64,000 nt of DNA, taken from contig NZ_RBWY01000002.1 in NCBI RefSeq assembly GCF_003634275.1, forward strand, positions 1 to 64,000, given 5' to 3'. Shown piece after piece: positions 1 through 64,000 of the stretch. The translations under genes were made by a program, and so were the position numbers. The notes under the pieces were generated by a model. It was not told where the DNA came from, searched no databases, and worked only from the letters and a program-made list of their open reading frames with translations. The stretch is from Orbus hercynius (GTDB lineage Bacteria; Pseudomonadota; Gammaproteobacteria; Enterobacterales; Orbaceae). Position 1 is the first letter of the stretch; every line of letters begins with the position of its first letter.

Positions 1-56
1 GTTTTGACCGTCTCACCAATATAACCGCCTTCTCAGAAGGTCTTGCGTTACGTCAG

Positions 57-113
57 TGGATGCGCATTATAGACATCTTATTTTTTTCTTCAAGCACATT
101 TTGCATTTATTTT
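57..113 (-). promoter_or_regulatory. rRNA operon P1-type promoter with A/T-rich upstream element
   Basis: On the minus strand a TTGAAG -35 (88-93) lies 16 bp from a perfect TATAAT -10 (66-71), followed by a GCGC discriminator and CCACTGAC. From memory this matches E. coli rrn P1, which has the same 16-bp spacer, TATAATGCGC and CCACTGACA. An A/T-rich UP-like stretch lies upstream (94-113) and overlaps the gmhB stop. In E. coli gmhB (yaeD) is followed by rrnH, so the rRNA genes should begin just left of the window. No rRNA sequence itself is visible here. Confidence 0.8.
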
Positions 114-652
114 TTTAACTGCTCATTTTTTATCATATTTGGCAAGTCTGCTAAGCTGTCAATTATCCAGTCTGCCTGAGCCTGAGCCTCTGGTGTTAAA
201 GCATCTCCGGTCTTTACAAGTACCGTTTTCTTAACACCCGCGTTTTTACCTGATAATAGATCAGAAACTCTATCACCCACCATGTATGAGTTAGCAATAT
301 CAATATCGAGCTCTTCTTTAGCCATTAAAATCATGCCTGATTTTGGTTTACGACACGCACAATCACTATGATGCGGATCATGAGGACAATAATAGACGCC
401 ATCAAGCTCAACACCACGATCAAGTAAAGACCAATCCATCCATTCAGTTAATGTATCAAACTGTTGTTGTGAAAAGATGCCGCGCGCAATACCCGACTGA
501 TTGGTCGTGATAACTAAAAGATAGCCCATTTTTTTTAACTCAAGCATGGCATCGATAACGCCATCAATAAAATGGAAATCATCAATTTTATGCACATAGT
601 TATAATCTATGTTAATTGTGCCATCGCGATCAAGGAAAATAGCCGGTTTCAT
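107..652 (-). CDS. gmhB: D-glycero-beta-D-manno-heptose-1,7-bisphosphate 7-phosphatase
   Basis: GmhB removes the C7 phosphate from heptose 1,7-bisphosphate in the cytoplasm, a step in making ADP-heptose for the lipopolysaccharide inner core. The 181-residue protein is close to the usual 180-190. It opens with the HAD nucleophile motif FLDRDGT (D8, D10), has the TTNQSG motif II near residue 49, a Cys/His zinc cluster ([17 protein letters not shown], about residues 88-104) and the late HAD acid motif VGDRVSD. It is divergent from metN, with the met boxes between them, and runs toward an rRNA promoter, as in E. coli. The identification is firm. Confidence 0.95.
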
Positions 653-705
653 TTGTTACTCAATTTCAGTATTTATTTGGCACGTAGCATAATATCTATT
701 GACTT

Positions 706-721
706 AGATGTCTAGACGTCT
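706..721. promoter_or_regulatory. Two tandem met boxes (MetJ operator) before metNIQ
   Basis: Two adjacent 8-bp units, AGATGTCT and AGACGTCT, fit the MetJ consensus AGACGTCT at 7 and 8 of 8 positions. MetJ with S-adenosylmethionine binds tandem met boxes cooperatively and represses methionine genes. The array lies 37 bp before the metN start, so repression of metNIQ by methionine is expected. An ATG inside the array (708) is in frame with metN but is not a plausible start. Confidence 0.88.
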
Positions 722-758
722 TAACATTTCTCAATCATTTTTTTGCTTGAATTCCTTT

Positions 759-1790
759 ATGATAAGACTTGAAAATATTTCTAAAACATTTATCCACAAC
801 AAAAAATCCATTGTCGCGTTAAAAAATATTAATATTAATGTTCCAGCGGGGCAAATATATGGTGTGATTGGTAAATCTGGTGCGGGTAAAAGTACGTTAA
901 TTCGCTGTGTTAACTTATTAGAGAAGCCAACTAGCGGCAGCGTGTTCGTTGATAACCAAGATCTCACACAATTATCAAACAGACAATTAATCCATATTCG
1001 TCGAAAGATCAGCATGATTTTTCAACACTTTAATTTACTTTCGTCGCGAACAGTATTTGACAATATTGCTTTGCCGTTAGAATTAGACCGAACCCCAAAA
1101 GCAGCGATTAAAACTAAAGTGAATCAACTTTTAGAACTTGTTGGTTTAACCGAAAAAGCTAATGTGTACCCCGCTAACTTATCTGGTGGGCAAAAACAAC
1201 GCGTTGCGATCGCCAGAGCATTAGCAAACGACCCGAAAGTATTATTATGTGACGAAGCAACCAGTGCACTCGATCCTGAAACGACGCGCTCTATTCTTGA
1301 TTTACTTAAAAGTATTAATCAAAAATTGGGCTTAACGATTTTATTAATCACCCATGAAATGGATGTGGTTAAACAAATCTGTGATCAAGTGGCCGTTATC
1401 AGCGATGGTGAATTAATTGAGCAAGCACCGATTGGTGAAATGTTCTCTAACGCGAAAACCGATATTGCAAGGCAGTTTATTCAATCAACACTGCATCTAA
1501 CGATTCCGCAAGACTATTTACAAAAACTGTCAATAGTGCCCGAAGAAGGATTACATCCATTACTTCGACTCACATTTTCTGGTGTTTCAACCGACTCACC
1601 ACTCTTATCACAAGCGGCTAAAGAGTTTAATATTGATAATAATATTATCAGCGCACAAATGGATTATGCTGGTGGTGTGAAATTCGGCATTATGTTAACA
1701 GAAATGATAGGCAGTCAGCTCAACACCAAAAATGCCATTCAATTTTTACAAAATAATAATACGAAAGTAGAGGTTCTTGGTTATGTTTAA
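759..1790 (+). CDS. metN: Methionine ABC transporter, ATP-binding subunit MetN
   Basis: MetN drives uptake of D- and L-methionine by the MetNIQ importer on the inner face of the cytoplasmic membrane. From ATG 759 the protein is 343 residues, the E. coli length, beginning [11 protein letters not shown]. Walker A (GKSGAGKST), the signature LSGGQKQR, Walker B ([11 protein letters not shown]) and the H-loop (THEMD) occur in order. The C-terminal NIL domain, which senses internal methionine, fills roughly residues 260-343. An in-frame ATG at 708 was rejected because it lies in the operator and adds 17 residues not seen in the family. The gene overlaps metI by 8 bp. Confidence 0.97.
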
Positions 1791-2562
1791 TTTTTTACCT
1801 AGTTTTAAGCCGTTTGAAACTCTCTTTCGCTTTTTATCACAATTTGATTTTTGGCAAAGCTTTGTCGAGTTTTGCTCGACATTTAATGGTTTTAACCAAA
1901 GTATGTTATTTAAATTAGCTCAAGCAACTGACGATACGATTTATATGGTCATTTTATCGGGCTTTTTTGGTTTGGTCATTGGTTTACCATTAGGTATTGC
2001 CCTTTATACCACCCGTCAGGGACAGATTTTAGACTGTAAAATCGTCAATGTGATCTTATCAATCATGACGAATATCTTTCGCTCGATTCCGTTTATTATT
2101 TTAATTGTCTGGATTATTCCATTTACTTATATCACGATGGATATCTTTACAGGCGTTAAAACATTTTTAGGTAAACAAGCCGCGATTGTACCGTTGAGTA
2201 TTGCTGTTGCACCATTAATTGCGCGAATGGTTGAAAATGCGTTATTGGATATTCCCAAAGGACTCATTGAAGCGGCTCGTTCTATGGGCGCAACGCCGCT
2301 ACAAATTATTCGCAAGGTGCTCTTACCTGAATCGCTACCGGTACTTATTAATAGTATGACTATCACATTAATTACGCTAACAGGCTATATTGCTATGGCG
2401 GGTGCGGTGGGTGCCGGTGGACTTGGGCAGCTCGCTATTCAATATGGTTATAACGGCTATAAATTAGCGATTATGAATACCGTGCTTGTAATACTCATTG
2501 CGATTGTATTTATCATACAGTTTATTGGTAACAAACTGGTAAAACGCGTTACACATCACTAA
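1783..2562 (+). CDS. metI: Methionine ABC transporter, permease MetI
   Basis: MetI is the membrane channel of the methionine importer. The 259-residue product has five or more membrane segments and the permease coupling loop with [14 protein letters not shown]. The C-terminal [16 protein letters not shown] stretch is typical. The core aligns with E. coli MetI (217 residues), but here about 42 extra residues precede it ([12 protein letters not shown] and following). The start used, ATG 1783, overlaps the metN stop and is preceded by AGAGG. A shorter start at the internal Met near residue 43 cannot be ruled out, though it has no evident ribosome site. Co-transcribed with metN and metQ. Confidence 0.94.
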
Positions 2563-2585
2563 CTCTCACTTAAGGAGAAAGAACA

Positions 2586-3473
2586 ATGAAATTCAAAAAT
2601 TTGCTTCTCACAACAACCCTCGCGAGCGCTTTCTTCCTAACAGCTTGCGATAATAGTAAATCAACGGATATGGCTGCTGAGCCATCAGCACCATCGATTA
2701 AAGTCGGCGTCATCTCAGGTCCTGAGCAAGAGATTGCCGAAGTGGCAAAACAACAAGCAAAAGACTTATATAATTTAGATGTTGAACTAGTAACATTTAA
2801 TGACTATGTTACGCCAAATCAAGCATTAAATGATGGCCTAATTGATGCCAATGCTTTTCAACATAAACCTTATCTCGATCAGCAAATTACTGAGCGCGGT
2901 TATTCGCTCGCTATCGTGGGTAACTCATTTGTCTATCCAATTGCCGCTTATAGTCATAAACTACAACCATTAACCGATGAAGCAACCGATGACAAGGGCG
3001 TGGTTGTAACTTCACCACGTGGCGATAAATACCTGATTAAAGAAAATTCAACTATTGCCATTCCTAATGATCCAACAAACTTGGGTCGAGCATTATTACT
3101 ATTGCAAGCACAAGGATTAATTACGGTTGATCCAGCGAAAGGATTATTACCAACCGTGATTGATGTTACTGATAATCCTTACAACCTTAACCTTATTGAA
3201 ATTGAAGTACCAATGTTACCTCGTTCATTAGATGACGCTCAAGTTGACCTTGCAATTATCAATAATGCTTTTGCCGGTCAAGTTGGTTTAACACCAAGCG
3301 AAGATGGTATTTTTGTTGAAGATAAAGACTCACCATACGTCAACATCATTGTGGCAAGAGAAAATAACAAAACCGATCCTAATGTCATCAATTTTGTTAA
3401 AGCTTACCAAACCGACGCCGTTGCTACAAAGGCCAATGAAGTGTTTAATGGCGGTGCTGTCAAAGGGTGGTAA
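2586..3473 (+). CDS. metQ: Methionine-binding lipoprotein MetQ
   Basis: MetQ captures methionine and delivers it to MetNI. It has a lipoprotein signal ending in LTAC, so Cys21 would be lipidated. Asp22 at position +2 predicts retention in the inner membrane, where an ABC partner is needed. The NlpA-family body is recognised from VELVTFNDYV, DANAFQHKPYLDQQ and IPNDPTNLGR. At 295 residues it is longer than the E. coli 271, mostly through a loop insert before IAIPNDPTN (about residues 130-160). AAGGAG sits 8 bp before the ATG. A strong terminator follows at 3521. Confidence 0.95.
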   Translation: MKFKNLLLTTTLASAFFLTACDNSKSTDMAAEPSAPSIKVGVISGPEQEIAEVAKQQAKDLYNLDVELVTFNDYVTPNQALNDGLIDANAFQHKPYLDQQITERGYSLAIVGNSFVYPIAAYSHKLQPLTDEATDDKGVVVTSPRGDKYLIKENSTIAIPNDPTNLGRALLLLQAQGLITVDPAKGLLPTVIDVTDNPYNLNLIEIEVPMLPRSLDDAQVDLAIINNAFAGQVGLTPSEDGIFVEDKDSPYVNIIVARENNKTDPNVINFVKAYQTDAVATKANEVFNGGAVKGW

Positions 3474-3520
3474 TCACCTTTTAGACGTAACCAAATATTG
3501 AATGAATAATAATTTAATAA

Positions 3521-3550
3521 TGAAATAGCGTTCTCGCTATTTCATTTTTT
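3521..3550 (+). terminator. Rho-independent terminator after metNIQ
   Basis: A perfect 10-bp stem (TGAAATAGCG / CGCTATTTCA) closes a TTCT loop and is followed directly by a run of seven T. It ends the metNIQ transcript 47 bp after the metQ stop. It lies just before the trmO start, so trmO must have its own promoter or depend on read-through. Confidence 0.9.
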
Positions 3551-3556
3551 TATCCT

Positions 3557-4240
3557 ATGATGAACATACAACCCATTGGTATCATCCGTTCGCCTTATAA
3601 AGAGAAATTTGGCGTACCAAGACAACCGAACTTAGTCTCACTGGGCACCGGTGAACTACATCTACTGCCCCCATTCAATCAAGCCGAGTGCGTACGAGGC
3701 TTAGAGCAATTTTCGCATTTATGGCTACTCTTTGTGTTCAACCAAACAATGGCTCAAGGCTGGCAACCAACAGTTCGTCCGCCAAGACTTGGTGGTAATG
3801 AAAAAATGGGTGTCTTCGCAAGTCGCTCAACTTTTCGGCCTAATCCAATTGGTTTATCTGCTGTTGAATTGCAGGATATCTGCATTGATAAAGACCGCAT
3901 CATTTTACAATTAGGTAGTGTTGATATCGTCGATAATACACCGATCATTGATATCAAGCCTTATATTCCTTATAGCGATTGTTATCCAGATGCAAAAGCG
4001 GGTTATGCCAATAATAAGCCCGGTAAGCAATTAACAGTTCAATTTAATCAACATACTCAGACGCAGCTGCTATCGCAGCCGGCGCTACAGCAACTGATCA
4101 TCCAAGTCATCAGCCAAGACCCGCGTCCGGCCTATAAACAAAAATCGCTAAAGCGCCAAGAGTTTGGCATCTCATTATACCAATTTAATATTCGCTTTTG
4201 CGTGGAAAATAATGTGGCAACGATTGTCAGTATTGAGTAA
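3557..4240 (+). CDS. trmO: tRNA (N6-methyladenosine/t6A37) methyltransferase TrmO
   Basis: TrmO (formerly YaeB/TsaA) methylates N6 of threonylcarbamoyladenosine at position 37 of ACY-decoding tRNAs using S-adenosylmethionine. The 227-residue protein begins with IGIIRSPYKEKFGVPRQP and contains RPPRLGGNEKMGVFASRS and TFRPNPIGLS, the hallmark motifs of its beta-barrel fold. It is close to the E. coli length of 235. In E. coli it also lies close to metQIN and gmhB, so the order is conserved. Two consecutive ATGs (3557, 3560) make the exact start uncertain by one codon. Only a few bases separate it from the preceding terminator. Confidence 0.93.
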   Translation: MMNIQPIGIIRSPYKEKFGVPRQPNLVSLGTGELHLLPPFNQAECVRGLEQFSHLWLLFVFNQTMAQGWQPTVRPPRLGGNEKMGVFASRSTFRPNPIGLSAVELQDICIDKDRIILQLGSVDIVDNTPIIDIKPYIPYSDCYPDAKAGYANNKPGKQLTVQFNQHTQTQLLSQPALQQLIIQVISQDPRPAYKQKSLKRQEFGISLYQFNIRFCVENNVATIVSIE

Positions 4241-4313
4241 TTTATGCTGCAATCGCGTAATTTTTCGGCGAAAATAATGCGTTCACGTCTTTAACAGCAA
4301 CATAGTCAACCAA

Positions 4314-5807
4314 TTACTCGGTTACACCATTTTTAAAGATCGCCAGCTCTCGAAAATCATTTTTCTCATTACAACTGAGTTTACCATTAGCGATATCCAC
4401 AATGAGATCAATAAACTGCTGTAATAACAAATCCATTGTGACGCCTTCCACTAATCGACCAGCATTAAAATCGATCCAAGTTGGTTTCTTGTTAGCTAAC
4501 CGTGTATTGGTTGCCAGTTTCACCGTCGGCACAAATCCACCGTATGGCGTACCTCGGCCCGTTGAAAACAAGACCATATGACAACCCGCGGCAATTAAAG
4601 CGCTCGTTGCAACGGCATCATTACCCGGTGCGGATAATAAATTGAGTCCCGCTCTCGTTAGGCGTTCACCATACTCGAGCACATCGACTACCTGACTACT
4701 ACCGGCCTTTTGGGTACAGCCTAATGATTTATCTTCTAGCGTGGTAATCCCGCCAGCTTTATTACCTGGCGACGGATTTTCATAAATCGGCTGGTTATGT
4801 TCAATAAAATAACGTTTAAAATGATTCACCATGTTAACCGTTTTATCAAACGTCGACTCATCAACGCAGTGAGCCATCAAAATCGTTTCTGCGCCAAACA
4901 TTTCCGGCACTTCAGTTAATACGCTCGTTCCACCATGACTGATGACATAATCAGAAAATTTACCCAATAGCGGATTGGCCGTAATACCCGATAGTCCATC
5001 GGAACCGCCGCACTCCAAACCGAATTTCACTTCGCTTAGTTTGCCATTAACACGCTTATCCGTTTTCATTTTCTGATAAAGGGTATTCAAGTGGTCAAGA
5101 CCGGTGGTGATTTCGTCGGCTTCCTCTTGTAAAATCATGAAACCCACTCGATCGGCATCATAATCGCCTAATGTCTCGCGAAATACTTTCAGTTGATTGT
5201 TTTCACAGCCTAAACCAATGACCAGTGTCGCCCCAGCATTCGGGTGCTTGACCATATCTTGTAAAATAGTTCGAGTATTAAGATGATCTTGCCCTAATTG
5301 CGAGCAACCATAAGGATGAGTAAGCACATACACGTCATCAAAATCATCGCCTTGTTTAGCCAATTGCGCAATGAACTTCTTACTAATTAGTTGTGCGATC
5401 CCATTGACACAGCCAACAGTTGGAATAATCCAAAGCTGATTTCGAATACCAACCAAGCCATTTTTACGGCGATAAATTTGTACTTCACGATCAGCAAGTG
5501 TGGTCTTAGCCTTAGCGACTACTGGCTGATACTGATATTCATTTAACTCCCCCAAATTGGTTGCCACATTATCAGTATGAACATGCTCACCAATCTTGAT
5601 CGCGGCAGTTGCATGCCCGATAGGGAAACCATATTTAATGATATTTTCGCCTTGATTGATCGCCTGTATTGCCACTTTATGACCAACCGGAATATTTTGC
5701 AAAACAGTGATTTGCTCAGTACCAATAGGGAGAACATCGCCCTGACTTAACGCTTCCAATGCAATAATAACATTGTCACTACCATTGATTTTAATGATAT
5801 TTTTCAT
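4314..5807 (-). CDS. uxaA: Altronate dehydratase
   Basis: UxaA dehydrates D-altronate to 2-keto-3-deoxy-D-gluconate, the last step of the hexonate route encoded here. The protein has 497 residues (E. coli 495). The N-terminal SAF-like domain (about 1-95) carries GHKVAIQAI and GFPIGHAT. The large catalytic part has TVGCVNGIAQ, HPYGCSQLG, GLGCENNQ and FGLECGGSDGLSG, whose cysteines suit the iron-dependent family. It is the last gene of the minus-strand operon, 126 bp after the dehydrogenase gene. TTAGGAAC precedes the ATG. It converges with trmO, with no clear terminator in the 73-bp gap. Confidence 0.96.
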   Translation of the reverse strand: MKNIIKINGSDNVIIALEALSQGDVLPIGTEQITVLQNIPVGHKVAIQAINQGENIIKYGFPIGHATAAIKIGEHVHTDNVATNLGELNEYQYQPVVAKAKTTLADREVQIYRRKNGLVGIRNQLWIIPTVGCVNGIAQLISKKFIAQLAKQGDDFDDVYVLTHPYGCSQLGQDHLNTRTILQDMVKHPNAGATLVIGLGCENNQLKVFRETLGDYDADRVGFMILQEEADEITTGLDHLNTLYQKMKTDKRVNGKLSEVKFGLECGGSDGLSGITANPLLGKFSDYVISHGGTSVLTEVPEMFGAETILMAHCVDESTFDKTVNMVNHFKRYFIEHNQPIYENPSPGNKAGGITTLEDKSLGCTQKAGSSQVVDVLEYGERLTRAGLNLLSAPGNDAVATSALIAAGCHMVLFSTGRGTPYGGFVPTVKLATNTRLANKKPTWIDFNAGRLVEGVTMDLLLQQFIDLIVDIANGKLSCNEKNDFRELAIFKNGVTE

Positions 5808-5933
5808 TATACGTTCCTAAAATAACATCTTAAATGTATCGGCACCGCTCTGTTCCATCAAAACGATGCCAGATCCATCACAAGATAAATGAGTCATGTT
5901 TTGTGAGCAAGATTACTCGCTCACTCCACGCAA

Positions 5934-6959
5934 TCATCCGATCTTGATTACCGATTTCAGCCGGCTGTTTGGATCGTTTGCCATATCAGTAAAGGCTTTT
6001 TCAGCCTCATTAAGCTCATAAACATCAGTAATGATACGTGTCACATCACATCCGCCACTTTTCACTAAATCAATCAACTCAATAAAATCTTTTTTCAGTG
6101 CATTACGTGAACCAAAGATATCGAGCTCTTTAGTTTGAATTTGCGTGAAAGCAAAATCCAGTTTCTGTTTGCCCACACCAACAAGTCCAATACGACCTCT
6201 AAATGCAGCAGCGTCAATACAGTTTTGGAATGTTTGTGGTAAACCGACACACTCAATACATACGTCAAACCCGTCACCGCTGGTAATCGCTTTCACGCGC
6301 TCGGCAAAATCTTCTTTATCAGTACGAATAACGCCTGCTGCGCCGATTTCAAGTGCTTTATCAAGGCGATTTTGCATCATATCACTGACATACACCTCAG
6401 CACCTTTCAGTTTAGCCGCCATCACAGCAAATAAGCCAATTGGCCCAGCACCAACTACTAACACTTTGTCGCCCGCTTTTACTGATGTGCGCTGTACACT
6501 ATGATAGCTGATACAAAAAGGTTCAATCATCGCCAGTGTTAAGGCATCTAATCCTTTACCATCATAAATACGCTCTATTGGCATACTATAATATTGGCGG
6601 AAAATTCCGTCTCGCTGAGCACCAAGGGTTTGATTGCTAGTACAGCAGTTTACAAAGCCTCGGCGACATGAATAACATTTACCACAGTTAAAATACGGAT
6701 TAGCGGTAACAATCATTCCTTTTTTAATACCATGTGAATTCTCACCGACTTCAACCACTTCGGCAGAAAATTCATGGCCTGGAATACGAGGATAGCTCGC
6801 ATATAAAAATGTCCCTTTATATGTCCCCATATCTGAACCACAAATGCCGCCGTAAAGTACTTTTAAAATCGCCTCGCCTTTTTGTAAAACCGGTTTTTCC
6901 ATCTCTTTAACTTCAACTTTTCCTGGTTCTGGAATGACAATGTATTTCATATTAGACAT
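5934..6959 (-). CDS. Zinc-dependent alcohol dehydrogenase, probable L-galactonate 5-dehydrogenase (LgoD-like)
   Basis: This is a medium-chain NAD(P)-dependent dehydrogenase of 341 residues. Visible features are the catalytic zinc residues C40 and H62-E63 (GGICGSD, PGHEF), the structural zinc cysteines C92, C95, C98 and C106, and the Rossmann loop VVGAGPIGLFA. It is in the same family as E. coli LgoD (340 residues) and RspB. Its place between uxaB and uxaA, in an operon with an LgoR-type regulator, fits oxidation of L-galactonate to D-tagaturonate, the UxaB substrate. L-gulonate or another hexonate remains possible. AAGGAG lies 7 bp before the start. The family is certain; the substrate is inferred. 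Confidence 0.82.
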   Translation of the reverse strand: MSNMKYIVIPEPGKVEVKEMEKPVLQKGEAILKVLYGGICGSDMGTYKGTFLYASYPRIPGHEFSAEVVEVGENSHGIKKGMIVTANPYFNCGKCYSCRRGFVNCCTSNQTLGAQRDGIFRQYYSMPIERIYDGKGLDALTLAMIEPFCISYHSVQRTSVKAGDKVLVVGAGPIGLFAVMAAKLKGAEVYVSDMMQNRLDKALEIGAAGVIRTDKEDFAERVKAITSGDGFDVCIECVGLPQTFQNCIDAAAFRGRIGLVGVGKQKLDFAFTQIQTKELDIFGSRNALKKDFIELIDLVKSGGCDVTRIITDVYELNEAEKAFTDMANDPNSRLKSVIKIG

Positions 6960-6977
6960 GAGTTTGCTCCTTGGTCA

Positions 6978-8417
6978 TTAATTCTGTGGAATACTGTTTT
7001 TGATATCTGTTGATAAAATCTGCGTTAAGTCAGCGCTCACGCGCTCGGTAAGGCCCGGAATATTATTCAAGTCCTGTTCCCAGTGATCTGACATACCCAG
7101 TACATTTGCAACTAATTGTTTTACATCGCTTTGATACAGTGGTTGCCAAGCAGCAAAACGATCTAAAAGTGGTTTATCATCGGTTAATGGAATGGTCACA
7201 CCTTGATATTCACCACGGTAAAAAGCAATTAAGGCCGCCAATGAGAATGCAATATATTTCGGTGGTTGATTAAATTTTTGACTGTATATCACTAACTGAG
7301 GTAACAAACGTGTTTTAAACTTCGTTAATGAGTTAAGTGATATCGCGATAAGTTCGTGTTTGATAAACGGATTTTTAAAACGATTCAACACATCGCTAGC
7401 AAATTGATTCAGTTCATCTTTATCCAAAGATAACGTTGGGATGACTTCTTGATTAAGCAGATTTTTGATAAAACGTTCGATCTTATCATCAGCCATCGCC
7501 TGACCAACAGTTCGAAGACCAGCAAGATAAGCAACTGGGACCATCGCGGTATGCGCGCCATTTAATATGCCGACTTTACGCGCTTTATAAGGTTTAATAT
7601 CATCAACAACTAAGATATTGAGATCAACCTCATCAAGTTTTAATTTCTTTTTAATCCAGCTTGGACCTTGAATCACAAATAAGTAGAAATATTCTGCGGT
7701 ATCAAGGAAACGATCTTGGTATCCCAGCTCGTGTTCCAATTTACTCGCTTCATCTTTTGGATAGCCCGTTACAATACGGTCCACTAGCGTCGAACAGAAT
7801 GTATTGGCATCATTAAGCCAATACATAAAGCCACTGCCAAAATTCCACAAGTTGGCGTAATGGGTGACATACTCTTTCAGTTTTTCACCGTTATAGTCAA
7901 TTAGCTCACAAGGTACAATGATAAGACCTTTATCTTTCTGACCTTTAAAATGTTTAAAACGATGGTATAAAAAAACGGTCAATTTAGCAGGGAATGTTGT
8001 AGGAGGCGTATCTGAGCATTGATCTTTATCACTAAAGGCAATCCCCGCTTCAGTGGTATTTGAAAATATAAATTCTAATTCCGGATTCTCTGCGCATTTT
8101 AAATATTGCTCAAACTCTTGATACACTGATAATTCACGATTAACCGAGTAGATAATACGCGGAACTGCAACGGCCTGTCCTTGCTCGTTAATCCCCCTAA
8201 TCACTGTCGTATACAAACCATCTTGTTCATTGAGTTTTGGCTGGTGGCTATCAATCGGACGCACCATGGTGATACCACTATTGAAGTCTGTATTTTCATT
8301 AAGGTTATCAATAATCCAATCAATAAAGGCTCTTAAAAAATTGCCCTCACCGAATTGAATCACTTTTTCAGGATAAACTGGGCCGGGGAAGTTTTGGCGA
8401 TTAAGTTGTTTAGTCAT
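6978..8417 (-). CDS. uxaB: Tagaturonate reductase (altronate oxidoreductase)
   Basis: UxaB interconverts D-tagaturonate and D-altronate with NADH in the cytoplasm. The 479-residue protein belongs to the polyol/mannitol dehydrogenase family. It starts LNRQNFPGPVYPEKVIQFG and has GEGNFLRAFIDW, VFSNTTEAGI-like FSNTTEAGIAF, CSTLVDRIVTGYP and KVGILNGAHTA, which contains the family's catalytic lysine and asparagine/histidine region. These agree with E. coli UxaB (483 residues) rather than UxuB. It lies 18 bp before the dehydrogenase gene, which implies tight co-translation, and 119 bp after the regulator gene. Confidence 0.96.
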   Translation of the reverse strand: MTKQLNRQNFPGPVYPEKVIQFGEGNFLRAFIDWIIDNLNENTDFNSGITMVRPIDSHQPKLNEQDGLYTTVIRGINEQGQAVAVPRIIYSVNRELSVYQEFEQYLKCAENPELEFIFSNTTEAGIAFSDKDQCSDTPPTTFPAKLTVFLYHRFKHFKGQKDKGLIIVPCELIDYNGEKLKEYVTHYANLWNFGSGFMYWLNDANTFCSTLVDRIVTGYPKDEASKLEHELGYQDRFLDTAEYFYLFVIQGPSWIKKKLKLDEVDLNILVVDDIKPYKARKVGILNGAHTAMVPVAYLAGLRTVGQAMADDKIERFIKNLLNQEVIPTLSLDKDELNQFASDVLNRFKNPFIKHELIAISLNSLTKFKTRLLPQLVIYSQKFNQPPKYIAFSLAALIAFYRGEYQGVTIPLTDDKPLLDRFAAWQPLYQSDVKQLVANVLGMSDHWEQDLNNIPGLTERVSADLTQILSTDIKNSIPQN

Positions 8418-8536
8418 AGCACAGGCTCTCTTTTATTGACATATTGTACGGTGAGTACAGAGCACTATATCTTAGCTAATCAGTGTCACTTAAATTTGTT
8501 GTGTATTTCGTGCCTCACATTTCACTTTTTTGTTTT

Positions 8537-9454
8537 TTATCTGTCTTTTATTTTTAAAGAACGATCAATAGATTCACGCATCGATATTTTGGCAGTATTA
8601 AGATGCTTGCATAATGCCGCGATAGCCTTGGTTTCGTCTTTTTGCAACATCGCACTTAACACCGCGATATGCTCACTGACCGCAACGCTATTACGTTGTT
8701 TAAGATCACTATTTTCCCATTGATAATGAAAATGAAAAATTACCGAAATTAAGTCAAATGACTGCACAAAAAAGGGATTATTGTTGGATGACAAAATCAA
8801 TTGATGAAAATCGCGATCCAAACCAGAAAACAGTAAAAAATCAGTCTGAATGCTTTGCTGTAAATTCTTATGTTTTTGTAACAGCTCTTTGGCCTTAGTC
8901 CAATTAATATGTGTCTCGGTTTGCGCCATAAATGAACGTAATGCAAATATTTCTAAAATACTGCGAAACTCATACAGCTTTTCAGCATAATCTTTGCCAA
9001 CAATAACCAGTTCCCATTTACCTTTTTCATAATGATTAATAAGACCATAATGCAGAAAGCGTAATAAAAATTCTCGCACCACAATTGGGCTAACTTTGGC
9101 ATCTTTAGCGATCTGAATTTCATCAAATCGATCGCCTGGCAACAACTTATGACTATTAATGAGATGATAAAAGTAGTGTTCAAATTTTTGATCTTGAACG
9201 AAGCGCTCTTCAAAAATACAGTTCACCTTATCTTGCCCAGTTGGCTTACGTTGTAAACAAAATTGTTCACCATTTTGTTGCAAAACGCCCGTACTTAATA
9301 GATGCGCTAAAACCGCACGCATTGTTGTCCGGCTAACATTAAACATGTCTGCAAGCGTAATGAGCGCAGGAAGCGGAAATGTTAAAATGTTCTTTTCCAA
9401 ACAATCAATAAATTGATTGATCGTTTTTTGTCGTAAGGTGGGATTTCGGCTCAT
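8537..9454 (-). CDS. lgoR: GntR-family (FCD) transcriptional regulator, LgoR-like
   Basis: The 305-residue regulator has an unusual layout: one winged helix at residues 1-70 (LADMFNVSRTTMRAVLAHLL), a second at about 90-150 (IAKDAKVSPIVVREFLLRF), then a C-terminal all-helical FCD ligand domain. E. coli LgoR (YjjM, 304 residues), which controls L-galactonate genes, has the same duplicated layout. From memory it shares long stretches such as VIFHFHYQW followed by SDLKQRN. The gene sits inside the hexonate operon between transporter and uxaB, so autoregulation is likely. The ligand is probably a hexonate intermediate. The minus-strand start at 9454 gives the expected MSRNPTLR N-terminus. Confidence 0.88.
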   Translation of the reverse strand: MSRNPTLRQKTINQFIDCLEKNILTFPLPALITLADMFNVSRTTMRAVLAHLLSTGVLQQNGEQFCLQRKPTGQDKVNCIFEERFVQDQKFEHYFYHLINSHKLLPGDRFDEIQIAKDAKVSPIVVREFLLRFLHYGLINHYEKGKWELVIVGKDYAEKLYEFRSILEIFALRSFMAQTETHINWTKAKELLQKHKNLQQSIQTDFLLFSGLDRDFHQLILSSNNNPFFVQSFDLISVIFHFHYQWENSDLKQRNSVAVSEHIAVLSAMLQKDETKAIAALCKHLNTAKISMRESIDRSLKIKDR

Positions 9455-9532
9455 TGATGGGTTTCCAATGTAAAATCATCGTTGGATACATTAAATTTAT
9501 TATTTTAATAGCGTATTTATGTGTGAACCTAC

Positions 9533-9567
9533 ACGAACAAATAGGAGGATTAACCCTACTTGTTCGT
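9533..9567. promoter_or_regulatory. 13-bp inverted repeat between transporter and lgoR
   Basis: ACGAACAAATAGG (9533-9545) and CCTACTTGTTCGT (9555-9567) pair at 12 of 13 positions around a 9-nt spacer. The repeat starts 8 bp past the transporter stop. There is no T-run on either side, so it is not a classical terminator. It could be an RNA hairpin that lowers expression of the distal genes, or an operator for LgoR. The sequence alone does not decide. Confidence 0.5.
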
Positions 9568-9575
9568 CATTAATA

Positions 9576-10850
9576 TTACACGTTTTTCGCTTCAATAGGT
9601 TTTATATCTTTTAACATAAATAGATAGACTAACGCGCCGATGGCACACGCACCACCCGATACGATAAGCGCATACATAAATGAACCCGTTGATCCAATAA
9701 TATATCCTGTTACGATTGGCCCTAAAAAACCACCGCAATTTGATACGGTATTTTGGATACCACCTAATACCGATGTCATATTTCTTGGTGCAATATCACC
9801 AGGTAAGCACCAAATCGCAGAACCAGCAAACGCCAAACCAACATAAGAAATGCATAGCAATAACATCATAATTGACATCGAATCAACCAAACCTGCAAAG
9901 GCAATACTTGTTGCCACCAGCATGCCACCCACCAGATTAATCTTTCGCGCAATATTTAGATTATTGGTTTTAATGAATACAAAATCTAATAACCAACCAC
10001 CAATCCATTGACCAAAGACACCGCATAACGGCGGTAGCATCGCAAAAAAGCCCATCTCAGTAAAACTTAATCCTCGTTCATTAATCAAATAGGTTGGGAA
10101 CCAAGTAATAAAAAAATAGACCGCATAATTAAGCATAAAAAATCCAATACACATGGCAATAACATTACGATATTTCAACAACTGATACCATTTCATCGGC
10201 TGAATGTTATCAATACCGTCTTTCTTCACTTGCCCATTGCGAATATATTTTAGCTCTGCCTCACTAATACTCGGATGTTTTTCGGGATCTTGGTAAACCC
10301 GCAACCACCAAACAACCCAAACAAAGCCAAGTCCACCACAGATGAAGAATGCCGCATGCCATCCCCATTGTGCAATAATCCAAACCACTAATGGCATTGC
10401 AAATGCCGTACCAAATCGCGAACCACTATCGAATAATGCCGTCACGCGCCCTCGTTCTCGATCGGGAAACCATTTGGCCGCAACCCCTCCGTTACACGGA
10501 TAAGCGGCAGCTTCACCCATTCCCATAAAAATACGGGCAAATATAAATCCACCCGGTGATTTTGCCAATGCGGTTGCTGCTGTTGCAAGCGACCACCAAG
10601 CAACGGAACCGGCTAGGGTTTTACGTTGTCCAAATCTATCGGCCAAAAATCCTGCTGGTATTTGACAACATGCATAACTTAAGAAAAATGCCGACATAAT
10701 CCAGCCCATAGCTTGTGGCGAAATATTAAGATCGGATGCAATCATTGGCGCAGCAGCTGACATCACCGTTCGGTCTAAGTAATTGATCACAATGGCAAAC
10801 AGCATTAATGCTGCAATATGAAAACGTACATGACTTTTTTGTTTGGGCAT
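9576..10850 (-). CDS. MFS hexonate/hexuronate transporter (anion:cation symporter family)
   Basis: This 424-residue, 12-segment carrier is a major facilitator of the family containing ExuT, GudP, DgoT and LgoT. It opens with IVINYLDRTVMSAAAPMIA, the N-terminal signature of sugar-acid transporters. It has FADRFGQRK-like LADRFGQRKTL in loop 2-3, RIFMGMGEAAAYP in segment 4 and IAPRNMTSVLGGIQNTVSN in the second half. It is the first gene of the minus-strand run transporter-lgoR-uxaB-dehydrogenase-uxaA, so uptake of L-galactonate or a related hexonate is the natural reading. Galacturonate or glucarate cannot be excluded from the sequence. Confidence 0.85.
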   Translation of the reverse strand: MPKQKSHVRFHIAALMLFAIVINYLDRTVMSAAAPMIASDLNISPQAMGWIMSAFFLSYACCQIPAGFLADRFGQRKTLAGSVAWWSLATAATALAKSPGGFIFARIFMGMGEAAAYPCNGGVAAKWFPDRERGRVTALFDSGSRFGTAFAMPLVVWIIAQWGWHAAFFICGGLGFVWVVWWLRVYQDPEKHPSISEAELKYIRNGQVKKDGIDNIQPMKWYQLLKYRNVIAMCIGFFMLNYAVYFFITWFPTYLINERGLSFTEMGFFAMLPPLCGVFGQWIGGWLLDFVFIKTNNLNIARKINLVGGMLVATSIAFAGLVDSMSIMMLLLCISYVGLAFAGSAIWCLPGDIAPRNMTSVLGGIQNTVSNCGGFLGPIVTGYIIGSTGSFMYALIVSGGACAIGALVYLFMLKDIKPIEAKNV

Positions 10851-11228
10851 AACAACCTCATCTAATAAAATTATTATAAAACAAATAATTGAGACATTAT
10901 TGGAATAATGCTTTAAGCATTCTAATAGATGACTTTGTTACAACTAAAAATAGTTATGTTGATTGTGCAATGCTTAATACTTTTCTGTTTTTAATGTGTT
11001 TTTAATAACCATAATCATGTTGATGCTATTATCAATTTCCGTAATAAAAATAAATAATTCGAATAATCAATAAGATATTTACAGCATACGGAGTAAATAT
11101 AAAGCGTAGGTTTTGATGACAATTTTCACACTCGACAATAGCGTTAAAAAAAGCTATATTTAGATTTCTAGACGTCTAAACGTTTAAATGGATAAATAAT
11201 AATGCAGAATTTGATAAGGAGTTAACAT
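10851..11228. promoter_or_regulatory. Divergent control region: hexonate operon and metA, with three met boxes
   Basis: This 378-bp gap separates two divergent starts. Toward metA there is a TCGACA -35 (11132-11137), a 17-bp spacer and a TATATT -10 (11155-11160). Three consecutive octamers follow: AGATTTCT (11162-11169), AGACGTCT (11170-11177) and AAACGTTT (11178-11185). The middle one is a perfect MetJ box, so MetJ should block metA initiation directly. The half nearest the transporter is very AT-rich and should hold the hexonate operon promoter, which I could not place. No small gene was found. Confidence 0.82.
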
Positions 11229-12158
11229 ATGCCGATTTGTATTCCCGATACATTGCCCGCAGTTGATGTTTTACGTCATGAGAATGTATTTATCATGGCG
11301 GCTAGTCGCGCAAAAACCCAAGAAATCCGTCCACTAAAAGTGTTATTTTTGAATTTAATGCCAAAAAAAATAGAAACGGAGAATCAATTTCTACGCTTAT
11401 TATCCAATTCTGCCTTACAAGTTGATATTCAATTACTGCGTATCGATCAGCGCGAGTCAAAAAATACCCCAGTAGAGCACTTAGATAGCTTTTATTGCGA
11501 TTTTGCTGATATTAAAAATCAAAACTTTGATGGACTAATTATCACCGGTGCACCATTAGGTAAAGTCGAGTTTGACGATGTTGTTTATTGGTCGCAACTC
11601 GTCGAAATTATTGATTGGGCAAAAGAGCATGTCACATCGACACTATTTGTTTGCTGGGCTGTTCAAGCCGCATTAAATATTTTATATGGTTTACCTAAGT
11701 TAACCCGGGAACAAAAACTATCTGGCGTGTATAGTCACAATATTACTGACCCAAATGCCATCTTAACACGAGGATTTGATGATACATTTTTAGCGCCGCA
11801 TTCGCGCTATGCACATTTTCCAAGTGATATTATTCGTGAAAAAACCGATCTGGTTATTTTAGCGGAATCAAAAATAACCGGTGCTTATTTAATGGCAACA
11901 CAAGATAAACGCATGGCATTTGTCACCGGTCACCCAGAATACGATTCATTCACGCTCGCCAATGAATATTTCCGAGATCTCAATGCAGGTATTAACCCGT
12001 CCCTGCCCGATAACTATTTCCCGGATAACAATCCTGAATTAACCGCCAAAGCGACTTGGCGCAGCCACGCTTACTTACTGTTTAGCAATTGGCTCAACTA
12101 TTATGTTTACCAATTAACACCATATGATTTAAAAACACGTAATTTAACCATCGACTAA
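11229..12158 (+). CDS. metA: Homoserine O-acyltransferase (MetA type)
   Basis: MetA activates homoserine with an acyl group from acyl-CoA, the entry step of methionine synthesis. The length, 309 residues, equals E. coli MetA. Cys142 ([11 protein letters not shown]), His235 and Glu237 (TGHPEYD) form the expected catalytic set. Whether succinyl-CoA or acetyl-CoA is used depends on one active-site residue (usually Gly or Glu next to the nucleophile region) and was not resolved here; succinyl is usual in this lineage. TAAGGAG precedes the ATG by 6 bp. Three met boxes upstream indicate MetJ repression, in parallel with metNIQ. Confidence 0.95.
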
Positions 12159-12243
12159 ACTGAGCATACTAAATAAAAGGCTAACGCCGGCAAACCTAAC
12201 TGCCGGCTCGCGCATAAGTCACCAGTCAACATTTTTTCAGTAG

Positions 12244-13263
12244 TTAATACGGCAACACACGCTTATTTTTTTCACCGCCGACTTCGCGAGTCAATTTAGG
12301 CACTAAATAACCGGAAACCTGAGCGGCAAGTCCACGCATCAACTCCTGTGCGCGTTGGTCATCAACCAGAAAATGAGCGGCCCCTTGTACTTTATCAAGT
12401 ACGTGTAAATAATAAGGTAATATACCAGCATTAAATAGCTGATTACTGAGCGCAACTAATGTCTCCACATGATCGTTAATATCTTTGAGCAAGACGCTTT
12501 GATTAAGTAGTGTTACCTGATGCTGCTTAAGCTTAGACATCGCATCTATCACCGATTGGTCGATCTCATTGGGATGATTAATGTGCGTCACTAAAACCAC
12601 ATCAAGGCGGCTAGTATGTAATAATTGGCATAAATTATCAGTAATACGATTAGGCATAACAATCGCTAAGCGAGTATGAATACGCAAACGCTCAACATGA
12701 GCGATCGCCGCTAACTGCTCAATTAGCCACTGCAGTTCATGATCTTTCGCCATTAACGGATCACCACCTGACAAAATGATCTCGTTTAACTCAGTGTGAT
12801 CGGCAATATACGCCAGCGCCTGAGTTAAATTTGCTTTAGATCCTTGATTATCTTGATAAGGAAAATGCCGCCTAAAGCAGTAACGACAATTAATCGCACA
12901 GTTGGTTTTAGTAATGAGTAAAGCACGATTATGGTATTTATGTAGTAAGCCGGGAATCGCATTATGCTGCTCATTGAGCGGATCGCTACTGTAACCCAAT
13001 ACGGTTTGCATCTCTTGCTGATCGCATAATATTTGACGCAACAAAGGATCATCTGGATTACCTTTTTCCATTCTCGCAATAAAACTTAACGGGACACGTA
13101 AAGCAAATTGCTTTTTAGCCGCTAACATGGCAGGAGAGAGGGTTAATTCATCTAGTGCTAATAGTGAAAAAAGTTCTTTTAAATCAGTAACAACGTTAGC
13201 AAGATCATAAATCCACGCTTCTTTATTTTGCTGCTCGTTATTTTGCTGTATAATGTGGCTCAT
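12244..13263 (-). CDS. epmB: EF-P lysine 2,3-aminomutase EpmB
   Basis: EpmB is a radical-SAM, PLP-dependent enzyme that turns (S)-alpha-lysine into (R)-beta-lysine, which EpmA attaches to elongation factor P. The [13 protein letters not shown] motif carries the three cluster cysteines. [20 protein letters not shown] upstream and LSGGDPL downstream are typical of the family. From the Met at 13263 (MSHIIQQN) the protein has 339 residues, near the E. coli 342. A further in-frame start 36 bp upstream would overlap the efp start and is not supported by homology. Divergent from efp with 29 bp between the start codons, as in E. coli. Confidence 0.95.
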
Positions 13264-13292
13264 TTTTGTGTATTCAGAATTTTGGAGCTTGT

Positions 13293-13859
13293 ATGGCATC
13301 TTATAGTACTAGTGAGTTTAAAGCGGGTCTTAAAATAATGCAAGATAATGAACCTTGTGTCATTGTTGAAAATGAATTTTACAAACCAGGCAAAGGTCAA
13401 GCGATTAACCGTGTAAAAATTAAGAAATTACTATCGGGTAAAACGGTTGATAAAACATTTAAATCAGGTGAAAGCGTTGAGTCTGCTGATGTAATGGATA
13501 TGAATTTAACCTATCTATATACTGATGGTGAATTCTGGCATTTTATGAATAACGAAACATTTGAGCAATTATCAGCAGACAGCAAAGCAGTTGGTGATAA
13601 TGCAAAATGGTTAGTTGAACAAGCAGAATGTATTTTAACACTTTGGAATGGTCAACCGATCGCCGTAACACCACCAAACTTCGTTGAATTAGAAGTGATT
13701 GAAACCGATCCGGGTTTAAAAGGTGATACCGCGGGAACTGGCGGTAAACCGGCAACATTATCAACGGGTGCTGTCGTGCGTGTGCCATTATTTATCCAAA
13801 TTGGTGAAGTGTTAAAAATTGATACGCGCTCAGGTGAATACGTTTCACGTGTGAAATAA
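13293..13859 (+). CDS. efp: Elongation factor P
   Basis: EF-P enters the ribosomal E site and relieves stalling at proline runs. The product is 188 residues, exactly the E. coli length, with three beta-barrel domains. Lys34 in FYKPGKGQ is the site that EpmA and EpmB modify, and epmB lies next door, so the lysylation pathway is expected here. Start ATG 13293 follows TTGGAG. A TATAAT at 13249-13254 with TTGCTG 15 bp upstream is a candidate promoter and would sit inside the first codons of epmB. A strong terminator follows at 13875. Confidence 0.97.
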
Positions 13860-13874
13860 GCCGAGCTAATATGT

Positions 13875-13905
13875 AAAAAAACCGCAACTATTGCGGTTTT
13901 TTTTA
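13875..13905. terminator. Bidirectional terminator between efp and trmL
   Basis: A 7-bp GC-containing stem (ACCGCAA / TTGCGGT) with a CTA loop is extended by six A:T pairs, giving an A-run on one side and eight or more T on the other. It can end both the efp transcript and the convergent cpxR-cpxA-trmL transcript. Confidence 0.92.
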
Positions 13906-13919
13906 TTACTAAAGAATGA

Positions 13920-14402
13920 CTAAATATCTGCACCCTGATAATTTAATTGTCGCCAAGACTCATAAATCGCCACCGCAACTGAATTTGATAAATTCATGCT
14001 ACGGCTATTGGCCAGCATCGGAATACGAATACGCTGCGATGCTGGCAACTCATCAAGAATTTCAGCAGGAAGCCCGCGAGTTTCCGGCCCAAACAACAAG
14101 TAATCGTTAGCCTGATACTGCACATCGCTATGCGGCCGAGAGCCCTTAGTCGTCATCGCATACAAACAATGGCATTGAGACAAGACTAATTGATTAGTTG
14201 ATAAAAAGTCAGCAAAATTCTTATAACGCTTAGTTTCAACAAACTCGTGATAATCAAGCCCTGCTCGTTTGAGCTTTTTATCATCCCAAAAAAATCCCAT
14301 CGGCTCAATGATATGCAACCGAAATCCCGCATTAGCACATAAACGAATAATATTTCCGGTATTAGCAGGAATTTCTGGTTCAAAAAGCACAATATTTAAC
14401 AC
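13920..14402 (-). CDS. trmL: tRNA (cytidine/uridine-34-2'-O)-methyltransferase TrmL
   Basis: TrmL (YibK) 2'-O-methylates the wobble base of the two leucine tRNAs decoding UUR. The 160-residue SPOUT protein begins [20 protein letters not shown], the family signature. It carries the trefoil-knot motifs FGPETRGLP and [20 protein letters not shown] near the C-terminus, where S-adenosylmethionine binds. It begins 11 bp after the cpxA stop on the same strand, so it is probably co-transcribed with cpxRA, which is not the E. coli arrangement. Confidence 0.96.
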
Positions 14403-14413
14403 ATTAATATCTC

Positions 14414-15796
14414 TTATGACTTGTGGTATAAGGGTAATATTATCACAATTCTTAAGCCACCAAGATGGCTTTTTTCAGCGTAAACCTCACCATTATCCTG
14501 CGTAATGGCATTCGCTACAATCGCTAGCCCTAAACCACTCCCGCCAGACTCGCGATCGCGAGCTTCACTAGTACGATAAAATGGCCGGAAAATTTGTTGC
14601 AGTTCATGATCAGCAACGCCAGGACCATCATCATCAATTGTCGTAATTAACTGCTCATTGCTGAGCTTAAAACTCACGTCAATTTGCTGGTGTGAATAAC
14701 GAAACGCATTACGAATCACATTTTCAAATGCACTACATAATGCTTGGGGATAACATAAAATCGATTTTTCGGGAAGATTAGTCGATAAATTTAATGACTT
14801 ACCTAACTGCTCAGCCTCGAACGTAGCATTATCCAGTACGTTTTTTAACAATCTATTGAATTGGTGAGGCGCTTTAATTTCGTTATTAGCGTATTGCTGT
14901 CTCGCTAATGAAAGTAGTTCACCGATCATTAAATCAAGTTTTTTACTTTCAATTTCAATACGTTCGTTTTCTTTAGTTTCACCATATTTGCGTCGTGACA
15001 ACGATGCCGCTAGTTGCAATCGTGTCAATGGTGTGCGCAGTTCATGTGAGATATCCGACAATAAGCGCTGTTGTAACTCTTGCATACGTTTTAATTCGCG
15101 CAGCATGTGATTAAAACTCATTCCCGTTGCTTTAAACTCTGATGAACCAAATTTTTCGAGTTCTGGCCACTCTTGAATATTACCTCTGGCGACTTGATCA
15201 GCGGCTTTCTTTAAGCGCCTTGCTGGTTTAGCAAGGCTCCAAGACAACCATAACAAAAGAGGTGTACTGGCTATCATAGTTAAAGCTAATAACAAAAATG
15301 GGTGATCAAATATGAGATTAACAAATTGTGATTGGGTATCAAATACTTCTTGCACAATATAAAGGTGATAAGACTCATCACTATAGGGAATTAAAAAAGG
15401 GCCTATGATTTCTAAATTGTCATAAATTTTCTTTGCTGGCGAACTTGATTTACTCGTCAGTTCGCTAAAATTACGCACAATATCAATATTGCTTGTATCG
15501 GGTGCAATAATTTGCTCACTTGGCGTTAAGATATAGAGGAATTGACCTGGTCGCTTCAAGTTATCCATCGCCACAATAAAACGCATCCACCAACGAAAAC
15601 TATTTTTCGGCACTTTGACAATCACATTTTCAATATTAGCGGCAAGCACCAAGCCGGTATTTTTTTCTTTATCAGAGACATATGTTAAATTTCTTGAATC
15701 AAGATTTGGAATCGTAATAATCAAAAACAAAAAAAAGGCAATAGTGAGTGAAAATATTATAAATATTCTTATCGTTAATCGATCAAAAATCCACAT
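14414..15796 (-). CDS. cpxA: Envelope-stress sensor histidine kinase CpxA
   Basis: CpxA senses envelope damage and phosphorylates CpxR. The 460-residue protein (E. coli 457) has a membrane segment at about 9-29, a periplasmic sensor domain to about 160, a second membrane segment at about 165-188 and a HAMP linker ([19 protein letters not shown]). The phospho-acceptor His251 lies in [15 protein letters not shown]. The ATPase domain shows N-box NAFRYSH, DDDGPGV and GSGLGLAI. It lies 28 bp after cpxR. The usual inhibitor gene cpxP is not on the other side of cpxR. Confidence 0.95.
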
Positions 15797-15824
15797 CTTA
15801 TCGCCTATCTAGCCTTAATATTTT

Positions 15825-16538
15825 TTATCCAAAATCTTTATCAATCACAAATAAATAGCCTTTTGAACGCAGCGTTTTAATCCACGGTAGACCATCTTTA
15901 CGAGGAGGCAGTTTTTTACGCAAATTAGAGACATGCACATCGATTGAGCGTGCAAAAGGCAAAAACTCTTTACCTAAAACAGACTCGCTGAGCATATCTC
16001 GAGAAATAATATTGCCCGGCTGTTCGAGTAGTTTCAATAAAATCTGGAACTCCGTACCAGTAAGTTCAATATATTTGCTATCAAAATAAACCGCCTGTTG
16101 ACGGACATTCACTTTCAAACCATCAACTTGATATTCTGCTGGCGCTGCATCATCTTGCTGAGAAGAAGATGAATCCCAATGCCTACGCCGCAAAGTTGCT
16201 CGAATTCGTGCAACAAGTTCACGATCATTAAATGGTTTAATAATATAGTCATCAGCCCCTAATTCAAGGCCGATTATCTTATCTAAATCGTTGTCTTTTG
16301 CCGTTAACAAAATCACAGGAACTGTGTATTTTGCACGCAGCTGCGTTAATACGCTTAAACCGTTAGTATCTGGCATCATAATATCAAGTAGAACCAGATC
16401 AATTGAGTGATTAAATTTGGTCAGCGCTTCTGCGCCATTGTACGCAATTTCGACAGTAAAACCTTCTAATTCTAATAATTCTTTCAGTAGTGCGGTTATT
16501 TCAAGATCATCATCCACTAGCAGTAATTTTTTATTCAT
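15825..16538 (-). CDS. cpxR: Envelope-stress response regulator CpxR
   Basis: CpxR is an OmpR-type regulator activated by CpxA that controls envelope folding and proteolysis genes. The receiver domain (about 1-115) has the acidic pocket LVDDD, the phospho-acceptor Asp in LVLLDIMMPD and the switch lysine in YIIKPFNDRE. The C-terminal winged helix ends LPWIKTLRSKGYLFV, as in E. coli. Three ATGs lie close together; I chose the third (16538, MNKKLLLVDDD, 237 residues) because AAGGA sits 6 bp before it and it matches the family N-terminus. Confidence 0.95.
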   Translation of the reverse strand: MNKKLLLVDDDLEITALLKELLELEGFTVEIAYNGAEALTKFNHSIDLVLLDIMMPDTNGLSVLTQLRAKYTVPVILLTAKDNDLDKIIGLELGADDYIIKPFNDRELVARIRATLRRRHWDSSSSQQDDAAPAEYQVDGLKVNVRQQAVYFDSKYIELTGTEFQILLKLLEQPGNIISRDMLSESVLGKEFLPFARSIDVHVSNLRKKLPPRKDGLPWIKTLRSKGYLFVIDKDFG

Positions 16539-16880
16539 TACCATTCCTTGCATCAAAGTAGTTATAAAAAATCTTCCTTATTCGGTCTTATTTTTTTTGT
16601 GTGTAGTGTCGTATTTATTAGCTTTCAAACAGCATTATATAGCAAAGTTATTTTTTTAAAATAAAATTATATTTTTCTCAATCAAATAACATACCAGAGC
16701 CAATTGCAGTGCAGCAATGCGATAATTTGACAATTTAGCTAGATAATTTATTACTCATATCCGTAAAGAAGAATTAAGATTGAAGCGGAAATTGTAATAG
16801 TCAACGACTTATCGTTACCAGAAATTGCTGAGGCATGCTAATATAGAGCGAAAATTGCCAATAACCAATAATGGATATTT
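16539..16880. other. cpxR-fieF intergenic region, no cpxP
   Basis: In E. coli cpxP lies here, divergent from cpxR and followed by fieF. This 342-bp stretch has no reading frame resembling CpxP and no LTxxQ motif coding in any frame I read. It is very AT-rich. A single GTAAA (16763-16767) is followed 5 bp later by ATTAA, only a partial CpxR box. For fieF, a TGC-TAATAT extended -10 (16836-16844) is a plausible promoter. Confidence 0.6.
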
Positions 16881-17789
16881 ATGCATAGTCAATATAGTAA
16901 GTTGGTTAAAAAAGCGACCTATTTTGCGGTTATTTTCTCATTGATTCTTATTATCATTAAATTTTTTACATGGTGGATTACAGGATCAGTCAGCATGCTT
17001 GCATCATTATTTGATTCCTCAATTGATCTGCTTGCTTCTGGGCTAAATTTTGTCTTAATTCGCTATTCGCTAAAACCCCCTGATGAGGATCATCGCTTCG
17101 GCCATGGTAAGGCAGAATCCTTATCCGCTCTAGCACAAAGTGCTTTTATTATTGGCTCGATTGCTTTTTTACTTCTCAATAGTATTAAGTTGTTACTTCA
17201 CCCTGAACCCGTTAATTCACCACTTTTAGGTATAGCTATCTCTTTTATTTCGATTGTATTGACATCAGGATTAATTCTTTATCAGCGCTATGTAATTAAA
17301 CAGACAAATAGTCAAGCCATTAAAGCCGATATGCTTCACTATTCAGCCGATTTTTTTATGAATATTGCCGTTGTTATCGCACTATTCTTAACTTGGTACG
17401 GTGTGATTTATGCCGATGCAGTTTTTGCACTGTTGATTGGCGCCTATATTTTATACAGCGCATTAAAAATTATTTTCCTCGCGATACAGGACTTGTTAGA
17501 TAAAGCCCTACCCGAAGAGGACAATGAACTCATTTTAGATATTGCGTCATCTTTTCCTGAAGTTCATGGCCTGCATGATCTTAAAACCCGCCGCTCAGGA
17601 CCTATGACTTTTGTACAGTTACATATTGAACTCGATGATAATATGTCTTTAGTCCAATCCCATGCAATTGCCGATAAAATAGAAAAACTTATTTCACAAC
17701 AATTTGAGCCGGCCGAAGTCATTATTCATCAAGATCCGCTCTCTGTTGTACCTAAAGAAAAACCAAGATTACGGAATAAATTCAAATAA
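16881..17789 (+). CDS. fieF: Cation efflux pump FieF (Fe/Zn)
   Basis: FieF (YiiP) is a cation diffusion facilitator that exports ferrous iron and zinc in exchange for protons. The 302-residue protein has six membrane segments. The transport-site aspartates D45 and D49 lie in LFDSSIDLLASG, and the partner His/Asp pair is in MLHYSADFFMN. A cytoplasmic ferredoxin-like metal domain follows, with RRSGPMTFVQLHIELDD and IIHQDPLSVVP. It keeps its E. coli position beside pfkA and near cpxRA. Confidence 0.95.
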   Translation: MHSQYSKLVKKATYFAVIFSLILIIIKFFTWWITGSVSMLASLFDSSIDLLASGLNFVLIRYSLKPPDEDHRFGHGKAESLSALAQSAFIIGSIAFLLLNSIKLLLHPEPVNSPLLGIAISFISIVLTSGLILYQRYVIKQTNSQAIKADMLHYSADFFMNIAVVIALFLTWYGVIYADAVFALLIGAYILYSALKIIFLAIQDLLDKALPEEDNELILDIASSFPEVHGLHDLKTRRSGPMTFVQLHIELDDNMSLVQSHAIADKIEKLISQQFEPAEVIIHQDPLSVVPKEKPRLRNKFK

Positions 17790-17806
17790 TGCGTACTTTC
17801 AGACTA

Positions 17807-17835
17807 TTGAGAGTATTGTATTAAGTATCTATAAT
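17807..17835 (+). promoter_or_regulatory. Sigma-70 promoter of pfkA
   Basis: TTGAGA (17807-17812) and a perfect TATAAT (17830-17835) are separated by 17 bp, 32 bp before the pfkA start. This gives pfkA a promoter independent of fieF. A second TATAAT at 17845-17850 has no convincing -35. Confidence 0.75.
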
Positions 17836-17867
17836 GGCTAAAAATATAATGATTGAGGTTATTTTAT

Positions 17868-18830
17868 ATGATAAAAAAAATAGGTGTACTTACAAGTGGC
17901 GGCGATGCCCCTGGCATGAACGCAGCAATTAGAGGTGTTGTTCGTACGGCACTCACAGAAGGGCTTGAAGTTTACGGTATCGAGGATGGTTATTTAGGTT
18001 TATATGAAAATCGTATTAATCAACTTTATCGCTATAGCGTATCCGATATTATTACCCGCGGAGGCACCTTTTTAGGTTCCGCACGTTTTCCAGCATTTAA
18101 AGAGAAAGCAACCCGTCAAAAAGCCATTGATAATTTAAGACAAAATAATATTGATGCTTTAGTCGTTATTGGCGGAGATGGCTCGTATCTTGGAGCTATG
18201 CGTTTAACAGAAGAGGGATTTCCGTGCATCGGTTTACCGGGCACTATCGATAACGATATTCGCGGGACAGATTATACAATTGGTTATTTCACGGCTCTAC
18301 AAACCGCAGTTGAAGCAATCGACCGTTTACGTGATACCTGTTCTTCACACCACCGTATTTCCATTATAGAAATTATGGGCAGAGGCTGTGGTGATTTAAC
18401 GTTAAATGCAGCTGTTGCAGGTGGCTGTGAATTCATGATTATTCCTGAAGTTTCTTACACTAAAGAAGATTTGATTGAAGAAATTAAATTTGGTTTCTCG
18501 AAAGGTAAAAAACATGCCATCGTTGCCGTTGCTGAGCATATGTTAGATGTTGCTCAATTAGCAAAAGACATTGAAATTGCTGTTAAACATGAAACTAGAG
18601 CCACTGTGCTAGGGCACGTTCAACGCGGTGGTTCACCAGTGCCTTACGATCGAATCCTTGGTTCACGTATGGGGGCCTATGCGGTTGAACTGCTAATCCA
18701 AGGACAAGGTGGACGTAGTGTCGGTATCCAAAATGGTAAATTAGTTCACCATGATATCATGGATGCGTTAAGTAACATGAAACGACCATTTGATATTGAC
18801 CTTTATAATACAGCTAAACGTTTATTTTAA
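17868..18830 (+). CDS. pfkA: ATP-dependent 6-phosphofructokinase
   Basis: PfkA phosphorylates fructose 6-phosphate in the committing step of glycolysis. The length from ATG 17868 is 320 residues, the E. coli value. It begins [19 protein letters not shown], with the ATP-binding GGD. The catalytic PGTIDND motif follows near residue 125, and MGR and GGSPVPYDR bind sugar phosphate and effectors. TGAGG lies 9 bp before this ATG; an in-frame start 15 bp upstream lacks a ribosome site. The presence of pfkA indicates a working Embden-Meyerhof pathway. Confidence 0.97.
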
Positions 18831-18870
18831 TAATGGATTGATTTTATCGTAGTTACTATGAGGCACTATC

Positions 18871-19152
18871 ATGCAATATTTAGAAGGTGAAAACCGTTTT
18901 TACGTTAAAAATACAGATGAAAGTGAAGATATTGGTGAAATGACTTATACACGAATCGGAACTGACAAAGCCTCTATCGATCACACCTATGTGGACTCAC
19001 GATACCGAGGTCAAGGTATTGCCGATCGTTTATTTGAACTTGTAATTACTAAAATGAAGCAGGAAAATCGTAAAATTATCCCGGTTTGTACTTACGCCCA
19101 GCGGCAATTTGAGCGCCATCCTGAGCTAAAATTAATACAAGCTAATAGTTAA
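18871..19152 (+). CDS. Small GNAT-like N-acetyltransferase (YjdJ family)
   Basis: This is a 93-residue protein of the small acetyltransferase group that includes E. coli YjdJ. The acetyl-CoA loop is seen in DSRYRGQGIADRLFE, followed by a helix with VITKMKQENRKIIPVCTYA. The N-terminus (FYVKNTDESEDIGEM) matches the short beta-sheet of this group. Its substrate is unknown. GAGG precedes the ATG, it lies 40 bp after pfkA and it ends at a terminator, so co-transcription with pfkA is likely. Confidence 0.85.
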   Translation: MQYLEGENRFYVKNTDESEDIGEMTYTRIGTDKASIDHTYVDSRYRGQGIADRLFELVITKMKQENRKIIPVCTYAQRQFERHPELKLIQANS

Positions 19153-19162
19153 TTAACGACCG

Positions 19163-19195
19163 AGGGAAAGCCGCTTATAGACTTTCCCTTTTTTA
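19163..19195 (+). terminator. Terminator after the GNAT gene
   Basis: An 8-bp stem (AGGGAAAG / CTTTCCCT) with an 11-nt loop is followed by six T. It closes the pfkA-GNAT unit and isolates gltX. Confidence 0.85.
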
Positions 19196-19209
19196 ATTAA
19201 TCGACTTTA

Positions 19210-19237
19210 TTGCTCAATCTCTTGGGCATGCTAAAAT
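19210..19237 (+). promoter_or_regulatory. Promoter of gltX
   Basis: TTGCTC (19210-19215), a 16-bp spacer and TAAAAT (19232-19237) preceded by TGC (extended -10) lie 38 bp before the gltX start and just after the preceding terminator. Confidence 0.6.
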
Positions 19238-19275
19238 ACGCAATTATTACTCCATTTTGTAGTAGGAATCATTTC

Positions 19276-20700
19276 ATGAAAGTTAAAACTCGTTTTGCCC
19301 CTAGCCCAACTGGTTACCTCCACGTTGGCGGTGCCCGTACCGCACTATATTCTTGGTTATATGCTCGCCATGCGAAAGGTACTTTTGTTCTTCGTATTGA
19401 AGATACGGATTTAGAGCGTTCAACACCAGAAGCGATTGATGCAATTATCGAAGGTATGAACTGGTTAGATCTCTCTTGGGATGAAGGTCCTTACTATCAA
19501 ACCAAACGTTTTGATCGCTATAATCAAGTCATTGATCAAATGATCAGTAAAGGTACAGCATATCGCTGTTACTGTTCTAAAGAAAGGCTAGAAAAACTGC
19601 GCGAAGAGCAAATGGCTAAAGGTGAGAAAACGCGTTATGATGGACACTGCCGCTGTGATGCTACGCAAAAAGCACATCACGATAATGAACCCCATGTCGT
19701 ACGCTTTGCCAACCCTACTGATGGGGTTGTGATATTTAAAGATCTCATCCGTGGCCCAATTGAAATTGCCAATAAAGAGTTAGATGACCTAATTATTCGT
19801 CGCACAGACGGTTCACCAACATATAATTTCTGTGTTGTAGTTGATGACTGGGATATGGAAATTACTCATGTCATTCGCGGTGAAGATCATATCAATAATA
19901 CCCCACGTCAAATCAATATTTTAAAAGCATTAGACGCGCCGTTACCACAGTATGGCCATGTCTCAATGATTTTAGGTGATGATGGGCAAAAATTATCCAA
20001 ACGTCACGGTGCGGTAGGCGTGATGCAATACCGTGATGATGGCTATCTACCAGAAGCCTTATTAAACTATTTAGTCCGCTTAGGTTGGTCTCATGGCGAT
20101 CAAGAGATTTTCTCTATACCGGAAATGGTTGAATATTTCACTCTAGAGGACGTAAGTCGCTCGGCAAGTGCATTTAATACCGAAAAGTTACTGTGGTTAA
20201 ACCATCACTATATTAATCAATTAGACGCAGATTATGTTGCGCAGCACTTAATGTGGCATATGAATCAACAAGGCTATAATCTTGCTAATGGGCCAGATTT
20301 AATCACTATTGTCAAACTGTATGGTGAACGTAGCAAAACCTTAAAAGAGATGGCTGAGAACTGTGCTTATTGTTATCAAGATTTTAGCGAATTTGATGCA
20401 GATGCCGCTAAAAAACACTTAAGATTAGTGGCAAAAGCACCGCTTGAATTGATCAAAGCAAAATTAACCGCGATTGGCGAACTAGACTGGCAAACAACAA
20501 TTATTCATCATGCCATCCAAAGTACTGCTGATGAACTTGAAGTTGGTATGGGCAAAGTCGGTATGCCACTGCGCGTTGCAGTAACCGGTATGGGACAGTC
20601 ACCTTCAGTTGATGCAACGATTCAAGCAATCGGTAAAGCAAGGACGCTATCACGAATTGATCAAGCACTTACTTATATTAATGCGAGAGCAGATCAATAA
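19276..20700 (+). CDS. gltX: Glutamyl-tRNA synthetase
   Basis: GltX charges tRNA-Glu. From ATG 19276 it has 474 residues (E. coli 471), starting [19 protein letters not shown], which contains the class I HIGH-type signature. The zinc-binding CYCSKERLE and HCRCD cysteines follow near residues 100-125, then the KLSKRHG catalytic loop near 240. The anticodon-binding half is typical ([24 protein letters not shown]). A longer in-frame start 66 bp upstream would include the promoter and is rejected. Confidence 0.97.
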
Positions 20701-21018
20701 TTGGGCTGACAGTATCCTTTATGTGCAAGTTGCATTAATTTGGTGCGCTAATAATATGCGCACCCTATTTATTAACAACAACAGTGCACTATAGTCAGTT
20801 ATAGGTTCAATCATCAGCTGATTGAACTCTAAGTACGATACCAATAATCACGTTTGTTTTATCTGATGGTTATTGGTAAATACGGATAAAAGCAACTGAG
20901 TACAGTTTTAAAATCATCATTTTTAATAAAAACTTTATTTTGGTATGTTTTTTGCATTATTTTCTGTTATTTTAATATAAGTTCATTGCTTTAATGATAT
21001 TTATTGTGGAGAAACTCA
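20701..21018. promoter_or_regulatory. gltX-asnB intergenic region with inverted repeats
   Basis: This 318-bp gap holds three hairpins. GGTGCGC / GCGCACC (20742-20764) is probably the weak gltX terminator. GTTCAATCA / TGATTGAAC (20805-20827) is a perfect 9-bp inverted repeat around TCAGC. Near 20838-20877 TACCAATAA pairs imperfectly with TTATTGGTA. The last two lie upstream of asnB and could be operators. The 130 bp nearest asnB are T-rich and should contain its promoter. I see no gene. Confidence 0.5.
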
Positions 21019-22692
21019 ATGTGTTCAATTCTTGGTATTCTAGATATTAAATCAGATCCAACTCAACTACGAACCAAAGCGCTAGAATTATCAAGTTTAA
21101 TGCGCCATCGTGGTCCTGATTGGTCTGGTGTTTTTGCTTCAGATAAGGCAATTCTTGCGCATGAACGTCTATCGATTGTCGACGTTAATACTGGTGCTCA
21201 GCCGCTTTATAACAAAGATAAAACGTTAGTTCTAGCCGTTAATGGCGAAATTTATAATCACCAAGAAATTCGCAACCAATATAAAGATCGTTATGAATTC
21301 CAAACTGGCTCTGATTGTGAAGTTATTTTAGCTCTTTATCAAGAAAAAGGCATTGATTGTCTTGATGAATTGCAAGGGATGTTTGCTTTCATTCTTTATG
21401 ATATTAATAAAGATACTTATTTTATTGGTCGTGACCATATTGGTATTATTCCTCTCTATACAGGTCATGACGAAAATGGAACGCTCTATGTTGCGTCAGA
21501 AATGAAAGCATTAGTGCCAGTATGTAAAACGATTGAAGCATTTCCTCCTGGATGTTACTTATCTAGCACTGTAGGTAAGATTACCGCTTACTATCAGCGC
21601 GACTGGATGGAATATGACAATGTTAAAGATAATAAAACGGATATTAACGAACTACGTAATGCGCTTGAAGATTCAGTGAAAAGTCACTTAATGTCAGATG
21701 TGCCTTATGGCGTACTCTTATCTGGCGGGCTTGACTCATCGGTGATTTCGGCGATAACCAAAAAATACGCAGCGCGCCGCGTTGAAGATCACGAAAAATC
21801 TGAAGCTTGGTGGCCACAACTACACTCATTTGCAGTGGGATTAAAAGGTGCACCAGATTTAAAAGCAGCGCAAGCCGTCGCCGATCATTTAGGCACCGTG
21901 CATCACGAAATCAATTTCACTATTCAAGAGGGAATTGATGCGATTCGCGACGTGATTTACTTTATCGAAACCTATGATGTCACAACTATTCGTGCATCAA
22001 CGCCAATGTACCTAATGGCCCGCAAGATCAAAGCGATGGGAATCAAAATGGTCCTTTCTGGTGAAGGAGCGGATGAAGTGTTTGGTGGGTATTTGTATTT
22101 TCATAAAGCGCCAAATGCTAAAGAGTTCCATGAAGAAACAGTACGCAAATTAGCGGCGTTACATATGTATGACTGCGCACGCGCAAATAAAGCCATGTCA
22201 GCATGGGGAGTGGAAGCTCGCGTACCTTTCTTAGATAAAAAATTCCTAGATACCGCAATGCGCATCAATCCAAAAGATAAGATGTGTGGTAGCAATGGTA
22301 AAATGGAGAAACACATTGTACGTGAAGCGTTTGAGTCATATTTACCCGCTTCTGTTGTGTGGCGTCAAAAAGAACAGTTCTCTGATGGGGTGGGATACAG
22401 CTGGATCGACACATTAAAAGAAGTCGCCGCGCAAAAGATCACTGACCAGCAGTTGGAAAATGCGAAATTTAGATTCCCATATAACACGCCAGCGTCAAAA
22501 GAAGCGTATATGTATCGTGAAATCTTTGATGAGCTATTCCCATTGCCAAGCGCGGCGCAAAGCGTTCCTGGTGGACCCTCTGTTGCATGCTCAACTGCGA
22601 AAGCTATTGAGTGGGATGAATCATTTAAAAATTTAAATGATCCATCTGGACGCGCAGCGGTTGGCGTACACAATGATGCTTATAAAAAGTAA
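21019..22692 (+). CDS. asnB: Glutamine-hydrolysing asparagine synthetase B
   Basis: AsnB makes asparagine from aspartate, ATP and glutamine. The 557-residue protein (E. coli 554) begins MCSILGILD; Cys2 becomes the N-terminal nucleophile of the glutaminase domain (about 1-205), which also has MRHRGPDW and VNGEIYNH. The synthetase domain carries the PP-loop LLSGGLDSSVI and SGEGADEVFGGY. GGAG precedes ATG 21019 by 7 bp. It stands alone with a strong terminator behind it. Confidence 0.97.
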   Translation: MCSILGILDIKSDPTQLRTKALELSSLMRHRGPDWSGVFASDKAILAHERLSIVDVNTGAQPLYNKDKTLVLAVNGEIYNHQEIRNQYKDRYEFQTGSDCEVILALYQEKGIDCLDELQGMFAFILYDINKDTYFIGRDHIGIIPLYTGHDENGTLYVASEMKALVPVCKTIEAFPPGCYLSSTVGKITAYYQRDWMEYDNVKDNKTDINELRNALEDSVKSHLMSDVPYGVLLSGGLDSSVISAITKKYAARRVEDHEKSEAWWPQLHSFAVGLKGAPDLKAAQAVADHLGTVHHEINFTIQEGIDAIRDVIYFIETYDVTTIRASTPMYLMARKIKAMGIKMVLSGEGADEVFGGYLYFHKAPNAKEFHEETVRKLAALHMYDCARANKAMSAWGVEARVPFLDKKFLDTAMRINPKDKMCGSNGKMEKHIVREAFESYLPASVVWRQKEQFSDGVGYSWIDTLKEVAAQKITDQQLENAKFRFPYNTPASKEAYMYREIFDELFPLPSAAQSVPGGPSVACSTAKAIEWDESFKNLNDPSGRAAVGVHNDAYKK

Positions 22693-22718
22693 TCAATCAC
22701 ACTATTTATATAAAAATA

Positions 22719-22747
22719 AAAGCCGTGTTAACTAACACGGCTTTTTT
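22719..22747 (+). terminator. Terminator after asnB
   Basis: A 9-bp stem (AGCCGTGTT / AACACGGCT) with an AACT loop, preceded by an A-run and followed by T6, lies 28 bp after the asnB stop. Confidence 0.92.
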
Positions 22748-22820
22748 CGCGGTACCAAATATTGTGTGCAAAAAAAAGAAAGCTTTATGCTTTCCTTTTC
22801 TTAATCGCTCAAGATCGATT

Positions 22821-23087
22821 TTATAAAACCATCCTCACAATATCGATATCTCCAAGCTCTTTATACAAGCTTTCCACTTGTTCAATATGTGTGGCAGTAA
22901 TCGTCACCGACACTGAATGATAATTGCCTTTGCTGCTTGGTTTAATTGAGGGGGAATAATCACCAGGCGCATGGCGCTGAATAACAGAAAGAACTTTATC
23001 AGCTAATTCGGGTTTAGCCTCTCCCATCACTTTATAAGTAAAAGAGCAAGGAAAATCGAGTAATTCATTTAACTTAGTTGGTTGCAT
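22821..23087 (-). CDS. ybeD: YbeD/DUF493 family protein
   Basis: This 88-residue protein belongs to the ACT-like DUF493 family (E. coli YbeD, 87 residues). [24 protein letters not shown] and [15 protein letters not shown] are family signatures, and the ending DIDIVRMVL is nearly invariant. Its biochemical role is not established; in E. coli it sits between dacA and lipB. Here it is the last gene of the minus-strand cell-elongation run, 128 bp after dacA, and lipB does not follow. Confidence 0.93.
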
Positions 23088-23215
23088 AATATTCTCTTCT
23101 ATTTTTTATTGTAATAGTTAACTTGCTTTTATATATATGGGGATAATAATAACGTTATCAACGGGAATCGTAAATAAAATGGCAAAACCACCTTATTTAC
23201 GATTAATAACACTGA

Positions 23216-24406
23216 TTAACTGAACCATAAATGGAATTTGAGTTTTATATAATCCCATATCCGCCCAAAGAAGCCCGTTTCTTTTACCGCTTCAAGAGTA
23301 ACAAGTGGCTTTTGGGCTATGACTTTATCATTTAACGTAAACTCAATATTACCAACTACAGCGCCTTTCTCAAGCGGTGCCGATAAGTAAGCATCATTTA
23401 ATTGATAAGTAACGTTAAGATCTGCAGCCTGTCCTCTTGGTACTGTTACATACACATCATCTAATGAACCTAACGGTAGCGAATTACTATCACCGTACCA
23501 AATCGTCTCAGAAACAACTGGTTTATTAGCTTTTACTGGCACAGCCGTTTCAAAAAAGCGAAACCCCCAAGTCAGTAATTTTTTACTCTCTTCTTCACGG
23601 CCTTTAAATGTTCTGCCACCTAATACTACCGAAATTAATCGCGTATTACCTTCAACAGCAGAACCAACTAAGTTATAACCCGCTGCATTAGTATGACCAG
23701 TTTTAATCCCATCAACATTGAGTGAAGTATCCCATAATAGGCCATTACGATTAGTTTGTTTAATATTATTAAACTTGAATTCTTTTTCTTTATAAACAGC
23801 ATATTCTTGTGGTAGATTTTTAATCAATGCACGGCCTAAAAATGCCATATCTTTCGCAGTAGTATATTGACCCGGTGCATCAAGCCCATGAACGGTTTCA
23901 AAATGTGTATCGGTTAATCCAAGCTGCTGAGCATAATTATTCATCAAGTTCACAAAAGAATCTTGACTACCAGCAACGTGCTCAGCCATCGCGATACACG
24001 CATCATTCCCCGATTGAATAATAATCCCTTTATTAAGGTCTGCAACTGACACCTGATCGCCCGGTTTTAAAAACATTAAAGAAGAGCCCTTTAACACAGG
24101 ATTACCTGTTGCCCAAGCATCTTTACTAATTGTGACAATATCATTCTCACTAATACGATTTGATTTTATTGCCTCACCAACCACATAACTTGTCATCATT
24201 TTCGTCAAACTAGCAGGATCTCGCCTTGTTTCAGCGTTTTCATCAGCCAAGATCTCACCTGAATTTGCATCAATTAAAATATAGGCCTGTGCATCAAGTT
24301 TTGGCGCATCAGGTATGGGGAAATTAATCTCTGCATTTGCAGTGCTAATAGATAAAGCCAATATCGCTAACGAATACTTCACTTTAGTAGATAACTGTTT
24401 TTTCAT
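23216..24406 (-). CDS. dacA: D-alanyl-D-alanine carboxypeptidase (PBP5/6 type)
   Basis: DacA trims the terminal D-alanine from peptidoglycan pentapeptides. It has 396 residues (E. coli PBP5 403). A Sec signal peptide ends near residue 25 (STANA). The active-site motifs are in order: SLTK (catalytic serine), SGN and KTG ([13 protein letters not shown]). A beta-rich second domain follows, and the C-terminal [17 protein letters not shown] is the expected amphipathic anchor to the outer face of the inner membrane. Here it follows rodA by only 34 bp; the E. coli neighbour rlpA is absent. Confidence 0.94.
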
Positions 24407-24440
24407 TATACTAACCTGATCATTTATAGGTAAAACACAA

Positions 24441-25550
24441 CTATATGCTCTTAGATAACATATTACGATGAGTATGGATCGACATTATAATCCCAAAACT
24501 AGCCATGAGTACCACTAAAGATGAACCGCCATAGCTAATTAAGGGTAATGGTACACCAACAACTGGTAATATTCCACTCACCATACCAATATTAATAAAG
24601 ACATAAATAAATAGGACTAACGTCAGCCCTCCGGCCAAAACGCGTCCGAAGGTCGTTTGCGCTTGAGCGGCAATAATTAGCCCTCGGCTAATTAGACACA
24701 TAAATAGTGCTAATAAAATGATTGCGCCGACAAAACCAAACTCCTCTGCAATGACAGAAAAAATAAAATCAGTATGCCGTTCTGGGATAAATTCAAGCTG
24801 AGATTGTGTGCCAGCCAACCAACCTTTTCCCCACATACCGCCGGAGCCAATCGCTGTTTTGGATTGTAAGATATGATAACCTTTACCCAGCGGGTCACGC
24901 TCTGGATTAAATAAAGTAAGTACTCGCTCACGTTGATAATCATGCATAAGGAAAAACCACATAATTGGAATGAATGCGCCAATCGCAACAATTGAAGCAA
25001 AAATAAACTTCCAGCTAATGCCAGCAAGGAAAATAATAAAAATACCTGACATGGCAATCAATATCGATGTTCCTAAATCAGGCTGCATCGCAACTAACAG
25101 TGTTGGCACAGCAATAATTGCTAACGTTTGAATGGTCGTCTTAAATGGCGGCGGGCAGCCTTCTCGGTTAATAAATTTTGCCACCATCAATGGCACTGCA
25201 ATTTTAGCAATTTCAGAAGGTTGAAAACGAATAAATCCCAAGTTGAGCCAGCGCTGAGCGCCTTTACTAGTATAACCAAACACATCAACAATCACTAACA
25301 CAATAATACAGGCAATATAAAGGTAAGGTGCCCATTTTTCATAAACACGCGGTGAACATTGTGCAAATACAATCATCACCACAATTCCCAATATAATTTG
25401 CGATACTTTACGCTCAGTCATTGGTAAATCTTGACCGCTCGCACTCCACATAATGTATACGCTATAGGCTAATAGTAACAAAATAAAAAATAAAAATAAT
25501 GGATCAATATGTAATCGCATCCATAGCGATCGTTTTTTGCTATTGATCAT
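24441..25550 (-). CDS. rodA: Rod-shape peptidoglycan glycosyltransferase RodA
   Basis: RodA (MrdB) polymerises glycan strands with PBP2 in the elongasome. The 369-residue SEDS protein (E. coli 370) has about ten membrane segments. Conserved features include [32 protein letters not shown] and the C-terminal [16 protein letters not shown]. Its ATG overlaps the mrdA stop by one base (TAATG), which implies coupled translation with PBP2. dacA follows. Confidence 0.96.
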
Positions 25551-27418
25551 TAGTCACCCTGCCTCATGTTTAAAATAGATTCTGATATTTTGACATCATC
25601 ATCCCCTAAAAGATAATAATCTAAAATGCGTTTAGCAAATGCACCACCTTTGGAGCTACCGCTACCGCCATTTTCTAATACAACAGCGATCGCAATTTTT
25701 GGCTTATCATAAGGCGCGAATGCAATAAATAATGCATGATCTCGTAAATGCTCTGGAATTTGACTCGCATTATAAATTTCATCCGCTTTTAAGCCATAGA
25801 CCTGCGCGGTTCCGGATTTACCCGCGGCTTTATAAGGGGAACCAGCGTAAATTTTTCTTGCTGTTCCCCTCGTACCAAACATCACTTTATACATGCCATC
25901 TTTGGCGATTTGCCAATATTTTTCGTTAATCAAACCTGCCAAGGTGGTATCTACTTTTAAGGCGGCCGCGGGTGAAGGCGGAAAATTATCTTCATTAAGT
26001 AAATCACTGCGTGTTTGTTTTAGTAAATGAGGTATATAGCTTTTGCCATCATTGACCATAATCGTTAATGCTTTTGCTAGCTGCACTGGGGTTGCAGTCC
26101 AATATCCTTGACCAATACCGACTGGAATCGTATCACCTTGTAACCAAGGCTGCTTATAGCGCCCCATTTTCCATTCTCTGCTCGGTAATATGCCTCGACT
26201 TTCTTCATTTGGCGAAATATCAATACCGGTTCGTTCACCATAACCAAATTTATTCATCCAAAAATATAATCGATCGATACCTAAGTCATAAGCGACTTGA
26301 TAGTAATAAGTATCAACGGACTCTTCTAAAGATTTCGTGACATCGACTTTACCGTGTCCCCAACGCAACCAGTCACGAAAACGCTTTTCAGTGCCAGGGA
26401 GCTGCCAATAACCGGGATCACTGACCACAGTTTTGGGCGTAATAACGCCTTCACTAAGCGCAGAAACAGCAATAAATGGCTTCACCGTTGATGCCGGTGG
26501 GTAGGTTCCTAGCATAGCACGATTAAACAGCGGTTTATCGGGATCCTCAAGCAGTGCCTTATATTTCGCCGAAGAAATCCCGCCGACAAACAAATTAGGG
26601 TCATAACTTGGGCTAGAGACTAATGCTAATACTTCGCCATTATTAGGATCAATTGCCACCACTGCACCTTTCCTTCCGGCCAGTAATTTTTGAATATACA
26701 GCTGTAAATTTAAATCAATTGTCAAATAAATATCTTCACCAGCAAGAGGCGGATTGTGATTTAACTGACGAACAATTTTACCTCGGTTATTAACTTCAAC
26801 CTCTTCATAACCGGGCGTACCATGCAATAAATCTTCATAAAATCGCTCAATGCCAATTTTACCAATATTCGGCGTACCGACATAATCACTGAGTTTATCT
26901 TCTTCTTCTAACCGTGCTTTATCTTGATTATTTATCTTCGATACATAGCCCAAGACATGCGTTAATGCACTGCCGTAAGGATAATAACGATGCTGATTGC
27001 CCGTAATATTAACAAATGGAAAGCGATGCTGGTTTACCACAAATCTCGCAATTTCCTGTTGTGTCAAATTGTCTTTGAGTGGCACCGGCCGGTGGGCTTT
27101 ATAACCACGTCGTTCTTTTTGAAAATTTTCGATATCTTCATCAGTGAGATCAACTAGTGTCCGTAGTTCATCGAGCTGGGCATTGAGATTACTAATTTTG
27201 TCCGGGGTAATATTTAATTGGTAGATGGTGTTATTAATCGCAAGCGGAATGCCATTTCTATCATAAATAATGCCGCGATTCGGCGGAACGGGTATAATTT
27301 CAATCCGATTCTTATTGGATTTAGTATTGTAATAGCCATAACTAAATATCTGTAAATGCGCCAGTGTCACAAGTAGAATCGTAACCATCACCAACAGGAC
27401 AGCAAAAGCAATTAACAC
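25550..27418 (-). CDS. mrdA: Penicillin-binding protein 2 (elongasome transpeptidase), start codon unusual
   Basis: PBP2 cross-links peptidoglycan made by RodA. The listed frame begins at GTG 27418 (622 residues, E. coli 633). A membrane anchor lies at about 1-20, then a pedestal domain with RGIIYDRNG. The transpeptidase motifs are STVKPF (catalytic serine), a downstream SxN-type site and KSGTAQV. Homology to PBP2 continues upstream of this GTG: 13 more in-frame residues, RDHSAETNLFLRR, match the conserved cytoplasmic tail. No ATG, GTG or TTG exists in frame before the stop at 27500-27502. Possible true starts are ATA 27491-27493, with AGGAG 9 nt upstream, or ATT 27458-27460. Confidence 0.95.
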
Positions 27419-27499
27419 TCGGCGTAAAAATAAATTGGTTTCTGCGCTGTGATCTCGAATTTTAGTTTGATGGCGCCAATTTAAGTGTTGTATAACTTG

Positions 27500-28549
27500 C
27501 TACTCCTGATGATTCTCGACGTCATGACGTGATCTGTTCTCAAGTTTACGCCTTTGCTGATCCTGCTCCCATGCTTCATAAGCATTCACAATTCTGGCCA
27601 CTACAGGGTGCCTAACCACATCCTCACTATAAAAAAAGTTAAAGCTAATATCATCAACCGAACTTAACACTTCAATGGCATGTTTTAGACCTGATTTTTG
27701 ATTACGAGGCAAGTCAACTTGAGTGATATCACCGGTAATCACCGCCTTTGAATTAAAACCAATCCGAGTTAAAAACATTTTCATCTGTTCTATCGTCGTA
27801 TTTTGACTTTCATCAAGAATAATAAATGCATCATTAAGCGTTCGCCCACGCATATAAGCTAATGGCGCAACTTCAATAACATTTTTTTCAATCAGTTTCT
27901 CAACTTTTTCAAATCCTAACATTTCAAACAGCGCATCATAGAGTGGGCGCAAATACGGATCGACTTTTTGGCTCAAATCTCCAGGTAAAAATCCCAACTT
28001 TTCGCCAGCTTCAACAGCCGGGCGAGTCAGTAAAATGCGACGAATTTGCTGTTTTTCTAAGGCATCAACAGCCGCGGCAACGGCTAAATACGTTTTGCCC
28101 GTTCCAGCAGGACCAATCCCAAAGGTAATATCATAATCCATTACATTGGCAATATAACGGGCTTGATTGGGCGTACGTGGCTTAATCACGCCACGTTTGG
28201 TTTTAATCATCACTAATTTACCGCCATCATACAAAGCATGAGCGGGTAAATGTTGCGTGGCTGTCTCAATCGCGCCACTCTCTTTGATCGCCAAATGAAT
28301 CTGCTCAGGTTCAATATCGATAATTTGTTGGCGCTGCTGCGTCTGTTTATATAATGATTGCAGGATTTCCCCGGCGGCCTGCACGCAGATATTATCACCG
28401 GTTAATCGGAATTGATTACCCCAGTGATTAATTTCAATACCTAAACGTTTTTCAAGCTGCTTAATATTATTATCATAAGGGCCGCAAAGACTATTTAAAC
28501 GTTGATTATCCGCGGGATCTAACACAATTTCATGGGTAATAATATTCAA
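27500..28549 (-). CDS. ybeZ: PhoH-like ATPase YbeZ
   Basis: YbeZ is a PhoH-family P-loop ATPase linked to rRNA maturation together with the endonuclease YbeY. The 349-residue protein (E. coli 346) has an N-terminal KH-like region (about 1-110), Walker A GPAGTGKT and Walker B FIILDESQNTT, then MFLTRIGFNSKAVITGDITQVDLP. It lies 30 bp after miaB, as in E. coli. The next gene should be ybeY but is mrdA, which begins about 8 nt past the YbeZ stop if the ATA start is used. Confidence 0.95.
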   Translation of the reverse strand: MNIITHEIVLDPADNQRLNSLCGPYDNNIKQLEKRLGIEINHWGNQFRLTGDNICVQAAGEILQSLYKQTQQRQQIIDIEPEQIHLAIKESGAIETATQHLPAHALYDGGKLVMIKTKRGVIKPRTPNQARYIANVMDYDITFGIGPAGTGKTYLAVAAAVDALEKQQIRRILLTRPAVEAGEKLGFLPGDLSQKVDPYLRPLYDALFEMLGFEKVEKLIEKNVIEVAPLAYMRGRTLNDAFIILDESQNTTIEQMKMFLTRIGFNSKAVITGDITQVDLPRNQKSGLKHAIEVLSSVDDISFNFFYSEDVVRHPVVARIVNAYEAWEQDQQRRKLENRSRHDVENHQE

Positions 28550-28579
28550 GAGTTATCCTTCAATCTAAACATTTAGCCA

Positions 28580-30007
28580 CTAAGGACGATACATACCAAC
28601 ACCCAGAGCATCTTCTTTCTGTGTTTTGGCAATAATAGCACTTGGTGATTGGCTCACGCGTAAATCCATCTCATCTTCAGTGCGAATCACTTTAGCACGT
28701 AATGAGTTTGGATACACATCGGTGATTTCAACATCAACAAACTTACCAATCATCGCTGGTTGACCGGCAAAATTGACAATACGATTGTTTTCAGTGCGTC
28801 CGGTTAATTCCATCAAATCTTTTTTCGATGGCCCTTCAACCAATACACGCTGAACGGTACCTAACATCTGACGACTAAATTGCATCGCTTGTTGATTGAT
28901 ACGTTGCTGTAACAAGTATAAACGTTGTTTTTTCTCTTCTTCTAATACGTTATCTTCCATATCAGCCGCTGGCGTACCCGGTCTTGCTGAATAGACGAAG
29001 CTATAGCTTAGATCAAAATTGACATCCGCAATCAATTTCATGGTTTGTTCAAAATCTTCTTGCGTTTCGCCCGGGAAACCGACGATAAAATCAGAACTGA
29101 TTTGAATTTCAGGACGCACTTTACGCAGCTTACGAATAATTGATTTATATTCTAGCGCAGTATGTGTACGTTTCATTAAATTTAACACGCGATCAGAACC
29201 ACTTTGTACCGGTAAATGTAAGTAGCTGACCAATTCTGGCGTATCTTGATACACCTCGATAATATCATCAGTAAATTCAATCGGATGGCTAGTGGTAAAG
29301 CGAATACGATCAATACCATCAATGCCAGCAACTAAGCGTAGTAACTCAGCAAATGTGCAAATTTCACCATCAAACGTTGGACCGCGATAAGCATTCACAT
29401 TTTGCCCAAGCAAATTCACTTCACGCACGCCTTGAGCGGCTAATTGTGCAATTTCGTAAATAACATCATCACACGGACGACTCACTTCTTCACCACGAGT
29501 ATAAGGCACAACGCAGTATGTACAATACTTGTTACATCCTTCCATAATCGAGACAAATGCTGTCGGACCTTCACTACGAGGCTCAGGTAGGCGATCAAAT
29601 TTTTCGATTTCAGGAAAACTAACGTCGACAACATGAGTATTCTCATTGTTCACCACTTGATTAATCATTTCGGGTAAACGATGGAACGTTTGTGGTCCAA
29701 AAATAATATCGACAAACGGTGCTCGCTTGCGGATATGCTCACCTTCTTGCGAAGCAACGCATCCCCCAACCCCAATAACAATGTCCGGGTTATGTTTCTT
29801 TAAATTTTTCCAACGGCCTAACTGATGAAATACTTTCTCCTGTGCTTTCTCGCGAATAGAGCAAGTATTTAATAATAAGATATCGGCTTCTTCTGCATTT
29901 TCAGTTAAGGTTAAACCATGGGTTGATTCAAGGAGGTCTGCCATTTTCGACGAATCATACTCGTTCATCTGGCAGCCCCAAGTTTTGATATGTAATTTTT
30001 TGCTCAT
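28580..30007 (-). CDS. miaB: tRNA-2-methylthio-N6-dimethylallyladenosine synthase MiaB
   Basis: MiaB adds the methylthio group to i6A37 of tRNAs reading codons that begin with U. The 475-residue protein (E. coli 474) has the N-terminal cluster cysteines ([31 protein letters not shown]), the radical-SAM motif CNKYCTYC near residue 157 and a C-terminal TRAM domain with [13 protein letters not shown]. The ATG at 30007 gives the family N-terminus [13 protein letters not shown]; an upstream TTG is not needed. First gene of the run down to ybeD. Confidence 0.97.
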
Positions 30008-30261
30008 CAATGACTCAGCTATATAATTGTTAAAATGAAAACGGCTTTAACTCCGTGATTTTAGCGGTCTATATTGTAATGCTTTGTTGCGAGTGAATCC
30101 AGCTAAAAAGTAAATGGATTGATGAACGATCAACAACAGAATGGTAAAAACAGATAAATAGCGTTATCTATCAATATTTTTAGTCAATAACACCAAAGAT
30201 AAATATGATAAATGCCTTAACTGGCACTTATCATCTAAGGACATCAATTGCTTGTGTAATA

Positions 30262-31437
30262 CTAAGACATTAACATATTTTGAATAAAGCCAACATGCAT
30301 TTTAACACCGACATCCATCACATCTTCATCTAAAATGAATTTAGCATTATGCAATCCAGCCGTTGCGCCCTTTTCTTTATTACCTGATCCCATAAATAAA
30401 AAGCAGCCCGGCACTTTTTCTTGATAAGAGGAAAAGTCTTCACTACCAAACATCGGCGCGGTAGCCATAATCAAATTATCTGCACCAACGACTTTCGTTA
30501 TCACTTGCTCCGCCACATCACAAGCAGACTGAGCATTATTGCCAATCGTATAACCTTGCGTCCATTTAAACTCATAACTTGCACCATGCGCCTGAGTAAT
30601 GCCAGCAATAATACGTTCCATTAATTGCGGTACTTTTTGGCGAACGTCTTTATTATGGGTTCTTAATGTGCCAGCTAAATGCGCTGATGTTGGGATTACA
30701 TTATAACTATCTCCCGCTTGGAATGTCGCAACCGTAAGTACCGGTGCGTGCAGCGGATCAAGGTTACGCGCAACGATTTGCTGTAATGCGGTGACAATTT
30801 CCGCGCCAATCACCACCGGATCAATACAAAGCTGTGGCATTGAACCGTGGCCCCCCACTCCTTTAATCGTAATATCAAAATTGTCACTCGATGCACTAAA
30901 CACGCCACGTTTAAGTGAAACTTTACCCGTTTCAATCGTTGGGAAAACGTGTAGGCCAAAAATCATATCCACATTGTTTAATACACCTTTCTCAACCAAC
31001 TCTTTGGCGCCGCCGGGCGGCACTTCTTCTGCGGGTTGGAAAATAAAGAGCACATTACCTTTAATCTGCGACTTTACTTGTGCTAGCACTTTAGCCGCCC
31101 CAAGTAGCATCGCCGCATGCGCATCATGACCACAAGCGTGCATCACGCCAGGATTGGTTGAGCTAAACGCTTCACCACTACACTCGGTAATCGGCAGGGC
31201 ATCAATGTCACCGCGCAGCGCAATGGTTTTACCAGCCTGAGCGCCTTGTAAATAGGCCGTCACACTCGTTGGTGTTGGGCGACTTAACGTTAACCCGTCG
31301 ATCTGCGTTAATTGCTCATAAATATAATTTGCGGTTTTTTGTTCATTAAATGTTAAATCAGGATACTGGTGAATATGGCGGCGCCAGGTAATCACATCAT
31401 GTTTAACTGATTCTATTAACGTATTGATTGTTTCCAT
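30262..31437 (-). CDS. M20D-family amidohydrolase (hippurate/N-acyl-amino-acid hydrolase type)
   Basis: This 391-residue metallopeptidase cleaves an amide bond of an N-acylated amino acid or similar compound. The metal site of the M20D group is visible: HACGHDAH, the catalytic pair QPAEE, the LHVFP histidine and the C-terminal GLHNAKF histidine. A dimerisation lid domain starts at about residue 180 (GVGGHGSMPQ). There is no signal peptide, so it is cytoplasmic. It shares a transcript with an MFS carrier (34 bp away) and lies beside a divergent AbgR-like regulator, suggesting uptake and hydrolysis of one small N-acyl compound. The substrate is not known. Confidence 0.88.
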   Translation of the reverse strand: METINTLIESVKHDVITWRRHIHQYPDLTFNEQKTANYIYEQLTQIDGLTLSRPTPTSVTAYLQGAQAGKTIALRGDIDALPITECSGEAFSSTNPGVMHACGHDAHAAMLLGAAKVLAQVKSQIKGNVLFIFQPAEEVPPGGAKELVEKGVLNNVDMIFGLHVFPTIETGKVSLKRGVFSASSDNFDITIKGVGGHGSMPQLCIDPVVIGAEIVTALQQIVARNLDPLHAPVLTVATFQAGDSYNVIPTSAHLAGTLRTHNKDVRQKVPQLMERIIAGITQAHGASYEFKWTQGYTIGNNAQSACDVAEQVITKVVGADNLIMATAPMFGSEDFSSYQEKVPGCFLFMGSGNKEKGATAGLHNAKFILDEDVMDVGVKMHVGFIQNMLMS

Positions 31438-31470
31438 AAACTTACTCCTAATGTTAATCCGTCAATGTAA

Positions 31471-32670
31471 TTAAGCGTGTGGTTTTTTAAGAGGCAATAC
31501 AATTAATCCCGCCAACACCATTCCAGCGGCGAGGAACATAAAGGCAAACGAAAAGTCACCTGACATCGCATTGTTTTGTGTTGAAATCATAAATCCAATC
31601 ACAATCGGTGAAACAAATCCACCAAGCGTTCCGCCTGTATTGACTAGTCCCATTGCTGAACCAATGACATTAGAAGGTAACCATTTCATTGGTAAGGTAA
31701 AAATGGTGACAAATGATGTCATTAGAAAAATATAGGCGATAAATAAAAATACCGCTGACACAATAATATTTGGGCTAACATAAACCAGCCAAATCGATAG
31801 CGCTGAAATCATTGAACTAACAAAAATAACACTTTTCTCTTTGTTACGCATGTATTTACCTACAAACCAGCCGCTACCGATTGATGAAAGCCACTGAGCA
31901 ACACCGCCCACCGCCATCACATAAGCTGCCCACTCCAGATTTAGCCCCCGCACTTGCACTAAATACTTAGGCAACCAAACCATTAAACCGTATGCCGGAA
32001 TATTCACGCCAAAAATGGCAACAAAAAGAAGAATGACCACCGGGTTTTTCAGTAACGAGATATAAGATATTTTCACGCTATCAGCAGCATGGATCGATTG
32101 CCCTTTTTTAGCGCTCGGAACCCATAACACAATAAACAAAGCAACAAGTAATGCAATAACGGCTAAATCAACATACGTCCAGCGCCACCCGATCGTACTG
32201 ACTGTATAACTAACCACAATCGGGCCAACAATCATCGCCACACCCGCTGATGATAATAAGATCGATTGTGCTAATGTACGTTCATCAACCGCAAAATTCG
32301 CAGAAACCGCCTTTGCACATGAACAGGGATAACCCGAATGGCCCACACCGGCTAAAAAACGAAACGCAATCAATAACGCGATGGTTGAGCCAACAAAACC
32401 AAATAAAAATGCACAGGCACTAATTGTTACCAATGATAGCAATAACACTTTTTTATAGCCAATGCGATCATTTAACCAACCCGCGGGAATTTGAAATAAT
32501 GAATAGGACAAGAAAAATAGACCGGTAATATAGCCAACATCTTGCGTAGAAAGCTCAAGTTCACGGCTAATATCAATCATCGCCAGCCCAATTACGGTTT
32601 TATCAATATACACAACCAGATAACCGATAAATAGTAGTAATATCATCATATACTTTTTTTCTATTTTCAT
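31471..32670 (-). CDS. MFS transporter, probably for the M20D substrate
   Basis: The 399-residue major facilitator has 12 membrane segments. GYLVVYIDKTVIGLAM in segment 1, LNDRIGYKKVL in loop 2-3 and FRFLAGVGHSGYPCS in segment 4 place it near the organic-anion/sugar-acid carriers, but it is clearly distinct from the carrier at 9576. I chose ATG 32670 over the GTG 12 bp upstream because MKIEKKYMM is the more natural N-terminus. It is the first gene of the two-gene unit with the peptidase. It probably imports the compound the peptidase cleaves; this is an inference from position. Confidence 0.82.
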   Translation of the reverse strand: MKIEKKYMMILLLFIGYLVVYIDKTVIGLAMIDISRELELSTQDVGYITGLFFLSYSLFQIPAGWLNDRIGYKKVLLLSLVTISACAFLFGFVGSTIALLIAFRFLAGVGHSGYPCSCAKAVSANFAVDERTLAQSILLSSAGVAMIVGPIVVSYTVSTIGWRWTYVDLAVIALLVALFIVLWVPSAKKGQSIHAADSVKISYISLLKNPVVILLFVAIFGVNIPAYGLMVWLPKYLVQVRGLNLEWAAYVMAVGGVAQWLSSIGSGWFVGKYMRNKEKSVIFVSSMISALSIWLVYVSPNIIVSAVFLFIAYIFLMTSFVTIFTLPMKWLPSNVIGSAMGLVNTGGTLGGFVSPIVIGFMISTQNNAMSGDFSFAFMFLAAGMVLAGLIVLPLKKPHA

Positions 32671-32871
32671 TGTTTTACCCACTTTTGTTAACTTTAATGA
32701 GACATTTTGTGTATTGGTGGTTAATTAAATCATCATAAAAACGTGATCTATGTCACAAAAAATTATTATATTACAATAAATTAGTTGTTATTAATTACTA
32801 TATATTCCCTTTTTATTTATAGGGGAATAATATTTTTCACCACGTGATAATAAAAGCTGATAGAGTAACAG

Positions 32872-33801
32872 ATGAAATATTTACCTAAAATAAACCAATT
32901 AAAAGTTTTTCAAGCTGTGATTAAATATGGCAGTATCCGAGCAGCATCGCGTGCTCTAAATCAATCTCAGCCTGCGTTGACACGTTCACTTAAAGAGTTA
33001 GAAGCTAGTCTTGGTGCCACTTTAATCATTCGCGGCATACGCGGTATCGAACTGACTGAAGCGGGTCGATTATTTGCCGTGAGAATGGAAATTATTTTAC
33101 GAGAACTGCAAAAAGCAACTGAAGAGCTGCAGTATGTCAATGAACAAGCTGAAAGCAATCTGCGTATTGGCTGTTCATCGTTAATATTATTAACCATTTA
33201 TCCCAAAATCTTGGCTGAATTTAAAAAATATCATCCAAAAGCCTCTTTACTACTCAAAGAGGGTCAATTATCGTCATTAATGCCAGAATTAAGGGAGAAT
33301 AAACTCGATTTTGCCATTGGATCGGTTTCAGAAAATATTCCCTTGTTTGATTTTATCGAAGAACCACTCTTTAAAGCCTCGTTCACCATTTTATGCCGTA
33401 AAGGGCATAAACTTGAGCACTGTACCCATCTTGAACAGCTCAAAGATGCCAATTGGTTAGTCCCAGCAACCGATATGGGTTATTACCAACAATTGCAGCA
33501 ATTTTTAGACAACAGCCATACCCAATTAGCCTCAACACCATTATCAACCGATTCCGTCATCTGTGGTCTTAATTTAGTGCTCAACAGTGACTATTTAATT
33601 ATTATTGCCAAATCCATGTCAAAGCCCTTGATGCTTGGCGAACACTTTGCTGAAATTATCTTAACGACAAGTTTGCCATGTGCTACCTATAGCCTGATTT
33701 ATCCTCGTAATATTCCCTTAACATTGACGGCTAATCGCATGATAAAAATTTTACGTTGGCATTGTCAAAAAACCAATTGGAATAAGGTGTATCAATCATA
33801 A
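32872..33801 (+). CDS. LysR-family regulator, AbgR-like
   Basis: This 309-residue LysR regulator has an N-terminal winged helix (residues 6-65: QLKVFQAVIKYGSIRAASRAL, SQPALTRSLKELE) and a two-lobed periplasmic-binding-like effector domain. From memory its closest E. coli relative is AbgR, which controls aminobenzoyl-glutamate hydrolase genes; GSIRxAS, QSQPAL and YYxQLxxxLD are shared. It is divergent from the MFS-peptidase pair, the standard layout for a LysR target. The 200-bp gap is AT-rich and should hold the operator, but I could not define a T-N11-A site with confidence. Confidence 0.87.
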   Translation: MKYLPKINQLKVFQAVIKYGSIRAASRALNQSQPALTRSLKELEASLGATLIIRGIRGIELTEAGRLFAVRMEIILRELQKATEELQYVNEQAESNLRIGCSSLILLTIYPKILAEFKKYHPKASLLLKEGQLSSLMPELRENKLDFAIGSVSENIPLFDFIEEPLFKASFTILCRKGHKLEHCTHLEQLKDANWLVPATDMGYYQQLQQFLDNSHTQLASTPLSTDSVICGLNLVLNSDYLIIIAKSMSKPLMLGEHFAEIILTTSLPCATYSLIYPRNIPLTLTANRMIKILRWHCQKTNWNKVYQS

Positions 33802-34003
33802 TTTATGTATTTCTCAACTGGTTACAACCACTTTCAAGTGGTAAATACAAATTATGATAAAATAGGACCATTGTGATATATTCTAGATAAAACCATACAA
33901 CTATTAACAAACAATTGCTATTATCGCCTCAAACATTTATGTATAATTAGTTATCATGTTTGATCAAAGTAATCCCGTTGGTAACCTTTATTAGGAAGAT
34001 GCG

Positions 34004-35095
34004 ATGACTCAATTGCGCTTATTTACCCCTTTTTTATGTATGATAGTTTTCATGCATGGCGCTTATGCAAAACCGGCTATCACGCTATCAGATTCAAACA
34101 ATAGTATTGTTGTCAATGACCCCTCTGTTCTTATTCCGTCACTACGCGCAGCGGCTGAAAAAGGTGAAGCTGATGCGCAGTATTCTTTAGGGAATATTTA
34201 TCAACAAGGATTGAGCGAAGATGTTAATTATATCAAAGCCGCCTTTTGGTACAAAAAAGCCGCCGATCAAGGATTAGCTAAAGCACAAAATAACCTCGCC
34301 AATCTGTATGCTGACGGTTTAGGTGTCGAACGCGATTTAGTCAAAGCCTTTGAATATTATAAATTAGCAGCGGATCAAAATTATCCCTTAGCACAATATA
34401 ATCTTGCCTTAGCGTATAAGAATGGCACCGGTACTGAGAAAAATGCGTTAAGAGCTATCGATTTATTCAAAGTGGCGGGAGAACAAGGTATCTCGGATGC
34501 TAATCTCAACGCTGGCTTGATGTATTTTTTTGGCGATGGTATTAAAGAAAATCGAGCGACGGCAGCAGATTGGTTTAGTAAAGCAGCAACTGATGGCAAT
34601 AGTGAAGCCCTCTATTATCTTGCTGTTATGTCAGAGAAAGGCGATGGCATCACTCAAGACTATATTGCCGCTATCTATTTCTATACTGAATCAGCAGAAC
34701 ATGGCTATGTGCCGGCAATGTATAATTTGGGAATTATGTATGCAACCGGTTCTGGTACGAGACCAGACAATGAAAAAGCAGCCTATTGGTTTACTAAAGC
34801 AGCTGAAAACGGTAATGCCGACGCCCAATATAATATTGGTGTCATGTACGATGTCGGTGGCGGGGTACCACAAGATCCGGCTAAAGCAGCACAGTGGTAT
34901 ATAAAAGCAGCCGAACAAGGTAGTGTCGATGCACAGTATAATTTAGCCGTGAAATATCTTGAAGGCGATGGCATAACTAAAAATAAAGGACGTGCTATTT
35001 ATTGGTTTACCAAAGCGGCCTCACAAAACGATCCAGATGCACAAGCTTATTTAGCTGAATTACTCAAAGATGATAAATATACCGAAGACAAATAA
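34004..35095 (+). CDS. Secreted Sel1-repeat protein
   Basis: The 363-residue protein has a Sec signal peptide of about 22 residues (cleavage after AYA) and then at least eight Sel1-like repeats of about 36 residues from residue 50 on. Repeats show A-x-x-G-x-A-x-A-Q-Y-N-L-A and G-x-G-x-x-x-x-x-x-A-x-x-W-[YF]-x-K-A-A. Such solenoids bind other proteins or peptides, often in the periplasm or in host interaction; the partner is unknown. It has its own upstream gap of about 200 bp and shares a terminator with convergent ppc. Confidence 0.88.
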   Translation: MTQLRLFTPFLCMIVFMHGAYAKPAITLSDSNNSIVVNDPSVLIPSLRAAAEKGEADAQYSLGNIYQQGLSEDVNYIKAAFWYKKAADQGLAKAQNNLANLYADGLGVERDLVKAFEYYKLAADQNYPLAQYNLALAYKNGTGTEKNALRAIDLFKVAGEQGISDANLNAGLMYFFGDGIKENRATAADWFSKAATDGNSEALYYLAVMSEKGDGITQDYIAAIYFYTESAEHGYVPAMYNLGIMYATGSGTRPDNEKAAYWFTKAAENGNADAQYNIGVMYDVGGGVPQDPAKAAQWYIKAAEQGSVDAQYNLAVKYLEGDGITKNKGRAIYWFTKAASQNDPDAQAYLAELLKDDKYTEDK

Positions 35096-35118
35096 GCATT
35101 GCCAATTCGGCAATGCTT
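35094..35118. terminator. Hairpin between the Sel1 gene and ppc
   Basis: A perfect 10-bp stem (AAGCATTGCC / GGCAATGCTT) with an AATTC loop lies between convergent stops. T-tracts on both sides are short, so termination strength is moderate. Confidence 0.7.
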
Positions 35119-35127
35119 AATTTATCG

Positions 35128-37767
35128 CTAGCCAGAATTACGCATGCCAGCGGCGATGCCAGAAATTGTAATCATCAGCGCTTGTTCAACTACCGAATTT
35201 TCCTCCTGATTTTTTCTAGAACGCTCAAGTAACTCGATTTGCAATAAATTGAGCGGCTCAATGTAAGTATTTCGCAGTGCGACCGATTGAGCAATCCAAG
35301 GTAAGTCAGCCATAAGGCTGTCATCATCGGTAATTTTTAATACAGTATTAATATCATCTTTTAGTCGCTGACAAAGGGCTTCACCTAAATTCCACAGCGA
35401 CGGCGATACTAAACGTTTTTCATAGTAACGATAAATATTGGTATCTGACTTTGCATACACCATTTCCAGCATACCAAGACGAGTATTGAAAAACGGCCAA
35501 TCATGATACATCTGTTTTAATAGCATCTCGTTACCCTGATCAATCGCTGTTTGCAGTGCAGAGCCGGCCCCTAACCAAGACGGTAACATTAAACGGTTTT
35601 GTGTCCAGGCAAAAATCCATGGAATCGCACGAAGGCTCTCGATACCGCCATTTTGTTTCCGCTTTTGAGGTCTTGAACCTAACGGTAAACGACCTAACTC
35701 AGTTTCGGGCGTAACCGCGCGGAAATAAGGCACAAACTCAGGTTCATCTCGCACATAATGTCGATAGCACTGACATGAGGTTTGTGACATTTGATCCATC
35801 AAATCACGCCACTCTTGCTTAGGATTTGGTGGTGGCAGTAAATTGGCTTGTAAGATTGCTGATGCATAAAGCATCATACTACTTAAGGCAATTTCCGGTA
35901 ATCCAAGTTTAAAACGGATCATTTCACCTTGTTCGGTCACTCGCAGCCCACCTTGTAATGATCCCGGCGGTTGAGAGAGTAATGCCGCATGTGCCGGCGC
36001 ACCACCACGCCCAATTGTCCCACCACGTCCATGGAATAAGGTAAGTTCAATGCCGTTATCAGCGAACAGTTTTACCAGTTCTTCTTGTGATCGATATTGC
36101 GCCCATGAGGCAGCAAGTGTTCCCGCATCTTTAGCTGAATCAGAATAGCCAATCATCACCATCTGCTTACCATTCATTTTTGCTCGATACCAGGGTATAT
36201 CAAGCAGTTTTTGCATTACCGATTTAGCATTATTCAGATCATCTAACGTTTCAAAAAGCGGCACAACCGGAATATTTTTTTGACAATTAGCCGCTTTAAG
36301 TAATAAATTCACCGCCAAAATATCTGATGGTGTTTTGGCCATCGAAATCACATAAGCAGCTATCGACTCATCTCCCGCCTGCGCAATGACTTCGCAAGTA
36401 TCAAATACCTCTTTAACCGATTCGGTAGGCTGCCAGCGATAAGGTAACAAGGGTCGATTGGACGCGAGTTCTGAGAGTAAAAACTGTACTCTTTCTTCTT
36501 CTGACCATAGCTCATAACGACCCATATTGAGTTCTTGAGTTAAGGCATCAAGGGCTTTTGTATGTAATGCACTATCTTGTCTGATATCTAAGCGCACCAG
36601 CTGCAAACCAAAACTTTTAATCCGGCGTAACGTATCTAAAAGTGGGCCATGTGCAATCGTTGACATACCACAGGTAATTAACGAGTTATAACAATCATAA
36701 AGAGGCTGCCACAGATCGTCATTTTTAAGTAAAATGCCCGCTGGTGGTAAAATATCTTCATCGTTAAGTTTAGACGTTAAATAAGCATGAGTTTGTACTA
36801 AGCGCGAACGTAACATTTTCATGACAACGCGATACGGCTCAGAGTACTCTTTATCGGATTCTAAATAGCGCAGCACATCTGGCGTACACTCTGACATCGA
36901 TAATTCACGCACTAACACTTGAATATCAGCCAAAAATAGTTCAATTGCTTTAAGGCGAGCTTGTAACATCACTTTGGCAGTCACTTGCGCGGTCACATTT
37001 GGGTTACCATCGCGATCGCCGCCCATCCACGAAGTAAATTTAATCGGCACTTGTTCAACCGGTAGCTGCCGCTCAAATGCATCGACTAGCTGATCATTAA
37101 ACTCGCGTAAAAAGAGCGGCACGCCAACCCACAAGCTATCTTCAATAACTGAAAATCCCCATTTTGCTTCATCAATGGGGGTTGGCCGCTGTTTACGAAT
37201 TTCGTCGGTATACCAAGCCTGGCTGACTAATTGACGTAGCCGACGCATAATGCGATCTTTTTCATAATCCGCTAAATCATCATGATCAAGCTGCACCAAG
37301 CAGGTGTTGATCGAGGTATAGGTATTAATCAAAGTGCGACGATTAATTTCGGTAGGGTGCGCAGTCAAAACCAATTCAATCGATAATTTATCAATCGCTT
37401 GATCAATCAGTTGTGGAGCAATGTTTTGACTTTTTAATGCGGCAAATAATTCGGTGAGTTTTTGCGGGCTACTCACGGCCTCGCCATGAGGTGAAATACC
37501 ATAATGCTCTGCGGCCGTATTGGCAAGATTTAAAAATTGATTGAATGCTCGCGCGATCGGCAGTAGCTCTTGATTACTTAAATGACTAATAACCCGAAGT
37601 AATTCATCATGTGCGATACGATCACCTTGCTGGCTCATTTTAGCGAGTCGTCTAATATTTTCAACTCGCTCAAGCGTTTCTTTACCAGCTGCTCGCTCTA
37701 TCGCATTACCTAAAAGTGTACCAAGCATATTGACGTTGCTTTTCATCAGTGAATAATCGGTCTTCAT
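35128..37767 (-). CDS. ppc: Phosphoenolpyruvate carboxylase
   Basis: Ppc carboxylates phosphoenolpyruvate to oxaloacetate, refilling C4 acids. From ATG 37767 the protein has 879 residues (E. coli 883). The catalytic motifs [14 protein letters not shown] (His near 135), [32 protein letters not shown] and the ending AAGMRNSG are all present. A start 51 bp further upstream was rejected because E. coli homology begins exactly at [16 protein letters not shown]. It stands divergent from the nuoJ operon. Confidence 0.97.
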
Positions 37768-37886
37768 AGGAGCCCTCAATTGACGTGCAAAAATAATAGT
37801 ATGAAAAATAGAATGCAATACTCATCAGATACTTTATAACAATGCGATAATAAAATTAAATCATAAAAACTTATATCGCCCGATTA

Positions 37887-38009
37887 ATGACTAATTATCA
37901 TTATGTGTTAAGCCGCCTGCGCCATTTATTGACTCGCGTGTTAGATGATCTGCTTCAAATTCATCCTTTACATCTCCACAATATTAAATTCACTAGACTT
38001 TTTTTTTAA
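37887..38009 (+). CDS. Possible 40-residue small open frame
   Basis: ATG to TAA encodes 40 residues starting MTNYHYVLSRLRHLLTRVL. The codons of its middle part are richer in G and C than the surrounding spacer, which is why it is listed. There is no ribosome-binding site before the ATG and I recognise no family. It could be a relic of a lost gene or chance. Low confidence. Confidence 0.15.
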   Translation: MTNYHYVLSRLRHLLTRVLDDLLQIHPLHLHNIKFTRLFF

Positions 38010-38088
38010 TAAGCATAAGAATACAGCAGCATAAACAATTTTATTTGAAATTCACTCGCTTAAATGCCATAGCTAGGGATAAGAATTT

Positions 38089-38116
38089 TTGATTATTCAA
38101 TTCTCTATACTATAAT
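38089..38116 (+). promoter_or_regulatory. Promoter in front of nuoJ
   Basis: TTGATT (38089-38094) and a perfect TATAAT (38111-38116) are 16 bp apart, 71 bp before the nuoJ ATG. A promoter here means the five-gene unit starts with nuoJ and is not simply the tail of a longer operon. Confidence 0.7.
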
Positions 38117-38187
38117 GAGTAGTACAATAATATGGAATCAATTCATATTAACAACTTAAAATATTGAATAACAATTTGGGTAAATAA

Positions 38188-38748
38188 ATGGTTTCCATTT
38201 TTTATATAGCGGCGATTATTACTGTTTTAGCAAGCATTAAAGCTATCAGTAGTACAAAATCAATGAGCGCCCTTTTATATTTTGTGATATCGCTTTTAGC
38301 AACCTCTGTGGTATTTTTCATCATGGGGGCATATTTCTCGGCAGCACTTATTGTCGTGTTATTTATCGGGGCGGTATCATTACTCTTTTTATCGGTGCTC
38401 TCATTAATTAATCTGCGCAAAGATATGGTTGAACAAAATAAGCATGGCATTAGCCCCAAAATATGGCTTGGTCCCCTTATTTTGGTTTTTGTGCTCTTTG
38501 TTACGTTAATTTATGGTATTGCAAGCAATGATTACAGCGCTTTGCAAACTAATCATAGCGATCGCACGACACTGACAGAGATGTTCTTAGGTCCTTATAT
38601 TCTGGTGATTGAATTAGCAATTTTATTGCTTTTATGTGGCCTTGTAATTGCGTATCATTTTATTTATCGTCTTTATATTCACAAAGAATCGCATTCACTT
38701 GCACAAGATGATCAGATCGAGGAGCAACATGATTCCACTAATGCATAG
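38188..38748 (+). CDS. nuoJ: NuoJ-like subunit of complex I membrane arm, variant
   Basis: The 186-residue protein (E. coli NuoJ 184) has five membrane segments and aligns without gaps over the first 70 residues. In complex I, segment 3 forms the pi-bulge helix beside the quinone/E-channel. The E. coli stretch ALEIIVYAGAI reads [11 protein letters not shown] here, so E55 is Ile and the conserved Y59 is Phe. It is the first gene of a J-K-L-M-N unit with its own promoter and overlaps nuoK by 20 bp. The family is clear; normal function is doubtful because of these changes and the missing partners. Confidence 0.88.
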
Positions 38749-39031
38749 CCTTATTCTCGCCACGACGCTCTTTGTTATCGGTTTATTTGGGGCAATGATT
38801 CGTCGTAATTTTCTTTTTTTACTATTAAGTTTAATGGTGATGATAAATGGTGCTTTAATCGCAATTGTTGCCGCTGGCGCATATTGGCAGCAACCAGATG
38901 GACAAATCATCTCAATTTTAGTTTTAAGTGCCGCCATCGCTGAGTCTTGTATTGGCCTTGCGTTATTAGTCAAAATGTTCCATCGCCGCAAAACAGTAAA
39001 CATTGATGCATTGAGTGAAATGAAAGGATGA
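38729..39031 (+). CDS. nuoK: NuoK-like subunit, lacking the key Glu36
   Basis: From ATG 38729, with GAGGAG before it, this is a 100-residue protein, exactly the E. coli NuoK length and collinear with it ([16 protein letters not shown] at the end). NuoK carries two buried glutamates of the proton path. E72 is kept ([12 protein letters not shown]), but E36 in GLEIMIN is Met here (SLMVMIN, codon ATG). E36 is the most conserved of the two in complex I. The reading frame is intact, and its stop overlaps the nuoL start (ATGA). Confidence 0.93.
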
Positions 39032-40875
39032 ATCTACTTTATTTAACAATTGTAATTCCACTACTATCTTTTTTAATATTGGTGTGCAGTGGCCGACATA
39101 TCAGCAAAAATAATATTATCATTATTGGAATTAGTACGATTATTTTATTGTGTATTTTAACAGTACTCGTTTGTATCGACTATCAAGCCAATACCGTACC
39201 CGATACCTCCTTAATTTACACTCGTTATTTATGGGAGTGGTTTACAGTCGGTGACACGAAGATCGCAATTGCTTTACAACTCGATGGTTTATCGTTAGTT
39301 TTTTTAGTAATTATTGCGTTTTTTAGTCTACTAATCTACAGTTTTTCTGCTTGTTATCTAACATCATCAAAGGACATTTATACTTTTTTTGCCTATGGTA
39401 ATTTACTTATTGCAAGCCTACTCTTACTAATATTAGCCGATAATTTATTTATATTATTAGTTGGCTGGGAAGGCATGGGCATTAGTTGCTATCTGTTGAT
39501 TGGTATCTATTATCAAAAACGGCAAGTCAGTTTTTCAGCCATCAAAGCATTTATTGTTATTAGTATCGCAGATGCGTTCTTACTATTAGGTATGTTTCTC
39601 ATTCATAATGAGCTGAATACATTGAATATTCGTGAGATAATCTCACTCGCCAATGAAAACTTAGCGATTGATTCGGAAATTATATTTTGGATAACACTGG
39701 TTCTATTCATTAGCGTGATGGGTAAAGCTGGATTATTCCCACTGCACACCAGCTTCACTGAAAGCTCAATTGCTCCGATGCCCGTTGTCACCATATTACA
39801 ATCGCTGGCTTTTGTACTATCAAGTGGGTACTTTGTATTAAGACTAAGCCCACTGTTTATGATGTCAACGGATGTGTTTGTCATAATGGGCGTGATGGCT
39901 GGTATCACACTGATTTTTGCAAGCTGTGTGTCGTTAGTACAAAATAATATTAAAACACTCGTTACTTATATTAACCTAGGTCAAATCAGTTACATTTTCT
40001 TTGCGTTTGTTATCAAAAACTGGGAACTGGCGCTCTATTATATGATTAGCTATAGTGTAACGAGTGCTTTATTATTACTATCAAGTGCCATTTTGATTAA
40101 AGTCAGCAATGGTGAGCAAAATATCTATAAACTTGGTGGATTATGCCGCCGTTATCCTGTTTTATATGGCACATTTTTATTATCTGCGGCCTCGCTCTGT
40201 GCAATGCCATGGATTATGTCTGCCTTTTACACCAAAGGAGATATTATTTGGGGACTAATGATTAATGACAAGATGGGCTTAGGTACCATAGCATTAATTG
40301 GTATTTTGCTCTCAACATTAAGTATATTGAGATTAATTTCTACCGTTTTTCATCACAAACAAAAACTGACATCTTTCACACCAATTTTGCCATATAGTTA
40401 TCTGCCTTTGGCAATTCTAGCAATTATGTCGACAGCTACTTTTGTTTATCTGCCATTACCAATTCAAGGACTGGTACCTAGTGTTGATTTTAATACTCAA
40501 AATCAACTCATTTTACAACTGTTATTAGCAGCGGTAACTATTTTGAGTATTCTCATTGCTTACATTCTATTTTTTGATACCAACTCTGAGATAAACGAGA
40601 TTATCCATACCCCGATTGGGAAAATGCTCTTTAGACTTTGGCATAATGAGTGGTGCTTTGATCAAATATTACAAATAGTCGTAATTCGTCCTTATCTTTA
40701 TTTGGCAAGATTAATTAAAACCGACCCGTTATCACAATGGAATCGAGCTATCAACTGGGGCGCAAGAAAGATCAATTTCCAAATTGCATCGCTAGAAAAT
40801 AGTCGATTACGCTGGTATATGATGTCGATTGTCATCGGCAGTATCATCATACTATTGTTACTTATTTTAATATAA
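39028..40875 (+). CDS. nuoL: NuoL-like antiporter subunit, proton-channel residues altered
   Basis: The 615-residue protein (E. coli NuoL 613) keeps the whole architecture: 14 antiporter segments, the long lateral helix and the final C-terminal segment ([11 protein letters not shown]). It keeps E148 (GWEG), K233 (GKAG), K309 (NNIKT) and K403 (AFYTKGD). It has lost the signature of segments 7-8, GPTPVSALIHAATMV, reading [15 protein letters not shown] with H254 to Gln. In HLMTHAFFKALLFL, now [14 protein letters not shown], both histidines become Tyr and K342 becomes Ser. Proton transfer through this subunit is therefore questionable. Confidence 0.92.
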
Positions 40876-40893
40876 TTTCAGAAGGGATTATCT

Positions 40894-42501
40894 GTGTTAT
40901 TTTGGCTTGTTTTTTTACCCTTATTAGGTGGATTCGTAGGATGGCTGCTTGAAGCGTATCTTCGTCACTCCTTTACGCAAATTGGGCAGTGTAAAATAGA
41001 ACATCGTAGTCGCTTCATTTTTTTAAATAAACTCAATAGTGAAGTTTGCCAATTTACGGCTAACTCGATTGCGTTATTAACCATGATTGCCGTTTTAGTA
41101 ATTATGTCTGTTTTAGGCTACGAGGCATTAACCGCTTTGCGACACGGACAAAACTGGAGCCTGCAAATCGATGTTAGTTGGATTGCCCTACTTGGTATAC
41201 GCTTTCATCTAGTACTTGATGGGCTGTCAATATTAATGAGTATGTTAAGTTGTATCGTTGTCACCATCGCGCTATTGTACTCTCGAAAAGAGATGCCTAA
41301 TAGCGCTGGATTGTTCTATTTTTGCCTACTATTTATGACATCAGCGGTGATGATGTTGTTTATGACTATGGATCTGTTTTTATGGTTTTTCCTGTGGGAA
41401 GCTGTCGCCATTCCGTTCTATTTTCTGATTACGCTATGGGGACAACGCGATACAAATAGCACTACCAATCCAAATGGTGCCAATAAATTTTTAATCTATA
41501 CGCAAGTGAGTAGTTTGTTTATGCTCCTTGCTATTATTTCTCTTGCGTTAGCCAACTGGCAACTAACTAATCAATGGACATTTGACTACTATGTCTTAAT
41601 GAAAACACCAATTTCAAGTTATCTTGAATTTATGATTATGCTAGGTTTTTTAGCCGCGCTTGTTGTCCGTCTACCGTTAGTTCCTTTTCATAACTGGTTT
41701 ATTGATGCCCATATTGAGTCTTCGACAACAGGCTCAATTATGATTAGCGGATTATTAGTCAATACCGCACTGTATGGTTTATTACGTTTTGTACTCCCGC
41801 TTTTCCCGAATGCCTCATTGACTATTGCACCGATCATGTCGATACTTGGACTACTAACGCTGTTTTATTCGACCTTGTTATGCTTTAGCCAAAGTGATAT
41901 TAAACGATTAATCGCTTATGTTCATATCGCGCTGATGAGTTTTATGACCGTTGTCATCTACAGTGGTTCACTGCTAGCTTATCAAGGCATTATTCTAGAA
42001 GTCGTGGCGATTACGTTCGTCATTAGCGGTTTATTTATCATTAGTGGTTTATTAGCCGAACGCTATCTAACGCGTAATATCCATCACTTTTTAGGCTTAA
42101 AAACACATGTTAAGTATTTATCTACCTTAACGTTGTTTTTTATATTATCAGTGTTAGGCATACCCGGAACCGCTAATTTTGTGGGTAATTTCATGGCGAT
42201 ATTTGGTAGTTACCAAAATTCAACTTACATCGCAGTTTTTCTTATTATTGGATTAATTTTGTTATCAATCTCGATCGTTGTACGGACTCAGCCAATTTTT
42301 TATGGCACTATCGATAAACCGTTATCAGACAAAAATCCAGTGTCATGTAAAGACTTATTTCTATTAATCATGATATTAATCATTTTAATTTTTATCGGTT
42401 TATATCCTCAATGGGTGCTTGATATGTCGTATCCTGACATTGATCAAATTCAAAAAATTATTAGTAGTGCGCAAACCAATCTCATCAAAGGGGATGTATA
42501 A
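40894..42501 (+). CDS. nuoM: NuoM-like antiporter subunit, proton-channel residues altered
   Basis: The 535-residue protein starts at GTG 40894 and has 14 membrane segments. It matches E. coli NuoM (509) along its length, with about 25 extra residues between segments 1 and 2. E144 is kept as E169 (FLWEAVAIPFYFLI). Other residues known to matter in E. coli are changed: K234 to Arg259, K265 to Asn290, H348 to Ile373 and E407 to Asn432 (FVGNFM for FVGEFM). The QAPTAGS motif reads ESSTTGS. The frame is open throughout, and it lies 18 bp after nuoL and 5 bp before nuoN. Confidence 0.92.
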   Translation: MLFWLVFLPLLGGFVGWLLEAYLRHSFTQIGQCKIEHRSRFIFLNKLNSEVCQFTANSIALLTMIAVLVIMSVLGYEALTALRHGQNWSLQIDVSWIALLGIRFHLVLDGLSILMSMLSCIVVTIALLYSRKEMPNSAGLFYFCLLFMTSAVMMLFMTMDLFLWFFLWEAVAIPFYFLITLWGQRDTNSTTNPNGANKFLIYTQVSSLFMLLAIISLALANWQLTNQWTFDYYVLMKTPISSYLEFMIMLGFLAALVVRLPLVPFHNWFIDAHIESSTTGSIMISGLLVNTALYGLLRFVLPLFPNASLTIAPIMSILGLLTLFYSTLLCFSQSDIKRLIAYVHIALMSFMTVVIYSGSLLAYQGIILEVVAITFVISGLFIISGLLAERYLTRNIHHFLGLKTHVKYLSTLTLFFILSVLGIPGTANFVGNFMAIFGSYQNSTYIAVFLIIGLILLSISIVVRTQPIFYGTIDKPLSDKNPVSCKDLFLLIMILIILIFIGLYPQWVLDMSYPDIDQIQKIISSAQTNLIKGDV

Positions 42502-42506
42502 CGATT

Positions 42507-44168
42507 ATGACGGCGATTACGACATCTGAACTAATCTATTTATTGCCGATCCTAATATTAGGTTTAGCAATTATTGTATTACTATTTTTATTGCTTTTAT
42601 TGCGTATTAATACCAAATTTGCAGCGCTATTTACCGTGGTTAGCTTAGCTATCGCGTTAAGCACATCCACATTTGTAGGCTATCAAATTATCGTTAATAC
42701 TGATAAACAACATGATACCATCATAGCGCCATTATCAGTACAAACCCAAAGCGCAGATGTGCTATCTACTGAGCTTGAGCTATATCCACCTGACCCAACG
42801 CCTGTTGCGCCAAGTTTAGCAATCAAACAAGCCAATCTCGTACAAGCTGAAGAGCATTTAGCAGTCTATTGGCAAGCCAGTTACGTCACGGCATTATTTA
42901 CAAGCGATGGTTATGGTGCGCTTTATACCAGCTTAGTGCTGATTCTTTCGATAATTGTATCAACACTCGCGCTCAACTGGTTTAAAAATGATGAAGAAAC
43001 CCATCACGGTTTATTCTATCTAATGATACTGTTCTCAGCACTCGGTGCGACAATTTTGATTTATGCCAGCCATTTAATGTCACTCTTTATTGGCATTGAG
43101 CTATTATCAATTCCAATTGTTGGACTTATTGGTTATCAATATCAGCGAAAATATGCATTAGAAGCAGCAATAAAATATATGGTACTTTCGGTTATATCAA
43201 CGACCTTTTTATTACTGGGTATTGCTTTTTATTATGCCGCAACTGGTGAGCTTACTTTTATCGGACTGAGTTTTCAGCTATCGACATTGTCTGCCCCAAG
43301 CACTTTATTATTGCTAGGAGTATGCTTGATGCTCGTTGGCATCGGTTTCAAACTTGCACTGTTCCCATTTCAACTTTGGTTACCTGATGTATACCAAGGC
43401 GCGCCAACTTGCATCGCATTATGGCTAACAACGGTGAGCAAAGTCGCCGTATTTTGCGCAGTTGCTAGGCTATTTCTGCTTGCACCGATTGTTAATAATG
43501 AAACGATTCGCATGATTATGGTTATCATGGCATTTTGTTCTATCATTTGGGGAAGCGTTTTTGCACTAAAACAGCAAAATATCAAACGTTTATTAGCGTA
43601 TTCGTCGATTACCCATTTTGGTTATTTATTGATTGCATTGATTTCAGTACAATATCAAGTGCTTGCATTAGAAACAATCGGCGTCTACCTTATCGGTTAT
43701 GTTTTAGCAAATATCTGTGTGTTATCCGTTATTAGTTTAGAATCGCGATCAACTGAAAAAGAAGAACAAGCACTCGACTTAAGCGGACTATTTTGGCGTA
43801 AACCCATCATAGCTTTAGCAATGGGGACAGGCTTACTCTCTTTAGCCGGAGTGCCACTAACGGTTGGGTTTATTGGTCAATTTTCACTCATTTTACTGGG
43901 CGTTACAGCCGAACTCTGGTGGCTTATTGGCGCAATAATTATCGGTAGTGCACTCGGGCTCTATTTCTATTTGCGTTTAGTGATTAGCTTATACATGAAA
44001 CCTACTCATATTAAGGTTAAACCATCAATTACTCTTTTTACACCTAAACGTATCGATATCAATGAGTTTTTTATTGTTGTTTCCGCGCTGCTGATTTTAC
44101 TCTGTGGAATCTATCCTAAGTGGTTATTTAATTTAGTCAGTGTTGCACAATATTTATCACCAAATTAA
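42507..44168 (+). CDS. nuoN: NuoN-like antiporter subunit with an inserted loop
   Basis: At 553 residues it is longer than E. coli NuoN (485); an insert of about 65 residues, rich in Pro, Gln and acidic residues (about 65-130), lies after the second membrane segment. It is the least altered of the antiporter-like subunits: E198 (GIELLSIP), K282 (GFKLALFPF), K312 (VSKVAVF) and H370 (SSITHFGYL) are present, and DVYQGAP is intact. K395 of E. coli, the exit lysine in FIGKF, is Gln458 (FIGQF), and PFHLW reads PFQLW. It is the last gene of the unit. Confidence 0.92.
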   Translation: MTAITTSELIYLLPILILGLAIIVLLFLLLLLRINTKFAALFTVVSLAIALSTSTFVGYQIIVNTDKQHDTIIAPLSVQTQSADVLSTELELYPPDPTPVAPSLAIKQANLVQAEEHLAVYWQASYVTALFTSDGYGALYTSLVLILSIIVSTLALNWFKNDEETHHGLFYLMILFSALGATILIYASHLMSLFIGIELLSIPIVGLIGYQYQRKYALEAAIKYMVLSVISTTFLLLGIAFYYAATGELTFIGLSFQLSTLSAPSTLLLLGVCLMLVGIGFKLALFPFQLWLPDVYQGAPTCIALWLTTVSKVAVFCAVARLFLLAPIVNNETIRMIMVIMAFCSIIWGSVFALKQQNIKRLLAYSSITHFGYLLIALISVQYQVLALETIGVYLIGYVLANICVLSVISLESRSTEKEEQALDLSGLFWRKPIIALAMGTGLLSLAGVPLTVGFIGQFSLILLGVTAELWWLIGAIIIGSALGLYFYLRLVISLYMKPTHIKVKPSITLFTPKRIDINEFFIVVSALLILLCGIYPKWLFNLVSVAQYLSPN

Positions 44169-44211
44169 GCTAGAACATAAGACTCAATAGCATCTTTATG
44201 CTAAATAAGGA

Positions 44212-44220
44212 TGCTATAAT
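44212..44220 (+). promoter_or_regulatory. Extended -10 promoter of yajC-secDF
   Basis: TGC followed by a perfect TATAAT gives an extended -10 element 68 bp before yajC. A hairpin (TAGCATC 44188-44194 / GATGCTA 44210-44216) overlaps it and may partly terminate the nuo transcript. No good -35 is present. Confidence 0.55.
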
Positions 44221-44287
44221 CTAATTTCTCGTGTATTATTGTTCATCAATTTTTTATTCAATCTTTAACTTACTCAAGAGGAAAAGT

Positions 44288-44623
44288 ATGGACTTTTTTA
44301 TCAGTAAAGCTTATGCCGACGGTGCCGATGCTGCAGGTGAAGCAAATCCTTATTTTTTACCAATTATGCTAGTCGTATTTGGTCTATTTTTCTATTTTAT
44401 GATTATGCGACCACAACAAAAACGCGCAAAAGCCCACAAAGAGCTGATGTCATCGATTTCTAAAGGTGATGAAGTGTTAACAAATGGTGGCTTAATTGGT
44501 CGTGTCGCTAAAATCAGTGAAAATGGTTATGTTGCCATAGAACTTAACGATACAACTGAAGTTGTTATCAAGCGTGATTTTATTACTTCAGTCCTACCTA
44601 AAGGAACAATGAAGTCTTTATAA
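44288..44623 (+). CDS. yajC: Sec translocon accessory subunit YajC
   Basis: YajC is a single-span inner-membrane protein that joins SecDF and YidC around SecYEG. The protein has 111 residues (E. coli 110). The membrane helix spans about 20-40 (FLPIMLVVFGLFFYFMI), followed by RPQQKRAKAHKELM and KGDEVLTNGGLIGRV. The ATG at 44288, with AGAGGAAA upstream, gives the usual N-terminus MDFFIS; earlier in-frame starts are unsupported. In E. coli queA and tgt precede it; here the nuo unit does. Confidence 0.95.
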   Translation: MDFFISKAYADGADAAGEANPYFLPIMLVVFGLFFYFMIMRPQQKRAKAHKELMSSISKGDEVLTNGGLIGRVAKISENGYVAIELNDTTEVVIKRDFITSVLPKGTMKSL

Positions 44624-44668
44624 TTCATTGTGTTATAAGTTAAATAATAAACCACAAGAGACTACGTC

Positions 44669-46525
44669 GTGTTAAATCGCTATCCTTTGTGGAAGTATAT
44701 TTTGTTGGTCGTCGTTGTTTTCGTCGGCCTTCTCTATGCACTTCCTAATATTTATGGTGAAGATCCTGCCATTCAAATTTCAGGTTCAAGAGGTGCTGAA
44801 GTTACCGTTAAAACTCAAGAACAAATTCAAAAAACATTAAGTGATAACGGAATCGAGGTGAAATCAATCGAGTTCGAAAACAATTCGATTTTAATTCGAG
44901 TCGCTAATAATGATACCCAATTAAAAACCAAAGAAATTATCGCTGATAAGTTAGGTGATAAATATATTGTTGCGCTCAATTTAGCACCCGCGACGCCAAG
45001 TTGGTTAACAGCCATTGGGGCAGAGCCAATGAAATTAGGTTTGGATTTACGTGGTGGTGTGCACTTTCTGATGGAAGTGGATATGACCGCAGCGCTAGAT
45101 AAATTAGCTGACCAAGCATCCGACGCGTTAAAAAATGATTTTAGCGATAACAAAATCAATTATACTTCATTACATCGAAATAACGATCAACAAGTTGTTG
45201 TAATGTTTGATAATAATGATGCCAAAGCTGCTGCGGTATCAAGAGTCAATCAATTAGCTGACTATAATGTTGTTGCGCAAAATGACAAACAACTGATCAT
45301 TGGCATTAGTGAAAACCGTTTACAGCAAACGAAATCTGATGCTGTTGCACAAAATACCACAATTTTAAGAAATCGAGTTAACCAACTTGGTGTAGCCGAG
45401 CCCATCGTCCAACGACAAGGTTCTGATAGAATTATAGTCGAGCTACCCGGTATTCAAGATACTGCACTGGCAAAACAAATTTTAGGGGCAACGGCAACAT
45501 TAGAATTTAGACAAGTAAATAATTCTAATTCATACAACTTAGATAATATCATTTCCGGGCAAGAAAGAGCACCTTATGGCTCCGAAATCAAATATATGCA
45601 AGATGGGCGGCCGGTTTTACTTTATAAAAATATTGTTTTAACGGGCGATCATATTACTGATTCATCGTTTCGCTTAAACGAATATGGCCAGCCTGAAGTT
45701 TCTATTTCACTTGATAGCGAAGGCGGCAAAAAAATGTTGGCCTTTACTCAAGCAAATCGTTATAAACCGATGGCGACTTTATTTGTTGAGTATAAAGATT
45801 CGGGAAAAGTTGATAAAGCGGGTAAACCGATTTTAGAAAAACAAGAACAGATTATAAATGTTGCAACCATTCAAGGTATTTTCAGTGACCGTTTCCAAGT
45901 AACAGGCATTAGTAATGTTGATGAAGCCAAGCAACTCTCATTACTGCTTCGTGCGGGTGCGTTAATTGCACCAATCCAAATTATTGAAGAGCTAACTGTT
46001 GGGCCATCAATGGGGCAAGAAAACATTACCCAAGGATTAGAGTCTTGTATGTGGGGCTTAATCATTTCGGTCATATTCATGCTTGTGGTTTACCGATTAT
46101 TTGGTGTTTTTGCCAGTATTGCTTTAGTAGCTAATTTAATTCTAATTGTCGGTATTATGTCTTTATTACCGGGTGCAACGCTGAGTATGCCGGGTATTGC
46201 CGGTATCGTATTAACAGTAGGGATGGCGGTTGATGCTAACGTATTGATCAATGAACGAATAAAAGAAGAGCTGCGTAATGGTCGCGGTATACAGCACGCG
46301 ATTAGCGAAGGTTATGCTGGAGCTTGGAGCAGTATTTTTGACGCCAATATCACCACATTAATTACCGCAGTCATCTTGTATGCTGTTGGTACGGGTTCAA
46401 TCAAAGGATTTGCGATTACGTTAGGAATTGGTATCTTAACTTCTATGTTTACTTCGATTGTTGGTACAAGAGCATTAGCTAATTTAATCTACGGTGGTCG
46501 CCGTGTTAATAAGCTATCAATTTAG
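44669..46525 (+). CDS. secD: Protein translocase subunit SecD
   Basis: SecD, with SecF, uses the proton gradient to pull exported proteins into the periplasm. The 618-residue protein (E. coli 615) starts at GTG 44669, giving MLNRYPLWKY. It has the large periplasmic domains between segments 1 and 2 (MKLGLDLRGGVHFLMEVDM, ILRNRVNQLGVAEP, RIIVELPGIQD). The C-terminal RND-like bundle contains the proton-relay Asp in GMAVDANVLINERIKEE. It lies 45 bp after yajC and 6 bp before secF. Confidence 0.97.
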   Translation: MLNRYPLWKYILLVVVVFVGLLYALPNIYGEDPAIQISGSRGAEVTVKTQEQIQKTLSDNGIEVKSIEFENNSILIRVANNDTQLKTKEIIADKLGDKYIVALNLAPATPSWLTAIGAEPMKLGLDLRGGVHFLMEVDMTAALDKLADQASDALKNDFSDNKINYTSLHRNNDQQVVVMFDNNDAKAAAVSRVNQLADYNVVAQNDKQLIIGISENRLQQTKSDAVAQNTTILRNRVNQLGVAEPIVQRQGSDRIIVELPGIQDTALAKQILGATATLEFRQVNNSNSYNLDNIISGQERAPYGSEIKYMQDGRPVLLYKNIVLTGDHITDSSFRLNEYGQPEVSISLDSEGGKKMLAFTQANRYKPMATLFVEYKDSGKVDKAGKPILEKQEQIINVATIQGIFSDRFQVTGISNVDEAKQLSLLLRAGALIAPIQIIEELTVGPSMGQENITQGLESCMWGLIISVIFMLVVYRLFGVFASIALVANLILIVGIMSLLPGATLSMPGIAGIVLTVGMAVDANVLINERIKEELRNGRGIQHAISEGYAGAWSSIFDANITTLITAVILYAVGTGSIKGFAITLGIGILTSMFTSIVGTRALANLIYGGRRVNKLSI

Positions 46526-46531
46526 GAGTTT

Positions 46532-47584
46532 ATGATGGCAAATTCACAATTAACCAAAAAACAAGATCAAGAGGCCGCCGTTACGGTTGAGTCTCTCAAT
46601 CATGGGCGACGAGTTATCGATTTTCTACGTTTTGGATTTATTGCTTTTGTTATTTCAATGATATTAGTCGTTGCATCAGTAGTTGTTATTTTTGTCAAAG
46701 GCTTTAATCTTGGCCAAGATTTTACCGGCGGTACAACTATTGAGATAACCCTTAGCCAAGCAGTAGAACTTGATAATATTCGAATGAGCTTAAAACAAGC
46801 TGGATACGGTGAGCCGGTTGTCCAAAATTATGGTAGTAGCCGCGATATTATTATCCGTTTACCGGTGATTACAAAAGATGAATCTATTGAAGCGGGTCAA
46901 CAGCCTGACGCGAAAGAGATTCAAAAAATGAATAGCACTATCGGCAGTAAAATCGCGGATCTATTACATCAAGATATCGATGCAGGCGCAACCATTAAAC
47001 GTGTAGCCTTCGTTGGGCCAACTGTTGGTTCAGAGCTTGCGCAAGATGGTATTTTAGCAATTATCGCAACCTTAGTTTGTATCTTGATTTACATTGGTCT
47101 ACGCTTTGAATGGCGCTTTGGTACTGGTGCTGTGGTGGCGTTAGCCCATGACGTTATTATTACCGCTGGCTACTTATCGTTATTTAATCGCGAGCTAGAT
47201 TTAACTATTGTCGCCGCAATGCTATCAATTATTGGTTATTCCTTAAATGATACCATTGTGGTATTTGACCGAATTCGAGAAAATTTCAGAAAAATTCGCC
47301 GCGCAACGCCTTATGACGTCATTAATATTTCACTGACTCAAACCTTAAGTCGAACATTAATGACCTCAGCAACAACCCTTGCGGTAGTTGTAATTCTGTA
47401 CATTTTTGGCGGTAGTATGCTAAAAGGTTTCTCGGAAACACTTGGGGTAGGAATCGTACTTGGTACCTTCTCATCGATTTACGTTGCTGCTTATATGTCA
47501 TTAAAAATGGGCATCAAACGCGATCATTTTATCCCACAAAAAATAGAAGCAGAAGGCGCCGATCAAGCACCTTTAATGCGTTAA
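46532..47584 (+). CDS. secF: Protein translocase subunit SecF
   Basis: SecF is the partner of SecD. It has 350 residues (E. coli 323) and six membrane segments. The D1 motif FNLGQDFTGGTTIEI, the AHDVIITAGYLSLF stretch, and IGYSLNDTIVVFDRIRENFRK in the RND fold are all clear. Two ATGs are adjacent (46532 and 46535); AGGAG is better placed for the second, so the protein may be one residue shorter. The N-terminus is about 15 residues longer than in E. coli. Confidence 0.96.
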   Translation: MMANSQLTKKQDQEAAVTVESLNHGRRVIDFLRFGFIAFVISMILVVASVVVIFVKGFNLGQDFTGGTTIEITLSQAVELDNIRMSLKQAGYGEPVVQNYGSSRDIIIRLPVITKDESIEAGQQPDAKEIQKMNSTIGSKIADLLHQDIDAGATIKRVAFVGPTVGSELAQDGILAIIATLVCILIYIGLRFEWRFGTGAVVALAHDVIITAGYLSLFNRELDLTIVAAMLSIIGYSLNDTIVVFDRIRENFRKIRRATPYDVINISLTQTLSRTLMTSATTLAVVVILYIFGGSMLKGFSETLGVGIVLGTFSSIYVAAYMSLKMGIKRDHFIPQKIEAEGADQAPLMR

Positions 47585-47590
47585 CAAATT

Positions 47591-47639
47591 GATATTTGCC
47601 TATTTATTACTCGATATCCAATAATAAATAGGCAATATC
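47591..47639 (+). terminator. AT-rich hairpin after secF
   Basis: GCCTATTTATTA (47598-47609) pairs perfectly with TAATAAATAGGC (47622-47633), and GATATT / AATATC extend the stem with one bulge. It lies 14 bp after the secF stop. There is no T-run, so it may protect the 3' end rather than terminate by itself. Confidence 0.55.
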
Positions 47640-47701
47640 GTAACTGGCATATTGACATCAATAGTTTAGTTGCATATCATTGCTCGGTATTCCATCGTTA
47701 T

Positions 47702-47777
47702 GGGGCCATAGCTCAGCTGGGAGAGCGCAACGCTGGCAGCGTTGAGGTCAGGGGTTCGATCCCCCTTGGCTCCACCA
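47702..47777 (+). tRNA. tRNA-Ala (anticodon GGC)
   Basis: The 76-nt cloverleaf is complete: acceptor GGGGCCA / TGGCTCC, D arm GCTC-AGCTGGGA-GAGC, anticodon stem CAACG / CGTTG with loop CTGGCAG (anticodon GGC), T arm GGGGTTCGATCCCC and an encoded CCA. It reads GCC and GCU. Its 3' end is repeated at 49431, so it served as an integration site. Confidence 0.97.
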
Positions 47778-47784
47778 ATTCACT
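47763..47784 (+). repeat. Attachment site copy 1, at the tRNA-Ala 3' end
   Basis: The 22 bp that end the tRNA and run just past it (starting CCCTTGGCTCCACCA) recur exactly at 49431-49452. Such direct repeats of a tRNA 3' end flank elements moved by P4-type integrases, and a relic of one lies 165 bp downstream. Confidence 0.9.
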
Positions 47785-47948
47785 ATTCTGCAAGATTCTT
47801 TAATATCCATTTAAATACGTTAAATCAAGTAATATCAAGCCTTAAAGCCTGTTTTTTTCATCTGTAAGTACCATTAAGACACATTTACAACCCCATTTTT
47901 TAGGTATATGGAGACAATATACCTATTTATCGTATACCTAAAACTATT
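47785..47948 (+). repeat. Diverged repeat: leader of integrated element 1
   Basis: The sequence after the first attachment site resembles the one after the second (49453-49585). Shared pieces in the same order are a CCTGTTTT block, an AAGA-ACATTT/ATACTTGTAACC-type block and a CATTTTTTA run. This looks like the common integrase leader of two related elements inserted in tandem. The match was made by eye and is diverged. Confidence 0.55.
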
Positions 47949-48065
47949 ATGGCTAGAAAAACACTCCCATTAACAGATACACAGATAAAAGCAGCCAAGC
48001 CAAGGGATAAGGATTATTCTTTATTTGATGGTGGCGGCATGTATCTATTAGTTAAGTCAAATTAG
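47949..48065 (+). pseudogene. Truncated P4-type integrase (N-terminal 38 residues)
   Basis: An ATG opens a 38-codon frame reading MARKTLPLTDTQIKAAKPRD, then KDYSLFDGGGMYLLVKSN and a stop. This is the start of the arm-binding domain (DUF4102) of P4-family tyrosine integrases, normally about 400 residues. The whole catalytic domain is missing. It lies right beside a tRNA attachment site, the normal place for such a gene, so the element it once moved is now fixed. Confidence 0.9.
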
Positions 48066-48160
48066 TAGCTAAAGTGGAGCCGCTAAATATAAAATAGAGA
48101 CAGTCTTGGCTGTCTTTTATTATTTAAAAATCCAATAATTCAGTTTTAATATCTAATCAA

Positions 48161-48181
48161 AGCCCTTCGGAGCTTTTTTTA
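48161..48181 (+). terminator. Terminator left from element 1
   Basis: AAAGC / GCTTT around CCTTCGGA, followed by T, forms a short hairpin in the 186-bp gap between the integrase stub and the lipoprotein gene. A second hairpin, GACAG / CTGTC followed by TTTTA, lies at about 48098-48120. Both suggest that genes once ended here. Confidence 0.6.
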
Positions 48182-48251
48182 TTGAATTAATAAGTGAAAT
48201 CTCATACTATTAATCTAAATTTACATAAAGGATAGGGTATGAGGTCATGAT

Positions 48252-48854
48252 ATGAAAAAGTTATTATTAGTTTTTATGTCTATAGCATTGTTTGGATGTG
48301 CAGCTCAACAAGTTGATAAAAATTTAGCAAGCTTCACTGGCGTTACTTACGAGGATTATGAGGGTGAATATAAAATGCTAAAAAGTTTTACCGTTCAAGG
48401 TACTACTTCGAAAAACATAAACGATATTAATGTTTGTTTACTTCAAAATATCGAAAACGATGATGTTAAACTAACTGACTCATCTAAAAGTTTTGTTGGG
48501 TCTTATTCAGGTAATTATTATAATGTTACTTCAGGCTCAACCTCTTCTGGTGGAAGTGTGCAGCAATATAGTGATGATAAGACAATTGTTATTAAGGGAT
48601 TGACAAAGTACAAAAACCCTCAATCATGGGTACCGATCACCAATTATGTTAGATATACGTTGACTGTAAAAAAGGACAAAACAAACCTTAATTATACATT
48701 TAGTAATATAAAACAAGCTCAAGCAGAAACAGGTTATGTAGCTAATAATGGGTTCAATCCAATTGGGAATTGGGACGGAGCTAATCCGTCGGTGATACTT
48801 AAAACCCTCGAGAATGAGGTATCCAAGGTAAGTGCATGTTTAAACGATAATTAA
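48252..48854 (+). CDS. Lipoprotein of unknown function
   Basis: The 200-residue product starts MKKLLLVFMSIALFGCAAQQ, a clear lipoprotein signal with Cys16; Ala at +2 predicts outer-membrane sorting. The mature part has no family I recognise. It is rich in Ser, Thr, Asn and Tyr (for example GSYSGNYYNVTSGSTSSGGS) and probably mostly beta-structure, with two further cysteines (in INVCLLQ and SACLNDN) that could pair. It lies inside element 1 with its own terminator, so it is likely cargo, perhaps surface-exclusion or lysogenic conversion; that is a guess. Confidence 0.75.
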   Translation: MKKLLLVFMSIALFGCAAQQVDKNLASFTGVTYEDYEGEYKMLKSFTVQGTTSKNINDINVCLLQNIENDDVKLTDSSKSFVGSYSGNYYNVTSGSTSSGGSVQQYSDDKTIVIKGLTKYKNPQSWVPITNYVRYTLTVKKDKTNLNYTFSNIKQAQAETGYVANNGFNPIGNWDGANPSVILKTLENEVSKVSACLNDN

Positions 48855-48856
48855 AT

Positions 48857-48878
48857 AAAGCCCCTCGGGGCTTTTTTA
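48857..48878 (+). terminator. Terminator after the lipoprotein gene
   Basis: AAAGCCC / GGGCTTT with a CTCG loop and following T lies immediately after the stop. Confidence 0.88.
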
Positions 48879-48984
48879 TTGACTATCTTGCACATCATCA
48901 CTTTCAAAATCGATTTCTGTACCAATGTGTTTGTTCAATGTTTCAAACAAAACCTTAATAGAACTTAAGTCCCTGATTTTAAAC

Positions 48985-49144
48985 TTAGGTCATTTTCAAA
49001 TCGGAGGCAAAGCAACACAAGCACTAATAAAGGCTGGATATAGCAAAGTATCAGCAAGTCAAATAGCCGATAGCAACATGTCAAAACATTACATTCAAAA
49101 ATATAATTCAAAAGTTAATGGATGTAGCTGACATACTTAATTAA
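48985..49144 (+). pseudogene. Phage terminase small-subunit fragment
   Basis: The frame reads GGKATQALIKAGYSKVSASQ, then IADSNMSKHYIQ. This matches the DNA-binding helix-turn-helix of small terminase subunits, in which N-A-T-Q-A-A-x-x-A-G-Y-S is typical. After that the frame ends early at 49131, but a shift of one base near 49100 continues as IIQKLMDVADILN to a stop at 49144. No proper start or large subunit is present. It is a phage relic inside element 1. Confidence 0.65.
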
Positions 49145-49430
49145 AAGAGTGAACACCATGAACATTTTTTAATGAAAGTTTTATATTATGGGGGGTATGC
49201 CAAAACTATAAAATAATTTTCACGGACACCGACCACTTAATCAAAAATTTCCACTGTCAAAATTTATTATCTTATTTTTAAAACAACCCCATGAAAGAAA
49301 TTTTCCTTTAAAATATATCTGCTAAAATATATTAACTTCACAGGGACACTTTTCATTTTAGTTATATGATGTTGATTCATAAGTTTAGGTATTAAGTATT
49401 TCCAATAGTTAAATTTGTATGATTCTGTTT

Positions 49431-49452
49431 CCCTTGGCTCCACCAATTCACT
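49431..49452 (+). repeat. Attachment site copy 2
   Basis: An exact 22-bp copy of 47763-47784, including the CCA of the tRNA. The rest of the tRNA is absent, as expected for the far end of an inserted element. Element 1 is therefore about 1.67 kb in its present, reduced form. Confidence 0.9.
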
Positions 49453-49585
49453 CATTTGCAATATTTTTTGTTTCTATTAGATCCCAGTACAGTTCATCTT
49501 AAGTTTTAACACCTGTTTTATCGATTTTTTAAATATCCTCAAGATATACTTGTAACCACATTTTTATATAACATGACTATCATAT
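49453..49585 (+). repeat. Diverged repeat: leader of integrated element 2
   Basis: Like 47785-47948 this begins directly after an attachment site and shares the same blocks in the same order (TGCAA, CCTGTTTT, AAGATATACTTGTAACC, CATTTTTATA). It suggests a second, related element inserted in tandem, whose integrase gene is gone and whose cargo is the toxin and immunity pair. Confidence 0.5.
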
Positions 49586-49731
49586 AACGCTTTAACACAC
49601 CATCACTGAATACTCGAATTAAAGCAATAAAATCTAACCGCTCTAAAATAGCGTGGCGTAGTGCTCGCAACCTTGTTAATATACCTCAATTAAATTACCT
49701 TATACGCATATAAATGATAAAATAAACTCTG

Positions 49732-51426
49732 ATGAAATATTATTTATTACTGACCGCTCGGCAGTGGGATGAATTGCAAAAACCGCAAGAAGAGAATTCA
49801 ATTTTCCGTCGTAGTCCTTTGGTGCCGAGTCGTATTGTTGACTATACTCAGCTCAAACCGGTTCGTTATAATTATAGCGGTCAGATGGATGAGATTATTC
49901 AATACTGTGTTACATATCAAGATGAGTGTAAAAACCTCTATTCAACCCTCGAAACGCTAGGCTTATATTATGGAACGAATACTTATAATAAAGATGATAA
50001 AAGATTTACCGAGGCACTAAAAGAGGCTTTAAAATCACAACGGGCGATTTTAATCGAAATACCTATCGAGTACAGTTCAGGCCTGTTACCGCCAGAAAAT
50101 AACTTTCTAAAATTACCGAGTAACCCAATACCCCGTCGATTAACGGCTAGCGAAGTCCAAGCGCGTCAACTGGCACGCTATGATAATGAAGAAAATTATA
50201 TTGAATTGACGGTTTATAATTTAGCCAATCAGCCCTTTACTATCTTTGATAATGCCAGTCAGAAGATGCTTAAGCAAGGCACATTAGACAGTGGTGGTTA
50301 CGCTTATGTGAGTTTACCTGTCAATGCCCAATATGTTGATATCGTCTTTGACAAACAACAAACCGACCGCCCCTGGTATTACGATGTTCCCCTTCAATTA
50401 CTCGGTGGTCTGCGTGATGCGGGGCAATCAGTATCTGATTTAGCGTGGGATATGTCTCCAATTAAACAGACTATTGAACATGATTTTCATGTCGAAATGA
50501 AAAATCCTGCACAATTTGAAAAAGTCCCCGAGGCCGAAACGGTATCGGGTGCGCTTGCTCATGGTGTCAGTCAGTTTTTAGTGGGTTTTATTCCTGCCGC
50601 TAAAGGGCTTAAAATTATCAAACCCCTGACAAGAATGGGGAAACTAGCGCAAAGTATGATTGCCGGTGGTGTCGCTGATTTTGCCGTATTTGCCCCGCAT
50701 GAAGAGCGGTTATCGAATCTGATTCAATCATTTGATGAGTTACAAAATCCGGTGACGGCGTATCTACAAGCCAGTCCAGATGATAGCTCAGCGGAAGGTC
50801 GATTAAAAAACACCTTAGAGGGGTTACTGCTTGGCGCCCTTATTGAACCCTTTGCCCATTCATTACGGGCATTAAAATATGCCAGAATTAAGTGGATGGT
50901 GCCCGATGTTAAAACGCAAGTTCACTATAAGCTGGAAATGGTTACAATAGAAACCGAATCGGGTAGCAAAGGCAATTGGAATAAAGCACTCAATAATCCA
51001 GAGCCGAATAGCATTTATCTTGTTGATGGGAATAAAAGATATCATACTGATGAACTGGGCAGATTAAAGCAGGTAGAAGCTGAACTTAAACTCGATACAT
51101 TAGACAGAAATACGTATCAACAATTAAAAATGGGTAAACAAGGTATTGAGGGCGACGAGGGTGGTCATTTAATCGCATCAATATTAAATGGCTCGGGTGA
51201 AAAAATAAATATGCTACCGATGAATGCCAACCTTAATCGTGGCGCATGGAAGCAAATGGAAAATACATGGGCTAAAGCATTGCAAGAAGGAAAAACGGTT
51301 AAAGTTAAAATTGAGCCTGTTTATAATAGTAGTGGTATAAGACCAGATAAATTTAAAGTAAAATACTCTATTGATAATGGAAGAAGTATTGAGAAAATTT
51401 TAATTAATGCTCCTGGGGGAATTTAA
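49732..51426 (+). CDS. Polymorphic toxin with C-terminal DNA/RNA non-specific endonuclease
   Basis: The 564-residue protein has no signal peptide. Residues 1-220 form an N-terminal region I do not recognise, including a beta-rich part (about 155-210). Residues 270-385 hold two hydrophobic, glycine-rich stretches (ALAHGVSQFLVGFIPAAKG, LEGLLLGALIEPFAHSLRAL), perhaps for membrane entry. The C-terminal domain (about 425-564) fits Endonuclea_NS_2: DEGGHLIAS (His479), INMLPMNANLNRG (Asn500, Asn502) and WKQMENTWAKAL. The stop overlaps the next start (TAATG). Its lack of a signal suggests delivery by a type VI or contact system; no such system is in the window. Confidence 0.82.
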   Translation: MKYYLLLTARQWDELQKPQEENSIFRRSPLVPSRIVDYTQLKPVRYNYSGQMDEIIQYCVTYQDECKNLYSTLETLGLYYGTNTYNKDDKRFTEALKEALKSQRAILIEIPIEYSSGLLPPENNFLKLPSNPIPRRLTASEVQARQLARYDNEENYIELTVYNLANQPFTIFDNASQKMLKQGTLDSGGYAYVSLPVNAQYVDIVFDKQQTDRPWYYDVPLQLLGGLRDAGQSVSDLAWDMSPIKQTIEHDFHVEMKNPAQFEKVPEAETVSGALAHGVSQFLVGFIPAAKGLKIIKPLTRMGKLAQSMIAGGVADFAVFAPHEERLSNLIQSFDELQNPVTAYLQASPDDSSAEGRLKNTLEGLLLGALIEPFAHSLRALKYARIKWMVPDVKTQVHYKLEMVTIETESGSKGNWNKALNNPEPNSIYLVDGNKRYHTDELGRLKQVEAELKLDTLDRNTYQQLKMGKQGIEGDEGGHLIASILNGSGEKINMLPMNANLNRGAWKQMENTWAKALQEGKTVKVKIEPVYNSSGIRPDKFKVKYSIDNGRSIEKILINAPGGI

Positions 51427-51773
51427 TGAGAAATGATAATGATATTTATAATGATATTGGAAAAATATTATTTAGTATAAGTCCAGATGGAGCAAAAAAA
51501 GTTATATTGCAAGCGGAATTTGTTCCAGAAGGTGATGTTTGTACTTTTCTATATGATTATGTCGATGCGGATAATAATACTAAATGGTTTGATAATGATA
51601 GCGCACAGGCGAGCAGCGATCTAATGGATTATTTAATTGAATTAAGAGAATTTACTATAGTTAATAATTTAACTAATGGTAATTCTATTTGGATAGGTTG
51701 TATTGTAACGGTCGATATTGAAAAAGCTAAGATTAATATTGATTTTAAATACGAGCCATTTATTGAAGAGTGA
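51426..51773 (+). CDS. Probable immunity protein (YezG/DUF600-like)
   Basis: The 115-residue acidic protein begins MRNDNDIYNDIGKILFSISP and contains GAKKVILQAEF, EGDVCTFLYDYVDADNN and KWFDN. This resembles the YezG/DUF600 family, known as immunity proteins against nuclease toxins. It starts on the last base of the toxin stop codon, so the two are translationally coupled. The gene is markedly more AT-rich than the toxin's N-terminal half, in line with exchange of toxin tip and immunity gene as a cassette. The family call is by eye; the role follows from position. Confidence 0.72.
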   Translation: MRNDNDIYNDIGKILFSISPDGAKKVILQAEFVPEGDVCTFLYDYVDADNNTKWFDNDSAQASSDLMDYLIELREFTIVNNLTNGNSIWIGCIVTVDIEKAKINIDFKYEPFIEE

Positions 51774-51821
51774 TTAATTTAATCGGTTGATACGTAGCTA
51801 TATAGGCGTATTTTATCGTAA

Positions 51822-51983
51822 TGCGCCTTTTCTTTGGGCAGCATAATTAAAACAATATTAGATAATTTCATTTTAGCAGGCGATACCGAAACTACGGCAA
51901 CGAAAAATAGTCATCAATCGGTACGATTGCCTTATCCAAGTCACTTGGAAAGAGGAAAAGACATAAAAAACCCGCTCAATTAA
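51822..51983 (+). pseudogene. Coding-like fragment of unknown origin
   Basis: An open frame without an ATG reads, in part, LDNFILAGDTETTATKNSHQ, then SVRLPYPSHLERGKD, and stops inside the terminator stem. The composition looks like protein rather than chance, and the lack of a start suggests the 3' end of a lost gene, perhaps an older toxin or delivery protein. I do not recognise the family. Confidence 0.3.
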
Positions 51984-51991
51984 GCGGGTTT
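51966..51991. terminator. Terminator of the cold shock gene
   Basis: A 9-bp stem (AAACCCGCT / AGCGGGTTT) with a CAATTA loop, followed on the minus strand by T, lies 28 bp after the cold shock stop. It also faces the toxin-immunity side. Confidence 0.88.
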
Positions 51992-52018
51992 AAAATATAT
52001 AAAGTAATCACAATGTGA

Positions 52019-52228
52019 TTAGATTAATTTAACTTCTGCTGCTGCTGGACCACGAGCGCTGTCTTGAATTACAAATTCAACATTTTGCCCTTCAGCTAAT
52101 GTTTTGAATCCATCGTTCATAATAGCAGAAAAGTGTACGAATACATCTTTGCTACCGTCAGTTGGAGTAATAAATCCAAAACCTTTACTTTCGTTAAACC
52201 ATTTAACTTGGCCAGTTTTTTTTGTCAT
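52019..52228 (-). CDS. cspE: Cold shock-like protein (CspE/CspC type)
   Basis: This is a 69-residue OB-fold nucleic-acid chaperone. It starts at ATG 52228 ([20 protein letters not shown]), with TAGGAAA upstream. RNP1 (KGFGFI) and RNP2 (VFVHF) are intact, and [13 protein letters not shown] matches E. coli CspE. Such proteins bind single-stranded RNA, melt hairpins and antiterminate. Which paralogue it is cannot be settled by sequence alone. The 5' side is long and AT-rich, as is common for cold shock leaders. Confidence 0.88.
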
Positions 52229-52546
52229 TTTCAAAATTTCCTAAAAAATAAAACTTACTGCATATGATAAATATATGCGCATTAACATAAACTTACATAA
52301 TTCATTTTTAAAACTTAGAGGAGCAAAAGTTGAAAATGTCAAAAATTTCACTAATCACTTTATATTCAATTCTTCACGCTTTAAAAAAGTTACATCGCTA
52401 TATGCTGTAACTATTAACTCATATTAGGGCATGGATAGCAAGCATAATTTTTAATTCTATCAATGAGATCGTGTTAAAATATTGATAAGATGCTAACTTA
52501 ACAACTAGAATATCAACAAATTAATTAAATCAGTAGAGAAACGATT
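52229..52546. other. csp - response regulator divergent region
   Basis: This 318-bp divergent gap holds the leader of the cold shock gene, including GCATAT / ATATGC (about 52260-52278), a small open frame with a strong ribosome site (52336) and the promoter of the two-component system. The rest is AT-rich with no other feature that I can support. Confidence 0.5.
52336..52410 (+). CDS. Possible 24-residue small protein
   Basis: AGAGGAG (52317-52323) precedes TTG 52330 and ATG 52336 in the same frame, which encodes MSKISLITLYSILHALKKLH, then RYML and a stop. The strong ribosome site and the hydrophobic, then basic, helix are why it is listed. It could be a leader peptide for the downstream regulator genes or a free small membrane protein. 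No known family is recognised. Confidence 0.3.
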   Translation: MSKISLITLYSILHALKKLHRYML

Positions 52547-53236
52547 ATGCGAATACTCGTCGTCGAAGATGAAAAATCCATTTTAAATGTACTGGCAAAA
52601 CGCCTTTCACAAGAAGGGTATAGTGTCGATATGGCATCAGATGGACAAGAAGCACTAGGCTATATTGAAATGGGCGTTTATGACTGCATTGTGATGGATA
52701 TCATGCTACCCATTCAAGACGGGCTAACGGTGCTCAGGCAGATGCGTAAAAAGCACAATAAAACGCCCGTATTACTACTCACCGCAAAAGATGGTATTGG
52801 TGACAAAGTGCTTGGGCTTGACGCCGGCGCTGATGATTATCTGGTCAAACCGTTTATTTACGATGAATTATCAGCGCGTATCAGGGCGCTAGTGCGGCGT
52901 AATAGCGAACAGACGTCAACCATCTTACAATATGCCGATTTAACGCTAGACCTCACGACCAGAGCTGTGACCCGTGGTAATCAGCACATCGAACTCTCGG
53001 CTAAAGGATTTACTATTTTATCCTATTTTTTACATAACCCCAATCGCGTACTCACTCGCGATCAAATCATCGATCACGCTTGGAACTTTGATTACGACAA
53101 TGACTCCAATGTAATTGATGTTTATGTCGGCTATTTGCGCCGTAAAATTGATAATGGTTTTGATAATAAATTATTACATACTGTCCGTGGCGTCGGTTAC
53201 GTCTTAAGAGATTACAATGAAAAAAGTGAGTATTAG
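52547..53236 (+). CDS. OmpR-family response regulator
   Basis: The 229-residue regulator has a receiver domain with VVEDE, phospho-acceptor Asp51 (CIVMDIMLP) and the switch lysine in DDYLVKPF. The C-terminal winged helix ends with LLHTVRGVGYVLRD. It resembles the CusR/PmrA-like branch, but I cannot name the orthologue. Its last 20 bp overlap the sensor kinase gene. The convergent macB-macA operon next to it is a likely target. Confidence 0.9.
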   Translation: MRILVVEDEKSILNVLAKRLSQEGYSVDMASDGQEALGYIEMGVYDCIVMDIMLPIQDGLTVLRQMRKKHNKTPVLLLTAKDGIGDKVLGLDAGADDYLVKPFIYDELSARIRALVRRNSEQTSTILQYADLTLDLTTRAVTRGNQHIELSAKGFTILSYFLHNPNRVLTRDQIIDHAWNFDYDNDSNVIDVYVGYLRRKIDNGFDNKLLHTVRGVGYVLRDYNEKSEY

Positions 53237-54560
53237 AACCCGTATTACACTATGGTATACCATTGTGCTCATGATCTTTTTAGCACTTGGTGTCGCCGGT
53301 TCCTACAATGCGATGTACGATATTTTGCTTGAGCAACATCGCACCGGTATGCAAAGAGGGGCACATAATTTAGCGCGCATGATTGCCAAATCAGAAAATC
53401 CCAATCAACTCTCGACTTACGAAAAAAAAGTCCCACCCAGAGATGTTTATTTCGCTTTTTTCAATAATCAAGATGAAGTAAAAACCGGGCAATATGAAAA
53501 CTGGATGCTAAAGTTACCGAAAGACTTAGAACAAATTCGCACCATTGAACATAATGATCTTTATTGGTTTATCTACGACTATCCGGTCAACAAAGATGGC
53601 AAACAAATTGGCTGGGTCAGAACCACCATTGATACCACCTCCACGTTTCAAGCATTAACCGCCATGCGTGAACAAGGCATACTCTCAATAATCCCTTGTT
53701 TATTATTAGCGGCTTTAGGTGGTTTTTTAATTACCCGTTGGGCATTAAAACCGATTAAAAATATTGCCAAAGCAGCCAAAGAAATTGGCGCTGGAGATCT
53801 GTCAAAACGCATTAAACTCGATGCAGCAAAAGATGAAATTGGTGAACTACTCACGGAGTTTAATCATATGGCAGATAATCTGCAAAACGTCATTGAACGC
53901 GAGAAACAGTTTAGCGCCGACGCCTCACACGAGATGCGTACCCCAATTGCTGTCATTATTACTAATGCAGAATATGCCATCGAGAGCCAAAATTTAGCAA
54001 CCTGTACACAAACGCTAGCATTAATTATTAACAAAAGCCGCCATATGCAGCAAATGCTATCACAGCTAATGATCTTGGCACGAGGCAATGAACAAGCTCA
54101 GGCGATGGAGATAGAGACGCTCGATATTAGCAGTGTCATCACCGATATTGCCGAAGAGCGTTCACCAAAAGCAGAAGAGAAACAGATCACCATTCATGTC
54201 GAGTCAGAAAGCGATATTATCGTCAATGGCGATCTTATGTTGCTCTCACGCATGATAACCAACTTAATTGATAATGGCGTGCAATACGGTAAAGAAGGCG
54301 GCTATATCAACATTGATCTCTACAAAGAAGGTAAACATGCCGTTATTTTAGTTGTCGATAATGGTATTGGCATCGCAGCAAGCGATCTGCCCTTTATTTT
54401 TGATCGATTTTATCGTGCCGATAAATCACGCTCTCAATCAGGTTCGGGATTAGGCCTTTCATTTGTTGATTTTATTATCAAACTGCACAAAGGTCATATT
54501 ACTGTCGACAGCCATTTAGGCAAAGGCACCTGCTTTAGAATTGAGTTACCACTGGCTTAA
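53217..54560 (+). CDS. Sensor histidine kinase
   Basis: The 447-residue kinase has membrane segments at about 10-32 and 153-174 with a periplasmic sensor of about 120 residues between them, then a HAMP domain (ITRWALKPIKNIAKAAKEI). The phospho-acceptor His238 lies in FSADASHEMRTPIAV, and the ATPase boxes are NLIDNGVQYG, DNGIGI and GSGLGLSF. The ATG lies inside the regulator gene, giving translational coupling. The signal is unknown; the neighbouring macrolide/enterotoxin-type exporter suggests an envelope or antimicrobial stress cue. Confidence 0.92.
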   Translation: MKKVSIRTRITLWYTIVLMIFLALGVAGSYNAMYDILLEQHRTGMQRGAHNLARMIAKSENPNQLSTYEKKVPPRDVYFAFFNNQDEVKTGQYENWMLKLPKDLEQIRTIEHNDLYWFIYDYPVNKDGKQIGWVRTTIDTTSTFQALTAMREQGILSIIPCLLLAALGGFLITRWALKPIKNIAKAAKEIGAGDLSKRIKLDAAKDEIGELLTEFNHMADNLQNVIEREKQFSADASHEMRTPIAVIITNAEYAIESQNLATCTQTLALIINKSRHMQQMLSQLMILARGNEQAQAMEIETLDISSVITDIAEERSPKAEEKQITIHVESESDIIVNGDLMLLSRMITNLIDNGVQYGKEGGYINIDLYKEGKHAVILVVDNGIGIAASDLPFIFDRFYRADKSRSQSGSGLGLSFVDFIIKLHKGHITVDSHLGKGTCFRIELPLA

Positions 54561-54605
54561 TCAATTGCAAAATTGCCCATCATGCAACTGCGCACAGCGC
54601 GAATA

Positions 54606-56549
54606 TTATTCGCGCGTTAATGCCTCAATCGGATTGAGTTTAGCCGCATTTTTAGCTGGCATAAAACCAAACACAACACCGATTAACATAGAAAAAATAA
54701 TCGATAACACCATCACATTAACCGAATAAGAAAGGGTCATCGAGCCACTTAAGAAAAACTGTAATATACTGCCAATTAAGCCTGAAAAGATTAAGCCAAA
54801 TGTCCCCCCAATCAAGCATATTAATACCGCTTCAATTAAAAACTGCTGCATAATATCTGCTTGTTTAGCGCCGATCGCCATACGTAGACCAATTTCTTTG
54901 GTTCGCTCGGTAACTGACACCAACATAATATTCATCACACCAATACCCCCCACAATTAATGAGATTAATGCAATCCCCGAAATCAGTATTGTCATCGTGC
55001 TGGCGGTACTTTCAATCGTTTGTTTAATACTGTCAGTATTAATGGTGAAAAAATCTTTACTGCCATGGCGCTGGGTTAGTGTATCAATAATGCTATTTTC
55101 AGCCATTTGTGAGCTGACATTATCAGCAACTTTAACCGTAATTGAATTAATATATTTATCGCCCGTGACTTTATTCATTACTGTCGTATAAGGAGCCCAT
55201 AAAGTTAAGGTATCATTAGACATACCAACGGTGGTTAGCTTTTGTGCTACCCCAATAATTTTAAATGGCTTTTTATTAAAAATGATCATTTTACCTAGCG
55301 GATTTTCACCATTCGCAAATAATTTGTTTTTAACATTCTGATCAATCACAACAACCGATGCACTGTCTTTAACATCTTGCGCACTAAAGATACGTCCTGA
55401 TTCGATTTTTATGCCTTTAACATCAAAATATTGATCACCAATTCCATTGAGTTTAGCGCTCACCGAATCATTGGCAAAGGTAATCGTACCGGTAGTTGAG
55501 CTGTTTGGCGTTGTACTATCAATATAATTTTGCTGTTGCAAAAAATTGGCATCACCAACCGTCAAGGTTTTAATCTTATTTGACCGCATATCACCAAAGT
55601 TTTTACCGGGTAAAATATCGATGGTATTGGTCCCCATCGAATTAATATTGGCCATAATACTTTGCGTAGAGCCTTGCCCTAATGCAACCACCGTGACAAC
55701 GGATGCAATGCCGATAATAATCCCTAGCATGGTCAATAAAGAGCGCATCTTATGCGATAAAATCGCTTGAATGGACATCTTAAACGATTCAAAAAACATG
55801 AACTTATACAGTGAAAGAAGATTCCGAGTTGTTTTTTTCACTGGCGCAGATGACGTATAAATTTCTTCATTTTGACGGTAGTCGGCAATAATCGTACCAT
55901 CTTTAATTTCAATCACCCGGCTGGCATAATTAGCGATATTTTTATCATGGGTAACTAAAATAATGGTATGGCCTTTGCGATGTAAATCGATAATAATTTC
56001 CATCACATTTTCGCCACTTTTAGAGTCGAGCGCCCCAGTTGGCTCATCGGCTAAAATGATTTCCCCACCATTCATTAAAGCGCGCGCAATACTGACACGC
56101 TGCTGCTGGCCACCTGAAAGCTCACTGGGTTTATTTTCTAACTTGTGACCAAGGCCCAAATCAATTAATAACTGCTTTGCGCGTTCGCGTCGCTCAGTAA
56201 TATTGGCACCACTATAAATTGCCGGTAAAGCCACGTTTTCTAATGCACTTAAATTACCCAGTAAATTATAACGCTGGAAAATAAAACCAAACGTATTCGA
56301 ACGTAGCTCAGCTAATTGATTATTCGTCATCTGGCTCGTTTCAACACCATTAATTTGGTAAGAACCGGAACTGGCCATATCAAGGCAACCGAGTATATTC
56401 ATTAAGGTTGATTTACCCGAACCAGACTGACCAATAATTGCTACAAAATCGCCTTTTTCTATGGTTAAATCGATATCCTTTAACGCATAAACTTGATTGT
56501 CTTTACTGCCAAAACATTTATTGATCTGACTAATCTTGATAATATCCAT
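54606..56549 (-). CDS. macB: MacB-type ABC exporter (ATPase-permease)
   Basis: The 647-residue protein (E. coli MacB 648) fuses an ABC domain to an FtsX-type permease. The ABC half has Walker A GQSGSGKST (40-48), the signature LSGGQQQR and Walker B ILADEPTGALD. The rest has four membrane segments, with a large periplasmic domain after the first and the closing FGFMPAKNAAKLNPIEAL. With MacA and an outer-membrane TolC channel it acts as a mechanotransmission pump for peptides, macrolides or lipids. No tolC is in the window. It converges with the two-component genes (45 bp). Confidence 0.94.
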   Translation of the reverse strand: MDIIKISQINKCFGSKDNQVYALKDIDLTIEKGDFVAIIGQSGSGKSTLMNILGCLDMASSGSYQINGVETSQMTNNQLAELRSNTFGFIFQRYNLLGNLSALENVALPAIYSGANITERRERAKQLLIDLGLGHKLENKPSELSGGQQQRVSIARALMNGGEIILADEPTGALDSKSGENVMEIIIDLHRKGHTIILVTHDKNIANYASRVIEIKDGTIIADYRQNEEIYTSSAPVKKTTRNLLSLYKFMFFESFKMSIQAILSHKMRSLLTMLGIIIGIASVVTVVALGQGSTQSIMANINSMGTNTIDILPGKNFGDMRSNKIKTLTVGDANFLQQQNYIDSTTPNSSTTGTITFANDSVSAKLNGIGDQYFDVKGIKIESGRIFSAQDVKDSASVVVIDQNVKNKLFANGENPLGKMIIFNKKPFKIIGVAQKLTTVGMSNDTLTLWAPYTTVMNKVTGDKYINSITVKVADNVSSQMAENSIIDTLTQRHGSKDFFTINTDSIKQTIESTASTMTILISGIALISLIVGGIGVMNIMLVSVTERTKEIGLRMAIGAKQADIMQQFLIEAVLICLIGGTFGLIFSGLIGSILQFFLSGSMTLSYSVNVMVLSIIFSMLIGVVFGFMPAKNAAKLNPIEALTRE

Positions 56550-56642
56550 CGTTAACTCCTATTTGGTTATGGCAGTCTTAACTACCAATAACCATCAACT
56601 TAAGATTGTGATTAACGCAACACATTCACCGTATATCAATAA

Positions 56643-57818
56643 CTACATCATGCGCGGGCCACGATTGCTGCTATTGACCGAATTGCTAATTTCACTATCA
56701 CTCATTTGCGATTGTATAACGCGTTCACCTTCCGTTAATCCACTAGTTATCTCAATGTTGATACCATCAGATAAGCCGGTTGTCACATTCTTCTCAATGA
56801 CTTGATTATTATCCAGAATCTTGACATAGTTACTACCGTTACGCGAAACCAATGTTGCTATTGGAATGGTTAACACGTTTTCTTTGTGCGCGATTTGGAT
56901 CGTATCTTGTGTCGTCATACCAATACGCAGTTTACCATCCCGATTTGGCACCTCAAGTCGGCCATAATAGTAAATCGCCTGATCAGAACTGCCACCTTGC
57001 TCATAGCTACCATTGGTTAATGTCGTTAAACCTGGATCAATCGATTTTAAGGTCGTATTAAACACGTCATCGGGCGATGAGAGAATCGAATAACTGACCG
57101 TCATGCCCGGTTTGATTTTATTAATATCACCTTCCGAAATTTCCATTAGAATTTTCATTTCACTTAAATCGGCAATTTGCACAATGGTTGGGGTCGACAT
57201 GGCAGCATTGACCGTTTGCCCTTCTTCAACCGGCATAGAAACCACCGTACCATCAAGCGGAGACAAAATTTTGGTATAGCCTAAATTAACCTTAGCAGTA
57301 TTTAAGGATATTTGCGTTTGCGATATCATAGATTTAAGTTCAACTAATTTTGATTTCGCGGTGGCATACGCGCTTTGCGCTTCTTCTAAGCTAGCCTTTG
57401 AAGTCGCTTTTTGCGCATAAAGTGTGGTTTGCCTATCATACTCTGATTTTGCAACGGTTAATTGCACTTGCGCTGCGTCGTACTGAGCTTGATAGCTTTC
57501 TAGTTTTGCCTCTTCAGTATCATAGGTATTTTGCTGTGTCGTTGAATCGATCTGGGCGATTAAATCCCCCTTTTTAATCGTCTGTCCAAGCTTTACATAC
57601 AGCGTCTCAATTTGCCCTGAAACCTGCGCACCAACTGTTACTAACTGAATCGCAGTCACTTCGCCCGTTGCGCTGACTTCTTGGCTAATATTTTGTTTAC
57701 TAACCGGCACAGTAATGTAATGAATATCGTTCGATGACTTGAATACAAAAAAATACAGCGCAAAGCAGGCAGCTACTACGCCAATAGGAATAATAAGTTT
57801 GAGATTATATTTCATCAT
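56643..57818 (-). CDS. macA: MacA-type periplasmic adaptor
   Basis: The 391-residue adaptor has an N-terminal membrane anchor (about 6-28) and the split lipoyl/barrel-sandwich domain (VTVGAQVSGQIETLYVKLGQ, LGYTKILSPLDGTVVSM). A helical hairpin lies between them (about 95-165), and beta-barrel and membrane-proximal domains follow. It links MacB to TolC. It is 93 bp upstream of macB on the same strand. Two ATGs are adjacent at the start, and AAGG precedes them. The C-terminus ends in a short Ser/Asn-rich tail. Confidence 0.94.
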   Translation of the reverse strand: MMKYNLKLIIPIGVVAACFALYFFVFKSSNDIHYITVPVSKQNISQEVSATGEVTAIQLVTVGAQVSGQIETLYVKLGQTIKKGDLIAQIDSTTQQNTYDTEEAKLESYQAQYDAAQVQLTVAKSEYDRQTTLYAQKATSKASLEEAQSAYATAKSKLVELKSMISQTQISLNTAKVNLGYTKILSPLDGTVVSMPVEEGQTVNAAMSTPTIVQIADLSEMKILMEISEGDINKIKPGMTVSYSILSSPDDVFNTTLKSIDPGLTTLTNGSYEQGGSSDQAIYYYGRLEVPNRDGKLRIGMTTQDTIQIAHKENVLTIPIATLVSRNGSNYVKILDNNQVIEKNVTTGLSDGINIEITSGLTEGERVIQSQMSDSEISNSVNSSNRGPRMM

Positions 57819-57956
57819 TCACCTTAATCTAAATTAACTCGCTGATTCAAATTAAGGCACAATATAACGAACTGGAATGAAAGCTACATGAAAAATAGAT
57901 GAAAGAAATTTCATCTTATCTTTCATGTCACGCAATGATGGTAAACAACAGTGTAC

Positions 57957-58562
57957 TTAATCGTTTAACGAAGATTGCATAAGGCGCTTTTTGACGGGCG
58001 CAAAACTCTTGCGGTAAATATCGTTAACGCCGTGTTGTAAAATAGCCTCTAAATGCGCTTTAGTCGGATAACCTTTATGTTGAGCAAGTCCATAGTAAGG
58101 ATACATTTTATCAAGCTCAACCATCTCCCTGTCACGCGTCACTTTAGCCAGTATTGATGCCGCACTAATCTCTTGTACTAAGCTATCACCTTTCACCACG
58201 GATTGCGCAGCAATTCCAAAATCAGGCGTACGATTGCCATCGACTAAAACCAAACCGGGCTTAACGGTTAAACCCGCAACCGCTCTTTGCATCGCCAGCA
58301 TGGTGGCATGCAAAATATTTAATTGATCAATCTCCGCAACGCTCGCCCGGGCCACGCACCAAGCTAAGGCATTTTCTTTAATAATATCAGATAAATATTC
58401 TCGTTTTTTTTCAGTGATTTTTTTAGAGTCCATCAACCCTATAATCGGTTTATTCGGATCTAAAATCACTGCCGCAGTTACAACATCACCACATAATGGG
58501 CCTCGCCCGACTTCATCAACGCCAGCAACTAATCCCGTGTGATTTGGATAGACAAATATCAT
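57957..58562 (-). CDS. rnhB: Ribonuclease HII
   Basis: RNase HII cuts RNA in RNA-DNA hybrids and starts removal of single ribonucleotides from DNA. The 201-residue protein (E. coli 198) has the motif [12 protein letters not shown] (catalytic Asp and Glu), [11 protein letters not shown], and [21 protein letters not shown] with the third acidic site. Its ATG overlaps the lpxB stop (ATGA), so the two are coupled. In E. coli dnaE follows; here the macA gene lies beyond a 138-bp gap. Confidence 0.97.
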
Positions 58563-59716
58563 AATGAAATTCCTAACATCGTCAGTACTGCCTCAGCCGC
58601 TTGCGCATCGGCATTACACCGAATTTGCTGATGAAGCGATAGAAATGTCTCTTTTAACGCTGCATTATCATCGTTAAGCAGCGTCACAATACGCTCAGCA
58701 AGATTAGCTGGTGTACATTCATCTTGTAGCAGTTCTGCGACAATTTCTTTACCGGCAAGAATATTGGGTAATGACACATAAGGAGTTTTGACCAATTTTT
58801 TAGCTAGCCAAAATGTGAATGATTTCATTTTATAACCAACAACCATTGGGCATTTTGCTAACATGCACTCTAGTGCAACCGTGCCCGAAGCTAATATCGC
58901 CGCATCACTGGCAATCATCGCTTCTCTCGCTTGGCCATCGAGTAATGTTACTTGTAAATCAGGCGCAACTTGCGCCTTAATTTGCAAAAACTCTTGCCGT
59001 CTTTTGGCGTTCGCTAAAGGTACGACAATATACAGCGATGATATTGATTGCTGAACTAATTGCGCCGCTTGTAAAAATGGCTCAGACAACAAGCTCACTT
59101 CTGCATGACGACTACCCGGTAATAACGATAGCACTTTGGCATCAGCAGGAATACTGAGTTTTGCCCGCATCTGTGCTTTATCTGGTGATAAGGCAATATC
59201 ATCAGCCATTTTATGACCGATAAACCAGCAAGGCACATCGTATTTATCATAGAATGCTTTTTCGAACGGTAAAAACGTCAACATCAAATCAGTATTACGC
59301 TTGATCTTAAACACGCGTTTTTGCTTCCAAGCCCATACAGATGGACTCACATAGTGCATCGTTTTGATGCCAGCTTGTTTAAGCTTACCTTCTAACGACA
59401 GGTTAAAATCAGGTGCATCAATACCCATAAACAGATCAGGCTTTAATGCTTTAATCCTCGTTGTGAGGGCTTTACGAATGGATAAGATGCGTCTTAGCTT
59501 GCCGAGCACTTCAACAATGCCCATCACCGATAATTCATCCATTTGATACCAAGCTTCACAGCCTTCAGCCTGCATTTTGGGGCCAGCAATACCGACAAAA
59601 CGGATATGGGGATAGCGCTGCTTGAGTGCACTCATCAATCCAGCACCCAGAATATCGCCAGACGTTTCACCCACAACAATTGCAATAGTTAAAAGACGAG
59701 GAGATTGATTATTCAT
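58559..59716 (-). CDS. lpxB: Lipid-A-disaccharide synthase
   Basis: LpxB joins UDP-diacylglucosamine and lipid X to form the lipid A disaccharide at the inner membrane. It has 385 residues (E. coli 382). [15 protein letters not shown] at the N-terminus, [12 protein letters not shown] and [13 protein letters not shown] near 110-140, [12 protein letters not shown] and [10 protein letters not shown] are all family motifs. It follows lpxA by 72 bp. Together with fabZ, lpxA and gmhB it shows that this organism makes lipopolysaccharide. Confidence 0.97.
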
Positions 59717-59788
59717 GATAAAAATTATTATGCTGAGTAAATCGGATTAACAAAGATGCGCCGCGCAAAGCACGATGCATCATTATCA

Positions 59789-60580
59789 TTAACGAATAAT
59801 ACCACGAGTAGAACGTGATAGAAAATCAAGGAAAAGCTGAGCTTCAAGATGCTCTGCAGCAATGCTGCTAATTTGTTCTTTCGCTTCATCAAGGGATAAA
59901 CCATTGCGGTATAACGCCTTATAACTATTACGAATCGCATGTAACGCCTCTTTACTAAATCCGCGACGCTTAAGTCCTTCAAGATTAACACCATGAGGAA
60001 CCGCGTGATTACCTTGCGCAATTAAGTAAGGAGGGACATCTTGCGCAACGCCAGAGCAGCCACCCACCATGACGTGAGAACCAATAATACAAAACTGATG
60101 AATAGCGGTCATACCGCCAATGATAACAAAATCGTCTAACTCAACATGTCCGCCAAGCGTTGCATTATTCGCTAAAATACAACGATTACCGACTTGGCAA
60201 TCATGGGCAATGTGCGCATTGATCATAAATAAATTATCACTACCCACTTTGGTCACATTTGTACCTTGTACTGTGCCGCGATGAATCGTGACACTTTCTC
60301 GAATACGGTTACGATCGCCGATTTCAGTTCTTGTCGGCTCACCTTGATATTTTAAATCCTGATTAACTTCACCAATCGACGCAAATTGATAAATTTGATT
60401 ATCTCGGCCTATTGTTGTATGTCCATTTACCACGACATGGGATTTTAACTCAGTTCCCTCACCAATACTAACATGTTGGCCAACATAGCAAAACGGCCCT
60501 ATTTTTACGTTAGCGCCAATGCTCGCTCCATCTTCAATGATAGAACTTGGGTGGATTACAGCGGATTTATCAATTGCCAT
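59789..60580 (-). CDS. lpxA: UDP-N-acetylglucosamine acyltransferase
   Basis: LpxA adds 3-hydroxyacyl from acyl carrier protein to UDP-GlcNAc, the first step of lipid A synthesis. It has 263 residues from ATG 60580 (E. coli 262). The left-handed beta-helix is shown by hexapeptide repeats up to about residue 185. The catalytic His lies in [12 protein letters not shown], and [14 protein letters not shown] follows. AAGGA is spaced for this ATG rather than the one 6 bp upstream. Confidence 0.97.
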
Positions 60581-60614
60581 AAACATTCCTTAATATCAAG
60601 ATTTCATTTACAAC

Positions 60615-61061
60615 CTATTTACGCGCACACATCATTTCAGCTTCGCACACCAGTTTACCGTCAACGGTTGCGATACCGTGGAATAATGCAATTCCTCTGC
60701 GCTCTTTAATATAGGTAACATCAAGAATCATCTGATCACCAGGCACGACAGGGCGTTTAAAACGCGCCTTATCAACAGAGGCAAAATAGTACAATTGACC
60801 CGGCGTTAACTCTTCAATACTTTTAAACGCTAAAATACCGGTTGCCTGTGCCATTGCTTCTAGAATTAACACTCCAGGGAAAACCGGTTTATTAGGGAAA
60901 TGTCCTTGGAAGAAAGGTTCGTTCACTGAAACGTTTTTAATCGCTCTTAGTGTTTTACCTTTTTCGTAACTGACAACCCGATCAACCATTAAAAATGGGA
61001 AGCGATGTGGTAATAAACGAATTATCTCGTCAATATCAAGAGAATTTAATTCAGTGCTCAA
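60615..61061 (-). CDS. fabZ: 3-hydroxyacyl-ACP dehydratase FabZ
   Basis: FabZ dehydrates 3-hydroxyacyl-ACP in fatty acid elongation and competes with LpxA for the same substrate. The 148-residue hot-dog-fold protein has [14 protein letters not shown], the catalytic His in [13 protein letters not shown] and the Glu in LEAMAQATG. Translation starts at TTG 61061, with AAGGA 8 bp upstream; a TTG start is also used in E. coli. It is the first gene of this minus-strand run: lpxD, which precedes it in E. coli, is not here. Confidence 0.96.
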
Positions 61062-61296
61062 AATATCATCCTTATCTACTAATAATTATGCTTGGGCGCC
61101 ATTATAACTGATGTTATGACTTGGGGGAATCGTTTCCACTGATTATTTCGGTTATTCATGGAAATACCGTAATAAGGAATCTATCAGGTTTTTATAAATT
61201 ACATGCTATTAAGATTATATTTGTATATAATGCAAAAACACTATTTTATACAATAGCTCGATTTACCCCTAAGTAACTATATATGGAGAATACGGA

Positions 61297-62097
61297 ATGA
61301 AATCATTATTGAAAATGACGCTAATTGGTAGTGCAATTGTACTTGCCCTAGCGGGATGTGATGACAAAAAAGACAACACCACATCAACAACAGCACCAGC
61401 AGCGACACAAAATACGAACACAGATACAACTGTTGAAATCAATGCAGAAAATGAAGCTTATGCCGTTGGTGCATCTTTTGGTAACTATTTAAAAAACAAT
61501 CTTGAAAAAGGTCATGTCACCCTTAACTCTGATGAAGTGATTAAAGGCTTTAGCGATGGTTTTTATGACAAAGCAAAATTTAATCAACAACAGATTCAAT
61601 ATGTTTTAACTGAACTTGATAAACGTCTACAAACTGAAGCTAAAGAACGTTTTGAAACTGAAAAATCAACAAGTGTTGCCGCTGGCGATAAATTCCGTGC
61701 TGACTTTGCACAACAACCAACAACCAAGCAAACTGAATCAGGTCTACTTTACGAAGTGATTGATGAAGGTACAGGCAAACATCCAACTGCTGATGACACG
61801 GTTATTGTTCACTATACAGGTACCTTGGTTGATGGTAAAAAATTCGATAGCTCTTACGATCGCGGTGAACCTACTAAATTCCCATTAAAAGGCGTTATTG
61901 CTGGTTGGACTGAAGGGATTCAATTAATTGGCGTTGGCGGTAAAATTAAGTTAGTTGTGCCACCAGAATTAGCTTATGGCGATCAAGAAAAACCAGCATT
62001 TGGTGATAATGCCGGTATTCCACCTGCATCAACGCTAGTATTCGAAGTTGAACTATTAGGTATCGAAGATAGTCAACCTCAACAATCAGCTGAATAA
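61297..62097 (+). CDS. fkpA: FKBP-type peptidyl-prolyl isomerase FkpA, lipoprotein form
   Basis: FkpA is an envelope chaperone and prolyl isomerase. It has 266 residues (E. coli 270), with an N-terminal dimerisation domain (about 45-145: AYAVGASFGNYLK) and a C-terminal FKBP domain (VIVHYTGTLVDGKKFDSSYD, GWTEGIQLIGVGGKIKLVVP, PPASTLVFEVELL). Unlike soluble E. coli FkpA it has a lipobox (LALAGC, Cys21), and Asp at +2 and +3 predicts anchoring in the inner membrane. It lies 6 bp before tusD; yheO, between them in E. coli, is missing. Confidence 0.93.
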   Translation: MKSLLKMTLIGSAIVLALAGCDDKKDNTTSTTAPAATQNTNTDTTVEINAENEAYAVGASFGNYLKNNLEKGHVTLNSDEVIKGFSDGFYDKAKFNQQQIQYVLTELDKRLQTEAKERFETEKSTSVAAGDKFRADFAQQPTTKQTESGLLYEVIDEGTGKHPTADDTVIVHYTGTLVDGKKFDSSYDRGEPTKFPLKGVIAGWTEGIQLIGVGGKIKLVVPPELAYGDQEKPAFGDNAGIPPASTLVFEVELLGIEDSQPQQSAE

Positions 62098-62103
62098 TGT
62101 TTA

Positions 62104-62487
62104 GTGAAAACTAAATCATTCCGCTATTCAGTGATTATCACGGGTCCCGCTTATGGGACCCAGTCTTCATTTTGTGCTTACCAATTTTGCTTATCACTAT
62201 TAAATAATTCCACACACACACTGCACTCTATTTTTTTCTACGCCGATGGCACTTATAATGCCAATCGCTTTACGAATCCAGCCAATGATGAATTTCATCT
62301 GGTCGAAGCGTGGCAAACCTTAGCCAAAACACATCATATTAAATTATCCGTTTGCATTGCAGCAGCGCAGCGGCGCGGTGTGACACAAGAAGAGTTCGCG
62401 AACAATATCGCCAATGAATTTGAATTAGTTGGACTTGGTGATCTCAGTGACTCCGTTGCACAGTGTGATAGAGTCATACAATTTTAA
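62104..62487 (+). CDS. tusD: Sulfurtransferase subunit TusD
   Basis: TusD passes sulfur from TusA to TusE for 2-thiouridine synthesis at tRNA position 34. The protein has 127 residues (E. coli 128). VIITGPAYGTQ, FFYADGTYNANR, the catalytic cysteine in LSVCIAAAQRRGV and the ending CDRVIQF match the family. The GTG at 62104 is taken as the start, 6 bp after fkpA; the next GTG in frame (about 9 codons on) would give a start closer to E. coli. It is followed by tusC, but tusB is absent. Confidence 0.93.
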   Translation: MKTKSFRYSVIITGPAYGTQSSFCAYQFCLSLLNNSTHTLHSIFFYADGTYNANRFTNPANDEFHLVEAWQTLAKTHHIKLSVCIAAAQRRGVTQEEFANNIANEFELVGLGDLSDSVAQCDRVIQF

Positions 62488-62505
62488 GCTATACAGAGGG
62501 ACGCT

Positions 62506-62859
62506 TTGAAAAACATCGCCATTGTATTTAATCACCCCCCACACGGCACGTCACAAGGTCGGGAAGGATTAGATCTCTCGCTCTCGCTTTCAGATATTAA
62601 TCAAGTCTCGGTATTTTTTATCAATGCTGGCGTGCTGCACCTATTAGCTAATCAGCAACCCGATAAGATTCTGATGAGGGATTATATCGCCACGTTTGGC
62701 ATGTTAGAACTGTATGATATTAGTAATATCTATGTATGTGAGTCATCGCTAGCAAAATATCACTTATCGCCGCACCAACTGATTCTTGATGCAGAGATAA
62801 TCAGTAAAACAGCACTCGCCCAGCAATTAGCAGCACAAAACACCATTTTACAATTTTAG
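62506..62859 (+). CDS. tusC: TusC, TusBCD complex subunit
   Basis: TusC is a non-catalytic subunit of the hexameric TusBCD sulfur relay. The protein has 117 residues (E. coli 119). HPPHGTSQGREGLDLSLSLS, the DYIATFGMLELYDI core and the terminal ILQF are typical. It starts at TTG 62506, with GAGGGA 5 bp upstream. Its stop is one base from the convergent engB stop. The third subunit gene, tusB, which normally follows, is not found in the window. Confidence 0.93.
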   Translation: MKNIAIVFNHPPHGTSQGREGLDLSLSLSDINQVSVFFINAGVLHLLANQQPDKILMRDYIATFGMLELYDISNIYVCESSLAKYHLSPHQLILDAEIISKTALAQQLAAQNTILQF

Positions 62860-62860
62860 C

Positions 62861-63472
62861 TTAGCCTTGCTGACTAAACCACTCATCGAGTTTCTGCTTG
62901 AGCTGTTCTAATCCCGTGCGTTTTAAAGAGGAAAAGGTTGCGACCGTAATATCGCCTTGAAATGGCAAAATCGCTTCTTTAACCATATTAAGCTGCTGTT
63001 TTTGTGCGCCTGATGCTAATTTATCCGACTTGGTTAACAATAGCATTACCGGTAAATTTGACTGCACAGCCCAATCAATCATTTGCTGATCAAGGTCTTT
63101 GAGCGGGTGACGAATATCCATTAACACGACCAACCCTTTTAAGCTTTCGCGTTTTTGTAAGTATTCACCCAGTGATTGTTGCCACTTACGCTTCACCTGT
63201 TCGGGTACTTGTGCATAACCATAACCGGGTAAATCAACCAAGCGGCAATTCGGCTCAACTTCAAATAAATTGATTAGTTGCGTTCGACCTGGGGTTTTAC
63301 TGGTTCTGGCAAGACTTTTTTGATTAGTTAGCGTATTTAATGCACTGGACTTACCGGCATTTGAACGCCCGGCAAAAGCGATTTCAACGCCACCATCTAC
63401 CGGTAAATGGTTAATATCAGGTGCACTAAGCACAAAGTGAGTTTTAGCATAATTTAATGACACAATCGACAT
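62861..63472 (-). CDS. engB: Ribosome biogenesis GTPase EngB (YihA/YsxC)
   Basis: EngB is an essential GTPase needed for 50S assembly and normal division. The protein has 203 residues from ATG 63472 (E. coli 210). G1 is [10 protein letters not shown]2/switch I is in [13 protein letters not shown]3 is DLPGYGYA, G4 is TKSD and G5 is SSLK. AGGTGG lies upstream of the ATG. A TTG one codon earlier is an alternative start. It is convergent with tusC with no room for a separate terminator. Confidence 0.96.
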
Positions 63473-63688
63473 CAAAGACCACCTTTCGTTGTATTAATGA
63501 GATGAGTTTCGAACTTTTAATGGTTCTTAATGACAGATAAAAGTATGTTTTGACTGAGATAGTGCAGGCAATATCACTAATTTTCCACTTTCTGATCTGA
63601 CGCTTAGCTACAAATTTTATAGTTGAATTCTATCGCAATAAAGCTTGTAATTGCAACCATTAAAAGGGGGAATCTGATTTTAGTCACC

Positions 63689-63726
63689 GATAACAGAAAG
63701 ATTGCCAGAGCAATCTTTCTGTTATC
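63689..63726. repeat. Perfect 17-bp inverted repeat downstream of argD
   Basis: GATAACAGAAAGATTGC (63689-63705) pairs fully with GCAATCTTTCTGTTATC (63710-63726) around a CAGA loop, 11 bp past the argD stop. It lacks a T-run in either direction, so it is a strong RNA hairpin at the transcript end, more likely 3'-end protection or Rho-assisted termination than a standard terminator. Confidence 0.7.
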
Positions 63727-63737
63727 AGCGGGTAGGA

Positions 63738-64000
63738 TTAACTCGCGCTAATTTGTGCCACCGCTTTTGCAAAGCGCTGCATGCCTTCTTTAATTTCCTC
63801 GTCAGTAATTACTAGTGATGGTGTAAATCTCAACACCGAAGCTCCGGCATTAAGAATCATGACTTTAAAGGAGGTTGCCACATTTAAAAAGTCACGTGCT
63901 TTACCATGGTATTGAGGGGCCAGCTCAGCGCCAAGTAATAAACCTTTACCTTTGTACTGCGTAAAGACATTAAACTGCTGGTTGATCTGCTCAAGCTCAC
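63738..64000 (-). CDS. argD: Acetylornithine/succinyldiaminopimelate aminotransferase, C-terminal end
   Basis: Only the last 86 codons are in the window; the gene continues beyond the right edge. They read FTQYKGKGLLLGAELAPQYH, GKARDFLNVA, KVMILNAGASVLRFTPSLVI and EEIKEGMQRFAKAVAQ, matching the C-terminal small domain of ArgD, a PLP class III aminotransferase of arginine and lysine synthesis. The closely related catabolic AstC is less similar in the PQYxGxARDF segment. The active-site lysine is outside the window. Confidence 0.88.
   Translation of the reverse strand, partial: ELEQINQQFNVFTQYKGKGLLLGAELAPQYHGKARDFLNVATSFKVMILNAGASVLRFTPSLVITDEEIKEGMQRFAKAVAQISAS

Follow-up and report, generated by a model that had tools for sequence, protein, structure and literature searches.

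The genes for the membrane arm of Escherichia coli complex I (NDH-1), nuoJ, nuoK, nuoL, nuoM, and nuoN, are also those of the locus described here and are arranged identically in both. The subunits of this arm have counterparts in Mrp (CPA3) antiporters: as described in PMC7419157, NuoL corresponds to the N-terminal part of MrpA, both NuoM and NuoN correspond to MrpD, NuoK corresponds to MrpC, and NuoJ corresponds to the C-terminal part of MrpA. MrpA and MrpD of Bacillus subtilis are reported to be replaceable by NuoL and, in certain settings, by NuoN of E. coli (PMC4938563). There is disagreement over what the individual antiporter-like subunits contribute to complex I.

An orphan nuoJKLMN, the same locus as that analyzed here, has already been published for Gilliamella, where only these five of the 14 complex I genes are reported, and across the Orbaceae; PMC11325843 interprets it as perhaps left over from genome reduction. 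Full-text literature matches for nuoJKLMN consisted of that paper and one on Streptomyces; the Tn-Seq study in PMC5727410 concerns Snodgrassella.

Locus and distribution in the Orbaceae

The whole stretch of DNA that was analyzed (the window) comprises bases 1 to 64000 of contig C2 of a 2.36-Mb genome and has a G+C content of 38.8%. The Orbaceae, to which this genome belongs, are a family of animal-gut bacteria. The open reading frame (ORF) list and a profile search placed nuoJKLMN at 38188-44168 on the + strand, in the order J-K-L-M-N, next to a gene which we take to be ppc on one side and what are presumably yajC, secD, and secF on the other.

38188..38748, + strand: nuoJ, 186 aa; best NuoJ model at 146.1 bits, below the cutoff of 157
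38729..39031, + strand: nuoK, 100 aa from this start; passes its curated NCBIfam cutoff
39028..40875, + strand: nuoL, 615 aa; TIGR01974 at 369.2 bits, below the cutoff of 407.5
40894..42501, + strand: nuoM, 535 aa, GTG start; TIGR01972 (NDH_I_M) at 363.7 bits, above the cutoff of 263.8
42507..44168, + strand: nuoN, 553 aa; passes its curated NCBIfam cutoff
44187..44217, + strand: terminator-like hairpin 3' of nuoN, no evidence by itself

The best matches of NuoL and NuoJ were to their own families, yet their scores fell under the curated NCBIfam cutoffs. The nuoM frame is open over 535 codons, and its product missed the cutoff of the narrower equivalog NF004498 (428.8 versus 614). An AlphaFold2 single-chain model of this protein (mean pLDDT of 88.9, pTM of 0.89) had E. 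coli NuoM as its best PDB match (TM scores of 0.89 and 0.94); by the family cutoff and the fold match, the ORF at 40894-42501 is NuoM. Terminator-like hairpins in the region numbered 4, against 5.1 expected in shuffles. Across the window, Rfam at gathering thresholds returned nothing beyond one tRNA (47702-47774, just 3' of the secF-like ORF), and a search of plasmid records gave no near match. Among 20 other stretches from the family, nuoN was followed by a YajC match in 18, and nuoJ was preceded by a PPC match in 14.

NuoM was present in 42 of 44 Orbaceae genomes, including all 39 of those that were at least 90% complete; named relatives encoding it are Gilliamella, Frischella, and “Candidatus Schmidhempelia.” NuoF (PF10589) had no match in any of the 44 genomes, the window genome included, and neither NuoD (PF00346) nor NuoH (PF00146) had a match in 39 of the 44, the window genome among them. 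The same five genomes (G012, G013, G031, G039, and G040, from two genera) gave both NuoD and NuoH matches; since extra antiporter-like genes lie close by, we take these NuoD- and NuoH-like genes to belong perhaps to a hydrogenase-type complex, e.g., of the hydrogenase-4 or formate-hydrogenlyase type. In a sample of 119 genomes from the order, a NuoF domain accompanied NuoM (E values up to 1e-60) in 34/34 non-Orbaceae genomes with NuoM, whereas the 6 Orbaceae in that sample all had NuoM and none had a NuoF domain. Elsewhere in the order, a 1.0-Mb genome (G104, stretch L086) contained a NuoM match with one in-frame TGA.

FrdC was detected in 43 of the 44 Orbaceae genomes. In the window genome, it lies with a small following ORF on contig C3 (L152:3906-4730); we take the small ORF to be FrdD and the flanking ORFs to be dapD and manA. 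No FrdA or FrdB was found among the ORFs listed around FrdC. The FrdC/FrdD-like pair is another membrane anchor that stands apart from its redox partners, and an orphan Frd membrane anchor is likewise reported in PMC11325843.

Purifying selection and fixed replacements in the membrane arm

All five nuoJKLMN frames were intact and full length in 42/42 genomes from five genera, and in each of these genomes nuoK and nuoL overlap by 4 bases. Pairwise dN/dS was calculated from unsaturated pairs only (dS of 0.1 to 0.8), which share genomes and are therefore not independent. The median values were 0.078 for NuoM (63 pairs; highest pair, 0.143), 0.076 for NuoK (66 pairs), 0.10 for NuoL (34 pairs), 0.111 for NuoN (43 pairs), and 0.115 for NuoJ (96 of 861 pairs), compared to 0.055 for SecD (57 of 595 pairs) and 0.042 for PPC (33 of 561 pairs) as controls. 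Thus, NuoM and NuoK had values about 1.4 to 1.9 times those of the controls, and NuoL, NuoN, and NuoJ had values 1.8 to 2.7 times as high; the highest single pairs for NuoJ, NuoK, and NuoN reached 0.25 to 0.28. Every unsaturated pair for NuoM, NuoL, NuoN, SecD, and PPC was within Gilliamella. Among four Orbus genomes, NuoM had a dN of 0.065 to 0.193 and a dS of 0.83 to 2.32, giving ratios that were low, with dS mostly saturated. The nuoJKLMN genes are under purifying selection, as measured in Gilliamella and consistent with the values in Orbus. Scattered decay with a dN/dS near 1, against which a preliminary description of this DNA had set its reading of NuoM, is at odds with the NuoM median, and plain decay to pseudogenes was rejected for the five genes as a whole (frames intact in 42/42 genomes, medians of 0.08 to 0.12, and no single pair above 0.28).

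To place individual residues, we aligned 63 NuoM proteins and used E. coli numbering throughout. The alignment contained all 42 Orbaceae NuoM proteins (from the 44 family genomes, window included) and 21 outgroups, namely, E. coli and 20 genomes of the same order, every one with a NuoF domain. The features discussed below are as follows.

41398..41400, + strand: NuoM E144 (residue 169), kept in 42/42 Orbaceae; E in 21/21 outgroups
41668..41670, + strand: NuoM K234 replaced by R (residue 259); R in 42/42 Orbaceae, K in 21/21 outgroups
41761..41763, + strand: NuoM K265 replaced by N (residue 290); N in 31, T in 6, S in 4, and G in 1 of the Orbaceae, K in 21/21 outgroups
41923..41934, + strand: NuoM S319 replaced by H (residue 344) and H322 replaced by L (residue 347), in 41/42 and 42/42 Orbaceae, respectively
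42010..42012, + strand: NuoM H348 replaced by I (residue 373); I in 36, V in 5, and M in 1 of the Orbaceae, H in 20/21 outgroups
42187..42189, + strand: NuoM E407 replaced by N (residue 432); N in 42/42 Orbaceae, E in 21/21 outgroups
40948..41097, + strand: NuoM extension (window residues 19 to 68), aligned to E. coli residues 20 to 40
42660..42923, + strand: NuoN acidic low-complexity stretch (window residues 52 to 139), aligned to E. coli residues 50 to 75

The alignment confirmed the K234R, K265N, H348I, and E407N replacements and the retention of E144 and the DIKRLIAY motif that had been noted for the window protein, and it revealed two further changes, H322L (H in 21/21 outgroups) and, three residues upstream of H322, S319H. 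H322 is reported to sit on a K265-H322-E407 route (PMC9271201, PMC13324432). The proton-path residues K265, H322, H348, and E407 are thus all replaced in the window, while E144, H241, and K312 are each kept in 42/42 Orbaceae. Within the family, 109 of 501 NuoM positions are invariant; these include R234 (encoded by four different Arg codons), L322, and N407 but not the positions of K265 and H348, so that only some of the four originally noted replacements are fixed. R234, L322, and N407 are therefore a trait of the clade (42/42) rather than of the window alone.

In the NuoM tree, the Orbaceae formed one clade (aLRT, 100), whose stem was long (1.23 substitutions per site) and whose mean crown depth was 0.91; its sister was an 11-member clade that includes E. 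coli. Because the Orbaceae proteins form a single clade and share R234, L322, and N407 without exception, these fixed changes most simply predate the split of the five genera; being common to every Orbaceae genome seen, they may have arisen either before or after nuoA-I disappeared. A foreign origin was unsupported, as Orbaceae NuoM, NuoL, and NuoN all adjoin the clade holding E. coli. The tree of the short NuoK protein placed the Orbaceae beside a single outgroup, G047.

Two loops are extended throughout the family. The stretch of NuoM that corresponds to E. coli residues 20 to 40 is 34 to 53 aa long in 42/42 Orbaceae and 19 to 23 aa long in 21/21 outgroups, and the NuoN stretch corresponding to E. 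coli residues 50 to 75 is acidic and 85 to 233 aa long in 42/42 Orbaceae, versus 25 to 28 aa in 21/21 outgroups. In one Gilliamella genome (G022), the NuoN acidic stretch includes a run of NT repeats. Together with S319H and the fixed R and N residues, the family-wide extensions may be signs of a new role.

The preliminary description had also regarded NuoL and NuoK as altered in parallel, which was correct for only part of each path. In the window, NuoL carries R175S, H254Q, H334Y, H338Y, K342S, and D400G. Across the 42 Orbaceae, H338Y was found in 42, D400G in 41, K342S in 40, and H254Q in 39, with H334 replaced by C, Y, or F and R175 replaced by H, S, or C in all 42; R175 is reported to bridge NuoM E407 and NuoL E144 (PMC13324432). 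The window NuoL nevertheless keeps E144, D178, K229, K305, and K399, which were retained in 39, 42, 40, 42, and 41 of the 42 genomes, respectively, ruling out the notion that NuoL has lost everything. NuoK E36, which is reported to take up the proton from the quinone side (PMC13324432), is M in the window (38834-38836) and M, I, or V in 42/42 Orbaceae, but NuoK E72 is kept in the window (38942-38944); 25 of the 42 genomes have E at this position, and 17 have Q. NuoJ Y59 is F in 42/42 Orbaceae and Y in 20/20 outgroups. NuoN retains E133, K217, K247, and K295 in 42/42 Orbaceae and H305 in 38/42, including the window; its K395 (43878-43880) is R in 41/42 and Q in the window genome alone.

Of the positions invariant among the outgroups, 41/52 in NuoN, 47/92 in NuoM, and 16/53 in NuoL were still the same and invariant in the Orbaceae, so that constraint falls from NuoN to NuoL; the corresponding values were 7/14 for NuoK and 4/20 for NuoJ. 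We looked for an enrichment of path residues among the changed sites and did not find a significant one: 12 of 26 outgroup-invariant path residues were changed, versus 56 of 205 other sites (Fisher's exact test, P = 0.066), and the values for NuoM alone were 5/9 and 23/83 (P = 0.125). Special targeting of path residues is thus a trend, at most a mild bias, and the four NuoM changes accordingly belong to a wide-ranging remodeling of the arm. Where the losses fall within NuoM and NuoL is more uneven. Residues on the cytoplasmic side were kept in 8/9 cases (NuoM E144, H241, H248, and K312 and NuoL E144, D178, K229, and K305; the exception is NuoM K234), whereas only one of nine central-to-exit residues, NuoL K399, was kept (NuoM K265, H322, H348, and E407 and NuoL H334, H338, K342, and D400 were changed). 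This split (P = 0.003) leaves out NuoL H254 and R175, was drawn after the data had been seen, and used hand-typed counts, so it is descriptive only. The side that each loop faces is our own assignment, and neighbors within the complex are assumed to be those given in the E. coli papers. As judged by residue identity, the losses in NuoM and NuoL center on the half path from the central lysine to the periplasm, with NuoK E36 in addition, while the region of the ion pair is kept in both NuoM and NuoL and the NuoN path is nearly complete.

Did the arm, then, lose proton transfer in a concerted manner, as was originally proposed? The proposal holds only in part. Several path residues are indeed replaced together in an intact NuoM, with parallels in NuoL and NuoK, and the joint replacement of the central lysine (K265), H322, H348, and the distal acid (E407) should block the NuoM route from the center to the periplasm. 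However, the NuoN ion pair and central lysine are kept in 42/42 genomes, indicating that proton transfer was not lost throughout the arm; moreover, the K265 and H348 positions vary within the family, and the path enrichment was not significant. The supporting statement that single changes at K234 and E407 strongly reduce activity in E. coli was too strong for E407, as the NuoM E407K mutant is reported to keep ~83% of NADH oxidase activity and ~75% of the protons pumped per electron (PMC9271201; the replacement in the Orbaceae is E407N). For NuoM K234, no mutant data were found in the literature searched; K217R in E. coli NuoN, which matches NuoM K234, is reported to keep 88% of pumping and 58% of NADH oxidase activity (PMC13073174). 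Given these effects of E407K and K217R, no single NuoM change described here proves a loss. Nor is NuoN untouched, since its K395 is replaced and E. coli K395A is reported to be severe (PMC13073174).

Possible functions of the retained arm

We tentatively favor a reading that seems plausible though still short of probable: that nuoJKLMN encodes a redox-free remainder of complex I, maintained by selection, in which NuoM and NuoL may have been decommissioned, NuoN may serve as a conduit, and the role may be one of slow exchange or pH homeostasis. “Redox-free” here refers to the searches for NuoD, NuoH, and NuoF and to the gene list as reported in PMC11325843. The genes would have been inherited family-wide by the Orbaceae, and the five proteins would still assemble as a membrane complex. 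Once the NADH and quinone modules had been lost, a proton conduit left without a drive would let the proton gradient run down, and such a leak would favor changes that shut NuoM and NuoL on their exit side as well as removal of the glutamate at which NuoK receives the quinone signal. NuoM and NuoL would then be structural pseudo-antiporters sealed to protons, and any remaining ion transport would rest with NuoN alone, which is placed with NuoK and NuoJ as MrpD is with MrpC and the C-terminal part of MrpA. The least certain step is the last, in which the complex would most likely serve in slow cation/proton exchange or in pH homeostasis.

Several observations count against this redox-free complex with a NuoN conduit. 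Path residues were not lost significantly more often than other invariant positions; NuoN may not fully work with Q or R in place of K395; NuoL K399 (41/42) and an ion pair kept in most genomes fit poorly with a fully closed NuoL; the K265 and H348 positions vary, as relaxed constraint would have it; dN/dS values exceed those of the controls; dS in Orbus, the genus of the window, is mostly saturated; and NuoL and NuoJ score under their curated NCBIfam cutoffs. In addition, the window genome encodes two PF00999 exchangers, so that no vacant antiporter role is evident, and we dropped the idea that nuoJKLMN is the sole Na+/H+ antiporter. One of the two is presumably a CPA1 exchanger (L150), and the other is presumably a YbaL-like transporter (L151). 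The window genome had no NhaA, NhaB, or Rnf/Nqr membrane subunit family match.

A pure scaffold, i.e., an ion-inert membrane complex that offers a structural or docking platform to, for example, another membrane enzyme or the adjoining SecDF, is somewhat unlikely. NuoM and NuoK, and in the window NuoN as well, have had distal charged residues removed or replaced; a partner could dock on the acidic loop of NuoN; and a YajC match follows nuoN in most of the family stretches. A passive platform has no obvious need, however, for the NuoN ion pair and central lysine, for NuoM E144, H241, and K312, or for NuoL D178 and K305, each conserved in 42/42 genomes, and 2 of the 20 stretches have no YajC match beside nuoN.

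It is improbable that the N, S, T, and R replacements made the path carry Na+ or K+ instead of protons, leaving NuoM an active channel. Several of the replacements are polar (N, R, S, and H), R234 and N407 occur in 42/42 genomes, and the window genome is without an NhaA or NhaB match; against this, the replacements at H322 (L), H348 (I, V, or M), and NuoK E36 (M, I, or V) are hydrophobic, the K265 position varies, and two PF00999 exchangers are present. We find it still harder to credit a redox pump that receives electrons in trans from a hydrogenase-type module, NDH-2, or the orphan FrdCD. NuoD- and NuoH-like genes do exist in 5/44 genomes, FrdC exists in 43/44, the window genome has an FrdD-like ORF but no FrdA or FrdB among the neighboring ORFs, and ndh is reported in all 95 Gilliamella (PMC11325843), but 39/44 genomes lack a NuoD or NuoH match, the five that have them also have their own antiporter-like genes, and NuoK E36, the reported quinone-side proton acceptor (PMC13324432), is lost in 42/42.

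The reading to which we give the least credence is the published one for Gilliamella and other Orbaceae (PMC11325843), that nuoJKLMN is functionless leftover DNA: the tested redox subunits are absent, 45 of 92 outgroup-invariant NuoM positions have changed or become variable in the Orbaceae, and dN/dS exceeds that of SecD and PPC, but five frames intact in 42/42 genomes of five genera, median dN/dS values of 0.08 to 0.12 across the five genes, 109/501 invariant NuoM positions, and fixed new residues with loop extensions all speak against it. The orphan locus was already known; the purifying selection, the fixed path replacements, and the loop extensions shown here argue against a remnant. The locus looks like a reused part rather than a genetic leftover, which calls the published reading into question and points to an unexplained, family-wide aspect of Orbaceae physiology. 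Furthermore, a selected five-subunit arm without a redox drive, in which one path is kept and two are altered, is a natural test of residue roles and could separate the residues that conduct ions from those that hold the arm together.

Comparison with complex I and Mrp antiporters

Compared to E. coli NDH-1, the window lacks NuoD, NuoH, and NuoF matches, its NuoM carries K234R, K265N, H322L, H348I, and E407N, NuoK E36 is lost, and the NuoM and NuoN loops are extended, as they are in the Orbaceae generally. Compared to Mrp, the family models of the window proteins and the fold of NuoM are of the complex I type, and no further Mrp-like gene (MrpB, -E, -F, or -G) was recognized among the ORFs listed beside the operon. 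In the region of NuoK E36, Mrp is described as having conserved histidines where complex I has glutamates (PMC7419157); Orbaceae NuoK has M, I, or V at position 36 and E or Q at position 72, neither being histidine. A doubtful extension of these comparisons is that complex I evolution was here run in reverse, giving a stand-alone, Mrp-like ion machine with NuoN as its channel, NuoM and NuoL sealed toward the periplasm, and new loops for partners. The retained nuoJKLMN set matches the Mrp core and, like it, stands without redox subunits, and it is these counterparts, together with the reported replacement of MrpA and MrpD by NuoL and NuoN, that lead us to favor a redox-free complex in which NuoN may be the conduit.
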